Shown here piece by piece: positions 1-64,000 of a stretch of DNA of 64,000 bases. Source of the stretch: Burkholderia sp. BCC0322 (lineage in GTDB: Bacteria > Pseudomonadota > Gammaproteobacteria > Burkholderiales > Burkholderiaceae); contig NZ_CADFDU010000010.1 of NCBI RefSeq assembly GCF_902833045.1, positions 1 through 64,000 on the forward strand. Direction: 5' to 3'. Both the position numbers and the translations under genes were made by a program. Every line of letters begins with the position of its first letter. Position 1 is the first letter of the stretch. Below the pieces are notes generated by a model. That model saw only the letters and a program-made list of their open reading frames with translations. It was not told where the DNA came from and made no database searches.

Positions 1-238
1 GGCGTCTCAACGAGCGTCCGCGTAAGACGCTAAACTTTGACACACCCGCCCAGCGGTTCCATCAATCTGTTGCATCGACCGGTTGAATCCGCAGCCAGTA
101 GCGGTCAGTCGGCGGTACCGCTCAAATCGTCGATAATTGCGTCCTCAGGATTGAAACTAGCCGTTGATATGCCTAAATCCGTTTCGAAAAAAAACGGTAT
201 TTCTACCACGCCGGACGCTACACGAAGGGGGGGGAAGA

Positions 239-1024
239 ATGCATCGTGCCAAGTTTTCGCTTACTTTTGTCTGTCTGTATTTCGGTTTTATTGCCAGCGT
301 CCTCGCGGATCAGTTTGATGGCTACATTCAGGCAAGCCAGCAGTTCGACGAGTGGGTCGAGAAAAACGGCACCTTGCCCCGCCTAACAGATGAACGAGCC
401 GCTGCGATGCTCGCGACGCTATCTGATAATCGGCGCTTTCTCGACGGCATTACGTTCGACGACGCACAGCTACCAGCTTTGATGGACGTATGTGACAAAG
501 CGAACCGAAAAGTCATGAGTTATATACTCTTCGATCTACGTAGCCATGTTGACAAGAGCATGCCCGCTGAAACTGTTCAGCAGGCAGTGCTCCGACTTGA
601 GCAGCGGAACGTGCTGACTTACCAAGACGAATTGTCTGAACTGCAACCGTTTGAGATTCGCTGCATGGCGCGGCAAACACCACTGCTTGCGCGGTTTATC
701 GAACGTCTGAAGCCAGATGAAATTACGCCTGTGCGGCTAAGGGGTCTCGAGCAGGGTCGGAAGGGAATCGATGGTTTTTTTCTTGGAACTTTAATCTCGG
801 CGAATGACATTTCACTGAGCGAGCACTATCGGGTTAGCATGCTTAAAGCACTTGCTGAGACCGCTTCGCAATTCGCTCCGATCATGAAACAAGACGAGCG
901 AAAGAAGCTAGAGCTGACGGCAAGAACTGCAAGCAATAGTGCACCAGAAGGTCTGAAGGGCTACATCGAGGCAATTGCGAAAAATCTAGCGCAATCAACC
1001 TGTGAAGGATTGTGTAGGTTCTGA
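239..1024 (+). CDS. Secreted helical protein of unknown function
   Basis: I do not recognise this 261-residue protein. The ATG at 239 is chosen because a purine-rich AAGGGGGGGGAAG tract lies just upstream and because it places a typical signal peptide at the N-terminus: a basic start (MHRAK), a hydrophobic stretch to about residue 20, and an Ala-Asp-Gln junction near residue 22. An in-frame ATG at 164 would bury the signal peptide. The mature part looks mostly alpha-helical, with four cysteines, two in the C-terminal CEGLC motif. Base composition is clearly more AT-rich than most of the window and codon use differs, which suggests acquisition. A periplasmic immunity or adaptor protein is possible, since the upstream neighbour lies outside the window, but that is inference. 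Confidence 0.7.
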   Translation: MHRAKFSLTFVCLYFGFIASVLADQFDGYIQASQQFDEWVEKNGTLPRLTDERAAAMLATLSDNRRFLDGITFDDAQLPALMDVCDKANRKVMSYILFDLRSHVDKSMPAETVQQAVLRLEQRNVLTYQDELSELQPFEIRCMARQTPLLARFIERLKPDEITPVRLRGLEQGRKGIDGFFLGTLISANDISLSEHYRVSMLKALAETASQFAPIMKQDERKKLELTARTASNSAPEGLKGYIEAIAKNLAQSTCEGLCRF

Positions 1025-1220
1025 TTCGATTCGAAGGTCCGCTGTCGGGTAGCATCATATGATCGCTCCGGGTCGATCTGCGCCGGTCGCGCGTTGCACG
1101 GAAGCGGCCGGCCGCGTTCGGCCAGAAGCAGTCATTCGACGCCGTCGTCGAAATCGTCGACAATCGACCGCGCTCTTGTCACGATAGCGACAGATACCCA
1201 ACACACAGGTCCGCGGCACA

Positions 1221-1625
1221 ATGGCAAAACCTATCTTGGTCGTATTGCTAAAAAATCCATTTCCGGAAGCTTTTCGTTACGTCGAGACTTTGCTCAAACC
1301 GCTCGGATTTCTGCTTGCCAATCCTGGTAGCGAACAGATCACTCACTGGACCGATGATGGCCTGCAGATGGTGGTATCCCGAGCCGAGATTTTCGATGAA
1401 GGATCGACAGGTGGAATAAAGAACGTTCAGTTTTGGCTGTCCGACAGCGATGATCTATTGGTGTCCTGGATCGGTGCGGTGCCGGGATGGGAGTTTTCTT
1501 TTCATCTCAATGGTGTCACGCCAGAACTAAAGATCGCGCTGGCGACTGCTCTGTCTAGTGCGGTCCTTGTGGATTTGAAGCTGCAATACGTAGACGAGAC
1601 TGCCTTGAGGATCGCTTTCGACTAA
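1221..1625 (+). CDS. Small cytoplasmic protein of unknown function, immunity-like
   Basis: A 134-residue acidic protein with no signal peptide or membrane segment. It begins MAKPILVVLLKNPFPEAF and looks like a compact alpha/beta fold with tryptophan-rich strands in the middle. It lies about 200 bases after the preceding gene on the same strand and shares its AT-rich composition and rare-codon use (AAA, TTG, CTA), so the two probably arrived together. Size, charge and context resemble immunity proteins of contact-dependent or type VI systems, but no family is recognised and no toxin is visible. Confidence that it is a gene is moderate; no function is assigned. Confidence 0.6.
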   Translation: MAKPILVVLLKNPFPEAFRYVETLLKPLGFLLANPGSEQITHWTDDGLQMVVSRAEIFDEGSTGGIKNVQFWLSDSDDLLVSWIGAVPGWEFSFHLNGVTPELKIALATALSSAVLVDLKLQYVDETALRIAFD

Positions 1626-1806
1626 CATTCCAGTCGAGAGTCCGATCCAGATCCTCTGGCTGGATCTAGCGACCGCTTCGAGAACATTCGAGTGGCTGTT
1701 CCGGGTCGAAATCACCCGTTCCACCAACCCGATAACCCAGGCCCCGAATGCCGCATTGCCCCCCAGGCCTTGCCGCACACCGCGCCAAGGCCTCCCGATC
1801 AACGTG

Positions 1807-3735
1807 TCAGAACGTGTAGCTGATCTTCCCGAACGCCGTCCGCCCAAGCGTGTTGTACCCGTACGCGGTCATATACTGCCGATCGAACAGATTCGACACC
1901 GTCGCCGACACGGTCAGGTGCGAATTGATCCGGTACGACGCGCGCAGCCCCACCGTCAGATACGAAGGCAGATAGGTCGAGTTCGCCGGATCGTCGAACG
2001 TCGTGCCGCCGTAAAGCAGCGACGCTCCGGTGCTCAACGCATGGAGGTGCAGTTCGTCCCACGTGTGATCGATGTTGAGGCTGACCGTCTGGCGCGGCCG
2101 GCGGTTGAGCCACGAGTCGTTGGTCTCGTCCTGCGGATTCAGGATCCCGACCGCGAGGCTTACCGGCGTCGAGCGGCCGATCGTCCCCTTGTACGACAGG
2201 TCGATCCCGCGGATATGCGCGCGGCCGATGTTGATCGGCGAGAACGTCGCAGGGTTGTACGCGATCAGGTTGCTGACGCGCGTGTCGTAGATCGCGGCCG
2301 TGAACGTGCCGTACGACGTGTTCGCATCGACCGCGGCCTCGACCGACGTGTTGCGTTCCGGGCTGAGATTCGGATTGCCGTAGCCGGGGTAGTACAGGTC
2401 GTTGAACGTCGGCAGCCGGAACGCATTGCCGTACGACACGCGCGCCGTGTACACCGGCGTGATCGCCCACGACAGCGCCGCATTGCCCGTATTCACCGAT
2501 TGCCCGGCGATGATTTCATGACGTCCCGCTAGGAACATCGTCACGCTGCCGAGCGTCGCCGACTGATGCAGCGAGAACGCCGAATCGTTGCGCGTCGGCA
2601 CGCCGTTCGGAATGTCGGTCGGCAGGAATGCCTGCTCACGCGTGAAGTCGTACGCGAGCTTGGTTTCGCCCGACAGCGGCAGCCCGAACAGATGGAACCC
2701 GCGCTCCTGATGCGTCAGCGACGTCGACGTGCTGATGCGCTGCGAATTGATCTGGTCGGTCGGGATGGTCGGATCGTTTGCGTAGATGAACCCGCGATCG
2801 TTCGAATACCCGAACGACTGGTCGAACTGCGTGTCCGGCGTGATGTCGAGATGGAACGCGATACCGGTCGTCAACTGATGATCGAGCTGGCGGTTGCCAC
2901 CGCCGAGATTATCGAACGACAGATCGGACCGGTGATACAGCGCGAACGTCGAGATCGACCAGTTGTCGCGCGCGTAGCCGAGGCGCGCATCGAGATCCTG
3001 CGCGTGGTACGGGTTGCGGCCGTCCTCATGCCCGTACGCGAAAGGCCGCGTCGAGTCGATGCCGGCCGTGTTGTACGAGTGCAGGCCGAGCGAGTACGTG
3101 AGCCCGCCGAGCGCGGCGAGCGGCCCGGTCGACGGCACCGTGCCCGACGTGCGCAGCTGCGTGTCGAACGTCTTGTTCGACCCGCCGCCGAACGACACGG
3201 TGGTCTGGTTCGGCTGGTTGGCCGCGCGGCGGGTGAAGAGCTGCACGACGCCGCCCATGGCATTGGCGCCGAACGAAGCGGCGGCCGGCCCCGAGATCAC
3301 TTCCACGCGTTCGAACGCTTCGGTCGGCAGATCCGCCCACGGCGCGATGCCGGTGGTCGACGAGCCGATCCGGATGCCGTCGATGAACACGGCGACCTGG
3401 CTGGCCGACGAGCCGCGGATGCTGACCGACGCGGATGAACCGGGCCCGCCGTTCTGCGAGACCGTCACGCCGGGCAGCGTTGCGAGCGCCTGCGTGATGC
3501 CCGGATCGCTCGGCGACAGCCGGTCGAGATCGGTGCGCGTGAGCACCTGGGTCGTCGCATAGCGCTGGTCGAACGACTCGGGCAGCCGACGCGTGTCGGT
3601 CACGTTGATCGTCGGCAGGTCGGCGCCTTCGGCGGCCGGGGGCGGTTGCGAGACCGCGGCGTCGCCGGCTGCGTGGGCGAGGGGCGAGAGGAGCGCGGTC
3701 GCGGCGGACGTGGCTAGGAGGTGTCGAATCTTCAT
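1807..3735 (-). CDS. btuB: TonB-dependent outer-membrane receptor, BtuB-like (vitamin B12)
   Basis: A 642-residue outer-membrane transporter. The chosen ATG at 3735 gives a clear signal peptide (MKIRHLLATSAATALLSPLAHA). Next come a TonB-box-like segment (TINVTDTRR), the plug domain (about residues 60-170, with LPGVTVSQNGGP, the SIRGSS motif and ERVEVISGPAA) and a C-terminal beta-barrel ending in YTF, the usual terminal aromatic of barrel proteins. Length is close to E. coli BtuB (about 614). A long upstream in-frame extension is possible but has no protein-like character. A cobalamin riboswitch on the same strand upstream (4083-4255) strongly supports a role in B12 or cobinamide uptake and predicts repression by adenosylcobalamin. 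No BtuCDF genes are nearby. Confidence 0.9.
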   Translation of the reverse strand: MKIRHLLATSAATALLSPLAHAAGDAAVSQPPPAAEGADLPTINVTDTRRLPESFDQRYATTQVLTRTDLDRLSPSDPGITQALATLPGVTVSQNGGPGSSASVSIRGSSASQVAVFIDGIRIGSSTTGIAPWADLPTEAFERVEVISGPAAASFGANAMGGVVQLFTRRAANQPNQTTVSFGGGSNKTFDTQLRTSGTVPSTGPLAALGGLTYSLGLHSYNTAGIDSTRPFAYGHEDGRNPYHAQDLDARLGYARDNWSISTFALYHRSDLSFDNLGGGNRQLDHQLTTGIAFHLDITPDTQFDQSFGYSNDRGFIYANDPTIPTDQINSQRISTSTSLTHQERGFHLFGLPLSGETKLAYDFTREQAFLPTDIPNGVPTRNDSAFSLHQSATLGSVTMFLAGRHEIIAGQSVNTGNAALSWAITPVYTARVSYGNAFRLPTFNDLYYPGYGNPNLSPERNTSVEAAVDANTSYGTFTAAIYDTRVSNLIAYNPATFSPINIGRAHIRGIDLSYKGTIGRSTPVSLAVGILNPQDETNDSWLNRRPRQTVSLNIDHTWDELHLHALSTGASLLYGGTTFDDPANSTYLPSYLTVGLRASYRINSHLTVSATVSNLFDRQYMTAYGYNTLGRTAFGKISYTF

Positions 3736-4082
3736 CAGGCTGTGGCTGTTGTCGGGCTGCGCACGCGTCGATCGTGGGCGGACGGCGGGCAGCACCGGTT
3801 TTGTTATCGGTGATCGGGTTATCGCGCGACCGGGCCGGGCAGGCCGTTGTCGCGGGCATCGGCGCGGCACATGCCGGCGGACGCGATCGAGCGGGAACGG
3901 CGCGCGCGAGCAGGCGGGCCGTGCATGCCGGCGGCGTGCCGGTGCGACGCTTCCGGAGCGGAAGCGGATGCGGTAACGGTGGACATCGGGCGGATCCTGA
4001 GGTCGGGCCGTCCATGCAACGGGCACCGCCAAAGGCGGTGCTGGCGCATCGGGACACCCCGCCCGGTGCGGCTGCTTGGACC
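3736..4082 (-). promoter_or_regulatory. Long leader between B12 riboswitch and btuB, with terminator-like hairpin
   Basis: About 350 bases separate the riboswitch aptamer from the btuB start, longer than usual. A perfect hairpin lies at 4023-4041 (arms GCACCGCC and GGCGGTGC around AAA) and is the likely expression platform. A 55-codon open frame on the same strand, beginning MSTVTASASAP at about 3986 and rich in His, Met and Arg, could be a small gene. It shows no membrane segment and I do not recognise it, so it is not called. Confidence 0.45.
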
Positions 4083-4255
4083 TCGGGTCGATGGCAGGTC
4101 TCCTGGCTCGCGGGTCCTGATTCGTGCCAGCCTTCCCGGTTTCCCAGTGGCATGCGGTGGCACGGATTCGCCGCTCACAGTTGCGGGGGCAGCCGCAGAT
4201 TCGAGGCACGGCCTCTCCTGCGTTCCCTTTTGATCCCGTCTCCGGGAACCATCAG
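4083..4255 (-). promoter_or_regulatory. Cobalamin (adenosylcobalamin) riboswitch
   Basis: Read on the minus strand, the segment carries the classical B12-element blocks in order: a 5' GGTTCCCGGA helix partner, AAAAGGGAACGCAGG, the highly conserved GCTGCCCCCGCAACTGT core, the GAATCC and GCCACTGGGAA region, and the 3' GCCAGGAGACCTGCC block. Together these are diagnostic of the cobalamin riboswitch family. It sits upstream of the BtuB-like receptor on the same strand and should reduce its expression when adenosylcobalamin is plentiful. Confidence 0.95.
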
Positions 4256-4377
4256 CGCGCAAGGGTAATGGCGTGCGCTCCGGTGCGTCAATTGCCCGGC
4301 CGCGCGGGGATGCGAAAAAACGTCACGACCGCGCAAAAATTTTCGAAATCCTTTCTTTTATGCGTCGGCGCCGTGAT

Positions 4378-5162
4378 TCATGTCTGACGAAATGGGGGCG
4401 CTGCCATGCTGTCGCGCCTGAACCGGCTAGGCGCGACACCCGTCCACCTGACGAACGCGCGGCGAAACGCCTTCTCGCCGCCGAACCCGAGATGCGCGGC
4501 GATCCGCGCGACCGGCCAGTCCGACTCGCGCAGAAACCGTTGGGCGGCCTCGGCGAGGCATCGCTCCCGCAACGCGTGATAACCGGTGTGCTCGGCCACC
4601 AGCCGCCGCCGCAACGTTGCCTCGCTCACACCCAGCCACGCGGCCAGTTCGGCGAGTGCCGGCAACGCCTGCTCGTGTGCAAGCGCCGCATCGATCAGAC
4701 GAAACGGAAAATCGACCAGAAACGCGTCGAGCTCGGCCGGCTGCCGGATCACGCGGCATTCGAGCCGCGCCGCGTCGAATGCGAAGCCGTAGGTCTTGCG
4801 GCCGACCTCGACCGGCGCATTGAACAGCCCGAGCAGCGGCATCGCGTCGGCCAGCGTAGCGCCGCTCAGCAGGCAGCGGCACATCAGGTCGACTTCGCAC
4901 TTGCGCATCGGCGGGTGCCCGTTGCCGCGCGCGACCTGCGCCTCGAGGCGTTCGGTCGCGTCGCGGTACAGCGCGACGAAATCGCCCGGCGTCGTCGCCG
5001 GTTGCGGCGGCTGCGCACCGCGATGACCTATAGCCGGATGCCGAGCGACTCGGAAAGCGCGCGCTGTAGGTGCCGCGTTTCGAGCGTTTTCCGCTCGAAC
5101 AGGCGGCCCGCGCGCTCGATCTCGTTCAAACGGGCGAGGCAAAAACCACGCGGGTCCTTCAT
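4378..5162 (-). pseudogene. AraC-family transcriptional regulator, frameshifted near its N-terminus
   Basis: The C-terminal two thirds read as one frame with a typical AraC double helix-turn-helix (LAAWLGVSEATLRRRLVAEH and IAAHLGFGGEKAFRRAFVRW). The natural N-terminus is in another frame, starting at the ATG at 5162 with MKDPRGFCLARLNEIERAG and running through LSESLGIRL to a stop at 5028-5030. Adding one base at about 5028-5036 would join it to the downstream frame (IGHRGAQPP) as a 261-residue protein. Either a one-base deletion has inactivated the gene or the assembly has an error here. An ATG at 5142 in the downstream frame would give an intact-looking 254-residue product, but its first 37 residues are arginine-rich out-of-frame translation. 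Target unknown; the adjacent SDR genes are candidates. Confidence 0.75.
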
Positions 5163-5214
5163 GTTGCGGATATCGCCGGCTGAGCGGCCCGCGCGCCCAT
5201 CACGGGAGACAACG

Positions 5215-5397
5215 ATGACCGAAACCCGAGCCGGCGTACTGGCCGGCAAGTGCGCGCTCGTGACGGGCGCAAGCCGCGGCGTTGGCCGTGCGATTGCGCA
5301 GCGACTCGCATCCGAGGGCGCGACGGTCGTCGTGACGGCGCGCAGCAACGCGCGGTGCGTTCGCTCGACGGCCGCACGGTGCCGCCGCCGCCGGTAA
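5215..5397 (+). pseudogene. N-terminal remnant of a short-chain dehydrogenase
   Basis: The ATG at 5215 follows a GGGAGACAACG ribosome-binding region and encodes an intact SDR N-terminus with the TGASRGVGRAIA nucleotide-binding motif and the second beta-strand (ATVVVTARS). It then loses homology after about 45 residues and stops at residue 60. A normal SDR has about 250 residues, so the substrate domain and the YxxxK active site are missing. The abrupt loss just after the TARS motif suggests an internal deletion. The start lies only 53 bases from the start of the divergent frameshifted AraC gene, so regulator and enzyme may have decayed together. Confidence 0.7.
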
Positions 5398-5446
5398 TTC
5401 CCGCGTATGCGCATCCCCACCTCGACCCGACAGGACTTTGATTGAC

Positions 5447-6271
5447 ATGACAAACTCGATTCGCTTCGACGGCGGCACGGCCGTGATCACCGGCGCGGCC
5501 AGCGGCATCGGCAGCGGGCTCGCACGCCACGCCGCCGGGCTCGGCATGCGCGTCGTGCTGGCCGATCTCGACCCGGCGAAGCTCGACGCATTCGCCGCGA
5601 CGCTCGACACCGACGTCTTGTGCGTGCCGACCGACGTCAGCCGGCCGGAAGCCGTCGACGCGTTGGCGCAGGCCGCCTGGCAGCGCTTCGGCGGTGTCGA
5701 CCTGCTGTTCAACAACGCTGGCGTGATGGCGACCGGTTTCACCTGGGAAATCACGCCGGAACGCTTCGAGCGCAGCTTCGCGATCAACGTTCACGGCGTG
5801 CTGAACGGGATCCGCAGCTTCGTGCCGCGGATGCTCGAGCGCAACGTGCCGGCGTGGGTCGTGAATACCGCGTCGGTCGGCGGGTTCCTGCCGAGCCCGC
5901 TGATGTCGCCTTACTCGGCGACGAAATTCGCGGTGGTCGCACTGACGGAATCGCTGTATGGAGAACTGAAGATGTTGGGCGCACCGGTCGGCGTGTCGTT
6001 GCTCGCGCCGGGCCCCGTGCAGTCGGGCATCTTCAACGACCCGTTCGGCGCGGCGCACGACCGGCCCGAAGTGCGCGGCTTCGTCGATACGATGCGCTCG
6101 ATGCTGAACGCGCACGGGCTCACGCCCGACGCGTTCGCCGAGCGGGTGTTCGACGGTATTCGTGAAGGGCGCTACTGGCTGATTCCGCAACCGGAGACGA
6201 TCGACGGCGCGCTGCAGCGGCGCACCGACGACATTCTCGCTTCACGCGATCCGTCGCTGCCGTCGTTCTGA
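5447..6271 (+). CDS. Short-chain dehydrogenase/reductase
   Basis: A 274-residue classical SDR. Visible motifs are the Rossmann glycine motif TGAASGIGSG (about residues 14-23), an acidic residue after beta-2 (ADLD) that suggests NAD preference, NNAG near residue 88, and the catalytic Ser...Tyr-x3-Lys (YSATK near residue 158). The long C-terminal part with IPQPE is common in SDRs related to the LinX/oxidoreductase group. The ATG at 5447 is preferred over a TTG at 5438 because AGGA lies 11 bases upstream. It follows an SDR remnant on the same strand. Substrate unknown. Confidence 0.85.
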   Translation: MTNSIRFDGGTAVITGAASGIGSGLARHAAGLGMRVVLADLDPAKLDAFAATLDTDVLCVPTDVSRPEAVDALAQAAWQRFGGVDLLFNNAGVMATGFTWEITPERFERSFAINVHGVLNGIRSFVPRMLERNVPAWVVNTASVGGFLPSPLMSPYSATKFAVVALTESLYGELKMLGAPVGVSLLAPGPVQSGIFNDPFGAAHDRPEVRGFVDTMRSMLNAHGLTPDAFAERVFDGIREGRYWLIPQPETIDGALQRRTDDILASRDPSLPSF

Positions 6272-6305
6272 GGGCCGGGCGCGGCAGCCGCGCCCGGCGC
6301 CCGCC

Positions 6306-6554
6306 TCACATGTGCGTGCCGGAATGCGTGCGGCCGCTCGGGTCGCCGCCGCGATCGGGCGGCGTATTGTTCTGATCGATTTTCGTGAGCACGAAGCCGG
6401 CGTGCGGCAACGCGGCGGGCGAGCGGTGCGTCGCCTGCGCAACGGCGTCGTGCGGCGACGCGGCGGGGAAACCGGATGACGTCACGCCCGGTTGAGCGAA
6501 CGCCGAAAGGGAGGCAGCCGCGAGGGCGGCGGCGACGATCGCATGCGATTTCAT
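6306..6554 (-). CDS. Small secreted protein, unknown function
   Basis: An 82-residue protein with a clean signal peptide (MKSHAIVAAALAAASLSAFA, cleavage before QPG) and a GGAGCC ribosome-binding region upstream of the ATG. The mature part is about 62 residues, polar, proline/histidine/glycine-rich and without cysteine, ending in HSGTHM. Such short periplasmic proteins are common in Burkholderia and have no assigned role. It is convergent with the preceding SDR gene. Confidence 0.65.
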   Translation of the reverse strand: MKSHAIVAAALAAASLSAFAQPGVTSSGFPAASPHDAVAQATHRSPAALPHAGFVLTKIDQNNTPPDRGGDPSGRTHSGTHM

Positions 6555-6671
6555 GGTGGCTCCTTCACGACTGACTACGGGACAACCTAATCAGTCTAGG
6601 GCGCGAAACTTAACGCGGCGTGAAGGCGTGATGCGGCGCGCATGACGGGATGTTCATGCGCGCCGCGACGC

Positions 6672-7646
6672 TCATGCCGGCGCCGACACCAATGCGCAGA
6701 AGTTCTCGAGATCGACGTTGCCGCCGCTGATCACCACGCCCACGCGCTTGCCCTGCAGCGCGTCCTTCATCCGTCGCACCGCGGCGAACGACAGGCAGCC
6801 GGTCGGCTCGACCACAATCTTCATACGAGTGGCGAAGAAGCGCATGCAGTCGACCAGTTCCGCATCCGTCGCGGTCAGGATGTCGTCGACGTCGCGTCGG
6901 ATGATCGGGAACGTCAGGTTGCCGAGGTGCTGCGTCTGCGCGCCGTCGGCAATCGTGTGCGGCGTGTCGATATGCACGATCGCGCCGGACCGGAACGATT
7001 GCTGGCCGTCGTTGCCGGCTTCCGGCTCGACGCCGTACAGCGCCGCGTGCGGCGACAGCGCGCGTGTGGCGAGCGCGGTGCCCGACAGCAGCCCGCCGCC
7101 GCCGAGCGGCACGAATACCGCATCGAGCGGGCCGACTTCGTCGAACAGTTCCTTGGCCGCCGTGCCCTGGCCGGCGATCACGTCCGGGTGGTCGTAGGGC
7201 GGGATCAGCGTGAGTCCGTGCTGCGCGGCGAGATCGCGCCCGATCTGTTCGCGATCCTCGGTATAGCGGTCGTAGGTCACGACCTTGCCGCCGTAGCCGC
7301 GCGTCGCGGCCATCTTCGCGGCCGGCGCATCCTGCGGCATCACGATCGTCGCGGGAATGCCGAGCATGCGCGCCGACAGCGCGATCGCCTGCGCATGGTT
7401 GCCGGACGAGAAGGCGACGACGCCGTTGCGGCGCTGCTCCGCGTCGAAACGCGACAGCGCGTTGAACGCGCCGCGGAACTTGAATGCGCCCATGCGCTGC
7501 AGGTTCTCGCACTTGAAGAACACCTGCGCGCCGAGCGCCTCGTCGATCGTCCGCGACGTCATCACCGGCGTGCGGTGCGCATGGCCTTCGAGCCGGGCCG
7601 CGGCGGCGGCAACGTCGTCGTAGGTGGGGAGAGTCGGAGAGTTCAT
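6672..7646 (-). CDS. PLP-dependent threonine/threo-3-hydroxyaspartate ammonia-lyase (serine racemase-like)
   Basis: A 324-residue fold-type II PLP enzyme. The Schiff-base lysine is in GAFKFRGA (about residue 55), the substrate loop is SSGNHAQ (near 80) and the phosphate-binding loop is GGGGLLSG (near 180). There is no C-terminal ACT regulatory domain, so it is the short catabolic or racemase type, not biosynthetic IlvA. Members deaminate L-threonine, L-serine or threo-3-hydroxyaspartate, or racemise serine; sequence reading does not separate these. It is the last gene of a probable three-gene operon after a YheO-type regulator (61-base gap) and a YbaK-like deacylase, consistent with control by amino-acid availability. 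Confidence 0.88.
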   Translation of the reverse strand: MNSPTLPTYDDVAAAAARLEGHAHRTPVMTSRTIDEALGAQVFFKCENLQRMGAFKFRGAFNALSRFDAEQRRNGVVAFSSGNHAQAIALSARMLGIPATIVMPQDAPAAKMAATRGYGGKVVTYDRYTEDREQIGRDLAAQHGLTLIPPYDHPDVIAGQGTAAKELFDEVGPLDAVFVPLGGGGLLSGTALATRALSPHAALYGVEPEAGNDGQQSFRSGAIVHIDTPHTIADGAQTQHLGNLTFPIIRRDVDDILTATDAELVDCMRFFATRMKIVVEPTGCLSFAAVRRMKDALQGKRVGVVISGGNVDLENFCALVSAPA

Positions 7647-7707
7647 GGAGTGCCCGGTGGTCGTAGGAATCGGTCAGCAGGAAAGCCGCGCGGGTATCGC
7701 GCGTGGG

Positions 7708-8346
7708 TCATTTCGCATCGTTGTAGACGGTCGCGCGCGAGACGCCGAGATGCTGCGACACGATCTCCATCGCGCGGCGTACCTCGAGGAAACCGTCGGC
7801 CTTCAGTGTCTGCATCAGCTCGCGGCGCTGGTCGGTCTTCAGTTCGCGCGGCGTCGTCGCGAGACGCATCGCGAATGCGTCGATGCGTTGCCGGATCGCA
7901 TCCGCACCGGCGGGGTCCAGCGTTTCCGCAACCGCTTCGCCGTCGGTGCTGCAGAACTGGTTCAGCATGCCCTGGAAACCGCGGAACAGCGTGACGTCGG
8001 CATTCAGGCACAGCGCGGCCACGTAGCGGCCGGTCGAATCCTTGATGCCGATCGACGTGCTTTTCGCGGTGCGGCCGTCGGCGAAGCGGTTCGGGTAGTT
8101 CGCGAGCACCGGCGGGAAATCTTCGTCCGCGATGCGGGCGAGGCCGAGCTCGGTCGCGGGATCGCCGATTGCGCGCCCCGACAGGTTGTTGTGGATCGCG
8201 AGGATCGCGTGCTTCGGCGTGCGCAGGTCGTGAACCACGACCTCGGTGAACGGCGCGAACATCGCGCCGAGCCCTTCGGCAATGCGCTGCACCTGTTCGA
8301 TCAGCGATGCCTGCTCGGACGGCACGCGTTTCCGGGTGGAGGTCAT
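7708..8346 (-). CDS. YheO/DauR-type transcriptional regulator (PAS-like domain plus HTH)
   Basis: A 212-residue DNA-binding protein. The N-terminal half (about 20-130) matches the YheO-like PAS domain, with the typical FTEVVVHDLRTP, INNLSGR-like and STSIGIKD segments. The C-terminal 60 residues form the HTH_22 domain, ending in the recognition helix LGVSRATVYNDAK. Related regulators such as DauR control amino-acid catabolism. It lies between the YbaK-like gene (63-base gap) and the ammonia-lyase (61-base gap) on the same strand, so it probably regulates that operon in response to an amino acid or hydroxyaspartate. Confidence 0.88.
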   Translation of the reverse strand: MTSTRKRVPSEQASLIEQVQRIAEGLGAMFAPFTEVVVHDLRTPKHAILAIHNNLSGRAIGDPATELGLARIADEDFPPVLANYPNRFADGRTAKSTSIGIKDSTGRYVAALCLNADVTLFRGFQGMLNQFCSTDGEAVAETLDPAGADAIRQRIDAFAMRLATTPRELKTDQRRELMQTLKADGFLEVRRAMEIVSQHLGVSRATVYNDAK

Positions 8347-8409
8347 GATGGTTTCGCGGTCAAGGTTTCGGATCGATGCGACGGCTTCGGGAAAGGCACA
8401 ACCGGCGTG

Positions 8410-8913
8410 CTATTCGCCTTCCGTGGCTTCCGGCCGCGTGATGTCGGCGAGCAGCGGCTGCGCGATCCGCACATAGTCGGCCGCGTCGAGCACGACGGAG
8501 CGGTCGAGGCGGCCGGCGTTGAAAGCGATCTCGGTGTTGCGTTCGACCAGTGCGGGATCGACGACGAGCGTCACGCCGGGGGCGAACACGAACGGCGGCA
8601 CGGCGCCCATCACGCAGCGCGTGACGGCGGCCGCGAGGTCAGGCGACGCGAGTGTTGCCTTGCGGCGGCCGACCGCATCGGCGACCTTGCGGAAATCGAT
8701 CTTCAGGTGGCCGGGAATGACCGCGAGCGCGGTGGCGTCGCCGCCATCCTTGAATGCGCACAGCATCGCCTTCGCGCCCTGTTCGGGGCGTGTGCCGCGC
8801 AGCGCGGCGATCGCGTCGGATTTCCCTTCGGCCGGATGCTCCAGCACACGGAACCGCGCGCCGGACGTGTTCAGCAGATCGCAAAGCGTGTCGAAAACGG
8901 AGTAGTCGCTCAT
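8410..8913 (-). CDS. YbaK/aminoacyl-tRNA-deacylase domain protein
   Basis: A 167-residue single-domain protein of the YbaK/ProX editing family, which hydrolyses mischarged aminoacyl-tRNAs in trans. Visible features are the early HPA motif (LEHPAEGKSDAIAALRG), a GAKAML segment carrying the family lysine, and the GAVPPF loop around residue 115. The ATG at 8913 follows CTGGAACGAC and removes an unlikely arginine-rich upstream extension. It is the first gene of the probable operon with the YheO regulator and the ammonia-lyase, so it may clear tRNAs charged with a non-cognate amino acid related to that enzyme's substrate; this link is inference. Confidence 0.85.
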   Translation of the reverse strand: MSDYSVFDTLCDLLNTSGARFRVLEHPAEGKSDAIAALRGTRPEQGAKAMLCAFKDGGDATALAVIPGHLKIDFRKVADAVGRRKATLASPDLAAAVTRCVMGAVPPFVFAPGVTLVVDPALVERNTEIAFNAGRLDRSVVLDAADYVRIAQPLLADITRPEATEGE

Positions 8914-9167
8914 GTCGTTCCAGGCAGGTGGGGCCGGGGGATCGCGGCGCGCCGGGGCGGGGGCTTCGGCGAGTCGGTCGATGGAATGTCCAAGTATAGA
9001 CGTTTTGTCATGACGCGGTAAAGAGAGGCGCGGAGAGAGACGGTCATCAACGGTCAGTCGACGTCGCCGCACAGGTCGTCGACAATGGCGATCGGCCAGA
9101 TCCGCGGCCCGGACGAGGCTGGCTTGAAACCGGTTGGAAAGATGGATCGACGAGGAATACGCGAACA

Positions 9168-10034
9168 ATGTTGACCAACATGCAGGAAAAATGCCGAGAC
9201 GATTCATTCTCGGGGCAGCGATATCCAGGCGTCAGAAGCAGGAAGAAACGTCACTTTTACGGACAGGCGATGCTGGCGCTCATACTGGCATTTTTTGCCA
9301 ATTGCACATTCGCCGCGGGCGATGTGAGCGACCTGGACCAGCAAGCTGCGTTGCGTACGCTGATGGGCAACGATCCCGCGCCGGCCGACAGCATCAAGGG
9401 TGTCGCGCTGTCGCCATGGGCGCATGGGCCGGCGGCTGCAGGGCCGCTGTGGGTCGTGGCCGCCTTGGTCCAGCGCTCGACCGACGACGTCGACGCGGCG
9501 CTGTGGACAGGTGTCCTGACTCGCGACGGGCAAGGTTTCCACCTGCTCGCGAGCGATCGAAGCGAGCGCGTCGATACGTCACCGATGTTGTGGAGCGCGT
9601 TCCTGACGATGGACGTGATTCCCTACCGAATCAGCGCGCAGGAAACCGCGTTTGGCGTTCGTTTCAACAACAACTACACATCGACCTCGCATAGCGACAC
9701 GAACGAGATACTGAGCCTGTATCGCTATGCCGATGCTCGCGTGACGCCCATCTTCACTGCGTTGACCGACTGGTGGACCTATGACAAGGACGGGGCGGCG
9801 GAGTGCGTCGCGGCGAAGGCCGGGAAAGGCAAGGATCAGGGCGACGCAGCGCAGGAGGCGTGTGATGCGGAAAACACGCAGCAGGTTCATTACGTGCTGT
9901 CGTTCAGCCCTCACATGACCAACGGGCATTACGACCTCGTCGTGCGTCCGAAGGGCAAGGCCGCGTCGGGCAAGTCCGCGCGGTTTACCTGGAACGAGAA
10001 GACGTATCGGCCGCGTCGATTCGCCGGCGACTGA
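9168..10034 (+). CDS. Secreted protein of unknown function
   Basis: A 288-residue protein not assigned to a family. The ATG at 9168 has GAGGAA ten bases upstream. A basic region (RSRKKRHF) is followed by a hydrophobic core (MLALILAFFANCTFAAG, about residues 35-51), giving an unusually long n-region before an apparent signal peptide. The mature part contains aromatic-rich strands (LTDWWTYDKDG) and one cysteine pair (about 220 and 238). It ends in KTYRPRRFAGD. A 19-base gap separates it from the frame containing the next hydrolase, so co-transcription is plausible. Confidence 0.7.
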   Translation: MLTNMQEKCRDDSFSGQRYPGVRSRKKRHFYGQAMLALILAFFANCTFAAGDVSDLDQQAALRTLMGNDPAPADSIKGVALSPWAHGPAAAGPLWVVAALVQRSTDDVDAALWTGVLTRDGQGFHLLASDRSERVDTSPMLWSAFLTMDVIPYRISAQETAFGVRFNNNYTSTSHSDTNEILSLYRYADARVTPIFTALTDWWTYDKDGAAECVAAKAGKGKDQGDAAQEACDAENTQQVHYVLSFSPHMTNGHYDLVVRPKGKAASGKSARFTWNEKTYRPRRFAGD

Positions 10035-10122
10035 CACTGAAGGTCGGCTGCGCGTGGGCCCGGTATCGACGGTCTCATGCACTTTGGCAATGGTTTTTCA
10101 TCAGCGAGATCCCCTACAAACC

Positions 10123-11070
10123 ATGCAGACGGAAATCGAAGCGCCGGGCCCCGCTGGCCCGCTGAAAGGCACGCTGTTGTCCCCGGATACCGGCGACGCC
10201 CCGGTGGTGCTGATCGTGCCGGGCTCGGGCCCGACCGACAGGAACGGCAACGCGCCGAACTGGGTCCAGGCGTCGACCTACCGGTTGCTCGCGGAAGGAT
10301 TGCTCGAGGCAGGCATCGCGTCGGTTCGAATCGACAAGCGCGGCATGTACGGCAGCGCGTCGGCGGTACCGGATGCCGATGACGTCACGATCGACGACTA
10401 CGCGGCCGACGTCCGTGCGTGGGTAGCGGCCATCCGGGCGCGGACGGGGGCGCCCGGCGTATGGGTGTTGGGGCATAGCGAGGGCGGGTTGGCGGCATTG
10501 CTGGCTGCTCGGCAATCGGCCGACATCACCGGCCTGATCCTGGTTTCCACGGCGGGGCGGCCGCTCGTGCACGTACTGCGGCAACAACTGCAATCGAACC
10601 CGGCCAATGCGCCGATCCTGGAAAATGCACGATCGATCCTCGCATCCCTGGAAGCCGGGAAACGCGTGGACGCGACCCGCATCGATCCAGCACTCATGCC
10701 GTTGTTCAGGCCGCAAGTCCAGCGTTTCCTGATGAGTGAATTGACCGTCGATCCGGCGGCCGTGCTGGCGGATTACACGAAGCCGGTGCTCATCGTGCAG
10801 GGCGCGCGGGATATCCAGGTTGCCGTGCAGGACGCGGAACGTCTGAAGCAGGCCAATCCACGAGCCGAAATGGCGCTGATCGCCGACGCCAATCACGCCC
10901 TCAAGACGGTCCGCACCGCGGATCTGCACGAAAACCTCGCTGCGTACTCGAACCCGGATCTGCCACTCGCGGATGGCGTGGTGGCTGCGGTTTCAACGTT
11001 TGTGACCGGATCGACCGTGACTCGGCGCCGGGATTCGTGCGAAACCGGTTTGTCCGGCGAGGCGGCCTGA
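10123..11070 (+). CDS. Alpha/beta hydrolase
   Basis: A 315-residue serine hydrolase (from ATG 10123; an in-frame ATG at 10090 would add 11 residues, and neither has a strong ribosome-binding site). The oxyanion region VLIVPGSGPTDRNGN, the nucleophile elbow GHSEGG (Ser near residue 121), a late aspartate (VQGARDIQV) and histidine (ADANHALK) form the usual catalytic triad. The PGSGPTDRNGN motif is typical of the prolyl-oligopeptidase-like or acyl-esterase group annotated as YqiA/FrsA-like hydrolases. The last 25 residues are arginine-rich and may be a read-through extension. Substrate unknown. Confidence 0.8.
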   Translation: MQTEIEAPGPAGPLKGTLLSPDTGDAPVVLIVPGSGPTDRNGNAPNWVQASTYRLLAEGLLEAGIASVRIDKRGMYGSASAVPDADDVTIDDYAADVRAWVAAIRARTGAPGVWVLGHSEGGLAALLAARQSADITGLILVSTAGRPLVHVLRQQLQSNPANAPILENARSILASLEAGKRVDATRIDPALMPLFRPQVQRFLMSELTVDPAAVLADYTKPVLIVQGARDIQVAVQDAERLKQANPRAEMALIADANHALKTVRTADLHENLAAYSNPDLPLADGVVAAVSTFVTGSTVTRRRDSCETGLSGEAA

Positions 11071-11190
11071 CAGTGCCGGATGACGTCGAACGTCCATCGT
11101 CCGTAACGGTGGGTGGATGCATGAGTCAACTCCGGGCGGCGGCGGGCCATGGGCGCTCGCTCGGCCGTGGATGAAAGCGGGAGAACGAGC

Positions 11191-11556
11191 ATGACAAACC
11201 TGATTCGATTCCGTATCCGGCCAGTCTTCCACGGCAGCGATCTTCTGGTCGAGATCCTGGACGACCATCGCGCTGCCGATTTTCCGAATGTCGCGGCGAT
11301 TCTGCGGGATGCCCTGCAAGCCGTCAGGGTTGCGCATCCGGACGGCCTCGACGAACCCGCAGTCACCTTGTCCCAGGACCGCTTTTTCAGCTATTGGACC
11401 TATGCACGGGGCGCGTACGAAATAGACGACGATCTCTGGGGGCTGTTCGTGACCGCGACGCTCGACAATGTGTTGATCGTCGCGGACATCGAAAACGCAC
11501 TTCTGTCGACGGGAAAGTTCGTCAAGGAAGACGTGGATTTCGGCAAGTTCGCGTGA
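11191..11556 (+). CDS. Small conserved-looking protein of unknown function
   Basis: A 121-residue acidic protein without a signal peptide. The ATG at 11191 is preceded by GGGAGAACGAGC, a good ribosome-binding site, and is preferred over one at 11149. It contains SYWTYARGAYEIDDDLWGLFV and looks like a small alpha/beta domain. Its 3' end overlaps the 3' end of the convergent EthD-like gene by 35 bases. It resembles immunity-type orphans in size and charge, but no family is recognised. Confidence 0.6.
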   Translation: MTNLIRFRIRPVFHGSDLLVEILDDHRAADFPNVAAILRDALQAVRVAHPDGLDEPAVTLSQDRFFSYWTYARGAYEIDDDLWGLFVTATLDNVLIVADIENALLSTGKFVKEDVDFGKFA

Positions 11557-12301
11557 ACCGACCGCGCCACGCGATTGCCCGAACCCACCCTCGAACAGCC
11601 TTCACCACATACTGACTCGTCGGTACGACGTCGATCTTGTCGAAATCGATGAAGCGCCCGCAACTGTCCATCATCTCCGCCACATTCCGCTGGAATTTCT
11701 CGTCATCGCCGACCGCGTCGAAGAACGTGTGCGGATCGGTCATCGCCGCAGCGGGAAAGCATTCCTCGACGATCGCGTCGTAGCCGGGTGCCGCATGCGT
11801 GAGCGCGCGCACGACCACGTTCTGCACGTACAAGAAATTGTCCTGCGTATCGATCGCGACGCGCGTGTGATGCCCGTGCCACACGTCGAGCCACGCTTCG
11901 TGCGTCAGCCGCGGCGGCCGCTTCAGGAACGCGAGCTGCGAAAAGCCCGTCGTGCGCTCGCCGGGCCGCGCCGGAAAGCGTGTATTCGGAATCGGCTGCG
12001 ACTCGGTGACGAGATACGCGGCCATGTGCGGGACCACCGCGCGCACCGCATCGTCGAACCGCTGGCGGAACATCGCGTTCGCGCTATCGATCCACACCGC
12101 GACGATCCCGTCGATGCCCGGGTGCGTGTTGGTCTGTTTCAGGCCGGCAGCCGGCGCCACATCGGCATCGGCGACGTTCACCTGCACGCCTTGCGCGCCG
12201 AGCGACAACAGCGTGTCGGCGAGTTGCGCACGCACCGTGCGGCTCCACTGATCGGGCGCGGCCTGCGCGTCGCGCCACAACACGTAAATGACTTTCTCCA
12301 T
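11522..12301 (-). CDS. EthD-domain-like protein
   Basis: A 259-residue protein. The ATG at 12301 follows TGGAG with suitable spacing. It has two repeated ferredoxin-like halves. The second half carries the EthD-type pattern (LKRPPRLTHEAWLDVWHGHHTRVAIDTQ), with the conserved Trp-His pair. EthD-domain proteins are small accessory or decarboxylase-like proteins found in catabolic clusters for ethers, aromatics and polyketide-like compounds. Here it lies 50 bases downstream of a SnoaL-like gene and forms the leftward arm of a divergent catabolic locus. Its exact reaction cannot be read from sequence. Confidence 0.78.
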   Translation of the reverse strand: MEKVIYVLWRDAQAAPDQWSRTVRAQLADTLLSLGAQGVQVNVADADVAPAAGLKQTNTHPGIDGIVAVWIDSANAMFRQRFDDAVRAVVPHMAAYLVTESQPIPNTRFPARPGERTTGFSQLAFLKRPPRLTHEAWLDVWHGHHTRVAIDTQDNFLYVQNVVVRALTHAAPGYDAIVEECFPAAAMTDPHTFFDAVGDDEKFQRNVAEMMDSCGRFIDFDKIDVVPTSQYVVKAVRGWVRAIAWRGRFTRTCRNPRLP

Positions 12302-12351
12302 TGCTTCGGCTCCAGGGGGAATGACGGGATCGGCGGCGGTGCCGCCGGGGT

Positions 12352-12864
12352 TCAGGAAGCGGTGGCGATCGCGCCAGGCGCACCATGTGAATCCGGCGCA
12401 AACCGGTTCGCGGTCAGTGTGAACGACGGCGGGATCGGCGACGTGACGGTTTCGAACAGGCGCTCGTGGCGCGTCGCGTGAATGCGCCATCCGTCAGCGC
12501 GTTTCACGTACTGGTCGTCGTAAAACGCGGTGCCGTGCAGCAAGTAGTCATCCTCGAGATTGATCGCATGATCCTCGAGAAACCACACGCCGCACGCGTG
12601 ATCGGCCGAGACCAGCGTGAGCTCCGGATGGTGGCCGTGATGCATCGTCAGGAAGGTCGGCTTGCCGATCAGCGCGCGCAGGCTCGACACGAACGCGTCG
12701 CGGCCGTCGTACGCATAGCGGCCACCGTACAGCCGCGCCTCGCAGTCTTCGGTCAGGCAATCGGCGAGCAGCGCCCAGTCGTGCGTGTCGACCGCGCGGA
12801 AATACCGGTACTTCAACTGTCGGATCTGCTCGTACTCATGGAGCGTGCGGGTCGTGTCGTCCAT
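12352..12864 (-). CDS. SnoaL-like (NTF2-fold) protein, leftward arm
   Basis: A 170-residue member of the SnoaL/NTF2-like superfamily, with the characteristic opening EYEQIRQLKYRYFRAVDTHDWALLADCLTEDCEA, the central MHHGHHPELTL and the late DGWRIHATRHER. Fold members include scytalone dehydratase, bile-acid 7-alpha-dehydratase BaiE and ketosteroid isomerase; the His-rich central motif would suit a dehydratase. It is divergent from another SnoaL-like gene at 13076 across a promoter region with two palindromes, and upstream of the EthD-like gene. Confidence 0.85.
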   Translation of the reverse strand: MDDTTRTLHEYEQIRQLKYRYFRAVDTHDWALLADCLTEDCEARLYGGRYAYDGRDAFVSSLRALIGKPTFLTMHHGHHPELTLVSADHACGVWFLEDHAINLEDDYLLHGTAFYDDQYVKRADGWRIHATRHERLFETVTSPIPPSFTLTANRFAPDSHGAPGAIATAS

Positions 12865-13075
12865 CGCCGGGTCTCGTGGTGGTGTCGTTCGATGGTAGGA
12901 ACGAAGCCGCTTGCATCACATCGTCTGTTCGGACGAACGCCGTTGCCGCACCTGAACGGCGCTGCCGAAACGAATCACGGATTTCGTCCGAACGGGTGAT
13001 GGCCGGTGCATCGCACGGCGGTAACGTGGCATCGACGCGGCGTTCGAACCGCGCGGCACCGAACAAGGAGACAGG
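12865..13075. promoter_or_regulatory. Divergent promoter with two matching palindromes (candidate operators)
   Basis: Two imperfect-centre palindromes occur in the gap between the divergent SnoaL-like genes: GTTCGGACGAAC at 12927-12938 and TTTCGTCCGAAC at 12982-12993. Both fit GTTCG-NN-CGAAC, and the two copies are also inverted relative to each other, centres about 55 bases apart. Such paired sites are typical of dimeric TetR-, GntR- or MarR-type regulators controlling both directions. No regulator gene is adjacent. Confidence 0.55.
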
Positions 13076-13576
13076 ATGACCCTCATCGAATCGCTGGAAG
13101 CGCGTGTGCGCCGGCTCGAGGACGCCGACGCGATCCGCCGGCTGAAGGCGCGCTACTTCACGTGCTGCGATCGCAAGGATCCGCAAGGGATGCGCGATTG
13201 CTTCGCGCCGGGCCCCGTGCATATCGACTACGGCCGGATCGGCACGTTCGACACACGCGACGCGCTCGTCGACGTGTTCGTGCAACTCGGCTGCCATCCG
13301 CACATCGTCGAGATGCATCACGGCGTCAATCCCGAGATCGACGTGCTCGACGCGACACATGCACGCGGCACGTGGGGCCTGCACTACCAGATGATCGACA
13401 CGAACGCGCGCACGCTCACGCAGCTCGGCGCGTACTACGACGATGCATACAGGAAGGTCGACGGCGAATGGCGGATCGCGGGCACGCGCTGCGTCGTCAC
13501 GTCGACGCTGTCGGCCCGTTACGAAGGCGATGCGCCCGGCGTGCTGTTCGCCGGCGCGCAGCCGCCGGCCGCCTGA
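13076..13576 (+). CDS. SnoaL-like (NTF2-fold) protein, rightward arm
   Basis: A 166-residue SnoaL/NTF2-like protein with an AAGGAGACAGG ribosome-binding site directly upstream of the ATG. It opens with a short coiled helix (LEARVRRLEDADAIRRLKARYFTCCDRKD), has HHGVNPEIDVLD in the middle and WRIAGTRCVVTST near the end. It is probably a lyase, isomerase or dehydratase of a small-molecule pathway, by fold only. First gene of a rightward run with three SDR genes (gaps of 50, 9 and 109 bases), so it is likely co-transcribed with them. Confidence 0.86.
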   Translation: MTLIESLEARVRRLEDADAIRRLKARYFTCCDRKDPQGMRDCFAPGPVHIDYGRIGTFDTRDALVDVFVQLGCHPHIVEMHHGVNPEIDVLDATHARGTWGLHYQMIDTNARTLTQLGAYYDDAYRKVDGEWRIAGTRCVVTSTLSARYEGDAPGVLFAGAQPPAA

Positions 13577-13626
13577 CGCACGTCAGCGCCACGCAGGTGG
13601 CGCACATTCCACAGGAGACATCGAAC

Positions 13627-14493
13627 ATGACACAGAACCACGATGCGCCGGTTGCCGTCGTGACGGGCGCATCGCGCGGCGCGGGCAAGGGCATCGCGCG
13701 TGCGCTTGGCGCGGCCGGCATGACCGTCTATGTAACGGGCCGCTCGCAGAACGAAGGCGACGCGCCGCTGCCCGGCACGATTCACGAGACCGCACGCGAG
13801 ATCGATGCGCTCGGCGGTCGCGGGATCGCGGTGGCCTGCGACCACGCGGACGACGCGCAGGTGAAGGCGCTGTTCGAGCGTGTCGAACGCGACAGCGGGC
13901 GGCTCGACATTCTCGTCAACAACGCGACTTGCCTGCACGATCAGCTGATCCTGCCGGGCCCGTTCTGGGAAAAGTCGCTCGACCTCGTCAACATCCTCGA
14001 TGTCGGGCTGCGCTCGGCCTATGTCGCGAGCTGGCACGCGGCGCGGCTGATGGCGCAACGCCGCAGCGGGCTGATCGCGTTCACGTCGTCGTTCGGTGCG
14101 AGCTGCTACATGCACGGCGCGGCTTACGGCGCCCAGAAGTCCGGCGTCGACAAGTTCGCGAAGGACATGGCCGTCGACCTGAAGCCGTTCGACGTCGCGG
14201 CCGTGTCGATCTGGATGGGTCCGCTGCGCACCGAGCGCACGACGCGCGTGTGGGAGGCACACCCGGATCTGTACAAGGAATTCTCGCTCGTCGCGGAAAG
14301 CCCCGAGTTCACGGGCCGCGTGATTCACGCGATTCACGGCGATCCGCAGCGCATGGCGCTGTCGGGGCAGGTGCTCGTCGGCGCGGAAGCCGCGCTGCGG
14401 TACGGCATCGCCGATCTCGACGGCAAGCAGCCGCCGTCGTACCGCGAACTGCTCGGCGGGCCCGTGCAGGCGCATCCGGCGATCGTCGCCTGA
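13627..14493 (+). CDS. Short-chain dehydrogenase/reductase
   Basis: A 288-residue SDR starting at ATG 13627 after ACAGGAGACATCGAAC. It carries TGASRGAGKGIA at residues 15-26, a TGRSQNE segment after beta-2 suggesting NADP preference, NNAT in place of the usual NNAG, and the active-site YGAQK preceded by a serine pair (TSSFGAS). The last 45 residues (GIADLDGKQPPSYRELLGG) are longer than usual and match the group of SDRs related to mammalian DHRS1. It sits second in the rightward SnoaL-SDR operon. Substrate unknown. Confidence 0.88.
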   Translation: MTQNHDAPVAVVTGASRGAGKGIARALGAAGMTVYVTGRSQNEGDAPLPGTIHETAREIDALGGRGIAVACDHADDAQVKALFERVERDSGRLDILVNNATCLHDQLILPGPFWEKSLDLVNILDVGLRSAYVASWHAARLMAQRRSGLIAFTSSFGASCYMHGAAYGAQKSGVDKFAKDMAVDLKPFDVAAVSIWMGPLRTERTTRVWEAHPDLYKEFSLVAESPEFTGRVIHAIHGDPQRMALSGQVLVGAEAALRYGIADLDGKQPPSYRELLGGPVQAHPAIVA

Positions 14494-14502
14494 GGCGCGC
14501 GC

Positions 14503-15258
14503 ATGGACATCCTGAAAGGCAAGGTCGCGCTCGTGACGGGCGCGGGGCAGGGCGTCGGCCAGGGCGTCGCGCAGGCGCTCGCAGCGGAAGGCGCGCAGGT
14601 CGCGGTGGTCGGTCGTACCCGCGACAAGCTGCTCGCGACCTGCGAGACGATCCGCGCGCGCGGCGGCGTGGCCGAGCCGTTCGTGTGCGACGTGATGGAC
14701 GCGACGCAGATCGAGCAGTGCGTCGACAGCGTCGTCGCGCGGTTGGGTGGCGTGCAGATCCTGATCAACAACGCGCAGGTCGTGCCGCTCGGCCGCCTGC
14801 TCGACGTGACCGACGCGGATTTCCTGGCGGGGCTCGAATCGGGGCCGATCGCGACGCTGCGAATGATGCGCGCGTGCCATCCGTATCTGAAGGGCGACGG
14901 CGTGATCGTCAATTTCGCTTCGTCGGCCGCGGTGCGCTGGGATGCGTCCGGCTACGGCGCGTACGCGGCGACCAAGGAGGCGATTCGTGCGCTGACGCGC
15001 GCGGCGGCGTGCGAATGGGGCGTGGACGGCATCCGCGTGAACGCGGTCGCGCCGCATGCGTTGTCGCCGGGCCTGAAAGGCTGGATCGACGCCAATCCGC
15101 AGGAAGCCGCCGCGTTCTTCCGCACGATTCCGCTCGGCCGCGTCGGCGACTGCGAGCAGGACATCGGGCGCGCGATCGTGTTCCTGGCGAGCCGCGACGC
15201 CGCATACCTGACGGGCGCGACGCTGCCGCTCGACGGCGGGCAGGCTTACTGGGGCTGA
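14503..15258 (+). CDS. Short-chain dehydrogenase/reductase
   Basis: A 251-residue classical SDR. It has TGAGQGVGQGVA at residues 12-23, VVGRTRDK after beta-2, NNAQ near 89, and the catalytic SSAA...YAATK (Tyr about 153). The C-terminus LPLDGGQAYWG is canonical. It begins nine bases after the preceding SDR, with GAGG in the overlap region, indicating tight co-transcription. It is probably an alcohol or ketone oxidoreductase in the same pathway as its neighbours. Confidence 0.88.
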   Translation: MDILKGKVALVTGAGQGVGQGVAQALAAEGAQVAVVGRTRDKLLATCETIRARGGVAEPFVCDVMDATQIEQCVDSVVARLGGVQILINNAQVVPLGRLLDVTDADFLAGLESGPIATLRMMRACHPYLKGDGVIVNFASSAAVRWDASGYGAYAATKEAIRALTRAAACEWGVDGIRVNAVAPHALSPGLKGWIDANPQEAAAFFRTIPLGRVGDCEQDIGRAIVFLASRDAAYLTGATLPLDGGQAYWG

Positions 15259-15367
15259 CGGCGGGGGCTGACGGCATGCGGCGTTCGCCGCATGCCAATC
15301 ATGAACCGGCGAGCACGCGCCCGTATGCGCGCGGCAGCCGGCAAACCTGATTCGAACGGAGGACGAC

Positions 15368-16144
15368 ATGGGTCGACTGGAAGGAAAGGTAGCGATCGTC
15401 ACGGGCGGTGCGCGTGGCATGGGCGCGGCGACGTGCAGGCTGTTCGTCGCGGAGGGCGCGCGCGTCGTGATCGGCGATGTGCTCGACGCGGAAGGCGAAG
15501 CGCTCGCGCGCGAGCTTGGCGACGCGGCGCGCTTCATGCGGCTCGACGTCGCCGACGAAGCGAGCTGGGTGCGCGTGACCGAAGCGACGATGGAGCAGTT
15601 CGGCCGTATCGACGTACTGGTCAACAATGCAGCCGTGCTGACGTTCGGCGGCATCACCGAACTGTCGAAGCGCGATTTCGAGCGCGCGGTGTCGATCAAC
15701 CTCGTCGGGACGTTCGTCGGAATCCGAACCATCGCGCCGCGCATGATCGCGCAGAGGAGCGGGTCGATCGTCAACATCTCGTCGGTGGACGGGTTGCGCG
15801 GGGTGAACGCACTGGCCGCGTACGTGTCGAGCAAGTGGGGCGTGCGCGGGCTGACGAAGGTCGCGGCGCTCGAACTCGGCCATCAGGGCGTGCGCGTGAA
15901 TTCGATTCATCCGGGCGGCGTGAACACCGCGATGTCGAACCCGACCGGCGCGCCGCTCGAGGACATCAACAAGCACTATGCGAACGTGCCGCTGCAGCGC
16001 GTCGGCCTGCCCGACGAAATCGCGCGTGCGACGCTGTTCCTCGCGAGCGACGAAGCGTCGTACTGCAACGGTGCCGAGCTGGCCGTCGACGGCGGGATGG
16101 CGGCAGGCGCGTATTACCCCGGATTGCCTGGCGCGCCGTTTTGA
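15368..16144 (+). CDS. Short-chain dehydrogenase/reductase
   Basis: A 258-residue classical SDR with a strong GGAGGACGAC site before the ATG. Motifs are TGGARGMGAA (12-21), an aspartate ending beta-2 (IGDVLD) favouring NAD, NNAA, the catalytic SSVDG...YVSSK (Tyr near 153), and PGGVNTAMSNP. The sequence resembles 3-alpha/20-beta-hydroxysteroid dehydrogenase-type SDRs, a weak inference from motif style. Last gene of the rightward operon; a hairpin follows at 16258-16292. Confidence 0.88.
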   Translation: MGRLEGKVAIVTGGARGMGAATCRLFVAEGARVVIGDVLDAEGEALARELGDAARFMRLDVADEASWVRVTEATMEQFGRIDVLVNNAAVLTFGGITELSKRDFERAVSINLVGTFVGIRTIAPRMIAQRSGSIVNISSVDGLRGVNALAAYVSSKWGVRGLTKVAALELGHQGVRVNSIHPGGVNTAMSNPTGAPLEDINKHYANVPLQRVGLPDEIARATLFLASDEASYCNGAELAVDGGMAAGAYYPGLPGAPF

Positions 16145-16669
16145 GCAGGGGTGCCTGCCGAGCCTTCACGTCAGATGTTTGTGTACGCAACCTAATTCAG
16201 GGTTTGCCTGAGTAGCGAAAACGTGAATTCGCACGGCCCGTGTCCGCGTTGGCTTCACGCGGGAGCGGCGCGCCAGATTTGCCGCTCCCGCGAAACCGTT
16301 GGCGGACGGCCGTCCTGGCCGTTTCGTCCCCAAAGCGCGCGCAAAGACGCTGTAAAAAGAACGCACAGGCAACCGGCGTGCCCGCTCGCCGGCAGCGTTG
16401 TTTCTTGTTGCAACGCAACGTCTGCCGAATAACGGCGATGGTATGCTGGCCGTCATGACGTTGTACGGCAGGTTGCTTGTATGGCGAAACTCGCGTTCGC
16501 AATTACTAAAGAGACATCACCTTCTCTCGCATGCATCGCGGTATCGACGCGCGCTCCGCTCGCGCGTCCCGTCCTGCGCGCCGCCGCACCCTGCGCCCCA
16601 ATCGCATACCCCATCTCGCGGGCTCGCCCCGCAACCCCCATCCCCGCCCAATAATCTGGAGACATCCTC
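16145..16669. other. Intergenic region before pckG
   Basis: A 525-base gap with no supported gene; open frames here are GC-rich shadows. It contains the hairpin at 16258-16292. It also holds a less GC-rich stretch around 16400-16510 that probably carries the pckG promoter. Confidence 0.5.
16258..16292 (+). terminator. Perfect 12-bp hairpin downstream of SDR operon
   Basis: Arms CGCGGGAGCGGC and GCCGCTCCCGCG are perfectly complementary around an 11-base loop. It is located 114 bases after the last SDR stop. There is no long T-tract, so it may act as a weak or factor-assisted terminator or as a mRNA 3' stabiliser. Confidence 0.55.
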
Positions 16670-18535
<1,866 letters not shown>

Positions 18536-18560
18536 CGGTTCGCATCGACGTCGTACCCTG

Positions 18561-18603
18561 ACGTCCCGCCGCCGGCATTCATGACCGGCGGCGGGACGTT
18601 TTT
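18561..18603 (+). terminator. Rho-independent terminator of pckG
   Basis: A 15-bp perfect stem (ACGTCCCGCCGCCGG and its complement CCGGCGGCGGGACGT) around a nine-base loop, followed directly by a run of Ts. It lies 25 bases after the pckG stop. The convergent gene ends at 18632, so the hairpin may serve both directions. Confidence 0.92.
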
Positions 18604-18631
18604 GCATCCGCTGCGCGCGTGCGACGTTCGC

Positions 18632-19540
18632 TCATTGCGCGCGGCAATGCGCGACGACTTCGTCCACCGCGCGCTGCACGTCGCCGCGCCGGTAGCGCAG
18701 CAGCGCGCTGTCGGCCGGATCGGGCTCGTACGACACGACGTTGCCGCGCCCCGTGTAGATCGCGATGTCGGGCAGCAGCGGATGCTCCTGGTCGAGCGAC
18801 GGCACGTGCTGCGGATTGCCGGCCGCGCGGAAGAACGCCGCGAAATAGTCGGCGAAGCTGAGGTTCTCGTCGCCGACGAGGTAGGCCTTGCCCGCTTCGG
18901 CGCGCTGCAGCGCCCCCCAGATTGCTTCCGACAGCGATTGCGTCGAGATGAAGTTGCTGCCGCCGGCCGGCCCGAACACGGGCAGCCCCGCGAACTGGCC
19001 CTGCGCATAGCCGGTGTAGGCGGCGAACATCGCGTTGCGCAGCCCCGGTACCGATCCGACCACGAACGGCGCATTGACGCTGCAGACGGCGAACGACGGC
19101 GCCGCGAGCGCGCGTACGCGTTCGTCGGCGAGATGGCGCGAGCGGACGTACGGCACCGTATCGACGAGCGCAGGCGCGACCTGCGGATAGAAACTGCCGA
19201 CCAGCACCGCACGCTTCACGCCCGCGTCGCGTGCGAGCGCGAAGAAGCGCGGCACCGCGTCGACGTTCGCGCGTTCCCAGTGCGCGGCTTCGTCGGTGCC
19301 GGGCGGCAGGTGGCGGATGTCGTTGCCCGCCGCGAACACCACCGCGTCGAACGGCGCAAGGTCGTCGCGCGTGAAATTGCCGGCCACGTAGTCGCGCAGC
19401 AGCACGTCGAACTGCGCGAGTGCGCTGTCGGGCGCGGGCGGCTTGCGCGCGGCGAGCGTGACGTGGTTGCCCTGCGCGTGCAGGTGCAGCGCGGCATGGC
19501 CGCCGATGAGGCCGGTGCCGCCGACGATCAGGATCTTCAT
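18632..19540 (-). CDS. NAD(P)-binding epimerase/dehydratase-like protein
   Basis: A 302-residue atypical extended-SDR protein. The N-terminal GGTGLIGGHAA (residues 7-17) is the nucleotide-binding motif, followed by beta-2 LAARKPP, which favours NADP. The canonical Tyr-x3-Lys is not seen at the expected position (SRHLADERVRA occurs instead), so it may be a non-catalytic or NmrA/isoflavone-reductase-like member. It is the last gene of the leftward SnoaL-SDR-SDR-epimerase operon, 57 bases after the preceding SDR. A GGAGACTCC stretch precedes the ATG. Confidence 0.8.
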   Translation of the reverse strand: MKILIVGGTGLIGGHAALHLHAQGNHVTLAARKPPAPDSALAQFDVLLRDYVAGNFTRDDLAPFDAVVFAAGNDIRHLPPGTDEAAHWERANVDAVPRFFALARDAGVKRAVLVGSFYPQVAPALVDTVPYVRSRHLADERVRALAAPSFAVCSVNAPFVVGSVPGLRNAMFAAYTGYAQGQFAGLPVFGPAGGSNFISTQSLSEAIWGALQRAEAGKAYLVGDENLSFADYFAAFFRAAGNPQHVPSLDQEHPLLPDIAIYTGRGNVVSYEPDPADSALLRYRRGDVQRAVDEVVAHCRAQ

Positions 19541-19597
19541 GGAGTCTCCGTGGCGGCGCCACTGCGCCGCGTGAAATGAACAGGCGAGCGGTGCCGC

Positions 19598-20434
19598 TCA
19601 GAAGTTGAAGCCGTTGCCCGTGACGACGGGCAGGTTGGTCCAGAAGCCGTTTGGGTCGCGATACCAGCCGGCCGCCGCGAGCGCGCCGCCGTCGACATGC
19701 AGCGTCGTGCCGGTGACCCATGCGGCGAGCGGGCTCGCGAGGAACAGCGCGGCGCCCGCGATATCGCCGGCCGCGCCGAAGCGCCCGAGCGGGATCCAGC
19801 GCGGGATGTGCTCGCGATGCTCGGCCGCGACCATTGCGCTGACGGGCACCTGCGGCGTCTCGGTGGTTTCGGGAGCGATCTGGTTCACGCGAATGCCGGC
19901 CGGCCCGAGCTCGAGGGCGAGGCTCTTCGTGAAGCCGGTCAGCGCGGCCTTGAACGACGCGTACACGGTGCAGTTCGGAATCGCGCGGAAACCTTCGATC
20001 GACGACACGCCGACGATGCTGCTGCCCGCACCGCGCTTGCGCAGCAACGGCAGCATCGCGCGCGTGACGATGAACGCCTGGCGCAGGTTCACGTCGAACA
20101 GCCGCGCGATGTCGTCGTCGGTGCAGTCGTCGAACGGTTTCGCGATCTGCAGGAAATCGCCCACGTTGTTGACGAGCACGTCGAGGCCGTCGAAACGTGC
20201 ATCGACGGTTCGCGCGAACGCATCGACCTCGTCGCGGCGCGTGACGTCCACGGTGCCGACGAGCGCATCGACGCCCGCCGCTTCGAGCGCGCGACGCACG
20301 TCCTGCGCGCGGGCCGGATCGATCTCGGCCACCGCGACGCGCGCGCCGGCCGCGCCGAACGCTTCCGCGCACGCGCGGCCGATGCCCGCGCCGCCGCCGG
20401 TGATCAACACGGTCTTGCCGGTGAATGAAATCAT
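19598..20434 (-). CDS. Short-chain dehydrogenase/reductase
   Basis: A 278-residue SDR with TGGGAGIGRA (12-21), an acidic residue after beta-2 (VAEIDP) favouring NAD, NNVG, and SSIEGFRAIPNCTVYASFK containing the catalytic Ser, Tyr and Lys. The C-terminal tail GWYRDPNGFWTNLPVVTGNG is longer than in standard SDRs and may cover the active site. AAAGGAGTCCATCG lies immediately before the ATG. It is separated by 37 bases from the upstream SDR and 57 from the downstream epimerase-like gene, forming a leftward operon. Confidence 0.88.
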   Translation of the reverse strand: MISFTGKTVLITGGGAGIGRACAEAFGAAGARVAVAEIDPARAQDVRRALEAAGVDALVGTVDVTRRDEVDAFARTVDARFDGLDVLVNNVGDFLQIAKPFDDCTDDDIARLFDVNLRQAFIVTRAMLPLLRKRGAGSSIVGVSSIEGFRAIPNCTVYASFKAALTGFTKSLALELGPAGIRVNQIAPETTETPQVPVSAMVAAEHREHIPRWIPLGRFGAAGDIAGAALFLASPLAAWVTGTTLHVDGGALAAAGWYRDPNGFWTNLPVVTGNGFNF

Positions 20435-20471
20435 CGATGGACTCCTTTGAACGGGAAGGGGGTGCGTCGCG

Positions 20472-21230
20472 TCACAGCGACGACACCAGTTGCGCGTTGT
20501 CGATCCGCAGCTCCGCGCCGTTCACGAAGCGCGATTCGTCGGACGCGAGGAACAGCACGAGATTCGCGACGTCCTGCGGGTCGCACATGCGCGCCATCGG
20601 GTCGCTGCCGATGCCGAGCGCGGCCGGGTCGAGATCGGGCATCAGCGCCTGCGTCATCGGTGTCCAGATCCCGTCCGGATGGATCGAGTTGCAGCGGATC
20701 CGGTAGCCGCTGCGCTTGCAGTGCACGGCGACGCTGCGCGCGAGCGCCGTCACCGCGCCTTTCGACCCGGTGTACGCGCACATCATCGGCAACCCGCCGA
20801 GTGCGGCGACCGACGACATCATCACGATCGAGCCCGGCGTGTCGTTGCCCTTCATCGCGCCGATCGCATGCTTGCAGCCGAGGAAATAGCCATCGGCGTT
20901 GGTGCGCATCACGCGCCGCCACGTGTCGAGGCTCGTGTCCTCGATCGACCCGACCGGGCAGATCGCCGCGTTGTTGACGAGCACGTCGAGACGGCCGAAG
21001 CGGTCGAGCGCCGACGCGATCGCATGCTGCCAATCTTCTTCAGCGGCAATGTCGTGGCGGACGAACAGTGCCGCGTCGCCGATCTCGCGCGCGAGCGCGC
21101 GGCCTGCGTCCTCGTCGATGTCGGTCAGCACGACACGCGCGCCTTCGGCGGCGAGCAGCAGCGCATCCGCGCGGCCGACGCCGCTTGCCGCGCCGGTGAC
21201 CAGTGCAACCTTGTTTGCGACTCGATTCAT
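20472..21230 (-). CDS. Short-chain dehydrogenase/reductase
   Basis: A 252-residue classical SDR. The ATG at 21230 follows AAAGGAATTCGACTGCCC. Motifs are TGAASGVGRA (12-21), LTDIDEDAG after beta-2 favouring NAD, NNAA, the catalytic SSVAALGGLPMMCAYTGSK, and IHPDGIWTPM. This style is close to hydroxysteroid-dehydrogenase-type SDRs (3-alpha/20-beta, BaiA-like), but only by general motif resemblance. It lies 80 bases after the SnoaL-like gene and before another SDR. Confidence 0.88.
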   Translation of the reverse strand: MNRVANKVALVTGAASGVGRADALLLAAEGARVVLTDIDEDAGRALAREIGDAALFVRHDIAAEEDWQHAIASALDRFGRLDVLVNNAAICPVGSIEDTSLDTWRRVMRTNADGYFLGCKHAIGAMKGNDTPGSIVMMSSVAALGGLPMMCAYTGSKGAVTALARSVAVHCKRSGYRIRCNSIHPDGIWTPMTQALMPDLDPAALGIGSDPMARMCDPQDVANLVLFLASDESRFVNGAELRIDNAQLVSSL

Positions 21231-21310
21231 GGGCAGTCGAATTCCTTTGACGTTGAAAGCAGGGAGGTGCTCATGCGGCGCCCGTCGACGGGTGCAGGGT
21301 TGCGCATCGT

Positions 21311-21727
21311 TCAGCCCTCCAGCGGCAGGTCTTGTGCCCAGTCGACGTGCAGCGTGCGCGCGGTGAAGCGCCACGCGACGCCGTCGAACACGCAGCGGTC
21401 GCGATAGCGCAGCCCCCAGTCGAGCTTGCGTTTCACGCCGTCGCGCACGTAGACGTGGCATGCGACGCCATAGGTCTCGACGTCGGCCTCGCCGCCGTCG
21501 AATGTGATGAGCTGGTTGTGCATGTGATGCTGGGTCGCTTCGTAGCGCTCGATCACGCGCATGCCCGCGACGATCGCGTCGCGGTCGTCGAAGCGAAAGC
21601 CGGGGCCGGCCAGGGTTGCATCGGAGGTGAAGAGCGTGGTGAGTCGTGGCCAGTCGCGCCGGTCGACGGCTTGCGCGTAGCGGCACGCAAGTTCGTACAG
21701 CGCGTGGCGGGGATTGGAATCGGTCAT
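21311..21727 (-). CDS. SnoaL-like (NTF2-fold) protein, third copy
   Basis: A 138-residue SnoaL/NTF2-like protein starting at ATG 21727. It has the family opening LYELACRYAQAVDRRDWPRLTTLFTSDATLAG, central HHMHNQLITFDG and late WRFTARTLHVDWAQ. It is shorter than the two other copies in the locus. It is first in the leftward operon, upstream of two SDRs and the epimerase-like gene, and presumably catalyses an isomerisation or dehydration step or acts as a small-ligand-binding partner. Confidence 0.83.
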   Translation of the reverse strand: MTDSNPRHALYELACRYAQAVDRRDWPRLTTLFTSDATLAGPGFRFDDRDAIVAGMRVIERYEATQHHMHNQLITFDGGEADVETYGVACHVYVRDGVKRKLDWGLRYRDRCVFDGVAWRFTARTLHVDWAQDLPLEG

Positions 21728-22184
21728 GCGTTGGTTCCCGTGGAAGGACGGAGCGCGCCGGCCGCGCGAGGTGGGCCGACGCGGCGGCATTGCGACGTCG
21801 ACGGCAGGTTCGCACCGGGCAGGCCGGGATTCATCATCCATACGGAGCAGGGCGAGGGTCGGGGAAAACACCGGGGCCGGCCGCGCGGGTCACATGAGGG
21901 GGTATGGATGGTGCGGCGCAGCGCCCGTGCACGGCATGCGTCTGACGATTCGTGCGGCCGGCTGCGACAGGCGCGCGACGGGTCGCGTTCATCCACGTGG
22001 GCGAAGCCGAAGCGTGCGATGTTGCGATGCGTCAGGCCGCGCATCGCCTGCTCGGCGTTTGCCCCTAGTCGAAACGGACGATGGCCGGCGGCCGGGCGCT
22101 GGCTACCGTGCAGTCATCCGGCGCCGCATGCGATGCGCGCCGGACACGAACCGCATCAGCGGACCACCGGAGGGGACGACGATC
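21728..22184. other. Intergenic region between divergent genes
   Basis: A 457-base gap that must hold the promoter of the leftward SnoaL-SDR operon and perhaps that of the small secreted protein at 22185. I see no gene and no copy of the GTTCG-NN-CGAAC palindrome of the left half of the locus. Confidence 0.4.
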
Positions 22185-22394
22185 ATGAGACTGACGACTC
22201 GCAAGCTATGCGTATTGGCGATGGGCACGTTCGCTGTCATGGCGATGGCGCGATACGGCGCCGATCAGGTCCCGTCGCCGCCGTATGCAGCCGGCATCCT
22301 GCAATGCCGCTCGGTCGACGCGAACGGCCTGCCGACCGGTTGCGTGCCGATCGATCCGTCGCATTTCGGTTTCGCCGCGATGCGCGGCATGTGA
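22185..22394 (+). CDS. Small secreted protein, unknown function
   Basis: A 69-residue protein with an excellent GGAGGGGACGACGATC site before the ATG and a signal-peptide-like N-terminus (MRLTTRKLCVLAMGTFAVMAMA). The short mature part carries a two-cysteine segment (CRSVDANGLPTGC) that could form a disulfide. Not recognised. It lies 277 bases upstream of the flavoprotein gene on the same strand. Confidence 0.5.
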   Translation: MRLTTRKLCVLAMGTFAVMAMARYGADQVPSPPYAAGILQCRSVDANGLPTGCVPIDPSHFGFAAMRGM

Positions 22395-22671
22395 CGCCGG
22401 TGCCGCCGCGCGCCGTGCAGCGCGGAAGCCGTGGCGGCGCGATGGCGTACGGACGCCTTTCGCGATGACCACGGTGGATTCGCCGCGCGCCGATCCCGCT
22501 TCACGCGGTCCGACTTCATCCGGGCACGAGACGGTGGGCGTCTTGCACGCGCGCCGTCTCATGCACGCCTCGACAACGGGGCATCACGGCGAGATCCACG
22601 CCGCACCTCGTGTCAGGCTCTCGCCACCCCCATCGCTTTCCGCGGATTGACCCAACGCCGCCCCATTCTTC

Positions 22672-24183
22672 ATGACATCCGACTATTCCCTGACCCGCCC
22701 CCTGAATACCCGCGACGTGCATCGCTGGGATGCCGAGCACGATGTCGTGATCGTCGGTTTCGGCGCGGCCGGCGCCTGCGCGGCGATCGAAGCCGCGCGC
22801 GCCGGCGCCGACACGTTGATCGTCGAGCGCGCGTCGAGTTACGGCGGCACGAGCGCGCTGTCGGGCGGCGAGATCTACCTCGGCGGCAGCGGCGGCACGC
22901 CCGCGCAGCGGCAGGCCGGCTTTACCGACGACACCGAGGATCTGTACCGCTACCTGATGCTGGCCGGCGGCCGCGACGCCGACCACGCGAAGGTGCGCCT
23001 CTACGCGAACGAAAGCCTGGCGCACCACGACTGGCTCGTTGCCCAGGGCCTGACGTACAAGAACACGTTCATCGCCGAGCGGATCGTCGAACCGGAAACC
23101 GACGATTGCCTGATCTGGTCGGGCAGCGAGGAAGCCTGGCCGTTCAGCGACGCCGCGAAGCCGTGCCCGCGCGGGCATACGCCGCAATGGCCGGGCTGGG
23201 GCGGCGGGCAGATGCTGATGCGCGTGCTGGCCGAGCGCGTGGCGGCGCTCGGTGTCGCGACGCGCTACGACACGCGCGCGCTCGCGTTGATCGTCGACGA
23301 CGGCGGCGCGGTGCGCGGTGTCGTGCTGCGCGCCTATGGCGAGACGGCGTTCGTGCGGGCGCGTCGCGCGGTGATCCTGTGCGCAGGCGGCTTCGCGATG
23401 AACCGCGAGATGGTGCGCCGGCATGCGCCGCAGTTTCTGCGCTCGGACGAACCGATCGGCAGCCCCGGCGACGACGGCTCGGGCATCCTGCTCGGCCAGA
23501 GCGCGGGCGGCGCGGCGATTCATATGGATCAAGGCTTCGTCAGCCTGCCGTTCTACGCGCCCGAATCGCTGATCAGGGGGATCTTCGTGAACGCGCGCGG
23601 CCAGCGCTTCATCAACGAGGACGGCTATCACGGCCGCACGGGCCATCACGCATTCCACCAGGCCGACGACCGGATCTACCTGCTCGTCGATCAGGCGACG
23701 TATCGGGAGCCGCCTGCGATCGCGCGGATCGGCATCGCGGCGGCCGGCGAAACGTGGGAGGAGGTCGAACGCGACCTGCGGATGCCGGCGGGCACGCTGA
23801 CGGCAACCGTCGACGTCTACAACCGCCATGCGGCCGAAGGTGCCGACCCGCTGTTCCACAAGGCGAAGAAGTGGCTGCAGCCGCTGATCGAGCCGCCGTT
23901 CGTCGCGCTCGATTGCCGGATCGACTACGCGTTCTATCCGCATTTCACGCTCGGCGGGCTCGACACGCTGCCGACCGGGCAGGTGGTCGATGCGGCGCGG
24001 GCGCCGGTGCCCGGGCTCTATGCCGCGGGCCGCACGACCTGCGGGCTGCCGCGCTGGGGCGCGGGGTACAGCTCGGGGCTGTCGCTGGCCGACGCGACGT
24101 TCTTCGGCCGACAGGCCGGGCGTCACGCCGCGCAAGCGGGGTGCGACGCAGTGCGCCGCGCCGCGTCGCATTTGCCGGCCTGA
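22672..24183 (+). CDS. FAD-dependent dehydrogenase, fumarate reductase/3-ketosteroid dehydrogenase-like
   Basis: A 503-residue flavoprotein. The FAD-binding GFGAAGACAAIEAARAG (about 29-45) is followed by VERASSYGGTSALSGGEIYLGG, the family's second FAD contact. A capping domain follows, and the C-terminal FAD motif GLYAAGRTTCGLPRWGAGYSSG closes the protein. This architecture is shared by KstD-type 3-ketosteroid dehydrogenases, urocanate/fumarate reductases and tricarballylate dehydrogenase. With SDRs and SnoaL-fold proteins nearby, a ring-desaturating role on an alicyclic or steroid-like substrate is plausible but unproven. A strong hairpin terminator follows. Confidence 0.85.
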   Translation: MTSDYSLTRPLNTRDVHRWDAEHDVVIVGFGAAGACAAIEAARAGADTLIVERASSYGGTSALSGGEIYLGGSGGTPAQRQAGFTDDTEDLYRYLMLAGGRDADHAKVRLYANESLAHHDWLVAQGLTYKNTFIAERIVEPETDDCLIWSGSEEAWPFSDAAKPCPRGHTPQWPGWGGGQMLMRVLAERVAALGVATRYDTRALALIVDDGGAVRGVVLRAYGETAFVRARRAVILCAGGFAMNREMVRRHAPQFLRSDEPIGSPGDDGSGILLGQSAGGAAIHMDQGFVSLPFYAPESLIRGIFVNARGQRFINEDGYHGRTGHHAFHQADDRIYLLVDQATYREPPAIARIGIAAAGETWEEVERDLRMPAGTLTATVDVYNRHAAEGADPLFHKAKKWLQPLIEPPFVALDCRIDYAFYPHFTLGGLDTLPTGQVVDAARAPVPGLYAAGRTTCGLPRWGAGYSSGLSLADATFFGRQAGRHAAQAGCDAVRRAASHLPA

Positions 24184-24188
24184 AATGA

Positions 24189-24225
24189 ACGACGCCCCGG
24201 GCAATCGTATTGCCCGGGGCGTCGT
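24189..24225. terminator. Perfect 17-bp hairpin after the flavoprotein gene
   Basis: Arms at 24189-24205 and 24209-24225 (ACGACGCCCCGGGCAAT and ATTGCCCGGGGCGTCGT) pair perfectly around a three-base loop, directly after the stop at 24183. T-rich sequence is limited, but stem strength argues for a terminator. Confidence 0.75.
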
Positions 24226-24231
24226 CGTATC

Positions 24232-24275
24232 GCCGGCCTGATCGGTCAACCAGCCGGCCGAGCAATCAGGCCGGC
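24232..24275. terminator. Second inverted repeat in the same convergent gap
   Basis: GCCGGCCTGAT at 24232-24242 pairs with ATCAGGCCGGC at 24265-24275. It lies seven bases past the stop of the leftward phosphoesterase gene and is probably its own terminator, stacked against the rightward one. Confidence 0.55.
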
Positions 24276-24281
24276 CTGCCG

Positions 24282-25946
24282 TCAGCCGAGATCGAGCGCA
24301 TTCGTCAGATCACCCGGCGGCGTCGCGCCGCGCGCGGCGAACGCCTGGTTGCGCGCGACCACCCCGTCGAGCGGCGCGAGCCCGTGCACGCGGCTGATGA
24401 AGCGCAGGATCGAGTTCGTGTCGTACAGCGTGTGATCGACGAAACCCTTCTTCGCGAACGGCGAGATCACGAGCGCCGGAATCCGCGAGCCCGGCCCCCA
24501 GCGGTCGCCGACCGGCGGCGCGACGTGATCCCACCAGCCGCCGTTCTCGTCGTGCGTCATCACGATCACGGTGTTGTCCCATTGCGGCCCGCGCCGGATA
24601 TGGTCGATCACGGTCGCGATGTGACGGTCGCCCGATTCGATGTCCGCGTAGCCTGCATGCATGTTCAGGTTGCCCTGCGGCTTGTAGAACGTGACGGCCG
24701 GCAGGCGGCCTGCGTCGATGTCGGCGATGAAGTGGTTGGTCGACGGCTCGTCGCCGAGCCCGGCGTCGCGCAGGTGCTTGCTGCGCGCGTCGGTGCCGGG
24801 CGCGTAGTTCGCGAAATAGTTGAACGGCTGGTGGTGGTACTGGAAATCGGGCACGTTGCCCGTGTCGCGATGCTCGAGCGCGTACTGCCACGCGCCGCTG
24901 TACCACGCCCAGTCGACGTTCTTTTCCGACAGTCGGTCGCCGATCGTCGCATGGCCCTGCGGCGGCATCACGCGATGATCGGCCGGATCCGCATATGCGG
25001 CATTGCCCGGGTCGGCCGGCGGCACGTAGCTCGGCTGGTACGGCGGCGCCATCGTGTTGACGCCATAGCCGTCGGGCGTCAGCGGGCCGTCGCCCGCGAA
25101 TTTGGGCGGGCCGTCGAGCGCGGACGCCGGCGAATCGTCGGCGAGCTTCAGGCGCGTGCCGGCCGGATCGTCGCCCTCGACTTTCGACAGCAGCTTGGCC
25201 GCGTGCGGATGCTTGTGCGCGTCCGGATACAGCGGCGGCTGCGCGGAAATCAGGTACATGTGGTTCAGCCACGACCCGCCGAAAGCGGCCATGAAGAAGT
25301 TGTCGCACAGCGTGTATTGCCGTGCGAGATTCCACAGCCGCAGCGTGTCGGCCGAATTGCGGTAGTGGCCCATCACCAGGCCGCCCGAATCGGCCCACGC
25401 GGCGAACTGGTTGTTGCGCCCGCCCGCGATCTGCATCTGGTTCTGGTAGAAGCGGTGCCACAGGTCGCGCGTGATCACGCCGTTCGGCAGCGCCTTGCCC
25501 TGTGCGTCCGTAATCAGGAACGGCGCGTTCGGCAGCTTGTCGATGTCGCGCTCGGCGATCGCGTAGCGCTTGCCGTCCACTTCCTGCGCCTGCGGCACGA
25601 GCCCGCCCCAGATCTTCGGCAGCACGGGCAGCGGCGTCTTGCCGTCGCGATCGAGCTGCTGCGCGTGCTCGGGGCGCACCTCGCTCAGCGGATGGCGCAC
25701 GCCCGGGAAATCGCCGTACAGGTTCGCGAAGCTGCGATTTTCCGCATAGATCACGACGATGTGGCGCACGCGCTGGCGCAACGCTTCGTCGATGCGCAGG
25801 TCGGCGGCGGCGCGCGGCGCGCTGCCTGCCGTGGTTTCGCAGCCGCTGAGCGCGACACCCGCACCGAGCGCGGCGAGGCCGCCGAGCAGGCGGCGGCGGT
25901 CGGGATCGGCGGGAAGGTCGTCGGGGCGATCGGGGGTGTCGTTCAC
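24282..25946 (-). CDS. Exported phosphoesterase, acid phosphatase AcpA/phospholipase C-like
   Basis: A 554-residue protein from a GTG at 25946, chosen because GAGGAA lies nine bases upstream; a longer in-frame start at 26033 exists. The N-terminus has a twin-arginine-type signal (DRRRLLGGLAALGAGVALSGC) that also ends in a lipobox-like LSGC. The catalytic region opens with HIVVIYAENRSFANLYGDFPG and ends with MTHDENGGWWDHVAPP, both hallmarks of the phosphoesterase family (PF04185) that includes Francisella AcpA and bacterial phospholipases C. Length fits AcpA-type acid phosphatases. It probably releases phosphate from monoesters in the periplasm or outer surface. Confidence 0.87.
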   Translation of the reverse strand: MNDTPDRPDDLPADPDRRRLLGGLAALGAGVALSGCETTAGSAPRAAADLRIDEALRQRVRHIVVIYAENRSFANLYGDFPGVRHPLSEVRPEHAQQLDRDGKTPLPVLPKIWGGLVPQAQEVDGKRYAIAERDIDKLPNAPFLITDAQGKALPNGVITRDLWHRFYQNQMQIAGGRNNQFAAWADSGGLVMGHYRNSADTLRLWNLARQYTLCDNFFMAAFGGSWLNHMYLISAQPPLYPDAHKHPHAAKLLSKVEGDDPAGTRLKLADDSPASALDGPPKFAGDGPLTPDGYGVNTMAPPYQPSYVPPADPGNAAYADPADHRVMPPQGHATIGDRLSEKNVDWAWYSGAWQYALEHRDTGNVPDFQYHHQPFNYFANYAPGTDARSKHLRDAGLGDEPSTNHFIADIDAGRLPAVTFYKPQGNLNMHAGYADIESGDRHIATVIDHIRRGPQWDNTVIVMTHDENGGWWDHVAPPVGDRWGPGSRIPALVISPFAKKGFVDHTLYDTNSILRFISRVHGLAPLDGVVARNQAFAARGATPPGDLTNALDLG

Positions 25947-26426
25947 GTCGTGGGTTCCTCGAATGGGCGGGTGGACGGGGGCGTGATGCGCGGCGGCGTC
26001 GCACAGGCTGCCGCGCCGCAGGATGGAAGGCAACAGCCCGTGTTGCGCATGGGCAGGCGCGATGCGTCTGTCACAAAAATGTCATGAGCGCGACTATAAC
26101 GCGGCAACGGGGGCAGATGAAAGGTGTTGGTCGGACGATTCGAGTCGCGCCGCGGGCGATGCGCGACGCCTGCGCGCGAACTAGACTTGATTCAGGGGCG
26201 GCGCGTCGCAGCGTGCCGCCCGGGCGAGGATTGCCCGGCGGCGCCGGCCCGCGGCGTCGTCGCGGCGCCATTGATGCGACGAACGAGGCGATGAAGCGAG
26301 GCGACGATGGCCCGCATGAATGCCGCTTCCGCATGGCCGCCGACGCCGCGCGCCGGCTGCGCGCGTGGCCGCACACATCCGCCGTGCCGCGCCGCCTAGC
26401 GTAGCGCGCACGTCCGGCCCGATGCC
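25947..26426. other. Intergenic region upstream of phosphoesterase and FtsH-like genes
   Basis: A 480-base divergent gap. The stretch around 26070-26110 is locally AT-richer (CACAAAAATGTCATGAGCGCGACTATAAC) and may hold a promoter for either gene. No gene or recognisable operator is seen; the open frames are GC-rich shadows. Confidence 0.4.
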
Positions 26427-28403
26427 ATGGACAGGAAATTCGACTACCCGGGATTGCTGATCGCGGCGGGCTTCTTCGTGCTGTTCGCCGCGCAGTTGCT
26501 GATGCTGCATTCGTCGCCGGCGTCGATCGCGTACAGCGATTTCCACCGGCTCGTCGCCGCCCGGCTCGTCGACGATCTCGAAGTCGGCCCGGCATCGATC
26601 TCGGGCATGCTGAAGATGCCGCAGGCCGGCACGATGCTGCCGGCGTCCGAAGTCGCGGCCGTGCAGCAGGCCGGCGCGCCGTGGCGCTTCACGACCAACC
26701 GCGTGACCGACGAGCACCTGACCGACACGCTGACCGCCGCCGGCATCCGCTATCACGGCGCACCGGACACGAGCTGGATCGCATCGCTTGCGTCGTGGCT
26801 GCTGCCGCTCGTGCTGTTCGTGTTCATCTGGAACATGATGCTGCGCAAGCGCGGCGGGCTGCAGGATTTCACCGGGATGGGCAAGAGCCGCGCGCGGGTG
26901 TACGTGCAGCAGGAAACCGGCATCACGTTCGACGATATCGCGGGCATCGACGAAGCGAAGGCCGAGCTGCAGCAACTCGTCGCGTTCCTGCGCAACCCCG
27001 ACCGTTACCAGCGGCTCGGCGGCAAGATCCCGAAGGGGGTGCTGGTGGTCGGCGCGCCGGGCACCGGCAAGACGCTGCTCGCGCGTGCGGTGGCCGGCGA
27101 GGCGGCCGTGCCGTTTTTCTCGATCAGCGGCTCGGCGTTCGTCGAGATGTTTGTCGGGGTCGGCGCGGCGCGCGTGCGCGACCTGTTCGAGCAGGCGCAG
27201 CAGAAGGCGCCGTGCATCGTGTTCGTCGACGAGCTCGATGCGCTCGGCAAGGTGCGCGGCGTGGGGCCGATGTCGGGCAACGACGAACGCGAGCAGACGC
27301 TCAATCAGTTGCTCGTCGAGATGGACGGCTTCCAGGCCGGCTCCGGCGTGATCATCATGGCCGCGACGAACCGGCCCGAGATCCTCGATCCCGCGCTGCT
27401 GCGGCCGGGCCGCTTCGATCGCCACATCGCGATCGACCGGCCCGACGTGAATGGCCGGCGGCAGATCCTCGGCGTGCACGTGAAGCGCGTGAAGCTCGCG
27501 GCCGACGTCGATCTCGGCGAACTCGCGTCGCGCACGCCGGGCTTCGTCGGCGCGGATCTCGCGAACGTCGTCAACGAGGCCGCGCTGCATGCGGCCGAAC
27601 TCGGCAAGCCGGCGATCGGCATGGCCGACTTCGACGAGGCGATCGACCGCGCGCTGACGGGCCTCGAGCGCAAGAGCCGCGTGATGAACGCACAGGAGAA
27701 GCTGACCATCGCGTATCACGAGGCCGGTCACGCGCTCGTCGCGGAAAGCCGCACGCACTGCGATCCGGTGAAGAAGGTGTCGATCATTCCGCGCGGCGTC
27801 GCGGCGCTCGGCTACACGCAGCAGGTGCCGACCGAGGATCGCTACGTGCTGCGCCGAAGCGAGCTGCTCGACCGGATCGATGCGCTGCTCGGCGGCCGCG
27901 TTGCCGAAGAACTCGTGTTCGGCGACGTGTCGACGGGCGCGCAGAACGATCTGGAACGCGCGACCGCGATGGCGCGCCACATGGTCATGCAGTACGGGAT
28001 GAGCGAGAAGATCGGGCTCGCGACGTTCGACGATGGCGAAGCGCGCCAGGGCATACCTGGCGCATGGCATGCGGGCGACATGCGCTGCAGCGAGCACACC
28101 GCGCGGATGATCGACGACGAGGTGCGCACGTTGCTGACCAATGCGCATGCGCGGGTTGCGATGACGCTCGGCGAACGCCGCGACGCACTCGAACGCATCG
28201 CACGCCGGCTATTGCAATGCGAGGTGCTCGAACGCGACGCGCTGCAGGCACTGATCGACGGGCGCGTCGATCCGTCGTCCGCAACGACGGCGGCGCCGGA
28301 CGACGAAGCCGGCGCTCGCGGCGGCGCGATCGAAACGGAGCACGCGTCCGCGGTCGAGCGCGTTTTCGTCGCGTACGGGCCGCCACGCGAACCCGATCGC
28401 TGA
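26427..28403 (+). CDS. ftsH: FtsH-type membrane AAA+ zinc metalloprotease, paralogue
   Basis: A 658-residue membrane protease. Two transmembrane segments (about 8-27 and 118-137) flank a periplasmic domain of about 90 residues. The AAA+ module has Walker A GAPGTGKT (about 209), Walker [12 protein letters not shown] and the second region of homology ([20 protein letters not shown]). The zinc site is HEAGH (431-435), with a distal aspartate in [11 protein letters not shown]. All catalytic residues are present. The C-terminus differs from housekeeping FtsH, and it is followed by osmC and otsA instead of the usual folP/glmM neighbours, so it is probably an accessory stress-linked copy that degrades damaged membrane proteins. 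Confidence 0.9.
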
Positions 28404-28486
28404 AGATGCCGCGAACCTGCGAGCGGCGCGCGTCGACGCGACTGCGCGCCGGCGTTTCTTTCCCCGTTGATCTCCACGGAGTCGCC

Positions 28487-28954
28487 ATGAGCGAGGCGCA
28501 CGTATCGGTCGATGTCGCGCAGCAGGCGCGTTTCTGTTTCGAAGTGGCTTTTGCCGGCACGACGCTGGCGCCGGTGCTGACCGACGAGCCGCCGCCGCTC
28601 GGCGACGGACGCGGGCCGAACCCGATCCGGTTGTTGGCCGCGGCCGTCGCGACCTGCCTCGCGGCGAGCCTGCTGTTCGCGCTGGAAAAGCAGCGTGTCG
28701 ATCCGCACCCGGTTGCCGCGCATATCGACGTCGACATGGTGCAGAACGAAGCAGGCAGGGTGCGGGTGGGCGCGATGTCGGTACGGCTGTCGATCGGCAA
28801 GACGTGGGCCGATCTCGCGGCAGCGACGCGCGTGCTCGATCAGTTCGATGCGTACTGCGTACTGACGGCGAGCCTGCGCGAAGGCATCCCGGTTTCGGTC
28901 GACCTGTGCGACGTGAACGGCGCGGCGCTCGAATACGTGGCGACGGACGCGTGA
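28487..28954 (+). CDS. OsmC-family protein
   Basis: A 155-residue OsmC/Ohr-fold protein starting at ATG 28487. It has the family pattern of an N-terminal beta layer, then PNPIRLLAAAVATCLAASLLFALEKQ with the first redox cysteine at the helix start, and a second cysteine later (DAYCVLTASLREGIPVSV). OsmC and Ohr proteins reduce organic hydroperoxides with this cysteine pair. It lies 83 bases after the ftsH-like gene on the same strand and convergent with otsA, in a group of stress functions. Confidence 0.86.
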   Translation: MSEAHVSVDVAQQARFCFEVAFAGTTLAPVLTDEPPPLGDGRGPNPIRLLAAAVATCLAASLLFALEKQRVDPHPVAAHIDVDMVQNEAGRVRVGAMSVRLSIGKTWADLAAATRVLDQFDAYCVLTASLREGIPVSVDLCDVNGAALEYVATDA

Positions 28955-28961
28955 AAGCGCG

Positions 28962-30368
28962 TCAGGATTCGGTCGCGGCCGCGACCTCGGCTGCTTCGGC
29001 GAGCGCGTCGAGAAAGCGCGTGCGCCACCAGTGCACGTCGGTCTTGCGCACGATCGCCATCAACGCCGCGTGACGCTCGCGGCGCTCTTCGAGCGGCATC
29101 GCGAGCGCGCGCTGGATCGCCTGCGCGGTGCCTTGCGTGTCGTACGGATTGACGAGCAGCGCCGGCTTCAACTGCTCGGCCGCACCGGCGAAACGCGACA
29201 GCACGAGCACGCCCGGGTCGGCTGCGTCCTGCGCGGCGAGGAATTCCTTCGCGACGAGGTTCATCCCGTCGCGCAGCGGCGTGACGAGTGCGACGCGGCT
29301 TGCGCGATAGAGGCCGGGCAAGCGCTTGCGCGCGACGGTGCGGTGAATGTAGCGCATCGGCATCCACTCGAGTTCGCCGTAGTCGCCGTTGATCGCGCCG
29401 CACAGGCTGTCCATCTCGCGCCGCAGGTCGTCGTACGCGCCGAGATCCTCGCGGCTCGGCGCGGCGATCTGGATCAGCGTCGCGCGGTTGCGGTTCTCCG
29501 GATACTGCTCGAGCAACTGGCGGAACGCATGCACGCGCTGCGGCAGCCCCTTCGTGTAGTCGAGCCGGTCGACGCCGACCAGCAACTGGCGGCGCGAATA
29601 CTCGTCGCGCATCCGCTCGAACATGTCGAGGCCGTCGCGATCGCGCGCGAGCGATTCGAACTCGTCGACATTGATGCCGATCGGGAACGCGCCGGCCGAC
29701 AGCGTGCGGCCGAACGCGCGCAGGCGGCCGTCCGGCAGCCGCGCGGCGCCGGCTTCCGCTTCGACGTAATGCTCGAAGTGGAGGAGATCCGACTCGGTCT
29801 GGAAGCCGACGAGATCGTACGCGAACAGCGAGCGCATCAGCCATTCGTGTTCCGGGATCGCGGCCATGATCGGCGGCGGCGGCATCGGGATGTGCAGGAA
29901 GAAACCGATCGGATTCGTGCAGCCCATCGCGCGCAATTCGGCGGCGAGCGGAATCAGCTGGTAGTCGTGGACCCAGATGGTGTCGTCGGGCCGCAGCAGC
30001 GTGCGCAGCTTGCGCGCGAACAGCTGGTTGACGCGCCGGTAGCCGTCGGCGAAGCGGCGGTCGAACTGCGCGAGATCGAGCCGGTAGTGAAACACCGGCC
30101 ACAGCACGTTGTTCGAATAACCGAGGTAATACGCGTCGTAATCCTGCGGGTCGAGATCGATCGTCGCGAGCTGGATGCCGCCGACGTTCTGGATCTGCAC
30201 CTCTTCGCCATGCGTAGGCTGATCGTCGCCGCCGCGTAGCCTTCCGCTCCAGCCGAACCAGACGCCGCCGGATTCCTGCAGGCTGTCTTTCACGGCGACG
30301 GCGAGCCCGCCGGCCGCGGCTTTACGAGGATCTGCGATGCGATTGGATACGACGACGAGTCGGCTCAC
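28962..30368 (-). CDS. otsA: Alpha,alpha-trehalose-phosphate synthase (UDP-forming)
   Basis: A 468-residue GT20 glycosyltransferase that makes trehalose-6-phosphate from UDP-glucose and glucose-6-phosphate. The GTG at 30368 is chosen because AGGAG lies five bases upstream and the product then starts with the canonical SRLVVVSNRIA. Other family motifs are GWSGR, WPVFHYR, VHDYQLIPLA, GFFLHIPMP, the catalytic VGVDRLDYTKGLPQR and TPLRDGMNLVAKEF. No otsB phosphatase is adjacent in the window. The product protects against osmotic and heat stress, fitting the neighbouring OsmC and FtsH genes. Confidence 0.95.
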   Translation of the reverse strand: MSRLVVVSNRIADPRKAAAGGLAVAVKDSLQESGGVWFGWSGRLRGGDDQPTHGEEVQIQNVGGIQLATIDLDPQDYDAYYLGYSNNVLWPVFHYRLDLAQFDRRFADGYRRVNQLFARKLRTLLRPDDTIWVHDYQLIPLAAELRAMGCTNPIGFFLHIPMPPPPIMAAIPEHEWLMRSLFAYDLVGFQTESDLLHFEHYVEAEAGAARLPDGRLRAFGRTLSAGAFPIGINVDEFESLARDRDGLDMFERMRDEYSRRQLLVGVDRLDYTKGLPQRVHAFRQLLEQYPENRNRATLIQIAAPSREDLGAYDDLRREMDSLCGAINGDYGELEWMPMRYIHRTVARKRLPGLYRASRVALVTPLRDGMNLVAKEFLAAQDAADPGVLVLSRFAGAAEQLKPALLVNPYDTQGTAQAIQRALAMPLEERRERHAALMAIVRKTDVHWWRTRFLDALAEAAEVAAATES

Positions 30369-30984
30369 CAGCTCTCCTGACGATTGTTGGGGGAAAGGTT
30401 CGTGCGGCCGTGGCGCGAGAAACAGACGCCGCCATCGACGCGCGGTGCGCGCGGCGATGAGGCCGCAATGCGATCGGACGGGAGTCAGGGCACGCGATTC
30501 GCCGTCCGACCGGGGAGTGCTTTTTTTAGCATACTCGTCATTCGTGCGTTTTAAAAGTCTGCGTCGGCGGGCGATGCGCGGGCGAATGCTGCGCGATCTC
30601 CCTGTCGCCGATGTGGCAACGCACGATGCACGGGCGGGATCGAAACTTGCGCAACGCCGCAAGCGCAGCGTGCGCGATGCGATGCGCAACAGCGCGCATC
30701 ACGGGCGATCGTGCGTGGCGATGCGCAGGTCAGGATGTGAAGGTCAGGACGCACGCACGAGGCCGCGCCGGTCGACAGAGACGACCGTCGAGGCTGCGGC
30801 TCTACGCACGGCGCTACCCGTATGCGTGACGCGGATCGGCGAAGCGCGACGTCGTGGATAAGAACCCGCTGCGCCGGACGGAGACGATGCGCAGCAGCAC
30901 CGCGCGCATCGCGCGGTGCGCACACGCGTGACGCAGGCAGTGCGGCGGCACGGCGTGCGCATCGTCGCCTCGTTGCGGTATCGA
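30369..30984. other. Intergenic region between otsA and the chemoreceptor gene
   Basis: A 616-base gap. The AT-rich stretch at about 30520-30555 (GTGCTTTTTTTAGCATACTC) probably holds the otsA promoter. A perfect hairpin at 30897-30919 lies near the end of the chemoreceptor gene. Open frames in between are repetitive-codon shadows; I see no gene. Confidence 0.45.
30897..30919 (-). terminator. Hairpin downstream of the chemoreceptor gene
   Basis: GCACCGCGCG and CGCGCGGTGC form a perfect 10-bp stem with a three-base loop, 66 bases beyond the chemoreceptor stop codon. It has no T-tract, so it is a moderate candidate. Confidence 0.5.
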
Positions 30985-32619
30985 TTACGCGGTGGCCGGC
31001 TGCCAGTGATGCGCGGCGGGCGCTTGCGCGTACGCGCCCGGCGACGTCACGTGCGTGCCGGACGGCATCCGGAACGCGGCAACCGTTTCGGACAGCTCGC
31101 GGCCTTGCGCCTCGAGCGACTTCGATGCGGCCGCGGCCTGCTCGACGAGCGCCGCGTTCTGCTGCGTCGTCTCGTCCATCTGCGTGATCGTCAGGTTCAC
31201 CTGGTCGATGCCGCGGCTTTGCTCCGCCGACGCGGCCGCGATCTCGCCCATGATGTCCGTCACGCGCGCCACGGCCTGCGTGACGTCGGACATCGTCTTG
31301 CCGGCTTCGCCCGCGAGTTCGGAGCCGTCGCGGATCGTCTGCACCGACGCGGAGATCAGTTCCTTGATCTCCTTCGCAGCCGTGGACGAACGTTGCGCGA
31401 GGTTGCGCACCTCGCTTGCGACGACCGCGAAACCGCGCCCCTGTTCGCCTGCGCGAGCGGCTTCGACGGCCGCGTTCAGCGCGAGGATGTTGGTCTGGAA
31501 CGCGATGCCTTCGATGATGCCGGTGATGTCGGCGATCTTCGACGAGCTGTGGCCGATTTCCGTCATCGTCTCGACCACGCGGCCGACCACCGAGCTGCCG
31601 CGCTGCGCGACGTCCGATGCGTTCGCGGCGAGCGAGCTGGCCTGTTGCGCGTTCTCCGCGTTCAATCGCACCGTCGACGTGAATTCCTCCATCGTCGCGG
31701 CGGTTTCCTGCAGCGACGCGGCCTGTTCCTCGGTGCGCTGGCTCAGATCGAGGTTGCCCGACGCGATCTCGCCGACCGCATGCGCGATGCTGTTCGACGA
31801 ATCGCGCACGCGGCCGACGATGCCGATCAATCGCTCGTTCATCGTTCGCAATGCTTCGAGCAGATCGCGCGTCTCGTCGTTGCCGCTCACCTCGATGCGG
31901 CTGCCGAGATCGCCGTTCGCGACCGTGCGTGCGACGTCCACGGCCGAGCCGATCGGCGTCGTGATCTTGCGCGTCAGCCACAGGCCGCCGCATGCCGCGA
32001 CCGCGACGGCGATCAGGCAGATCCCGGCCAGCAGGTTGCGCTCCATCACATAGCGATCCGCGAATTGCTGCGCGATCGCGAGTTCGCGTTCATGCGTATA
32101 GGTCGCGTAGGCATCGGTTGCGCGCACCAGTTGCGCGAGCAGTGGCCGGCAGTTGTCGTCGATGTCGGCGATCGCCTCGTCTTTCTTGCCGGCCTGCGCG
32201 AGCCCGACGATGCGCAGCGCGACGGGCCCGTAGCTGCCTTCGATGCGCACGATGTCGGCCACCAGTTCGCGCGCACGATCGGAGGTGTCGGTCGCGTTCG
32301 CCATCATGTCCTTGAGCTTCGCGAGATGGTCTTGCACGTCCTTGTGCGCCCGGTTCACCTCGGCCAGTTCGAGCTCGAGGTCGGACGGCTTGGTCACGAG
32401 TACGAGGTTGCGCGCGGCAATCGCGCGCCGGTCGACCGCGGTGCGGATTTGCGCGGAAAGGGTCGCCCGCGCATTGATGCCGTTCATGTAGCGGGAAAAC
32501 TCGGCGTTCGTATCGGATAGCGCCTTGAGTGCCATGCCCGAGACGATCACGACGACCGCTGCGAGCAGGCCGAAGCCGCCAAGGAGTTTTGTTTTGATGC
32601 TCATTCTGGCGATTTTCAC
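30985..32619 (-). CDS. Methyl-accepting chemotaxis protein
   Basis: A 544-residue chemoreceptor from GTG 32619 (an in-frame ATG at 32604 is the alternative). The layout is TM1 (about 12-30), a periplasmic four-helix-bundle ligand domain, TM2 (about 192-210, [16 protein letters not shown]), a HAMP linker, and a long cytoplasmic coiled coil. The signalling tip reads [20 protein letters not shown] then [15 protein letters not shown]. Glutamine/glutamate methylation heptads flank it. It ends without a CheR-tethering pentapeptide. It belongs to the Tsr-like group common in Burkholderia. A consensus FNR/Anr site 157 bases upstream suggests induction at low oxygen. Confidence 0.92.
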
Positions 32620-33071
32620 AGTGTGCCTCTGTGCGTGTGGTTAACGAATTGAAATTATTGTTCGACCAGATGCGGGCTCGTGCCGGCATTAACGGGTATA
32701 CCGGATGATTCTTTACCCTTCGAAAACCCTGATATTAGTTTTTTTAGCGCTGGAATCGTTGTCGGGTGGGCGTCTTTGATTTTGATCAAGAATCGCTGGA
32801 GTGCCCGTGATTAAAAGGTTTATACGTGGAATTTGAAACCGGTTTTCTTTGGTGAAACAAAAGCTGTCGTTTTGCTAATAATCGTATGATGAATTTGTTT
32901 CGATTTATGGATGAATGCCGGAATTTGGCTTTGGCTGAATCGGGTAGGGAACCGGTTCGCGTCGTCGGCGAGTGCCGCGCGATTGCCGGTAATGGCGGAT
33001 GAACGGAATGTCGCGGCGGACTGGGGGCGCCGGAAAAAGGCCCGCGGCGGGCGCCGCGAGCCGTGCGAGGG
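32620..33071. other. AT-rich intergenic region with the chemoreceptor promoter
   Basis: A 452-base gap between the ends of the chemoreceptor promoter region and the ZnuD-like gene. The stretch 32640-32910 is strikingly AT-rich for this window and contains the FNR-type box at 32776-32789. No gene is supported. Confidence 0.55.
32776..32789 (-). promoter_or_regulatory. FNR/Anr-type box upstream of the chemoreceptor gene
   Basis: TTGATTTTGATCAA is an exact match to the FNR/Anr consensus TTGAT-N4-ATCAA. It lies in the AT-rich promoter region, 157 bases upstream of the start codon of the chemoreceptor. It predicts control by an oxygen-sensing Crp/Fnr-family regulator. Confidence 0.65.
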
Positions 33072-35150
33072 TCAGAACGTGGTGCGCAACCCGGCCATCA
33101 CGCTGCGGCCGCCTTGCGGTGCGAAGCCGCGTACGACCGAGGTCGAATAGCGGATCTCCTGGTTCGTCAGGTTGTCGCCACGCAGGTAAGCGAGCCAGTG
33201 CGTCGGGCCGACGCGGAACTTGTAGGAGAGCATCACGCCGAGCGACGTGTAGCCGTCCGTCGAAAAGTCGTTGTCGGGCACGCGATGCTGCGACCACGCA
33301 TGCGTGACTTGCGCGCGTGCGCCGAACGGGCCGTAGCCGTAGTCGGCCGCGAGCGTCGCGCGCAGCGGCGCGATGCGCGGCAGCGGCTGGCCCGTGTCGA
33401 CGTTGCGTGCATGCGTGTATTCGGCCGTCAGTTCCAGGTCGACCGTATGGCCGCGCCGCGCGAAGGCGCGCCACTTGCCGTCCAGCTCGATGCCGTAGAA
33501 CTCGGCACGCACGCCGCGGTAGATCGCCTCGTTGAGCGAGCCGTCGGTACCGGGCGCGACCGGTTCGCCGTCGTCGTTCACCACGCGGCCCGTGTTGTAC
33601 TCGGTCAGGTAGTTCGAGAAGCGGTTGTAGAACACGCCGACGCTGCCGCGATTCGGGCCGCTCGCGTAGCGCAGCGACAGGTCGGTCGACACGGCCTTTT
33701 CCTTCGACGCGCTCGGGTTGCCGATCAGGAACTGGCCGGTCGCATCGTGCGGGCCGTTCGAATACAGCTCGTAGAAGGTCGGCGCGCGCTCGGTGTACGC
33801 GACGTTGGCCGCCACCGACCATACGGGCGTCAGCGAGAACAGCGCGCCGGCCGACAGGCTGCCCGCGTTGAATTCGCGCGGCTGCGCCCCCGCGAATTTC
33901 TCGACGCCGGCCGGATCGGGATCGACCTTCACGTGCTCGAAGCGGCCGCCGAGGCTCAGCTTGAGCGCCGGGACGACCTGCCATTCCTCGAGGCCGAACA
34001 GCGCGACGCTGTTCGTGCGCGTGGACGGCACCAGCATCTCGTCGCCCAGCGCGGAGAACGTGTTCTGGCCGAACTGCACGCCGATCGCGCCTTCGAACGG
34101 GCCGATCTTGCGATGCGTTGCCTCGATGCGCGCCTCGTAGCCGCGATTGCGGAAGGTGGTCGCGGTCTCGCCGTTGTCCACTTCCTTGTGGCGATAGTCG
34201 GTGTACGCGAAGTCGAATTTCAGCTTCGTGAACGGCCCGCTCAGGTTGCGCACCTCGGACGCGAGCGCAAGGCGCTCCTGGCGCATCCGCAGCCGCACGT
34301 CGCTTTCCGCGACGGAGCCGTAATTCGATTCGTAGCCGCTGTAGGACAGGCCCGCGAAGCCGTCCGCCCACGTGTACGACGCGCCCACCGAGCCGCCGTG
34401 CACGCGGCCGTCGCTGTTCGGTACGTTGCCTTCCGGCTGCGGCGTGTCGGGGCCGTCGATCGCGCGTTGCGCGCTGCTGCGTGCGTAGCCGGGAATCCGC
34501 AGCTTGCTCATTTCGCGGTCGAACGCATCGACGTGGAATGCGAAGCGGCCATTGCCGCCTTCGACTTGCGCGGCGCCCGCGCGCACCGAGTTCGCGCCGC
34601 CGTAGCGCGCGTCGAGCGCCCCCGTCACGCCCTCGATCGCTTCGCGCGGAATCCGGTTGTCGATCGTGTTGACGACCCCGCCCACCGCGTTGCCGCCGTA
34701 CAGCAGCGCGGCCGGGCCGCGCACGATCTCGACGCGTTCGATCGACAGCGGATCCTGCGGCACCGCATGGTCGTACGACAGCGACGACGCGTCGTAGGCC
34801 GCGACGCCATTCTGAAGCAGCCGGATCCGGTCGCCGTCCATCCCGCGGATGATCGGGCGGCCGACCATCGGCCCGTAGGTGGTGGTCGATACGCCGGGCA
34901 GCCCGTTGAGCGTCTCGCCGAGCGAATCGGCCTGGCGGCGTGTCAGCGCATCGCCGGAAAGCTGGACGGTCGGCGCGATCAGCTCATGGTCGCCAAGCGG
35001 GTTCGCGGTCACGAAGATCGGGGCGAGCGTGGTGGTCGGTGGCGTGCCGGACACGGCGGGCGTATCGGTCTGCGCGTGCGCGACGGCGGCGAACAACATC
35101 AGCGAAAGGGACGAGAGCGGGCGAAGCGGTAGACGAGGGAGGTCGCGCAT
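33072..35150 (-). CDS. znuD: TonB-dependent outer-membrane receptor, ZnuD-like (zinc uptake)
   Basis: A 692-residue receptor with a signal peptide (MRDLPRLPLRPLSSLSLMLFAAVAHA), a TonB box region (APIFVTANPLGDHE), a plug (NGLPGVSTTTYGPMVGRPIIRGMDG, then VEIVRGPAALLYGG) and a beta-barrel ending in GLRTTF. The plug style matches ZnuD-type zinc/heme receptors. A histidine-containing loop (RHKEVDNGE, YDHAVPQ) could bind metal. A Zur-like 23-bp palindrome lies about 160 bases upstream, supporting derepression under zinc starvation. Heme or another metal remains an alternative substrate. Confidence 0.85.
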   Translation of the reverse strand: MRDLPRLPLRPLSSLSLMLFAAVAHAQTDTPAVSGTPPTTTLAPIFVTANPLGDHELIAPTVQLSGDALTRRQADSLGETLNGLPGVSTTTYGPMVGRPIIRGMDGDRIRLLQNGVAAYDASSLSYDHAVPQDPLSIERVEIVRGPAALLYGGNAVGGVVNTIDNRIPREAIEGVTGALDARYGGANSVRAGAAQVEGGNGRFAFHVDAFDREMSKLRIPGYARSSAQRAIDGPDTPQPEGNVPNSDGRVHGGSVGASYTWADGFAGLSYSGYESNYGSVAESDVRLRMRQERLALASEVRNLSGPFTKLKFDFAYTDYRHKEVDNGETATTFRNRGYEARIEATHRKIGPFEGAIGVQFGQNTFSALGDEMLVPSTRTNSVALFGLEEWQVVPALKLSLGGRFEHVKVDPDPAGVEKFAGAQPREFNAGSLSAGALFSLTPVWSVAANVAYTERAPTFYELYSNGPHDATGQFLIGNPSASKEKAVSTDLSLRYASGPNRGSVGVFYNRFSNYLTEYNTGRVVNDDGEPVAPGTDGSLNEAIYRGVRAEFYGIELDGKWRAFARRGHTVDLELTAEYTHARNVDTGQPLPRIAPLRATLAADYGYGPFGARAQVTHAWSQHRVPDNDFSTDGYTSLGVMLSYKFRVGPTHWLAYLRGDNLTNQEIRYSTSVVRGFAPQGGRSVMAGLRTTF

Positions 35151-35724
35151 GGTCGGTGAATCGGTTGGAATCGGATCGGATAACGAGCGATGCGGGTCAC
35201 GGCTGGATACGATATATTGTTGCGTCTGCGACGCGCAGTGACCCTTTGGAACAGGGCTCGACGAGGCTCGGCCACCCGGAGTGGAACGGAGCCAGGCGGA
35301 CGAGCACGCGAAATGATATGTTATATCATTTCAAAATCCAAGCCGGATGACAGGATCCTGTCGGGTTTCTGTCGGATGGGTGAAATGGCAGCGGGAGCGG
35401 CGGGGTGCGCCCGCGCGGGGCTCTGTCCGGACATCCAGGTCGTGAAAACCTGGCCGGAACGCTTATCCGTTGACCACGTCGAGGCCGCCGCCCGCTGCTG
35501 TGCGACGGCGACGGTCCGCTGTTCCAGTGGCGCGACGGGTACCGGCAGTTCTTCCAGGACGAATCGCGCGGCCCCTGACGACGCGCGATCCGGCGTCGCG
35601 CCCCGGTGCGACGCCTTGAAGCGGCGGCCATCGCCGTGCATCGTCCCGTGCGTTGATACGTATCAACGTCGTTCGATTCCGAATCCGGATACTGGATCGC
35701 CTACCGACCAGGCAGGAGCGACCC
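35151..35724. other. Divergent intergenic region between znuD-like and alcohol dehydrogenase genes
   Basis: A 574-base gap with no supported gene. It contains the Zur-like palindrome at 35310-35332 and, nearer the receptor gene, an AT-rich GATACGATATATTGTTG stretch at about 35207-35223 that could be its -10 region. Confidence 0.5.
35310..35332. promoter_or_regulatory. Zur-box-like palindrome
   Basis: Arms GAAATGATAT (35310-35319) and ATATCATTTC (35323-35332) are perfectly complementary around GTT. Length, symmetry and the GAAATG...CATTTC ends closely match the proteobacterial Zur operator. It is about 160 bases upstream of the ZnuD-like gene and 390 bases upstream of the divergent zinc alcohol dehydrogenase gene. 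Confidence 0.75.
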
Positions 35725-36753
35725 ATGACTCAAACCATGAAAGCGGCCGTCGTGCACGCATTCGGCGAACCGCTACGCATCGAGGAGGTGCCCGTGCCGA
35801 CGCCGGGGCCCGGCCAGATCCTCGTCAACATCCAGGCATCGGGCGTGTGCCATACCGATCTGCACGCGGCCGACGGCGACTGGCCGGTCAAGCCGTCGCT
35901 GCCGTTCATTCCGGGCCATGAAGGCGTGGGCATCGTCGCGGCGGTCGGCGCGGGCGTCACGCATGTGCGCGAAGGGGATCGCGTGGGCGTGCCCTGGCTC
36001 TATACGGCCTGCGGCCATTGCGAGTACTGCCATACGGGCTGGGAAACGCTGTGCCACGGCCAGCAGAACACCGGCTATTCGGTGAACGGCAGCTACGCGG
36101 AATACGTGCTGGCCGATCCCGACTACGTCGGCCATTTGCCCGCGCAGGTTGCGTTCGACGAAATCGCGCCGATCCTGTGCGCGGGCGTCACCGTCTACAA
36201 GGGCATTCGCGTCACCGATACGCGGCCGGGCCAGTGGCTCGCGATCTCCGGTATCGGCGGCCTCGGGCACGTGGCCGTGCAGTATGCGCGCGCGATGGGC
36301 CTGCACGTCGCGGCCATCGACATTTCACCCGACAAGCTCGCGCTGGCGCGGCAGCTCGGCGCACAACTGACGATCGACGCGTCGCTCGACGATCCGGCCA
36401 AGGTCATCCAGAAGGAGATCGGCGGCGCGCACGGCGTGCTCGTCACGGCCGTGTCCCGCAGCGCATTCGCGCAGGCGCTCGGGATGGTGCGGCGCGGCGG
36501 CACGGTGGCGCTGAACGGCTTGCCGCCCGGCGATTTCCCGTTGCCGATCTTCTCGACCGTGCTGAACGGCATCACCGTGCGCGGGTCGATCGTCGGTACG
36601 CGGCGCGACCTGCAGGAATCGCTCGATTTCGCGGCCGACGGCCTGGTGCGCGCGCACATCCATCGCGACCGGCTCGGCAACATCAACGACGTGTTCGCGA
36701 AACTGCGCGCAGGCAAGGTCGACGGGCGCGTCGTGCTGACCGACATGCATTGA
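35725..36753 (+). CDS. adhP: Zinc-dependent alcohol dehydrogenase
   Basis: A 342-residue medium-chain alcohol dehydrogenase that oxidises primary alcohols with NAD. The ATG at 35725 follows GGCAGGAGCGACCC. The catalytic zinc ligands are in SGVCHTDLH (Cys near 40) and GHEGVG (His near 63). The structural zinc is held by the four cysteines in [15 protein letters not shown] (about 94-108). The NAD motif is [13 protein letters not shown] (about 174-186). The sequence matches the AdhP/AdhA tetrameric group. It is divergent from the ZnuD-like receptor. Confidence 0.92.
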
Positions 36754-36802
36754 TGCGATGCACGCGGCGCGCGCCGTCGATGGAGCGACGGCGCCGCGCG
36801 GC

Positions 36803-37234
36803 CTATCGCTCCGCCGGAAACCGCTCCTGCAGCGCATGCAGCCAGCGCGCGACGACATCGAGTTCGTCGTCGGAAAACCCGTCGCACAGCTTGCCGTTGA
36901 GTTCGCGCAGCAGCACGCGCGCACGCTTGAGTGCCGCGTGGCCCTCGTCGGTCAGGTACAGGCGCGTCGCACGGCCGTCGTCCGAATCGGCATGACGCGT
37001 GATCAGGCCGGCTTTCGCCATCCGGTCGGCGAGCCCCGTCATCGCCGACGGCGCAAGCTGCAGCGCGGCGCCGACTTCGCCGATCAGCGCGCCATCCTGT
37101 TTCGCGAGGCAGAACAGCGCGCCGGCCTGCGCGGCGCTCGCGCGCGTCTCGGTCTCCGCCTTGCGGTCGATCCAGCGCTGCACGCGCCGCTGGCCGATGT
37201 TCAACAGGAAAAACAGTCGTCGGTCTTCGCTCAA
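36803..37234 (-). CDS. MarR-family transcriptional regulator
   Basis: A 143-residue winged-helix regulator with the MarR core GEVGAALQLAPSAMTGLADRMAKAGLITRHADSDDGRATRLYLTDEG, covering the recognition helix and wing. The start is a TTG at 37234 that overlaps the stop codon of the upstream hydrolase (TTGA), which indicates translational coupling; no ATG is available near the domain start. Two ATTTCG-N4-CGAAAT palindromes upstream of the hydrolase are the likely autoregulatory operators for this two-gene operon. Confidence 0.85.
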   Translation of the reverse strand: MSEDRRLFFLLNIGQRRVQRWIDRKAETETRASAAQAGALFCLAKQDGALIGEVGAALQLAPSAMTGLADRMAKAGLITRHADSDDGRATRLYLTDEGHAALKRARVLLRELNGKLCDGFSDDELDVVARWLHALQERFPAER

Positions 37235-38148
37235 GCTGGGTTCCCGGCTGCAATGAAAAGGGAGGGACGGCCCGCGGCGCGCGGCGTGTCCAGTGCCTGC
37301 GCGAGCCAGTCGGCCACGCCGGGCCACAGCACGGTGCCGGGGCGGCTGCGGAAGAAGCCCATGTGCCCGACCGGGCCGCTGCCCGCCACGTGCGGATCGA
37401 TCTGGCGGCGTTCGACCGCCGCGCGGGTCAGATAGCTTACCAGCAGCCCGATCGCAGCCGGGTTCGCCCACGGGTCGTCGTCGAAGCCGAGCACGAGGAT
37501 CGGCAACTGCTGTTTCGCGTAACGCTCGGCCGCGCCGAGTGTCGGATCGTCGAAGAAATAGTGCGGCAGCGTCGTCCAGCGGCTCCATTCGCGGAACACG
37601 CCGGCCGGCATGTCCTCGCCGAGCCCGAGCCGCTTGCCGGGCACGTAGCCGAGCAGCGCGGACATCAGCGGGCCGAGCACGCGCAGGATCAGCCGCACTT
37701 TCAGGCGTTCGGCGGCCCGCGCGATCAGCCGCGTGCTGCCCGCATGCGCGGCGACCAGCACGGCCGCGCGCAGGTGCGGTGTGGCGGCGGACAGCCCGAT
37801 CGCATGCCCGCCGACGCTATGCCCGACCGCCAGCAGCGGCAAACCTGCGTACGCCTGTCGCGCCCACGCGGTCGCGGCGCCCACGTCGAGTTCCATCCAG
37901 TCGCGCATGCGGGCCTTCAGCGCGCCCAGGCGCGCGGGCCGCGACGCGCCGATGCCGCGATAGTTGTAGGTGAGCGCCGCAAAGCCGCGTTCGGTCAGGA
38001 AGCGGGCGAAGCCCGCATACAGCCGCTCGGGCACGGCCGTCGCCGGATGGATCAGCACCAGCGCGCGCGGCTCGGCGTCCGGCGACCACAGCGTGCCGCG
38101 CAGCGCGTAGCCGTCGGCGGCGGAAAACTCGATGGGTTGGGCGGTCAC
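37231..38148 (-). CDS. Alpha/beta hydrolase of the MarR-linked operon
   Basis: A 305-residue hydrolase starting at GTG 38148, with GAGGA eight bases upstream; an upstream GTG at 38211 would place the start inside the operator. It shows the strand-turn GRTL-like LIHPATAVPERLY, the lid motif YNYRGIGAS, the nucleophile GHSVGG (Ser near 104), an acidic residue in LGFDDDPW and the histidine in GPVGHMGFFR. This pattern matches the YheT/BioH-like group of predicted esterases/acyltransferases. It overlaps the MarR gene and is presumably controlled by it. Confidence 0.85.
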   Translation of the reverse strand: MTAQPIEFSAADGYALRGTLWSPDAEPRALVLIHPATAVPERLYAGFARFLTERGFAALTYNYRGIGASRPARLGALKARMRDWMELDVGAATAWARQAYAGLPLLAVGHSVGGHAIGLSAATPHLRAAVLVAAHAGSTRLIARAAERLKVRLILRVLGPLMSALLGYVPGKRLGLGEDMPAGVFREWSRWTTLPHYFFDDPTLGAAERYAKQQLPILVLGFDDDPWANPAAIGLLVSYLTRAAVERRQIDPHVAGSGPVGHMGFFRSRPGTVLWPGVADWLAQALDTPRAAGRPSLFIAAGNPA

Positions 38149-38170
38149 GGCGGTCCTCGTTCGGGGAGTT

Positions 38171-38216
38171 ATTTCGTATGCGAAATATAGTCCGTGATTT
38201 ATTTCGCGCACGAAAT
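38171..38216 (-). promoter_or_regulatory. Twin MarR-type operators
   Basis: Two palindromes of the same form, ATTTCGTATGCGAAAT (38171-38186) and ATTTCGCGCACGAAAT (38201-38216), lie with centres 30 bases apart (three helical turns), 23-68 bases upstream of the hydrolase start. Both fit TTATTTCG-N4-CGAAATA. They probably bind the downstream MarR protein and cause autoregulation. Confidence 0.75.
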
Positions 38217-38448
38217 ATCTGTCGAGGATTCATTCGAACCGGGTTCCCGCGAGCGCGACGGGCGGGATCCGGCGACGCCGCTCGCGTCATAAAACATTTG
38301 CATCTTTACATAGAAGAATATTGCGTTTGTTTCATGATGAAGATCGACGTATCGTCACCGGTTCCATCCGTTCCGCCGGCCGCCGCGCACGGCGGATCGC
38401 GAGGCGCCGCCGTCGCGCGGCCGTTTGCCAACCCTCCGGGAGATCACG

Positions 38449-39414
38449 TTGTTGAGCCGAATCGTCACGGCGCTCTTGCTGGCGCTTGCCGCGCAGCCGG
38501 GCATTGCCAAAGACACCGTCACGCTGCGCGTCGGTGAACAGAACTACTTCAACATCCAGGCGTCGATGGAGGCGTCCGGCGTGCTGAAGGACCTGCCTTA
38601 CACGATCGAGTGGAAGCATTTCCAGGCCGCCGCGCCCGTTGCCGAATCGCTGAACGGCAATGCGATCGACGTCGGCTTTCTCGGCGATTCCGCGCTGCTG
38701 ACGCTGGCCGCGCGCGGCGCGCCGGTGAAGGTCGTCGCCGTGTCGAGGCAGAGCCTCGACGGCGTCGCGATTCTCGTACCGAAGAACTCGCCGGTGCGCA
38801 CCGTGGCCGACCTGCAAGGCAAGACCGTCGCCGTGTGGCGCGGTGCGTGGAGCCAGCAACTCGTGCTGCGTGCGCTCGAACACGCGGGCTTGCGCGCGGA
38901 TTCGGTCAAGTATGCGTACCTGATGCCGATCGATGCGACCAACGCATTCGCGAACGGCTCGGTCGACGCCGTGTCGCTGTGGGAGCCGTTCGTCAGCACG
39001 CTCGCGTTGCGCCAGGGCGCGCGGCCCGTGACGACCGCGCAGGGGCTGATGCCGGCGCTGAGCTTCGTTGCCGCGAACGAGCAGGCCGCGTCCGGCAAGC
39101 GCGCCGAGATCACCGATTTTTTGCGACGCGTCGTGGCCGCGCGCCAGTGGGTCGACAGCCACCCGCGCGAGTATGCGGACCTGTGGGCCAAGCGCGCGAA
39201 GCTCGAACCCGACGTTGCGTACCGCTGGCTCGACAACGCGAAGCAGCGCGTCGGCCCGGTCGACGAGACAGCCGCGAAGGACGCGCAGAACACGGCCGAC
39301 TTCCTGCACAAGGCCGGCGTGATTCCGGCCGCGTACGACACGTCGAAGCTGCTCGACCGCTCGTATGCGGGCGCGTTCGTGGCGCCCGCGCAGAAAGCGG
39401 CCGCCGCGCAGTAA
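38449..39414 (+). CDS. ABC transporter substrate-binding protein, aliphatic-sulfonate (SsuA) type
   Basis: A 321-residue periplasmic binding protein. The start is probably one of two TTG codons (38449 or 38452) after GGGAGATCACG, giving a short signal peptide (LSRIVTALLLALAAQPGIA). An upstream TTG at 38425 would lengthen the n-region. The mature protein follows the SsuA/TauA/NMT1 pattern: VTLRVGEQNYFNIQAS, GNAIDVGFLGDSALL, LQGKTVAVWRGAWSQQ and ANGSVDAVSLWEPF. It is followed 49 bases later by a flavin monooxygenase gene, as in sulfonate uptake and desulfonation loci. No SsuB/SsuC partner is adjacent, so it may share components encoded elsewhere. Confidence 0.85.
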   Translation: MLSRIVTALLLALAAQPGIAKDTVTLRVGEQNYFNIQASMEASGVLKDLPYTIEWKHFQAAAPVAESLNGNAIDVGFLGDSALLTLAARGAPVKVVAVSRQSLDGVAILVPKNSPVRTVADLQGKTVAVWRGAWSQQLVLRALEHAGLRADSVKYAYLMPIDATNAFANGSVDAVSLWEPFVSTLALRQGARPVTTAQGLMPALSFVAANEQAASGKRAEITDFLRRVVAARQWVDSHPREYADLWAKRAKLEPDVAYRWLDNAKQRVGPVDETAAKDAQNTADFLHKAGVIPAAYDTSKLLDRSYAGAFVAPAQKAAAAQ

Positions 39415-39463
39415 GCGGGCCATCCCGGCCACGATTTCCGATCGAGAACGAGGACACCCCGAC

Positions 39464-40558
39464 ATGCCAGTCGACATCATCGGCATGATCACCGCGACGC
39501 CCGGCGCGGAGGTCGACGTACCGGGCGGCGCGGCCGTCCAGCCCGACTACGTGCGCCGTTTCGCGCAGGCGCACGAGGCCGCCGGCTTCGACCAGATCCT
39601 GGTCGGCCATTTCAGCAACGCGGCGGACGGTTTCATCGTCGCGTCGTTCGCGGCTGCCGCGACCGAGCGCATCCGCATCCTGCTCGCGCACCGGCCGGGC
39701 GTGATCGTGCCGTCGGCCGCCGCGCGGCAGGTCGCGACGCTCGACGTATTCAGCGGCGGTCGGCTCGCGCTGAACATCGTGTCGGGCGGCGACGATACGG
39801 ATCTGCAGCGCGACGGCGATTTCGTGCCGCACGATGCGCGCTACCGCCGCACCGGCGAATATCTCGACGTGCTGAAGCGGATCTGGCAGGCCGACGCTCC
39901 GGTCGACCACGACGGCGCGTTCTACCGGCTGCGCGGCGCGTCGCCGCTCGTGAAGGGCGCGCAGCGGCCGCACGTGCCGATCTATTTCGGCGGGTCGTCG
40001 CCGGCCGCGCTGGCGGTCGCGGGCGAGCATGCCGATGTCTACATGACGTGGGGCGAGCCGCTCGCGTCGGTGCGCGAGCAGATCGCACGCGTGTGTGAGG
40101 CCGCCGCACCATTCGGGCGTGCGCCGCGCATCAGCGTGTCGTTCCGGCCGATTGTCGCCGACACCGAGGCTGCCGCATGGGAGAAGGCCGAGGCGATCCG
40201 CGCGCGCGTGCGCGCGGCACGGCTCGCGAACGGCCAGCCGATCGCCGGCCATGCGCCGCAGAATGCGGGTTCGCAACGGCTGATGGCGGCCGCCGCGCAG
40301 GGCGACGTGCTCGACGAGCGGCTGTGGATGGGCGTCGCGAACCTGACCGGCGCGCGTTGGAATTCGACCGCGCTGGTCGGCACGCCGGAGCAGGTTGCGC
40401 GGGCGCTCGGCGCGTATTACCGGTTGGGCGTGTCGACGTTCCTGATTCGCGGGTTCGATCCGCTCGACGATGCGCTCGATTACGGGCGTGACCTGATTCC
40501 GGCGATTCATGCGCAGGTCGCGGAGCTTGACCGGTCTCGCGCGGCGGTGACGGCGTAG
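39464..40558 (+). CDS. Flavin-dependent monooxygenase, SsuD-like (LLM class)
   Basis: A 364-residue TIM-barrel luciferase-like monooxygenase. The start at ATG 39464 follows a GAGGACACCCC region. It carries the LLM pattern ATERIRILLAHRPGVIVPS, GGRLALNIVSGGD, HDARYRRTGEYLDVLKRIW and PIYFGGSSPAAL, typical of SsuD/alkanesulfonate and related two-component monooxygenases using reduced flavin. Its position after a sulfonate-type binding protein suggests oxidative release of sulfite from an alkyl sulfonate or organosulfur compound. No flavin reductase gene is seen nearby. Confidence 0.87.
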   Translation: MPVDIIGMITATPGAEVDVPGGAAVQPDYVRRFAQAHEAAGFDQILVGHFSNAADGFIVASFAAAATERIRILLAHRPGVIVPSAAARQVATLDVFSGGRLALNIVSGGDDTDLQRDGDFVPHDARYRRTGEYLDVLKRIWQADAPVDHDGAFYRLRGASPLVKGAQRPHVPIYFGGSSPAALAVAGEHADVYMTWGEPLASVREQIARVCEAAAPFGRAPRISVSFRPIVADTEAAAWEKAEAIRARVRAARLANGQPIAGHAPQNAGSQRLMAAAAQGDVLDERLWMGVANLTGARWNSTALVGTPEQVARALGAYYRLGVSTFLIRGFDPLDDALDYGRDLIPAIHAQVAELDRSRAAVTA

Positions 40559-40593
40559 GCTCGGCGCTCCACCCAACGGTGTTGTGTCGCGCA

Positions 40594-40623
40594 CCCCGGC
40601 ATGGCCGTCATGGAATGCCGGGG
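40594..40623. terminator. Bidirectional hairpin between convergent genes
   Basis: CCCCGGCAT (40594-40602) and ATGCCGGGG (40615-40623) form a nine-bp stem around 12 bases. It sits in the gap between the monooxygenase (ends 40558) and the convergent binding-protein gene (ends 40658), as expected of a shared terminator. Confidence 0.6.
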
Positions 40624-40657
40624 CGATGTCATGTCGGGCATCGTCCCGTCAACGCGT

Positions 40658-41590
40658 TCAGAACGACGGCAACCCCGGCGGATTGGTTTCGGCGCGGGCG
40701 ATCGCCTCGCTCTGCAAGCCCCAGCGCGCGAGCGTCTGCCCATAGCGGCCACTGCCGATCAGCGCGTTCGTCGCCAGCGTCAGCGCGGGCGCGAGCCCGC
40801 TGCCGCGCCGCGTCGCGATCGCCACGTCGGCATGGGCCGGCCAGCCCGCATTGACGACGCCCACGCGGCGGATCTTGCCCGTGCGCGCGGCCTCGTACGC
40901 GAGCGACGCATTCGGGTTCAGCTCCGCATCGGCGCGGCCCGACAGCAGCGCGACGCGCGCGGTCGCATCGTCGTCGAAATAGAGCAGCTCGGCCGGCTTC
41001 AACCCCTGCGCCACGTTGCGCTTGTTCCATTCGAGCAGGATGCGCTCCTGGCTCGTCCCCGCGCCGGTGATGATGCGCAGGCCGGCGATATCCTTCGGCT
41101 CGGCGAGCTTCGCGATCGGGCTGCCGGTGCGCACGTAGAAGCCGTGCAGCCCGAGCCGGTAGGTCGTGAAATCGTATTTCTCCTTGCGCTTCTCGGTCAC
41201 GCCGACGTTCGAAATCACCGCGTCGTACTTGCCGGACGTCAGCCCGAGCGGCCAGTCGGCCCACGCGATCGGCAGCAGCACGAGCGTGCGGCCGAGCGTG
41301 TCCGCGACGAGTTGCGCATAGTCGGGATCGGCGCCGACCACGGTGCGCGCGTCGGTCGCGTAGGTCGACACGGGCGGCGCGTGCGGTGAAATCGCGACCG
41401 TGAACGCGCCGTCGCGTACCCAGCGGTAGCCGGCGGCCGCGCGGATCGCCGCCTCGTCGGTTGGCGCGCGCAGGCGGCCGGCCTGGCGCGGGTCGAGGTC
41501 GGCCGTGGCGGCGGCCGCGTCCGCCGCGTGCCACGGCAAGCCTGCCGCCGCGACCAGAGCGGCAGTCATGAACTGGCGTCGGTCGGTCAT
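40658..41590 (-). CDS. ABC transporter substrate-binding protein, amino-acid/cystine family (paralogue 1)
   Basis: A 310-residue periplasmic binding protein of the SBP_bac_3 family from ATG 41590, after GAGGTGCCGCACG. It has a signal sequence (MTDRRQFMTAALVAAAGLPWHAADA). The core is DYAQLVADTLGRTLVLLPIAWADWPLGLTSGKYDAVISNVGVTEKRKEKYDF, the standard two-domain ligand-cleft pattern. It shares most of this, including the NPPGLP C-terminus, with the protein at 45953, so the two are paralogues in one cluster. It is 34 bases downstream of the permease-ATPase gene and is its likely partner. Confidence 0.87.
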   Translation of the reverse strand: MTDRRQFMTAALVAAAGLPWHAADAAAATADLDPRQAGRLRAPTDEAAIRAAAGYRWVRDGAFTVAISPHAPPVSTYATDARTVVGADPDYAQLVADTLGRTLVLLPIAWADWPLGLTSGKYDAVISNVGVTEKRKEKYDFTTYRLGLHGFYVRTGSPIAKLAEPKDIAGLRIITGAGTSQERILLEWNKRNVAQGLKPAELLYFDDDATARVALLSGRADAELNPNASLAYEAARTGKIRRVGVVNAGWPAHADVAIATRRGSGLAPALTLATNALIGSGRYGQTLARWGLQSEAIARAETNPPGLPSF

Positions 41591-41624
41591 CGTGCGGCAC
41601 CTCGTGGATCGGGAGCGGCGCGCA

Positions 41625-43415
41625 TCACAGCACCCTCGACAGAAACGCACGCGTACGCGGATGCGACGGCGCGTCGAGCACGACGGCCGGCGGCCCGGCT
41701 TCGACGATGCGCCCGCGCTCCATGAACAGCACGTTGTCCGCGACTTCGCGCGCGAAGCCGATCTCGTGCGTGACGATCACGAGCGTCGTGCCCGAACGCG
41801 CGAGTTCCTTGATCACGTCGAGCACCTCGTTGACGAGCTCGGGATCGAGCGCCGACGTCGGCTCGTCGAACAGCAGCACCTTCGGGCGCAACGCGAGCGC
41901 CCGCGCGATCGCGACGCGCTGCTGCTGGCCGCCTGACAACTGGCGCGGGTACGCATCGGCTTTATCCGCGAGGCCGACACGCGCGAGCAGCGTGCGGGCG
42001 ATGCGCTCGGCGGCGTCGCGCGAGATGCCGCCCACGACGACCGGCGCCTCGACCAGGTTTTCGAGCACCGTCAGGTGCGCGAACAGGTTGAAGTTCTGGA
42101 ACACCATCCCGACGGCCGTGCGCCGTATCAGCACGTCGCGTTCCTTCAGCTCGTAGAGCACGTCGCCGTCGCGGCGATAGCCGATCAGCTCGCCGTCGAT
42201 GTCGATGAAGCCGTCGTCGACGCGTTCGAGATGGTTGATCGTGCGCAGCAGCGTCGACTTGCCCGAGCCCGACGGCCCGACGATCACGGTCACGCTGCCT
42301 CGCGGGGCGACGAACGACACGTTGTCGAGCACGCGCTGCATGCCGAACTGCTTCGAGACGCCATGCACGGCCACTTCGCCGCCGGCACGCGGCGCGACGG
42401 CGGTCGCGGCGTCGTGATCGCCCGGGGCCTGCGCGACCGATGCCGCGTGACGGGACGTGACACGCCGCCACAGCACGCCGAGGCGCGCGAGCGCGAACGT
42501 GAGGACGGACGGCGGCGGGTTGCGCAGCGCGCCGCGCGCATAGTGCCGCTCGACCTGCACCTGGATGGCCGACAGCACGGTCAGGATGATCAGGTACCAG
42601 ACGGTGGCGACCATCAGCAGCGGAATCACTTCGAGATTGCGGCGATAGATCACCTGCACCGTATAGAACAGCTCCGGCATCGCGAGCACGTAGACCATCG
42701 ACGTGCCTTTCGCGAGCATGATCAGGTCGTTGAACGCGGTCGGCAGGATCGCGCGCATCGCCTGCGGCAGCACGATCCGCGTGGTCTGGCGGCCGCGCGG
42801 CAGCCCGAGCGCGGCGGCGGCTTCGAGCTGCCCCTGGTCGACCGCGAGAATGCCGCCACGGATCACCTCCGCGGAAAACGCCGCGTGGTGCAGCGTGAGG
42901 CCGAGCACGGCGGCGAGGAACGGGCTGATCAGGTCGGTCGTCGGCGTGTCGAACCACACGATGTCGGTGAACGGCACGCCGAGCCGCACATGCTCGTACA
43001 GGTAGCCGAGGTTGTTCAGGATCAGCAGCAGCACGATCAGCGGAATCGAGCGGAACAGCCACACGAAGGTCCATGCGCTCGCCGACAGCAGCCGCGAACG
43101 CGACAGCCGGGCCAGTGCGACGAACGCGCCGAGCACGAGGCCGAATACCGCGCCGAGCAGCGTCAGCACCAGCGTGCGCGCGAGCCCCGACAGCACCGGC
43201 GGCGACAGGAACCATTCGGCGAACACCGGCCAGCCCCATTGAGGGTTGCCGACGATCGAATGCAGGACGAGCGCGATCAGCGCGACGGCGAGCACGGAGC
43301 CGGCCGCGCGCGACCGGTGGCGCGCGGGCACGATCCGGAAACGCGTGCCGGCGTCGCGCGCGCCGGGGGAAGAGAGCGGCGGCAGCGCGCCGCCGAGGTG
43401 GGTCGTGTCGCTCAT
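41625..43415 (-). CDS. ABC transporter permease-ATPase fusion, amino-acid/organosulfur type
   Basis: A 596-residue fusion. Residues about 40-310 form a HisMQ-type permease with several membrane helices and the EAA-like loop EAAAALGLPRGRQTTRIVLPQA. Residues about 350-596 form a complete ATPase with Walker A GPSGSGKST, signature LSGGQQQR, Walker B VLLFDEPTSALDPE and the H-loop THEIGF. The start at ATG 43415 has GAGGATTTCC upstream. Permease and ATPase are normally separate genes. It lies with two paralogous binding proteins and flavin monooxygenases, suggesting uptake of a sulfur-containing amino-acid-like compound. Confidence 0.88.
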   Translation of the reverse strand: MSDTTHLGGALPPLSSPGARDAGTRFRIVPARHRSRAAGSVLAVALIALVLHSIVGNPQWGWPVFAEWFLSPPVLSGLARTLVLTLLGAVFGLVLGAFVALARLSRSRLLSASAWTFVWLFRSIPLIVLLLILNNLGYLYEHVRLGVPFTDIVWFDTPTTDLISPFLAAVLGLTLHHAAFSAEVIRGGILAVDQGQLEAAAALGLPRGRQTTRIVLPQAMRAILPTAFNDLIMLAKGTSMVYVLAMPELFYTVQVIYRRNLEVIPLLMVATVWYLIILTVLSAIQVQVERHYARGALRNPPPSVLTFALARLGVLWRRVTSRHAASVAQAPGDHDAATAVAPRAGGEVAVHGVSKQFGMQRVLDNVSFVAPRGSVTVIVGPSGSGKSTLLRTINHLERVDDGFIDIDGELIGYRRDGDVLYELKERDVLIRRTAVGMVFQNFNLFAHLTVLENLVEAPVVVGGISRDAAERIARTLLARVGLADKADAYPRQLSGGQQQRVAIARALALRPKVLLFDEPTSALDPELVNEVLDVIKELARSGTTLVIVTHEIGFAREVADNVLFMERGRIVEAGPPAVVLDAPSHPRTRAFLSRVL

Positions 43416-43479
43416 GTCGGTGGAAATCCTCGAATCGGTCGGGCGGGCGCGCCGCGCACGGGCGGCGCGGCAGCGGGCA

Positions 43480-44832
43480 TCAGGCGTGCGCTTCGGCCGC
43501 CGTTTCGCGCGACGCATCAGGCGCCGCGTGGCGACTGGCCTTGCGCGGCAGCCCGAGGTGGTCGCGCAGCGTTGCACCGGGCAGGTCGCGGCTGTAGCGG
43601 CCGCGCGCCTCGAGTGCCGGAATCACGAGTTCGACGAAATCCTCGACGCCCTGCGCCTGCACCGCGAAGCCGAGGATGAAGCCGTCGCCAGCCCCCGCGT
43701 CGTGCCAGCGGATCAGCTCGTCGGCGACATGCTCGGCCGTGCCGATGAAGTTCGGGCGCGGCGTCGCGACCGCGAGCGCCGTCTCGCGCAGCGACAGGCC
43801 TTTGCGCTTCGCGTCCGCCTTGATCCGGTCGGTGGTCGAGCGGAAGCTGTTGCGGCCGAGCTCGCCGAGTTCCGGGAAGGGCGCATCGAGCGCGTACTGC
43901 GTGAAATCGTGGTGATCGAAATAGCGGCCCAGGTACGCGAGCGCCTCGTCGATCGTCAGCAGGTTGCGGATCGCCTGGTATTTGTCCTCGGCCTCGGCCG
44001 CCGTGCGGCCGACGATGGGCCCGATGCCGGGGAAGATCTTCACGTCGCTGCCTTGCCGGCCGTGCTCGATCGCGCTCTGCTTCACGCGCCGCGTGAACGC
44101 GGCCGTTTCGTCGAGCGACGGCGAATGCGTGAACACGGCATCCGCATACTTGCCCGCGAGCCCGATGCCGGTGTCGGACGAACCGGCCTGGAAGATCACC
44201 GGCTGCCCCTGCGGCGAGCGCTGGATGTTGAGCGGGCCCGCAACCTGGAAGAAGCGGCCGTGGTGATCGAGCGTGTGGAGCTTGTCGCGGTCGAAGAAGC
44301 GGCCGGTCGCGCGGTCGCGCACGAATGCGTCGTCGTCCCAGCTGTCCCACAGGCCCTGCACGACGGCGAGGTATTCGTCGGCGATCTCGTAGCGCAGCTC
44401 GTGATCGGGATGTGCCTTGCCGAAATTCTTCGCGGTGCCTTCGAGCGGCGTCGTCACGACGTTCCAGCCCGCGCGCCCGCCGCTGATCGCATCGAGCGAC
44501 GCGAGCTGGCGCGCGACCGTGAACGGTTCGCTGTACGACGTCGAGATCGTGCCCGCGAGCCCGATCTTCTTCGTCGCGACCGCGAGCGCCGACAGCACGG
44601 TCAGCGGCTCGAAGCGGTTCAGGAAGTGCGGGATCGACTTTTCGTTGATGTAAAGGCCGTCCGCGACGAACGCGAATGCGATGCCGGCGGCTTCCGCCTG
44701 GCGCGCGATGCCGATCGCGAAATCGAGGTTGATGCTCGCGTCCGGCGGGTTGCTCGGGTGCCGCCATGCGTTCATGTGGCTGCCTGCGCCTTGCAGCATC
44801 AGGCCGAAGGGGATCGATCGTCGGGTCGTCAT
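43480..44832 (-). CDS. NtaA/SnaA/DszA-family FMN-dependent monooxygenase
   Basis: A 450-residue luciferase-like monooxygenase of the NtaA/SnaA/DszA/DmoA family. Length and motifs match: PFGLMLQGAGSHMNAWRHPSN at the start, STSYSEPFTVARQLASLDAISGGRAGWNVVT, and QPVIFQAGSSDTGIGLAGKYADAVFTHS. Members oxidise nitrilotriacetate, dimethyl sulfide (DmoA), dibenzothiophene sulfone or pristinamycin using reduced FMN from a partner reductase. In this cluster the substrate is likely an organosulfur compound. It is eight bases downstream of the next monooxygenase gene, in one operon with the ABC genes. Confidence 0.88.
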   Translation of the reverse strand: MTTRRSIPFGLMLQGAGSHMNAWRHPSNPPDASINLDFAIGIARQAEAAGIAFAFVADGLYINEKSIPHFLNRFEPLTVLSALAVATKKIGLAGTISTSYSEPFTVARQLASLDAISGGRAGWNVVTTPLEGTAKNFGKAHPDHELRYEIADEYLAVVQGLWDSWDDDAFVRDRATGRFFDRDKLHTLDHHGRFFQVAGPLNIQRSPQGQPVIFQAGSSDTGIGLAGKYADAVFTHSPSLDETAAFTRRVKQSAIEHGRQGSDVKIFPGIGPIVGRTAAEAEDKYQAIRNLLTIDEALAYLGRYFDHHDFTQYALDAPFPELGELGRNSFRSTTDRIKADAKRKGLSLRETALAVATPRPNFIGTAEHVADELIRWHDAGAGDGFILGFAVQAQGVEDFVELVIPALEARGRYSRDLPGATLRDHLGLPRKASRHAAPDASRETAAEAHA

Positions 44833-44839
44833 GGGAGCG

Positions 44840-45889
44840 TCACGCGTCCTGGTCAGGGGAAAGGGAGCGGCCGGCCGCGAGGGCCGCCTGCAACGGCGTG
44901 GCCGACAGCGCGCCGCCGAGCCATTCGGCCGATGCGAGCCGCGCCGCGTAGTCGGTCACCGGCGAATCGATCACGAACGCATCGACGTCGAGCCGCCGGC
45001 TCAGCGCATCGAGCGCGCGGTGGATGCGCTCGGGCGTATCGGCCAGCACCGTCGGGCGCAGCTCGTCGATCCGGTAGTCGGACGCGCCGCTCTGCCGCGC
45101 GAATTCGGCGGCCGCCTGCGCGCTGGCGAGATTGAAGCTCTGGCCGCCCGCGAACTGCAGCTTGAAGATCTTCAGTGGCCCGATCAACTGCTCGGCTTCG
45201 TCGCGCGTCGGCGCGGCCACCGCGTATAACGCCACGAGCGGCCGTGTGCCGCCCGCGCTGCGGTACGCGTCCAGCGAGCGTTCGAGGTTTGCGTCGTCGC
45301 CGTTGAAATGCCCCGCGTAGCAGAAGCGCCAGCCGTTGCGCGCGGCGAGCGCGCCGCTGTCCGGCGAGCCGCCGAGCAGGATGCGTTCGGGCGGTTGCGG
45401 CGGCACCGGCATCGCGACCGCGCCGGCGAGCGGGTGATCCTCGGCGACGCCCCAGCCGAGAAACGCGTCGAGCTCCGCCAACTGGCCCGCGAAGTCCGGC
45501 TTGCGCGCCTTGTCGTGGAACCACTGCAGCGCGCGCGTGGTCAGCGGCAAGCCGCCGGGCGCCTTGCCGACGCCGAGATCGACGCGGCCCGGCGCGAGCG
45601 CGGCCAGCACCTTGAAGGTTTCGGCGACCTTGAACGGGCTGTAGTGCTGCAGCATCACGCCGCCCGAGCCGACGCGGATGCGCGACGTGTGCGCGAGCAG
45701 GTGCGCGACGACGATCTCCGGCGCCGAGCTTGCGAAAGCCGGCGTGCCGTGATGCTCGGCGACCCAGAAGCGCGCGTAGCCGAGCTGCTCGGCGCGTTGC
45801 GCGAGCGTCGTGGTGAAGCGCAGCGCGTCGGCGGCGTTCGCGCCGTCGGCGATCGGACTCTTGTCCAGCAGCGAAAGCGAATAAGACAT
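44840..45889 (-). CDS. LLM-class flavin-dependent oxidoreductase (MsnO8-like)
   Basis: A 349-residue luciferase-like protein of the single-component MsnO8/LuxAB-related group. It opens SYSLSLLDKSPIADGANAADALRFT, then RFWVAEHHGTPAFASSAPEIVVAHLLAHT and GGVMLQHYSPFKVAETFKVLAALAPGRVDLGVG, the diagnostic pattern of this subgroup. The function of this subgroup is not established; members are often linked to sulfur scavenging. It is in tight operon order (eight-base gap) with the NtaA/DszA-family gene and 63 bases downstream of a binding-protein gene. Confidence 0.86.
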   Translation of the reverse strand: MSYSLSLLDKSPIADGANAADALRFTTTLAQRAEQLGYARFWVAEHHGTPAFASSAPEIVVAHLLAHTSRIRVGSGGVMLQHYSPFKVAETFKVLAALAPGRVDLGVGKAPGGLPLTTRALQWFHDKARKPDFAGQLAELDAFLGWGVAEDHPLAGAVAMPVPPQPPERILLGGSPDSGALAARNGWRFCYAGHFNGDDANLERSLDAYRSAGGTRPLVALYAVAAPTRDEAEQLIGPLKIFKLQFAGGQSFNLASAQAAAEFARQSGASDYRIDELRPTVLADTPERIHRALDALSRRLDVDAFVIDSPVTDYAARLASAEWLGGALSATPLQAALAAGRSLSPDQDA

Positions 45890-45952
45890 GGTGGGCGACG
45901 TTCCTGCGTGAGCGTGGAGTGAACGTGAATCGACGGTAGGCGCGCGCGGCGC

Positions 45953-46900
45953 TCAGCTCTTCGGCAGCCCCGGCGGATTCGTGCGCGACTGGTCGATCGC
46001 TTCGGACGCGAGGTTCCAGCGGTCGAGCACCTGCTGGTAGCGGCCGTTCTTGATCAGCCCGTTCAGTGCGATGGTGAGCGGATCGGCGAGACCGCTGCCG
46101 CGGCGCGTCGCGATCGCGATGTCGGCCGTGCGCGGCCAGCCCCCGCTGATCGCGCCGACGAGGCGCGTCTTGCCTTGCTGCGCGCTCTGGTACGCGAGCA
46201 CCGAGTTCACGCTGAACACGGCATCGGCGCGGCCCGACTGCACGGCGACGATGCGCATCGCCTGGTCGTCGTAATACTGGATCTGCACGGGTTTCAGCCC
46301 GTGCGCGACGTTCTCGCGATCCCATGCAAGCAGGATCTTTTCCTGGTTGGTGCCGGCGTCGGTCACGACACGCAGCCCCGCGACGTCCTTCGGCTCGCGG
46401 ATCGCCTGGATCTTGCTGTCGTTGCGCACGTAGAAGCCGACCAGGTCGTGGCGGTACGACGAGAAATCGAATTTCTGCTTGCGCTCCTCGGTGACGGTGA
46501 CGTTCGAGATCACCGCGTCGACCTTCCCCGATTCGAGCGCGAGCGGCCAGTCGGCCCACGCGAGCGCGACGATCTTCAGCTTGCGGCCGAGGCTGTCGGA
46601 CACGAGCTGGCCGACGTCGGCGTCGAAGCCGACCACCGTGCGCGCGTCGGTCGCATACGAGCTGATCGGCGGCAGGCTCGGCGCGATGCCGATCGTCAGC
46701 GTGCCGGGCTCGGCGAACTTGAACGACGCGGGCACTGCGCGCTCGACGGTCGCATCGGCCACGCCGCGCGGGCGGCCGCGCTGCTCGGGGCTCAGGTCGA
46801 ACGTTGCGGCGGCCGCGGCTGCGGCGAACACGGTCAGGCCGATCAGCGCGGTGGCGAGCGTGCGCGCGGCACGGGAAGAAAGCGGTACGGCTCGTTGCAT
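45953..46900 (-). CDS. ABC transporter substrate-binding protein, amino-acid/cystine family (paralogue 2)
   Basis: A 315-residue SBP_bac_3 protein from ATG 46900 after CACAGGACGCTTTC, with a signal peptide (MQRAVPLSSRAARTLATALIGLTVFAAAAAAA). Core segments GQLVSDSLGRKLKIVALAWADWPLALESGKVDAVISNVTVTEERKQKFDF closely parallel the protein at 40658. A duplicated binding protein serving one fused permease-ATPase would broaden substrate range. First transporter gene of the leftward cluster, 55 bases after the GNAT gene. Confidence 0.87.
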   Translation of the reverse strand: MQRAVPLSSRAARTLATALIGLTVFAAAAAAATFDLSPEQRGRPRGVADATVERAVPASFKFAEPGTLTIGIAPSLPPISSYATDARTVVGFDADVGQLVSDSLGRKLKIVALAWADWPLALESGKVDAVISNVTVTEERKQKFDFSSYRHDLVGFYVRNDSKIQAIREPKDVAGLRVVTDAGTNQEKILLAWDRENVAHGLKPVQIQYYDDQAMRIVAVQSGRADAVFSVNSVLAYQSAQQGKTRLVGAISGGWPRTADIAIATRRGSGLADPLTIALNGLIKNGRYQQVLDRWNLASEAIDQSRTNPPGLPKS

Positions 46901-46955
46901 GAAAGCGTCCTGTGGTGGCAAGCGGAGATCGGAGTGAGGCAGGGGGCGGCCGCGC

Positions 46956-47516
46956 TCAGCGCGACAGCACCGGTTCGGGCACGGGCGCCCACAGGTCGGC
47001 CAGCGTCGACGTGCGCGACGGATCGGCGAGATCCTTGCCGAACCGCAAGTGCTCATACGCCTCGGGCGCGATCGACGAATCGAACAGCCGCGTATAGCCG
47101 GTGCGGTCGTACAGCGCCCATGCTTCGGGCTGGCGAAAACCGGTGGTCAGGTAGACGCGGCGATAGCCTTGCTGCGCGGCGCGTAGCTCGAGCGCGTCGA
47201 CGATGAGGCGGGCGAGGCCCTGGCGGCGCAGGTCCGAGCGGGTCCAGATGCGTTTGAGCTCGGCGGTCTGCGCGTCGTAACGCTTGAACGCGCCGCCGCC
47301 GATCGTTTCGCCGTCGCGCAGCAGCAGCACGAATGCGCCTTCGGGCGGGGCGAACCGTTCGGCCGGGTAGCGGGCGAGCTCGTCGCGTGCGGACGCGCGG
47401 CTGTCGGGGCGATACGCGTGGTACCGGGTCGAATACTCGTCGATCAGCGCGTCGATCAGCGGCTGCGCGCGGGGGTCGAGCGGCGTCGTGTCGATGAGGC
47501 GGTCGGTCGTGGCCAT
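46956..47516 (-). CDS. GNAT-family N-acetyltransferase
   Basis: A 186-residue acetyltransferase from ATG 47516 (an in-frame ATG at 47522 and a start at 47567 are alternatives). The GNAT core is visible as AFKRYDAQTAELKRIWTRSDLRRQGLARLIVDALELRAAQQGYRRVYLTTGFRQPEAWALYDRTGYTR, with the acetyl-CoA loop RRQGLA. It is first in the leftward sulfur cluster and may acetylate an amine released from, or toxic in, organosulfur catabolism. Substrate unknown. Confidence 0.83.
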   Translation of the reverse strand: MATTDRLIDTTPLDPRAQPLIDALIDEYSTRYHAYRPDSRASARDELARYPAERFAPPEGAFVLLLRDGETIGGGAFKRYDAQTAELKRIWTRSDLRRQGLARLIVDALELRAAQQGYRRVYLTTGFRQPEAWALYDRTGYTRLFDSSIAPEAYEHLRFGKDLADPSRTSTLADLWAPVPEPVLSR

Positions 47517-47824
47517 GGGCATCGCGAAGGGCGCGCGATGCGGACGTTCCTGGCGGGGTGCGGGCACGCGGCCCGTCCGGTCTGTTCCGTTATCGCGGCG
47601 CGGTTGTCGTGATGACGGCGGCCGGTATGCATCCTGCGATGCATGTGGCGGGCCGCCGCCGTTTTGAACACGTTAGCGGCGCGGCAGGCAAAGGCGAACG
47701 AAGCAATTTCGATAAGGATTTCGCGGCAGGCGTCAGAAGGCTTGCAGTGGGAGCGGGGTGCGGGCGGAAAGCGCGTACGTCGAAGGGCGTGCTTCACGCA
47801 TGCGCCACGCCGAATGACGCGAGC

Positions 47825-48097
47825 CTACGCGGCCCGCACTTCGGCGAGCAGATCCGGATGACGATCCAGTATCCTGAGCAGCTTCACGAGGGCGAGCGGC
47901 GGGTTCGTCTTGCCGGCTTCGTAGCGGGAGAACGCGTTGACCCCGCCACCGAATATCTCGGCCGCCTCGCGCTGATCCAGCATCAGCTTCTTGCGGACCT
48001 TCGCAATGTACTTCGGGTCGACGATGGTCGCGTTCACCTGCTTGTTGAATTCGGTTATCGCGTCGCCGAGACGGCTCGCCTCGGAACGAGATGAATC
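47825..48097 (-). pseudogene. C-terminal remnant of an MqsA-type antitoxin
   Basis: An open frame ends with about 85 residues that match the DNA-binding half of MqsA-type antitoxins: FNKQVNA, VDPKYIAKVRKKLMLDQREAAEIFGGGVNAFSRYEAGK and LDRHPDLLAEVRAA. The N-terminal zinc domain with its CxxC pairs is missing, no plausible start codon precedes the fragment, and homology fades near 48097, ten bases from the end of the neighbouring deacylase gene. No MqsR toxin is seen. This is a truncated relic or possible solitary HTH fragment. Confidence 0.72.
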
Positions 48098-48107
48098 CGG
48101 AATTGGC

Positions 48108-49142
48108 CTATTGGCCGATGGTCGGCGCCGCGGACGGCTCCGCGAGCTGAAACAGGCAATCGCCGCGCCGCACTTGCGCGGGCACGCGCTTGCACACCAC
48201 TTCGCCGTCGCCCTTGAACCGGTGCAGCACCGGCTCGCGCAGCGGCGTATCGGGGAAATGCACCCACGCGGCCGGCTGTCCGGCCTGCACCTGGTCGCCG
48301 AGTTCGACCAGCGGCTCGTACAGCCCGCGCTCGTACGCGTAGACGAAGTGGCGGTCGCCATCGACGCGCATGAAGCGCGTGACGGTCGGCGGTGCGTCGG
48401 GCACGAGCGCGCCGCGCAGCAGCCCGATATAGCCGAGGTAGTGCAGCAGCCCGTGGCGGCCCATCCGGATCAGCGACGGATCGGCCATGCCCGCGCCGCC
48501 GAGCTCGGTCACGATCGAGATCGCGCCCTGCCGGCGCGCGGCCGATGCCGAATGGACAGGATTCGGCGCGTGCAGCAGCGCGTTCTGCAACCCGAACGCG
48601 ACCAGCAGCCCGTTGAGCTTCGCGGCTTCGTCGGCGTCGAGCGGATCGATCGCGAGCATGTTGCCGCCCTGGTACAGCAGCGAACTGCCGCCCGAATGCA
48701 GGTCGACCAGATACTGCGCGCGTGACAGCAGCGCATGCTCGATGTAGTGGGCGATCATCTGCGTCGGCGTGCCGGTCGGGTCGCCGGGGAAACTGCGGTT
48801 CAGGTTGCCTTCGTCGAGCGGCGACACGCGCAGGCCAGCATCCGCCGCCGGAAAATTCGCCATCGGCAGCAGGATCAACTGCCCGCTGACCATCTCGGGC
48901 TCGATCTCGCGCATCAGTTGCGACACGATGATCTGGCCTTCGTACTCGTCGCCGTGATTACCGGCCATCACGAGCGCGACCGGGCCGTCGCCGTTGCGGA
49001 TCGACGCGATCGGGATCGGCAGCCAGCCGTACGCCGAGCGGTGCACGGAATGCGGCAGCCGCAGGTAGCCTGCGTGCTTGCCTTGTGCGTCGAGATCGAT
49101 TTCGCAGTGGATGGGATTGCGGTGTGAGGAAGAGGCGGTCAT
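48108..49142 (-). CDS. Succinylglutamate desuccinylase/aspartoacylase-family deacylase
   Basis: A 344-residue zinc-dependent deacylase of the AstE/AspA family. The metal site is visible as MAGNHGDEYEGQ (His and Glu, near residues 62-66), with a later histidine in DLHSGGSS, and RLNRSF-like GNLNRSFPGDP. It resembles DoeB, which removes acetyl groups from N-acetyl-2,4-diaminobutyrate in ectoine breakdown, but other N-acyl amino acids are possible. Its 3' end abuts the MqsA remnant. No ectoine genes are nearby. Confidence 0.84.
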   Translation of the reverse strand: MTASSSHRNPIHCEIDLDAQGKHAGYLRLPHSVHRSAYGWLPIPIASIRNGDGPVALVMAGNHGDEYEGQIIVSQLMREIEPEMVSGQLILLPMANFPAADAGLRVSPLDEGNLNRSFPGDPTGTPTQMIAHYIEHALLSRAQYLVDLHSGGSSLLYQGGNMLAIDPLDADEAAKLNGLLVAFGLQNALLHAPNPVHSASAARRQGAISIVTELGGAGMADPSLIRMGRHGLLHYLGYIGLLRGALVPDAPPTVTRFMRVDGDRHFVYAYERGLYEPLVELGDQVQAGQPAAWVHFPDTPLREPVLHRFKGDGEVVCKRVPAQVRRGDCLFQLAEPSAAPTIGQ

Positions 49143-49352
49143 GGCGGCATCGTTCGAGGAACGGAATCTGCCATCTTATCGGGAAACGACCGCTGCGCGC
49201 CGCGCCGGGTGGCCCGACGCCGAACGCCGTCAATCGGCAAGCGCATGGATGCGTACCGGCGAGTTGCATGGCCGATGCGCGAAACCCCGTGCGATGTTGC
49301 AGCAATGAACGCGTGCCGGTCGGCCGGCCGGCCGCATGTGGGCCCGATGTTT

Positions 49353-49382
49353 CGCCGGCCCTTTGCTGCGACAGGGCCGGCG
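49353..49382 (-). terminator. Hairpin downstream of the RMF-like gene
   Basis: CGCCGGCCCT (49353-49362) pairs with AGGGCCGGCG (49373-49382), a ten-bp stem with a ten-base loop, starting 12 bases after the RMF-like stop codon on the minus strand. Confidence 0.6.
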
Positions 49383-49394
49383 CGTGCGGCCGGC

Positions 49395-49670
49395 TTAGCG
49401 GCCCGATGTTTCAGCTTCGAGACGTCCTTCTTCCCACAGTGCCCAGAGACGGCTGCCGGCGCGATACGGATTCGCGCGGCGCGCGCCGTGATCGGCGATG
49501 CCCTGGCGAAATGCGCCGTACAGCGTCAGCGGCGGATTGTCGACGCATCGGGCTTCGCGCACGGCCGGCATGCGGCGTTCGGAGACGAGCCGGCGGATCA
49601 GCGATGCGCCGTCGATCACGTCCAGTTCGTCGATGGTTTCGCTGCGGCTGAGGACTTCGACGGTATTCAT
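49395..49670 (-). CDS. Small protein with an RMF/CrpP-like C-terminal motif
   Basis: A 91-residue protein from ATG 49670 with GGGAGACCCAAC upstream. The C-terminal half reads YGAFRQGIADHGARRANPYRAGSRLWALWEEG. It matches the ribosome-modulation-factor/CrpP pattern of a short helix with G at its end, an N-P-Y turn, and a Trp-rich second helix ending W-x-x-G. RMF dimerises ribosomes in stationary phase. The N-terminal half (DELDVIDGASLIRRLVSERRMP) is unlike RMF. Family assignment is a pattern match by eye. Confidence 0.6.
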   Translation of the reverse strand: MNTVEVLSRSETIDELDVIDGASLIRRLVSERRMPAVREARCVDNPPLTLYGAFRQGIADHGARRANPYRAGSRLWALWEEGRLEAETSGR

Positions 49671-49927
49671 GTTGGGTCTCCCTGACGACCTGTTTTCCTG
49701 ACAGGGAGCAATAAGAGTGCCAGGTTCGAAAAACCCTGGACTGCTTCGATCGTGCCGGCTTCTGCGGCCAATGTGATGAATGGTGAGCGGCGATGTTACG
49801 GAACACGTCACGTGACACGCGAGCGTGCGATGCCACGTGCGGCGACGCAAAGCGTTTCGGAATTGAATCGCCGCGAGGATTCGGAGGCGGGTGAAAGCGG
49901 GAGAGGCAGCCGGCGCGCGCCGGCAAG

Positions 49928-51478
49928 TCAGCTCGCGGTGACGGGCGTGACCCGGCTGCTGCCGCTCGAGTAGAAGCGGTAGATGCCCTTGCCGGCCGAC
50001 TTCGCGTCGTACAGCGCGCTGTCGGCCTGCCGGATCAGCTCGTCGGGGGAGCCGTGCCCGTCGTCGAGCGCGATGCCGATGCTGATCCCGAGGCTCACCG
50101 TCGCGCCGATCGACAGCGTGTACGGCGCCGAGATCTGCCGGATGATGCGGGCGGCGAGGAGCGAGCAAGCGTGCATCGTCGTGTCGTCGATCGCGACGAC
50201 GAATTCGTCGCCGCCGATGCGTGCCGCAAGCTCGCCGGGCGGTAGCGTCTTGCCGAGCCGCTCGGCGACCTGCGTCAACACGTCGTCGCCGGCCTGGTGG
50301 CCGAAACGGTCGTTGATTGCCTTGAAGCCGTCGAGGTCGAGATACATGACGGCGAGCGAGGGGCCCGGCACGCGCGGCCGGTGCGCGAGCATCCGCTTGA
50401 GCCGGGTATGCAGTTCGTGGCGGTTCGGCAAACCCGTCAGCGCGTCGTGCCGAGCGAGATGCCGGATGTGCTGCTCGGTCTGGCGGCGCGTGGTGACGTC
50501 CTCGACGATGATCACCGCGTTGCCGTCCGGCACGCGGTGGCGCGTCAGTTCGAGCTGGCGGCCGTCGGCGAGCACGATATCGAACGGCTCCGGTTCGTCG
50601 CGGGTCAGCCAGACATCGCACTGCGCGGCGAGACCGGCGCCGCCGGGATCGCACATGGCGTTCGTGCCGAGCGCGGCGACGACGTCGGCCAGCGGCGTAT
50701 CGAGCATGATCTCGCGCGGCGAGCCGAACAGCTGCGCGGTGCGGCGGTTCGCGACGATCACGCGGGTCTCGCTGTCGATCATGCACAGGCCGTGCGGCAT
50801 GTAGGTGAGGGCGGCGTCGAAGTGTGCGACGAGTTCGGCGTTGCGCTGGCGCGCGGCGATCAGCGCGACGAGCACGCGGTAATGGCGCTGGACGACCGTA
50901 CGCATGGCCGCGAGATAGATCGCGAGCGGCGGCAGCAGCAGCCACGCGCCCGGCCGGTCCGCCAGCAAGGCACCGAGGCCGATCGGCAGCACGCCGAGCG
51001 TGACCTGCGTCATCGCGAGCCGCGGCAGCGCCGAATTGCGCGATGCGATCCCGCCGAATACGCCGCCCGCGACCATCACCGACAGCGTGCCGAGCTCGAC
51101 GTCGACGGCGTCCACGCAGCCCATCACGCCGAGGCCGAGCACGTAGCACGCGGCGAGCGACACGGGCGCATAGCGCCTCGCCCAGTATTCGGCACGATCG
51201 TCGCCGGCGTCGCGGCGCACGGTGTAGGCGCGCGCGATCGCGAGCCGGGCGGCGAGCAGGCCGACGTCGACGATCAGCCAGACGAGACACCAGAGTTGCT
51301 GCAGCCGGATCAGCGCGACGGCCGCGACGAAGCCGCTCGCGAGCCCGGACATCGCCATCGGGCGGATATCCTCGAACAGCGTGACCAGCATCGACGGGCG
51401 CAACGCCGCCATGACACGGTGGTTGCCGGAGGAAGGAGTGGCGAGAACGGAGTGCAGGAGAGATGTCCTGACTGCCAT
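49928..51478 (-). CDS. Membrane diguanylate cyclase with PAS and GGDEF domains
   Basis: A 516-residue signalling protein from ATG 51478, which has GAGG ten bases upstream. Several hydrophobic helices occupy about residues 40-210. A PAS domain (about 225-340, FDAALTYMPHGLCMIDSETRVIVANRRT) leads into a GGDEF domain (about 345-516) with the intact RIGGDEFVV active site. The substrate-adjacent DLDGFKAINDRFGH and the DALTGLPNR opening are both canonical. It should make cyclic di-GMP from two GTP. No EAL domain follows. There is no clear inhibitory RxxD site before the GGDEF motif. Confidence 0.92.
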   Translation of the reverse strand: MAVRTSLLHSVLATPSSGNHRVMAALRPSMLVTLFEDIRPMAMSGLASGFVAAVALIRLQQLWCLVWLIVDVGLLAARLAIARAYTVRRDAGDDRAEYWARRYAPVSLAACYVLGLGVMGCVDAVDVELGTLSVMVAGGVFGGIASRNSALPRLAMTQVTLGVLPIGLGALLADRPGAWLLLPPLAIYLAAMRTVVQRHYRVLVALIAARQRNAELVAHFDAALTYMPHGLCMIDSETRVIVANRRTAQLFGSPREIMLDTPLADVVAALGTNAMCDPGGAGLAAQCDVWLTRDEPEPFDIVLADGRQLELTRHRVPDGNAVIIVEDVTTRRQTEQHIRHLARHDALTGLPNRHELHTRLKRMLAHRPRVPGPSLAVMYLDLDGFKAINDRFGHQAGDDVLTQVAERLGKTLPPGELAARIGGDEFVVAIDDTTMHACSLLAARIIRQISAPYTLSIGATVSLGISIGIALDDGHGSPDELIRQADSALYDAKSAGKGIYRFYSSGSSRVTPVTAS

Positions 51479-51951
51479 GGTTTTTGACCTCGACACGATG
51501 TCGCGTGATGCCGCGATGGCTGGCGGCATCCGCACGGCACATGGCGGAGGCCCGGCCAGGCCGGATGCGCACGACATTACCATGAAACACGCGCGGCGCG
51601 GGGTGCCCGGGCAGGCCGGCGGCACCGGCAACCCGCCGCCCGACAGTCGTCGACCACGCCCGCGAACGTCTTGCGCATTCGCCGGCGCAGGGGCAGCATC
51701 GTTGCGAACGGCAGGAGACACAGAGCGCGGTCAATGCGATCGAACCCGCCGCAAACGGGTGCGCGACGCAGACGAATCGCATCCCGCGACCGGTTGCCGC
51801 AGCCCGGCTGAATACCGTTATAAGAAATTCAATAAGTATTTCATGTGGGAAATACTATAGGCGATATATCTAAAACAATGCCAGAATGCGCGCCGCTCCG
51901 AACGTCGCGACACCCGATCGCCGTCCGAGCCGCCTCAGGAGGTTCCCCCCA
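51479..51951. other. Promoter region of the molybdenum dehydrogenase operon
   Basis: A 473-base divergent gap. Its right end (51815-51900) is AT-rich and carries the palindrome at 51835-51856, about 95 bases before the operon start. No gene supported. Confidence 0.5.
51835..51856. promoter_or_regulatory. Palindrome in the operon promoter
   Basis: AGTATTTC (51835-51842) and GAAATACT (51849-51856) are perfect inverted repeats six bases apart, in an AT-rich stretch about 95 bases upstream of the large-subunit start. Position and symmetry suit a repressor or activator site. Confidence 0.45.
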
Positions 51952-54828
51952 ATGAAAAACCACGGCCTGTCACGGCGGGGTTTTCTGAAAGCCAGCGTGC
52001 TGGCGGGCGTCGCAGTGTATGTCGCGCCCCTTGGCAGCCGCGCGTTCGCGGCGCTCTTCGAAGAAAAACTCCTCACCCCCGTCAAATGGGATAGCGTCAC
52101 CGGCATCCCCCAGTTCCGCATCGACGGTATCGCGAAGGTCACGGGCTCGAAAGTGTTCGCCCGTGACGTGCGCGCTGCCGACATGCCGCACTGGCCGCAG
52201 CAGCAGTCGCATGCGCTGATCCTGCGCGTCACGCAGGCCGACCGCACGTACGAAGGCTTCGACCTTTCGCTGCTCGGCGACGACCTGAAGCCGGACCGCG
52301 TGGTCACGGCCGACGATCTCGTGCGCGACGGCGTCGCGTTCCCGGCGTTCTACGGCGACGACATGTTGCTGCCGGCCGGCAAGACGCCCGCGTATCTCGG
52401 CCATGCGGTCGCGATCCTCATCTACCACGACTTCGCGCGCTTCCGCTTCGCGAAGAACGCGCTCAAGTTCCGCGACGACGTGATCCGCTACGGCGCGGTC
52501 ACGGGCCCGCTCGAGCGCGATCCGTGGGGTACCTTCCGCTACGTGCGGGTGGGCGGCAAGACGGCCTATGACGACGACGTCTATTCGAGCCTGAAGGACG
52601 CGCCGATCTTCCCGAGCATGATGCGCAAGCACCTGCCGGTGTGGCCGGACGGCAAGGAGCACGGCAAGCTCGACGAGCAGGGCATGTTCCTGGCCGGGCA
52701 GATCGCCGGCGAGCTCGACCATCCGCCGGCCGACTGGCTGGTGTTCGACCGCGAGTACAACACGCAGTCGGTCGACACGGCCGCGCTCGAGCCGGACAAC
52801 GCGAACTGCTGGTACGACACCGCGACGCAGTCGCTGCACCTCGTCGTGCCGACCCAGTCGCCGCTCGAAGTGGCGCAGAGCGCGGCCGAGATGGTCGCGA
52901 AGTGCCGCTTCCCGGTGAAGAAGCTGTTCGTGCATCCGTGCTACACGGTCGGCTACGGCTCCAAGGATCACTTCAACGTGCCGTTCTACGGCCTCGTCTG
53001 CGCGCTGTACGCGGACGGCCGCCCGGTGCGTTTCGCGAACGACCGCTACGAGCAGTTCCAGACGTCGCTGAAGCGTCACGCGTTCAAGATGCATTACCGG
53101 ATCGCGGTCGACCGCAACACGGGCCTGTTGCAGTCGTTCAAGGGCGACTTCGAGGCGAACGGCGGCGGCCGCTCGAACTTCTCGCCGTCGGTCGCGATGG
53201 TGGGGGCGACGGCAGCGCAATCGATCTATTACTTCCCGAAAAGCGACCTCGCCGCGGTCGCGATCGCGTCGCGCGCGATCGATGCCGGCTCCGCACGCGG
53301 CTACGGCACGCTGCAGAGCATGGCGGCGACCGAGATGGCGGTCGACGAGATCGCCGCGCAACTGAACATCGACCCGATCGATTTCCGCCTGCGCAACGCG
53401 CTGCGTTCGGGGATGAAGAACACGCAGGGTGCGATTCCCGCCGGCGCGCTGCGCGTCGACGAGGTGCTCGAGCGCGCGAAGCAGCATCCGCTGTGGACGC
53501 ACCGCGCCGCACGCAAGGCCGAATACGAGGCCGCGAATCCGGGCAAGCGCTACGGCGTCGGCTTCGCCTGCGTGCAGAAGGATTTCGGCACGGGCGCGGA
53601 AGCGTCGTTCGCGAAGGTCGAATTCGACGAGAACGGCAAGGTGTCGCTGCAGCACACGGCGGCCGAGATCGGCACCGGGATGTCGACGTCGCAGGCCGTC
53701 GCGGTCGCGAAATGGCTGGGCCGCCCGGCAACCGACGTGCGCGTGGCCGTGGCCGAGTGGCCGGACCTGCCGGTCGAGACCAGCGGCGATCCGTACCTCA
53801 TGTCGCAGGCCGACCAGGATCGCCTGAGCGCGAACCCGCGCTGGTCGCCGAACTATGCGTCGCCGTCGAGCGCGACGAACTCCGCGTATTACTTCACGCA
53901 CAGCACGCGCGAAGCCGCGCGCGCGGTGTTCCGCTACGGCCTGTGGCCGGCCGCGATGTCGATCTGGACGCGCGGCCTCGGCGGCGGCCAGGCGGCGCCG
54001 TACACGATCCGCATCGAGGACGCGCGCTGGGTCGACGGCAAGCTGACCGCCGACGGCCTCGAGCCGCTGTCGTTCGAGCAACTCGCGAAGCAGGCGCATG
54101 CGCTCGGCTTGCCGACCGGCGCCGTCGTGCACGTGTTCAACCGCTGGCAGTGGACCGACGCCGAGTTCGAAGTGGGCGGCGCGGTCGAACGTCTGCCGAT
54201 CGACGGGCTGTCGCTGCGCGTCGGCGCGCCGAAGACGGGCGACGACGGCCCGGTGCCCGGCACCGCCGCACCGGCCGGCGCGACCGCGATGCACGGCACG
54301 CTGGCGCCGACCGCGAACGGCTACCGCGTGCTGGACCGCAAGCGCGTGTTCATCCCGCCGACGAGCCGCAACAACGCGGCCGTCACGTACTACACGGCGG
54401 TCGGCACGCTGGTCGAACTGACCGTGCACGAAGCGACCGGCAAGGTCGAGCTGCTCACGCACCACTCGATCATGGAATGCGGCAACCAGATTTCGCCGCA
54501 GCTCGTGTCGGGCCAGTTGCAGGGCGGTCTCGCGATGGGTATCGGCCACGCGCTGCACGAGTACCTGCCGCTGTATGAAGACGGCCCCGGCAACGGCACG
54601 TGGAACTTCAACCGTTACCAGCTGCCGCGCGCGTCGGACGTCGCCGTCTGGACGCAGACGGGCGACGTGTTGCCGCCGCTGTCCGAGACCGATCCGCCGA
54701 AGGGCGTCGCCGAAGTGGTGATGATTCCCGTCGTCGGCGCGATCGTGAACGGCATCGCGCACGCGATCGGCCATCGTTTCACCGACTTGCCGGTGACCCC
54801 GCAAAAGATTCAGGAGGTGCTCGCATGA
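51952..54828 (+). CDS. Exported molybdopterin dehydrogenase large subunit, isoquinoline oxidoreductase/aldehyde dehydrogenase type
   Basis: A 958-residue molybdenum hydroxylase large subunit. The ATG at 51952 follows a perfect AGGAGG. The N-terminus has a twin-arginine signal (LSRRGFLKASVLAGVAV), so the complex folds in the cytoplasm and is exported. Visible cofactor regions include GSKDHFNVPFYG, RGYGTLQSMAATEMAVDEIA, and PPKGVAEVVMIPVVGAIVNGIAHA near the C-terminus with the catalytic Glu position. It overlaps the 2Fe-2S subunit gene by ATGA and is followed by a triheme cytochrome, the layout of membrane aldehyde and isoquinoline oxidoreductases that pass electrons to cytochrome c. Substrate probably an aldehyde or N-heterocycle. 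Confidence 0.9.
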   Translation: MKNHGLSRRGFLKASVLAGVAVYVAPLGSRAFAALFEEKLLTPVKWDSVTGIPQFRIDGIAKVTGSKVFARDVRAADMPHWPQQQSHALILRVTQADRTYEGFDLSLLGDDLKPDRVVTADDLVRDGVAFPAFYGDDMLLPAGKTPAYLGHAVAILIYHDFARFRFAKNALKFRDDVIRYGAVTGPLERDPWGTFRYVRVGGKTAYDDDVYSSLKDAPIFPSMMRKHLPVWPDGKEHGKLDEQGMFLAGQIAGELDHPPADWLVFDREYNTQSVDTAALEPDNANCWYDTATQSLHLVVPTQSPLEVAQSAAEMVAKCRFPVKKLFVHPCYTVGYGSKDHFNVPFYGLVCALYADGRPVRFANDRYEQFQTSLKRHAFKMHYRIAVDRNTGLLQSFKGDFEANGGGRSNFSPSVAMVGATAAQSIYYFPKSDLAAVAIASRAIDAGSARGYGTLQSMAATEMAVDEIAAQLNIDPIDFRLRNALRSGMKNTQGAIPAGALRVDEVLERAKQHPLWTHRAARKAEYEAANPGKRYGVGFACVQKDFGTGAEASFAKVEFDENGKVSLQHTAAEIGTGMSTSQAVAVAKWLGRPATDVRVAVAEWPDLPVETSGDPYLMSQADQDRLSANPRWSPNYASPSSATNSAYYFTHSTREAARAVFRYGLWPAAMSIWTRGLGGGQAAPYTIRIEDARWVDGKLTADGLEPLSFEQLAKQAHALGLPTGAVVHVFNRWQWTDAEFEVGGAVERLPIDGLSLRVGAPKTGDDGPVPGTAAPAGATAMHGTLAPTANGYRVLDRKRVFIPPTSRNNAAVTYYTAVGTLVELTVHEATGKVELLTHHSIMECGNQISPQLVSGQLQGGLAMGIGHALHEYLPLYEDGPGNGTWNFNRYQLPRASDVAVWTQTGDVLPPLSETDPPKGVAEVVMIPVVGAIVNGIAHAIGHRFTDLPVTPQKIQEVLA

Positions 54829-55466
54829 CGACCGCCCAACCCGCGGCTTCGGCCGCATCGGCCCCGGCGCCGGCAGTGCCGGCATCGGCTCCGGCCGCCG
54901 TCGAGCGTCCGCTCGTCCGGTTCCAGTCGAAGCCGCTGTCGATCAATATCAACGGCAAGTCCGTCGGCCCGATGCAGGTGCCGGAAGGGCTGATGATGAT
55001 CGAGTTCCTGCACGAATACGCGGGCCTCACCGGTTCGCGGCTCGGCTGCGGGCAGGGCATCTGCCACGCCTGTGTCGTGATCGTCGACAAGCCGGACGGC
55101 ACGAGCGAGGAAATGCGCACCTGCATCACCGGCGCGCACTTCTTCCACGGCCGCTCGATCCGCACGATCGAAGGCCACGCGAAGCGCAACGAAGCGGGCG
55201 AAGTGGTCGAGCTGTCGCCGATCCAGCAGAAGTTCCTCGAGCACTTCAGCTTCCAGTGCGGCTACTGCACGCCGGGCTTCGTCAATGCGGCAACCGTGCT
55301 GATCGAACGCCTGAAGCGCGAGCCGATTGCGAAGGCCGACGTCGAGCGCACGATCACCGAAGCGCTCGACGCGCACCTCTGCCGCTGCACGGGCTATGTC
55401 CGCTACTACGAAGCCGTCAAGGACGTGGTGCTGACGACGCCGGGACTCGTGAAGGACGCCGCATGA
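54825..55466 (+). CDS. (2Fe-2S) subunit of the molybdenum dehydrogenase
   Basis: A 213-residue iron-sulfur subunit that passes electrons from the molybdenum subunit. The plant-type cluster ligands are in GCGQGICHACVV with a further cysteine in RTCITG; the second cluster ligands are in CGYCTPGF and CRCTGY. The first 45 residues are an Ala/Pro-rich extension with no signal peptide, so it is presumably co-exported with the Tat-bearing large subunit. Starts with ATGA overlap of the upstream stop and overlaps the next gene the same way. Confidence 0.92.
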   Translation: MTTAQPAASAASAPAPAVPASAPAAVERPLVRFQSKPLSININGKSVGPMQVPEGLMMIEFLHEYAGLTGSRLGCGQGICHACVVIVDKPDGTSEEMRTCITGAHFFHGRSIRTIEGHAKRNEAGEVVELSPIQQKFLEHFSFQCGYCTPGFVNAATVLIERLKREPIAKADVERTITEALDAHLCRCTGYVRYYEAVKDVVLTTPGLVKDAA

Positions 55467-56722
55467 AACGCACATTCGCTCATCGTGTCGCGCGGGCAGC
55501 GGGCTTCCCCGTGCTCGCCGCGGCTTGCGCGCTGCTGCTCGCTGCGTGCGGCGGCCATGACGCACCGGCCTCGAACGCGGCGTCCGGCGCGCCTGGCGCC
55601 GACCCGATCGCGCGCGGCCGCTATCTCGTCAAGGCCGCCGATTGCGCGGCGTGCCACACCGCAAAGGACGGCGCGCCGTTCGCCGGCGGCGCGCCCCTCG
55701 AATCGCCGTTCGGCACGTTCTACGGCTCGAACATCACGCCCGACAAGGATCACGGGATCGGCAGCTGGAGCGCGGACGATTTCTACGCCGCGCTGCATGA
55801 CGGCAAGGCTCGGTCCAAGCGCCTGTATCCGTCGATGCCGTACACGTCGTACCGTCAGCTCACGCGCGCCGATTCCGACGCGATGTACGCATACCTGAAG
55901 ACCGTCAGGCCGGTCGCGCAGGAAAACCGCGAGCACGAGCTGAAGTTCCCGTACAACCTGCGTTTCGGAATGGTCTTCTGGGACATGGTGTTCCTGAAGG
56001 ACAGCCTGCCCGATGCCTCGGCCGGCCAGTCCGCCGACTGGCAGCGCGGCCGCTATCTGGCGGGGGCGCTCGGCCACTGCGCGGAATGCCATACGCCGCG
56101 CGCGTTCACGGGCCAGCTCGACAGCGCGAAGCCGTTCGCCGGCGCCGCGCTCGGCCGCGTGGCCGCGCCCGACATCACGCCGGCCGGCCTGGCCGCGCGC
56201 GGCTGGACGGGCGCCGACCTGCAGACGTTCTTCGGCGTCGGCATCGCCCCGCAAGGCTCGGCATTCGGCGAAATGTACCCGGTCGTGCACCTGAGCACGC
56301 AGTACATGACGAAGGACGACCTGCGCGCGCTGTCCGTGTACCTGCTGGGCGATACGCCGCCCGCGCCGCAGCCGGTGAAACCGGTGTCGGCCGACGCCGC
56401 GCAACTCGCGGCCGGCCGCTCGGTGTATCTCGCGGTCTGCGCGGGCTGCCACGGCTTCAACGGCGAGGGCAAGCCGCACGTGGCGGTGCCGATGAACGGC
56501 AATTCGACGGTGCGCCAGGGCGACCCGCGCAACCTGCTGGTCGCGATGCTCGACGGCATCGGCGAGCAGAAGTTTGCCGGGTTCGAGAACCTGCAGCCGA
56601 TGCCCGGTTTCGCGCCTACGCTGAGCGACGACGAACTCGCGCAGCTCGCGAACTACCTGCGTGCGACGTGGGGCGGCCAGAGCGCGAGCGTCACGCCGGC
56701 CGACGTGAAGGCCATGCGTTAA
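55463..56722 (+). CDS. Triheme cytochrome c lipoprotein, electron acceptor of the dehydrogenase
   Basis: A 419-residue c-type cytochrome from ATG 55463, overlapping the preceding stop. It starts with a lipoprotein signal whose lipobox is LLAAC (Cys near 29). It has three heme-binding CxxCH motifs: CAACH (near 58), CAECH (near 205) and CAGCH (near 328). This arrangement is that of the third subunit of alcohol, aldehyde and isoquinoline dehydrogenases, which hands electrons from the periplasmic enzyme to the respiratory chain. Last gene of the operon. Confidence 0.92.
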   Translation: MKRTFAHRVARAAGFPVLAAACALLLAACGGHDAPASNAASGAPGADPIARGRYLVKAADCAACHTAKDGAPFAGGAPLESPFGTFYGSNITPDKDHGIGSWSADDFYAALHDGKARSKRLYPSMPYTSYRQLTRADSDAMYAYLKTVRPVAQENREHELKFPYNLRFGMVFWDMVFLKDSLPDASAGQSADWQRGRYLAGALGHCAECHTPRAFTGQLDSAKPFAGAALGRVAAPDITPAGLAARGWTGADLQTFFGVGIAPQGSAFGEMYPVVHLSTQYMTKDDLRALSVYLLGDTPPAPQPVKPVSADAAQLAAGRSVYLAVCAGCHGFNGEGKPHVAVPMNGNSTVRQGDPRNLLVAMLDGIGEQKFAGFENLQPMPGFAPTLSDDELAQLANYLRATWGGQSASVTPADVKAMR

Positions 56723-56806
56723 GTCGTGCCGCGGGGCGTCGCGTGCGATTCAGCCGGTTTCCGGTGCTCGCGCGCGACGCGTCGCCCGACTTCTTGCGGC
56801 GCTTCT

Positions 56807-56968
56807 TCAGTAGCCGCTGCCACCTCCGCCTCCGCTGCCTCCCGAGCCGCCGCCATACCGGCTCATGCCCGGCCCCTGCGCGGGGCCACTACCCGACGAC
56901 GTACATCCCGCCGACAGCACGAGCACCAGCGCGGCGATCAGCGCCGCGGCCAACGTTGCCGATTTCAT
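56807..56968 (-). CDS. Very small glycine/serine-rich lipoprotein
   Basis: A 53-residue lipoprotein with GGAGGCGGAAC before the ATG at 56968. The signal region MKSATLAAALIAALVLVLSAGC ends in the lipobox LSAGC (Cys 22). The 31-residue mature part is almost entirely Gly and Ser, with SRYGGGSGGSGGGGG near the end. Such miniature lipoproteins can act as envelope stress or spacer proteins, but no function is known. It lies 149 bases from the end of a Pal-like lipoprotein gene on the same strand. Confidence 0.65.
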   Translation of the reverse strand: MKSATLAAALIAALVLVLSAGCTSSGSGPAQGPGMSRYGGGSGGSGGGGGSGY

Positions 56969-57093
56969 GTTCCGCCTCCTTGCCACGCGCAGGCCGCGCG
57001 AAGGGCCGGCTCACGTGAACCGTGCGTCTGCGCGCTGACGAAACGTTTCGGGCGGGCCGTTTATTCCATGCCTGTTGCGGATACCGAAGCGAA

Positions 57094-57112
57094 GGCCGCC
57101 GTCGCGGCGGCC
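57094..57112 (-). terminator. Hairpin at the end of the Pal-like gene
   Basis: GGCCGCCG and CGGCGGCC pair around TCG, six bases past the stop codon, with a T-containing stretch after it on the minus strand. Confidence 0.55.
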
Positions 57113-57117
57113 CGCGA

Positions 57118-57609
57118 TCAACGATAGACGAGATCGGCGCGGCGGTTCTGTGCCCACGCATCCTCGTCGTGGCCGAGCGCGACCGGCTTTTCCTTGCCGA
57201 GGCTGACCGCCTCGAGTTGCGAGGCTTGCACGCCGAGCGTTTCGAGCGCGCTCATCACGGCCTGCGAACGGCGTTCGCCGAGCGCGAGGTTGTACTCGGA
57301 CGTGCCGCGTTCGTCGGTGTTGCCCTGGATCAGCACGTGCCGGGCCGGATGGCTGCGCAGGTAATCGGCATGCGCCTGCAGTAGCGACTGGTATTCGGGC
57401 TTGACGGAGTACTGGTCGAAATCGAAGTAGATGCTGCGCTTCGCGAGCGGGCCGTTCGGATTGTTGAGCTCGTCGGCCGTCACCGTTGCGACGGCTTCGC
57501 TCGAGGGCGTCGGCGCCATGCCGGCATTCTCGGGCGTCTTGGCCGCGTGGTGGCAACCGGCTAGCAGTACCACGGTTGCCAGGACCGCAAATCGGTTCGT
57601 TTTGCTCAT
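57118..57609 (-). CDS. Pal-like OmpA-family lipoprotein
   Basis: A 163-residue peptidoglycan-associated lipoprotein from ATG 57609 with CAGGAGACGAACG upstream. The lipobox is LLAGC (Cys 19). After a linker of about 35 residues comes the OmpA domain: SIYFDFDQYSVKPEYQ, then NTDERGTSEYNLALGERRSQAV, with the diaminopimelate-binding Asp and Arg, ending ...QNRRADLVYR. It matches Pal closely, but the tol genes are not adjacent, so it is probably a paralogue of the main Pal. Confidence 0.9.
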   Translation of the reverse strand: MSKTNRFAVLATVVLLAGCHHAAKTPENAGMAPTPSSEAVATVTADELNNPNGPLAKRSIYFDFDQYSVKPEYQSLLQAHADYLRSHPARHVLIQGNTDERGTSEYNLALGERRSQAVMSALETLGVQASQLEAVSLGKEKPVALGHDEDAWAQNRRADLVYR

Positions 57610-57998
57610 CGTTCGTCTCCTGCGGTTGACTGCGTTGAACGCGTGGGGCGTGCGATCGGCACATCCGTATCCGGCCGCAACGGCGCGAAAGGTCCGGCGC
57701 CATGACGTGAATCATGTTCGTAAGCCGGTGGTGCGCCATATGAAAGAGTGTCGCGGCCGGAACGCCAAAACCCGGCGTCGCTGCAAACAGAGTAGGAAAA
57801 ATGTCACAGTGTGACCAGTTTCTCCGCATTTTTTTGCGCCGGCGCGACAGCCCGGCGGCATTCTTGCCTCCGTGCTCCGTGCGGGCGATGCCCCGGCGAA
57901 ACGGCCGCGCACGGGCGCGGCCTTTTCGGCTCGGGGCATGAGGATCGGGCGGTGCGGGAATGCGTGCCTTGCGCGGTCGGCGCGGCAGCGTTGCGCCG
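57610..57998. other. Intergenic region between Pal-like and porin genes
   Basis: A 389-base gap. It holds the promoter of the Pal-like gene and the end of the porin gene. I see no gene, only GC-rich shadow frames and possible terminator-like GC-rich sequence around 57900-57960. Confidence 0.4.
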
Positions 57999-59210
57999 TC
58001 AGAACTTGTGCCGTAGCCCCAGTGCGACGACGACCTGGTTGCTGTTCGCCGACGGCGTCAGCGTCCAGACGGTCGCGTTGAACGCGGGATTGCCGTTGCC
58101 GCCGCTCACGCTCTGGTAGACGCCTTCGAGATACGCATCGGTGCGCTTCGACAGCGCATAGTCGGCTTGCGCCACGACCTGGTTCCATTTCGGGCGCGTC
58201 TGGCCGGTGCGCGTGTCGAAGCGGCCCATCGTGTACGTGTATGCGGCCGAGAGGCTCAATGCGCGCGTGACGAAGAAGCGCCCGTCGACCGAGAAATTGT
58301 CGAACACCAGCGATTCACCCTTCAGCGGTGCGATGCCGCCGCCCTGTAGCACGCCCGTCACGCCGTCGGTGGTCGAGTGCGACCACGCGGCGCCGACCGA
58401 ATGCGGCCCGAATGCATAACGGCCGGCCGCGGCCCAGATCTGTTGGTTGCCACCGGTGATCGTCGCCGAGCCGTCGACGGTGCTGAGTGCGCCGTTCGGG
58501 TTCGGCGCATTGCGGTCGCGGCTGATCTTCAGGTAGCCGGCGCCGAGCTTCAGCGGCCCGTTCGCATACGACACGCCCGCGCTCCACGCCGCGTTGTTGG
58601 AGAACTGGCCGGCCGTGTTCGAGAACCCGTACATCGCGCCGAACGTCAGCCCGCGGTATGTCGGGCTCGTGTACTTCACCGCGTGGTTGATGCGCAGGTT
58701 ACGGTTCGAATCGTCGTTGTCGTACGGGTGCACCGCGAGGTTGCCGCCCCAGCCGGGGCCGGACGCGCCGAGCGGCGTCACGAAATCGAGGATCAGGTCG
58801 TACTGGCGGCCGAACGTGAACGTGCCGGCCGTCTTCGAGCTCAGGCCGATCCATGCCTGGCGGCCGAACATGTCGACGCCTTTCTGCGACAGCGCGCCGG
58901 TGGTGCCCGAAAAGCCGTTTTCGAGCGTGAAGACCGCGGCCGTCCCGCCACCCAGATCTTCGCGGCCGCGCAGCCCCCAGCGCGCCGCGTTCAATGCGCC
59001 GCTCGTCATCGCGACGGCGCCGCTGCCCGGCGAGCCGGCGCCGTGCGTGCGCTGATGGGTCGCGTAGGTGATCGACGTGTCGATCAGGCCGTACAGTGTC
59101 ACGCTGCTCTGTGCGTGTACGCCGCCCGACGCGAGGGCGGTCAGGCAGGTGGCAATGGCGGTCCCCGCGAGTCGAGTGCTGGCGTGATGGTTCATCTTGT
59201 AGGAATACAT
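57999..59210 (-). CDS. Gram-negative porin (OmpC-type, Burkholderia family)
   Basis: A 403-residue trimeric porin forming a 16-strand outer-membrane channel for small solutes. The signal ends in LASGGVHA, followed by QSSVTLYGLIDTSITYATHQ, the standard opening of this family. The KNVDMFGRQAWIGLSS-like segment QKGVDMFGRQAWIGL and the C-terminal VVALGLRHKF are diagnostic. The ATG at 59210 is used, though an ATG at 59195 is also possible, and neither has a clear ribosome-binding site. It lies 577 bases after the binding-protein gene of the guanidine locus on the same strand and may or may not be linked to it. Confidence 0.9.
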   Translation of the reverse strand: MYSYKMNHHASTRLAGTAIATCLTALASGGVHAQSSVTLYGLIDTSITYATHQRTHGAGSPGSGAVAMTSGALNAARWGLRGREDLGGGTAAVFTLENGFSGTTGALSQKGVDMFGRQAWIGLSSKTAGTFTFGRQYDLILDFVTPLGASGPGWGGNLAVHPYDNDDSNRNLRINHAVKYTSPTYRGLTFGAMYGFSNTAGQFSNNAAWSAGVSYANGPLKLGAGYLKISRDRNAPNPNGALSTVDGSATITGGNQQIWAAAGRYAFGPHSVGAAWSHSTTDGVTGVLQGGGIAPLKGESLVFDNFSVDGRFFVTRALSLSAAYTYTMGRFDTRTGQTRPKWNQVVAQADYALSKRTDAYLEGVYQSVSGGNGNPAFNATVWTLTPSANSNQVVVALGLRHKF

Positions 59211-59787
59211 AGGAGTTTTTATCGTTTTCCCGGCCCGGCGGCCGGCGGATCGAGCGGCCATTATTGGAGATCGTGCGCCGGTCGATTAAGGCGTTGCACA
59301 GGAAAGGTCCTCTGCGAAATCGAGCAGAATCGCGGCGAGGCGGAGGCGGGTCGATGTTCGGGCGGCGGGCGCGGCGGCCGGCCGTCGACGTACTCGGGCA
59401 CGCTTGGCGATCCCGATGCCATGGCCGACCCAAGCCGCTATTTCGATGCGTCGACGCGCGTGCCCGCGCGGTGGCATGACGTCGAGACCGATCGACACAT
59501 TGCGCCGCGATGTCGTGCGGATCGGGTTCGACGTGCTTGACGCGGGAGCGGGCAGGGTGGCCTCATCGCCGAGTCGCAGCTCGGCCGCGACGGGCACGCG
59601 ATGTTCGCGGCCGATCGCGCGATACCGCTCCGGCAGCCCTGTACCGGGCCGTTCTTCGGCGCGGCGGCGCCGGGGCTTCCGCCCCCCGACGCTGCCGCGC
59701 ATCGATGCAGATGCGGTGCGGCGGCAACAGCAGGATGCACGTGTATGCGCGCGCGGGGCCGGCGCCTGAAGCCCGGCCCCGCGCCCG
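59211..59787. other. Unassigned gap between the orphan binding protein and the porin
   Basis: 577 bases where transporter permease and ATPase genes would be expected after a guanidine-type binding protein, but none is present. Short protein-like stretches occur in more than one plus-strand frame (for example RIGFDVLDAGAGR and LIAESQLGRDGHAMFAADR), hinting at a decayed gene, but no family is recognised. The porin promoter must lie at the left end, near 59215-59290. Confidence 0.35.
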
Positions 59788-60810
59788 TCAATGCGGCATC
59801 ACCAGACGCGGATCGATATACGCGTCGACGTCCTGCGACTGCTTGTACACGCCGTTGCGCACGTTGAACGCATTCGCGTTGCGCGTCGAGCCGTAGATCG
59901 AATCGAGCCCGTCGCCCTTGCGGAACGTGCGCTTCGCGGCAGCTTCGTCGAGCAGGTGCGTGCCTTTCAGCAGCGGGAGGTATTGCTCCGGCGCGAGGCC
60001 GACGCGTGCGGACATGATCCGGACGGCGTCAGCCTGCGTCTTCGGGTCGTTGATGTACGCGACGCAGCGATACCAGACCTTGATCACCTTGGCCCAGTCG
60101 GCGCGGCGCGCGGCGAGGCTTGCAGGCGCGACCGTGATCGCGTCGTAGATCAGCCCCGGCGCATCCGCCGACGTGAAGATCGCGCGTGCGCCGGGTGCGC
60201 GCTTCAACGCCTCGCCCGCGTTCGGCTGCCACGCGGCCACCGCGGCGATGTCGGTCGACGAACCAAGCACCTGCGGCAGTTCGTTGGTTTTCGCGTTCAC
60301 GAGCGTCACGTCGCCGTCCTTCAGCCCGTGCTTCTGCAGCGCGGTTTCGAGCAGCAGGTGATCGACGAGACCGAGTTCGACGCCGACCTTCTTGCCCTTC
60401 AGCGCCTCGACGCTGCGCAGCGGGGGCTTCGCGACGATCATGTCGTTGCCGGCGGAGTAGTCGGTGAGCAGGATCATCACGTTCTTCGCGCCTGCCGCGC
60501 CCGTCACGAGCGCGTCGCCGTTCGTCGCCGCGACCGCGTCGAGCTTGCCCGCGGAAAACGCGTCGAGCGATGCCGAGTAATCGAACCATTCGAAATCGAC
60601 ATCGACGCCGGCCTCCTTGAACCAGCCCTTGTCGAGCGCGACCTGGAACGCGACCCAGCCGGGCCAGTCGCTGTAGCCGATCTTGAGCGGTGCTGCCGCG
60701 TGCGCGGCGGGCGTCATGAGCAGCGTGGCGGCCGTGGCGGCGGCCCCCAATGCGTGACGGACGGAACGGCGGGACAGCAGGCGGCGCAGCGCCAGGGCGG
60801 GGCGGGTCAT
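59788..60810 (-). CDS. ABC transporter substrate-binding protein, guanidine/urea-carboxylase-linked
   Basis: A 340-residue periplasmic binding protein of the NMT1/TauA-type family from ATG 60810, with CTGGAGAAAACG upstream. It carries KIGYSDWPGWVAFQVALDKGWFKEAG, ASLDAFSAGKLDAVAATNGDALV and VGVELGLVDHLLLETALQ, matching the binding proteins found beside urea carboxylase and its associated proteins. The signal ends in TPAAHA. A guanidine-I riboswitch on the same strand upstream links it to guanidine import. Odd feature: its permease and ATPase genes are absent next to it. Confidence 0.87.
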   Translation of the reverse strand: MTRPALALRRLLSRRSVRHALGAAATAATLLMTPAAHAAAPLKIGYSDWPGWVAFQVALDKGWFKEAGVDVDFEWFDYSASLDAFSAGKLDAVAATNGDALVTGAAGAKNVMILLTDYSAGNDMIVAKPPLRSVEALKGKKVGVELGLVDHLLLETALQKHGLKDGDVTLVNAKTNELPQVLGSSTDIAAVAAWQPNAGEALKRAPGARAIFTSADAPGLIYDAITVAPASLAARRADWAKVIKVWYRCVAYINDPKTQADAVRIMSARVGLAPEQYLPLLKGTHLLDEAAAKRTFRKGDGLDSIYGSTRNANAFNVRNGVYKQSQDVDAYIDPRLVMPH

Positions 60811-60868
60811 CGTTTTCTCCAGGAGACCGGGATCGGGATCGTCGATACGGACCATGCCAGTGCACGGT

Positions 60869-60884
60869 CCGGCCGCGTGGCCGG
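60869..60884 (-). terminator. Hairpin between riboswitch and binding-protein gene
   Basis: CCGGCC and GGCCGG around GCGT form a short perfect stem between the aptamer and the start codon. It may be part of the riboswitch expression platform. The distance from aptamer to start is about 140 bases. Confidence 0.4.
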
Positions 60885-60944
60885 TTCCTGCGGATGCGGA
60901 ACGAATGAAGCGGCCACGGAGAGGCGCGACGGCCGTTGCCATCG

Positions 60945-61065
60945 CCAATCTCCCGGGCTTTTGTCCCGCCGTGTAGCGTGTGCGCGCCCGGTCTCGCGAC
61001 CGGACGAATCCGCGCCGGGCTGCTCTCGGACCAGACGTTCGATGAACCGGAACCCTAGCACCCCT
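60945..61065 (-). promoter_or_regulatory. Guanidine-I (ykkC) riboswitch, leftward
   Basis: On the minus strand the conserved blocks of the guanidine-I class appear in order: CTAGGGTTCCGG, then GTCTGGTCCGAGAGC, a variable GC-rich helix, and ACGGCGGGACAAAAGCCCGGGAGA. These are the diagnostic ykkC consensus segments. It lies 140 bases upstream of the substrate-binding protein gene and should turn it on when guanidine binds. Confidence 0.95.
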
Positions 61066-61507
61066 AAGATGCGACGCCGCCGCACCTCTCGGCGTCATGC
61101 CGAGCGAGAAGCGTGCCAACGGCACGCGACGGGCGGGCTCAGCGGCGGCGCGATGCGCGCTGCAGTTCGATGAAGCGCACGGAGAAGAGCGCGCTCAGCG
61201 CGCGCCGGAGCAGGTCGAGCTTGTTCATGAAGTGTCGCGTCACGAGTGAAGGTGCAGGCATCGAGCAATGCCCATGCCATCGACGATCGTGTCGTGTCGG
61301 CGGGCGCGGCGCGCACTGCGCCGGTGCGGGAGCGCGTTTGCATGGTGCGCGGCGCGCCCGCCGCGAGGGCAGCCATCCGCGTCCGGCGCAGCGCTCGTCA
61401 ATGCGCGCATGCCGGAAAGCCGCACGGCGCGGCGATTGCGCATACGCTGGCACGCAACTCGCTTATCCGATGCCCGAGAGGTGCGAAGCAATTTGCATCA
61501 TCTTCAG
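61066..61507. other. Region between the two divergent riboswitches
   Basis: About 440 bases that must hold both divergent promoters of the guanidine locus. Frames here (for example around 61113-61500) are arginine/alanine-rich shadows. I see no gene and no recognisable operator. Confidence 0.4.
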
Positions 61508-61638
61508 GATCGCTAGGGTTCCGGTCGTGCGGCGTTCGCGCCGTGCGATGGCTGGTCCGAGAGCAATCCGGTCTTGTCTTCTCCTCGAGTCGAGGAAACG
61601 GCGAGGCTCCACGGAGGGATAAAAGCCCGGGAGGTCGC
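61508..61638 (+). promoter_or_regulatory. Guanidine-I (ykkC) riboswitch, rightward
   Basis: The plus strand carries the same consensus: CTAGGGTTCCGG at 61513, GCTGGTCCGAGAGC at 61551, and ACGGAGGGATAAAAGCCCGGGAGG at about 61611-61634, with a variable helix between. It is 55 bases upstream of the first DUF1989 gene. Guanidine binding should relieve a terminator or start-blocking structure and switch on the catabolic genes. Confidence 0.95.
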
Positions 61639-61692
61639 GATGTCGTTCGGTCGCCCTCTCACGCTTTTTGTCCAACCGACCACGGAGCCGCC

Positions 61693-62448
61693 ATGTCGCC
61701 GAGCCCCCAAGCCGTCCTTGCCCCGCCGCCACACGTCGTGTGGGAAACGCTCATTCCCGCCGGAACCCATTGGTCCGGCATCCTGCGCCGCGGTCTCGCG
61801 CTGCGCGTCGTCGATGTCGACGGCGGCGCCAACCTGTCTGCCGTGTTTCATCGCCAGGAAGACCCGCTCGAACGCTACAACATGGCCGACACGCTGAAGG
61901 CGCAGCACACCGCGCATCTCACGCGCGGCCATGCGCTGTACACCGACATGGGGCGCGTGATTGCGTCGATCACGGCCGACACGCTCGGCTGGCACGACCC
62001 GCTCGGCGGCGTCGGCGATGCGCGGCTGTTCGCGCACAAGTACGGCACGACGTCGTACCAGGTCGATCGCAACGCGATGATTCGCAACGGCCGGGACAGT
62101 CTCGTGCTCGAACTCGCGAAATACGGGCTGTCGGCGCGCGACCTCGTCGCGAACGTCAATTTCTTCAGCAAGCTCGACACGCGCGACGACGGCGCGCTCG
62201 ACTTCGTCGCCGGACACTCGCCGGCCGGCAGCGCCCTCGACCTGCGCTTCGAGATGAACACGCTGGCGGCGTTCTCGACGGCGCCGCATCCGCTCGATCC
62301 GCGCGCGGACTACGCGCCGAAGGCCGTGAAGCTGATCGTGTACCGCGCGTATCCAGCGGACGGCGCGGCACCGGACGACGACCCGTGCCGGCGCGCGTGC
62401 GCCGAGAACATGCGCGGCTTCGCCAACACCGATCGCCTGTTTGCGTAA
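61693..62448 (+). CDS. DUF1989 urea-carboxylase-associated protein (carboxyguanidine deiminase subunit)
   Basis: A 251-residue DUF1989 protein starting at ATG 61693 after CACGGAGCCGCC. It shows the fold's conserved segments: [64 protein letters not shown] and [12 protein letters not shown]. These match UAAP-type proteins, which with a partner form the carboxyguanidine deiminase (CgdAB) that turns carboxyguanidine into allophanate precursors and ammonia. The downstream gene is the partner, 11 bases later. Which of the two is CgdA cannot be read reliably by eye. Confidence 0.9.
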
Positions 62449-62459
62449 GGAGCCGAGCC

Positions 62460-63116
62460 ATGCCGATCATCGAAAGCCGTCTCGATTCGCGCGATGCGAT
62501 CCACGACATGACACTGAACGCGGGCGAACCGTGGCTGCGCGACCTGAAGCGCGGGCAGGTCTTGCGCATCCTCGACCTCGAAGGCAATCAGGCCGTCGAC
62601 ACGCTGTTCTACCGGTCCGACGACCCCGAGGAGCGTTACAGCGCGCAGGACACCATCCGCGCACAGCGCAACCTGTACCTGAGCGCGGGCAGCGTGCTGC
62701 TGTCGAGCCGGGGCAACCCGATGGTGACGATCGTCGCCGATACCTGCGGCCGTCACGACACGCTCGGCGGCGCGTGCGCGGCCGAGAGCAATACCGTGCG
62801 CTATGCGCTCGACAAGCGGCACATGCACAACTGCCGCGACAGCTTCCTCAACGCGATCGCGCACTGCACGTGCGGCGCGGGCGCGCGGCTCACCAAGCGC
62901 GACCTCGTCGGCAACGTCAACTTCTTCATGAACGTGCCCGTCACGCCGCTCGGCGGGTTGACCTTCGAGGACGGCATTTCCGCACCGGGCAAGTACGTCG
63001 AGATGCGCGCGGAGATGGACGTCACGGTGCTGATCTCGAACTGCCCGCAGCTCAACAACCCGTGCAACGGGTACAACCCGACGCCCGTACGCCTCACGAT
63101 CTGGGAGGCCGAATGA
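62460..63116 (+). CDS. DUF1989 urea-carboxylase-associated protein (second deiminase subunit)
   Basis: A 218-residue DUF1989 protein and paralogue of the preceding one: [77 protein letters not shown] and [13 protein letters not shown]. It carries more cysteines (several in the CGRH, HNC and HCTCG segments) than its partner and may hold the catalytic or metal-binding residues. GGAGCCGAGCC overlaps just before the ATG. Together with the upstream protein it should form the two-subunit deiminase. Confidence 0.9.
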
Positions 63117-63243
63117 ACACCCTCCACGCTCGCTTGCTTTGCATGAGGCCGGCGTACGCGCCGAAGCGCGACTCCGGGCCGACACGTTCGCTGCCTCCCA
63201 CGGGGGCGGTTGCCTGCCTTGGGGCAGCCCGGCGGGAGGCACC
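63117..63243. promoter_or_regulatory. Gap with a hairpin that contains the carboxylase ribosome-binding site
   Basis: TGCCTCCC (63192-63199) is complementary to GGGAGGCA (63234-63241), which is the ribosome-binding sequence directly before the carboxylase ATG. A smaller stem CTGCC/GGCAG is nested inside. The site would be hidden in an RNA hairpin, which could couple or limit carboxylase translation. Confidence 0.5.
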
Positions 63244-64000
63244 ATGAGATTCGACAAAGTCCTCGTCGCGAACCGCGGCGAAATCGCATGCCGCGTGATC
63301 CGCACGCTGAAGCGGCTCGGGATCGCGTCGGTCGCGATCTACTCCGACGCCGATCGCGATGCGCGCCATGTGGCGCTCGCCGACGAAGCCGTGCGGGTCG
63401 GCCCCGCGCCGGCGGCCGACAGCTACCTGAACGTCGCGGCAATTCTCGCCGCGGCGCGCGAGACGGGCGCGCAAGCCGTGCATCCCGGCTACGGCTTCCT
63501 GTCCGAGCACGCCGGTTTCGCCGACGCATGCGAAGCCGCGGGCCTGCGCTTCATCGGGCCGCGCGGCGACCAGATGCGCGCGTTCGGGCTCAAGCACACC
63601 GCGCGCGAACTCGCCGCTGCGCAGGGCGTCGCACTGCTGCCGGGTACGGGCCTGCTCGACGATGTACGGACGGCACTCGCCGAAGCCGACGCGATCGGCT
63701 ATCCGGTGATGCTGAAAAGCACCGCGGGCGGCGGCGGGATCGGCATGTCCCTGTGCCGCGACGCCGCGCAGCTCGCAGCAGCGTTCGATTCCGTCGTGCG
63801 GCTCGGCACCGCGAACTTCGCGCATGCGGGCGTGTATCTCGAGAAATTCGTCGAGCACGCGCGGCACATCGAAGTGCAGATCTTCGGCGACGGCCGCGGC
63901 AATGCGATCGCGCTCGGCGAACGCGACTGCTCGGTGCAGCGTCGCAACCAGAAAGTGATCGAGGAAACGCCCGCGCCGGGCCTGGCCGACGAAGAGCGCG
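63244..64000 (+). CDS. Urea/guanidine carboxylase, N-terminal part (cut by window end)
   Basis: The first 252 residues of a biotin-dependent carboxylase that runs past the right edge. The biotin carboxylase domain begins [26 protein letters not shown], with [14 protein letters not shown], the ATP-grasp glycine loop [14 protein letters not shown] and [21 protein letters not shown], then [20 protein letters not shown]. The context (riboswitch, DUF1989 pair) identifies it as the carboxylase of guanidine breakdown, which acts on guanidine or urea. In related loci the gene is about 1200 codons and is followed by allophanate hydrolase. The ATG at 63244 follows GGGAGGCACC. Confidence 0.92.

Follow-up and report, generated by a model that had tools for sequence, protein, structure and literature searches.

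Divergent guanidine-I riboswitches with predicted sigma54/NtrC promoters and a candidate 5'-end helix at a Burkholderia guanidine locus

We found two guanidine-I riboswitch aptamers on opposite strands, 432 nt apart, in a 64,000-nucleotide stretch of DNA from Burkholderia sp. BCC0322 (the window; Table 1). In a cmscan search of the whole window, both covered positions 1-107 of the RF00442 model, which has a gathering score of 63. That is, both leaders were confirmed by covariance score as guanidine-I riboswitches, as a sequence-only reading of this DNA had claimed. Gene order and protein family matches also agreed with its placement of one switch before the binding-protein gene and the other before a deiminase-carboxylase operon. 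The span it had assigned to the module (60945-64000) contains the switches and the catabolic genes, but not the gene for the substrate-binding protein. RF00442 matches were present in 32 of 65 genomes of the genus, exactly two in each, and the switch pair was divergent in all 33 intergenic regions (the window plus the 32 genomes). Both switches also occur in Paraburkholderia xenovorans LB400 (L182).

Table 1. Coordinates of genes, RNA elements and predicted promoter elements in the window
Feature	Position	Strand	Match or comment
ABC transporter substrate-binding protein, NMT1/SsuA-like	59788..60810	-	PF09084, PF13379
Shine-Dalgarno UGGAGA of binding-protein gene	60816..60821	-	
Element B	60919..60928	-	CGCGCCUCUC
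Hairpin T (terminator-like)	60919..60954	-	aptamer 3' end GGGAG with B, then weak U stretch only
Guanidine-I riboswitch aptamer, binding-protein gene	60948..61069	-	RF00442, 73.4 bits, E 3.8e-11
Element A	61081..61090	-	GAGAGGUGCG
sigma54-type -24/-12 box, binding-protein gene	61103..61118	-	TGGCACG-CTTC-TCGCT
NtrC-type palindrome between promoters	61313..61327	.	GCAC-N7-GTGC; 135 nt upstream of + box
sigma54-type -24/-12 box, catabolic operon	61448..61463	+	TGGCACG-CAAC-TCGCT (GG-N10-GC)
Element A	61476..61485	+	GAGAGGUGCG; start of the predicted transcript
Guanidine-I riboswitch aptamer, catabolic operon	61502..61635	+	RF00442, 72.6 bits, E 5.7e-11
P2 3' strand GGCUCC	61605..61610	+	complementary to Shine-Dalgarno GGAGCC
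Hairpin T (terminator-like)	61629..61660	+	GGGAGG (61629-61634) with B CGCCCUCUC (61652-61660), then ACGCUUUUU
Element B	61652..61660	+	CGCCCUCUC; complementary to A and to aptamer 3' end
Shine-Dalgarno GGAGCC of UAAP1/CgdA-type gene	61684..61689	+	
DUF1989 protein UAAP1 (urea amidolyase associated), carboxyguanidine deiminase subunit type	61693..62448	+	TIGR03425, PF09347
DUF1989 protein UAAP2, carboxyguanidine deiminase subunit type	62460..63116	+	TIGR03424, PF09347
Guanidine/urea carboxylase (biotin-carboxylase type), N-terminal 252 aa	63244..64000	+	rest cut by window end

The genes are of the guanidine-assimilation type. The DUF1989 proteins UAAP1 and UAAP2 scored 331.0 bits (TIGR03425 cut-off 205.95) and 339.9 bits (TIGR03424 cut-off 284.7), and both are predicted to have a deiminase role. 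The carboxylase fragment scored 422.8 bits over 249 of the 1201 positions of TIGR02712. Asp at the positions equivalent to 1330 and 1584 of the K. lactis enzyme are the criteria for a guanidine carboxylase (PMC11410670). The window carboxylase ends at residue 252, and these positions are readable only in a relative (L161), which has Asp at both (D707 and D948). The substrate-binding protein scored 142.3 bits against TIGR03427 (urea-type ABC binding protein), below the cut-off of 333.9 bits. In two relatives (L161 and NZ_CP091309), the catabolic operon ends with the genes for the permease and the ATPase, and one transporter is therefore divided between two transcripts. The earlier separation of import from catabolism holds for the binding protein and the deiminase-carboxylase, which are on separate transcripts, but not for the permease and ATPase. 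The allophanate hydrolase gene that was expected further to the right is present in the operon of relatives.

Each leader is predicted to start at a sigma54-type promoter. Both boxes in the window match 11 of 12 consensus positions, with GG-N10-GC spacing and flanks of the type TGGCAYG..[TC][TC]GC, and every one of the 33 pairs from the genus had sigma54-type boxes. For the larger sample, a box was called when at least 9 of the 12 consensus positions matched between -105 and -55, and transcript start sites were inferred from the boxes. Among the matches listed, which are the best-scoring ones and not a random sample, 185 of the 195 Pseudomonadota guanidine-I leaders that were kept had a box in this interval, compared to 302 of 27816 background windows (1.1%). 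By group, again among the matches listed, boxes were found in 62/62 leaders from the genus, 76/76 from other genera of the family, 25/28 from the order sample, 20/27 from the phylum sample, and 2/2 from the window. A named set that overlaps the 195 leaders had a box in 85 of 86 cores among the matches listed.

It could be that these are plain guanidine-I switches with ordinary promoters, that the boxes are due to chance or bind something else, and that guanidine alone controls the locus. Most of the published accounts covered name guanidine as the signal and make no mention of sigma54. Against this explanation are the frequency of the boxes, their fixed distance from the aptamers, RNA-seq of an ntrC mutant (described below), and a search of 60700-61800 that found no sigma70-like match. 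We regard it as very improbable. Separately, the -12 element was mostly TCGC rather than TTGC, with C at -14 in 136 of 185 leaders among the matches listed; we counted this type of -12 element against the sigma54 reading.

The 195 leaders were obtained from 204 cores by removing two duplicates (L003 duplicates) and seven cores without a recognised aptamer end; five loci (L054, L113, L126, L149 and L150) gave no core from the text pattern. Five of the seven cores had a box (L093, L102-, L107 and L147- at about -60 to -87, and L155 at -38) and two had none (L124 and L148). Ten kept leaders were exceptions. Six had no box (L116, L119, L129, L156, L157 and L160); in L116, L119 and L129 the switch controls an amino-acid permease, and the box and element A are both absent. 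The core of L133 was mis-registered, with its box actually at -69, and L146 sits at the edge of its locus. The boxes of L152 and L159 were nearer than the interval; in these leaders and in L155 (-36 to -38) there is no space for element A because the box is closer.

The region between the two promoters contains a GCAC-N7-GTGC palindrome, which we take to be an NtrC-type site. The exact form was present in 25 of the 33 genus regions, compared to 0.4 expected from shuffled sequences. Among the matches listed, an NtrC-type palindrome lay within 250 nt of the box in 83 of 185 leaders (shuffle expectation, 1.3), and in 13 of 39 divergent representatives (expectation, 0.14). We also equate COG3665 with the DUF1989 family. 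COG3665 is part of a known predicted sigma54 regulon; the paper on that regulon has no match for "guanidine" and no link to an RNA switch.

An apparently orthologous locus has been measured in Burkholderia cenocepacia H111. In PMC5491218, RNA-seq of an ntrC mutant showed the "urea carboxylase" gene I35_7286 down 6.0 log2 and zero reads for I35_7283 (periplasmic protein) and I35_7285. The loci were matched by product names, gene order and a B. cenocepacia locus (L170), not by the sequence of H111 itself. In that study, I35_7283-7286 are read as urea genes of the NtrC/sigma54 nitrogen regulon, whereas we read them as guanidine genes; neither "riboswitch" nor "guanidine" had a match in the main text of PMC5491218. 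Together, the sequence and the published RNA-seq of these apparent orthologues suggest that the first gate is nitrogen limitation. Among the literature listings and passages covered, we found no paper joining guanidine riboswitches to sigma54 or NtrC; in the passages of PMC8066629, guanidine is a reagent.

Elements A and B flank the aptamer and are complementary to each other. Among the matches listed, the near-gapless helix score of native A:B pairs was 23.2, compared to 17.3 when the partners were swapped between unlike leaders (p 2.4e-11), a result that needs caution because this score was adopted after RNAduplex and ensemble folding failed to separate native from swapped pairs, and with a p-value that, like the others given here, is too small because the representatives are related. 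The difference was similar in the 28 representatives without GAGAGG among the matches listed (23.2 vs 17.0, p 1.3e-8). With RNAduplex allowing loops, none of the 39 native pairs ranked first (median rank 0.22, among the matches listed), and base-pair ensembles of chimeric leaders gave 4.8 native A:B pairs and 4.7 for swaps (p 0.29). The A:B rank was above 0.2 in 13 of the 39 representatives among the matches listed. In the + leader, forcing A:B cost about 21 kcal/mol and did not clearly free the ribosome site.

It is possible that no such helix (P0) forms and that A and B are complementary only because two hairpins each resemble one palindrome. Local hairpins do dominate the folds. Among the matches listed, A:B complementarity persisted where both sequences differed between leaders, with a similar register in 19 of 39 native pairs and 192 of 1146 swapped pairs, and control pairs scored lower (untranscribed upstream DNA with B, 15.2; A with coding sequence, 15.7; n=38), both of which argue against a by-product. 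We consider that explanation improbable. The complementarity of A and B across dissimilar leaders suggests an antitermination helix.

The 3' end of the aptamer can pair with B to form the terminator-like hairpin T. Joining of the aptamer end to B was tried as a criterion and rejected, since it was found in 39 of 39 native but also in 179 of 195 shuffled sequences. This criterion is worthless alone, and only an energy comparison with equally optimised shuffles was used for T. Among the matches listed, the energy of T was -15.9 compared to -12.4 for such shuffles (p 5e-7); one representative with a misplaced aptamer end (L008-) was excluded from this comparison and kept in the A:B tests. The 3' arm of T held 61% of the A:B positions (32% expected, p 4e-6), and U was enriched 3' of T (4.5 vs 3.3 of 14 positions, p 0.009), both among the matches listed. 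Pairing of the aptamer 3' end, which does not vary, with B did not exceed that of swaps among the matches listed (p 0.31). The terminator scan of the window found no strict terminator, and 12 of 185 leaders among the matches listed had a strict terminator with a U run.

Few strict terminators would also be found if the sigma54/NtrC promoters are real and the RNA acts on translation, with the P2 strand (or B) hiding the ribosome site when guanidine is absent. Complementarity of the P2 strand to the Shine-Dalgarno sequence was above that of swaps among the matches listed (13.6 vs 11.8, p 2.5e-5), and the minimum-energy fold of the + leader pairs GGAGCC with GGCUCC. In addition, the transcript in H111 was present under nitrogen limitation in passages of PMC5491218 that do not mention guanidine, so that transcription there could mean leaky or non-terminating switches. 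Evidence in the other direction comes from the stability of T compared to its controls, the U-rich sequence after it, and a related operon in which, according to PMC12508155, a guanidine-I switch acts on an intrinsic terminator. We think this translational reading, in which A:B would serve only as an anti-anti-Shine-Dalgarno or structural clamp and not as an antiterminator, unlikely. A role of A mainly as an anti-anti-Shine-Dalgarno was tried and rejected; B was not complementary to the Shine-Dalgarno sequence above swaps (p 0.99), which also argues against translational control through B. A ribosome-site-like core was present in A in 27 of 39 representatives among the matches listed and in 55% of shuffles, a weak difference.

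We infer that the locus is probably a guanidine uptake and assimilation module with two inputs, NtrC/sigma54 promoters and guanidine-responsive RNA switches with A:B antitermination. During nitrogen limitation, NtrC bound between the genes would activate sigma54 polymerase at both divergent promoters. Each transcript would carry a guanidine-I switch at its start. Without guanidine, GGGAG at the aptamer 3' end would pair with B and form T; with guanidine, the aptamer would keep its own 3' end and A, at the 5' end of the transcript, would capture B. The resulting P0 helix would close the aptamer, and transcription and translation would proceed. In the + leader, pairing of the ribosome site with the P2 strand may add a second, translational layer. 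The - transcript would supply the binding protein, and the + transcript the carboxyguanidine deiminase, carboxylase, allophanate hydrolase, permease and ATPase. An AND gate, with nitrogen limitation acting at the promoter and guanidine at the RNA, is our best reading, and we hold it to be likely. The description of the locus as textbook, with coordinated induction, was right about the paired switches but understated the arrangement, missing the sigma54/NtrC promoters and the 5'-end element.

Compared to the RF00442 model, these leaders add a 5' element complementary to a sequence after the aptamer, and compared to the guanidine-I standard they have a sigma54-type promoter at a fixed distance. 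PMC6031431 describes guanidine-I without a P0, names a binding-pocket adenosine that separates ykkC subtype 1 from subtype 2, and describes the PRPP riboswitch P0 as "involved in the expression platform". The P0 of the PRPP/ppGpp riboswitches (subtype 2) joins the two aptamer ends; our candidate helix, which would do the same, is on guanidine-I leaders (subtype 1), differs in sequence and length, and we claim no ligand-contact role for it. In Vreelandella boliviensis, according to PMC12508155, a guanidine-I leader likewise precedes the guanidine carboxylase operon; its second switch is class II (Gd-II), whereas each of the two divergent transcripts in the window has a class I switch.

The nitrogen-assimilating guanidine-I switches of Pseudomonadota may or may not be a distinct class, with the chances about even, in which a sigma54/NtrC start makes the first nucleotides of the transcript the antiterminator strand of P0. 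If so, promoter position becomes part of the switch, and a P0 like that of subtype 2 also exists in subtype 1. The guanidine-I model would gain a testable helix so far described for its PRPP/ppGpp relatives. Promoter type and distance may predict whether a guanidine-I switch serves assimilation or other transport, and a measured group of the NtrC regulon, the "urea carboxylase" genes, would be re-labelled as guanidine genes. Because the predicted promoters would transcribe the switch only when nitrogen is short, guanidine would be for these bacteria a last-resort nitrogen source rather than mainly a poison.

We found that the two guanidine-I riboswitches proposed in the sequence-only reading are real and that its pathway reading is sound. 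Both matches lie above the RF00442 cut-off, and the divergent arrangement it described was present in all 33 intergenic regions analysed, window included. Across the genus, 32 of 65 genomes had RF00442 matches, exactly two per matching genome; no match was found in G001, the nearest genome compared. By identity of its binding protein, the window sits near Burkholderia metallica (99%), B. lata (98%) and B. cenocepacia (94%). The window also has a cobalamin riboswitch aptamer (RF00174) at 4268-4076 (-), with 116.8 bits against a cut-off of 31.5.

Features of the divergent guanidine-I leaders in the window
Feature	Position	Strand	Detail
RF00442 riboswitch	61069-60948	-	73.4 bits, cut-off 63
RF00442 riboswitch	61502-61635	+	72.6 bits, cut-off 63
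Box TGGCACG-N4-TCGCT	61448-61463	+	upstream of + leader
Box TGGCACG-N4-TCGCT	61118-61103	-	upstream of - leader
GCAC-N7-GTGC palindrome	61313-61327		135 nt upstream of + box
Element A (both leaders)			GAGAGGUGCG
Element B, + leader		+	CGCCCUCUC, complementary to A
Element B, - leader		-	CGCGCCUCUC, complementary to A

The genes were also as proposed. The - switch is upstream of an ABC substrate-binding protein gene, and the + switch precedes two DUF1989 proteins and a carboxylase that is cut by the window end. The allophanate hydrolase sought further to the right was found after the carboxylase in relatives. At locus L161 (contig G023), the carboxylase is followed by allophanate hydrolase (Amidase + AH_C), a permease and an ATPase; NZ_CP091309, an annotated B. 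pyrrocinia replicon, has the binding protein (-) and UAAP1, UAAP2, uca, atzF, permease and ATPase (+). These gene orders put the likely membrane partners of the binding protein on a different transcript from that of the binding protein itself. The L161 carboxylase (1825 bits against TIGR02712) has Asp at the equivalent of K. lactis urea amidolyase Asn1330 and also at 1584, the mark of a guanidine, not a urea, carboxylase (PMC11410670). The window's binding protein scored 142.3 bits against the urea-type family, below the cut-off of 333.9, and from context we infer that its ligand is guanidine. Annotations of NZ_CP091309 (L235), H2, H3 and H4 still read 'urea carboxylase', and 'atzF' for allophanate hydrolase, despite the guanidine switches. 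Inspection by eye showed a short reading frame (window ~60880-60807, -) in a different phase from the binding-protein gene, ending in a TGA that overlaps the ATG of that gene (ATGA); at CCGGTCATG, relatives L008 and L075 have ATG and the window has ACG. This frame could be a leader peptide or provide translational coupling.

Both leaders are preceded by a sigma54-type box, kept in all 33 genus pairs with a variable spacer behind it. We scored boxes at -105 to -55 against TGGCACG-N4-TTGCW, which we take to be the sigma54 consensus, requiring at least 9 of 12 positions with GG and GC mandatory. Among the matches listed, 185 of 195 kept leaders had a box, compared to 302 of 27816 background windows. 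The boxed leaders were 62/62 in the genus, 76/76 in other genera of the family, 25/28 in the order sample, 20/27 in the phylum sample and 2/2 in the window. The invariant GG and GC are not evidence because the search demands both; the informative positions are A at -22 (185/185) and C at -23 (183/185). In the named set, the box was present in 85 of 86 cores among the matches listed, a count that excludes the 27 of 73 loci without a core by text pattern. A published sigma54 motif is GGcacg-N4-ttGC (PMC5491218). Scanning window 60700-61800 found no sigma70-like promoter. Among the exceptions, guanidine-I leaders L116, L119 and L129 were without the box. The gene downstream of L116 (1679-3112, +) is of the amino-acid permease type (PF13520), and L119 and L129 look similar to it in sequence; it is possible that this gene is a different guanidine transporter or exporter with a different promoter class.

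The palindrome GCAC-N7-GTGC, presumably the NtrC-type site form, occurred in 25 of the 33 genus regions (shuffle expectation 0.4); members without it often had GCCCC-N-TGGTGC in a similar location. It was within 250 nt of the box in 83 of 185 promoters among the matches listed, and in 13 of 39 divergent representatives (expectations 1.3 and 0.14, mononucleotide shuffles). After a shift of B. cenocepacia H111 to 0.3 mM ammonium, 'urea carboxylase' I35_7286 was down 6.0 log2 in an ntrC mutant, and there were zero reads for I35_7285 and I35_7283, the latter annotated 'urea carboxylase-related ABC transporter, periplasmic protein'; 95% of genes compared were also sigma54-regulated (PMC5491218). 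Judged by names, order and the like arrangement in B. cenocepacia L170, I35_7283-7286 is apparently a window-type locus, and these data on the apparent orthologues lend independent support to the predicted NtrC control. COG3665 genes have been predicted to be under sigma54 control (PMC12316311). The available main text of neither paper mentions guanidine.

A transcript starting after the box should begin with element A, which is complementary to element B, the segment after the aptamer. A and B change in step across relatives: GGGAAGC with GCUUCCC (L063), AGGGUGCCGGU with AUUGGCACCCU (L117), GAGGAAUCAAAUGGC with GCCAUUUGAUUCCUC (L132) and GUACCCUUGG with CCAAGGGUAC (L136). By a near-gapless helix score, the third A:B scoring tried, 39 native representatives scored 24.4 versus 18.4 for unlike-leader swaps (p 2.4e-13; 16/39 in the top 5%), 23.2 versus 17.3 with B restricted to 8-45 nt (p 2.4e-11; 14/39) and, for the 28 without GAGAGG (B 8-45 nt), 23.2 versus 17.0 (p 1.3e-8), p-values that are optimistic because the representatives are related. 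Control scores were lower (untranscribed upstream sequence, 15.2; coding sequence, 15.7; n=38), and a similar A:B register was found in 19/39 native versus 192/1146 swapped pairs. With loops allowed (RNAduplex), the native A:B was best in 0/39 (median rank 0.22), and ensemble folding gave 4.8 native versus 4.7 swapped A:B pairs (p 0.29); in folds of this kind, local hairpins predominate. In L152, L155 and L159 (phylum sample), the box is at -36 to -38, which would place the start at the aptamer itself, without room for A. Other Burkholderiales and a Herbaspirillum MAG likewise have 5' elements of the GAGAGGTGCA type (L131 and L120, order sample, and L201). For Herbaspirillum seropedicae, two ykkC leaders are listed in the available part of PMC7011215, which gives no promoter type for them.

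Element B also supplies the 3' arm of a terminator-like hairpin (T), with the invariant end of the aptamer (GGGAG) as the 5' arm. The energy of T was -15.9 versus -12.4 for equally optimised shuffles (p 5e-7; native lower in 32/38), and 61% of A:B positions were within its 3' arm (32% expected). The 14 nt after T contained 4.5 versus 3.3 U (p 0.009), with at least 5 U in 17/38. Strict terminators were rare (12/185 leaders), and a scan of the window found none. Terminator control has been presumed for a guanidine-I switch (PMC12508155). The ribosome site (GGAGCC) of the + leader has its complement in the P2 strand (GGCUCC), and P2:Shine-Dalgarno scores were 13.6 versus 11.8 for swaps (p 2.5e-5; 69 representatives). 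It is possible that this pairing adds a translational layer.

Nitrogen-gated transcription of guanidine-I switches is likely, and published expression data agree. The interest lies in two points missed by the sequence-only reading: this nitrogen gating and the candidate A:B helix (P0) on guanidine-I leaders, a comparative prediction.
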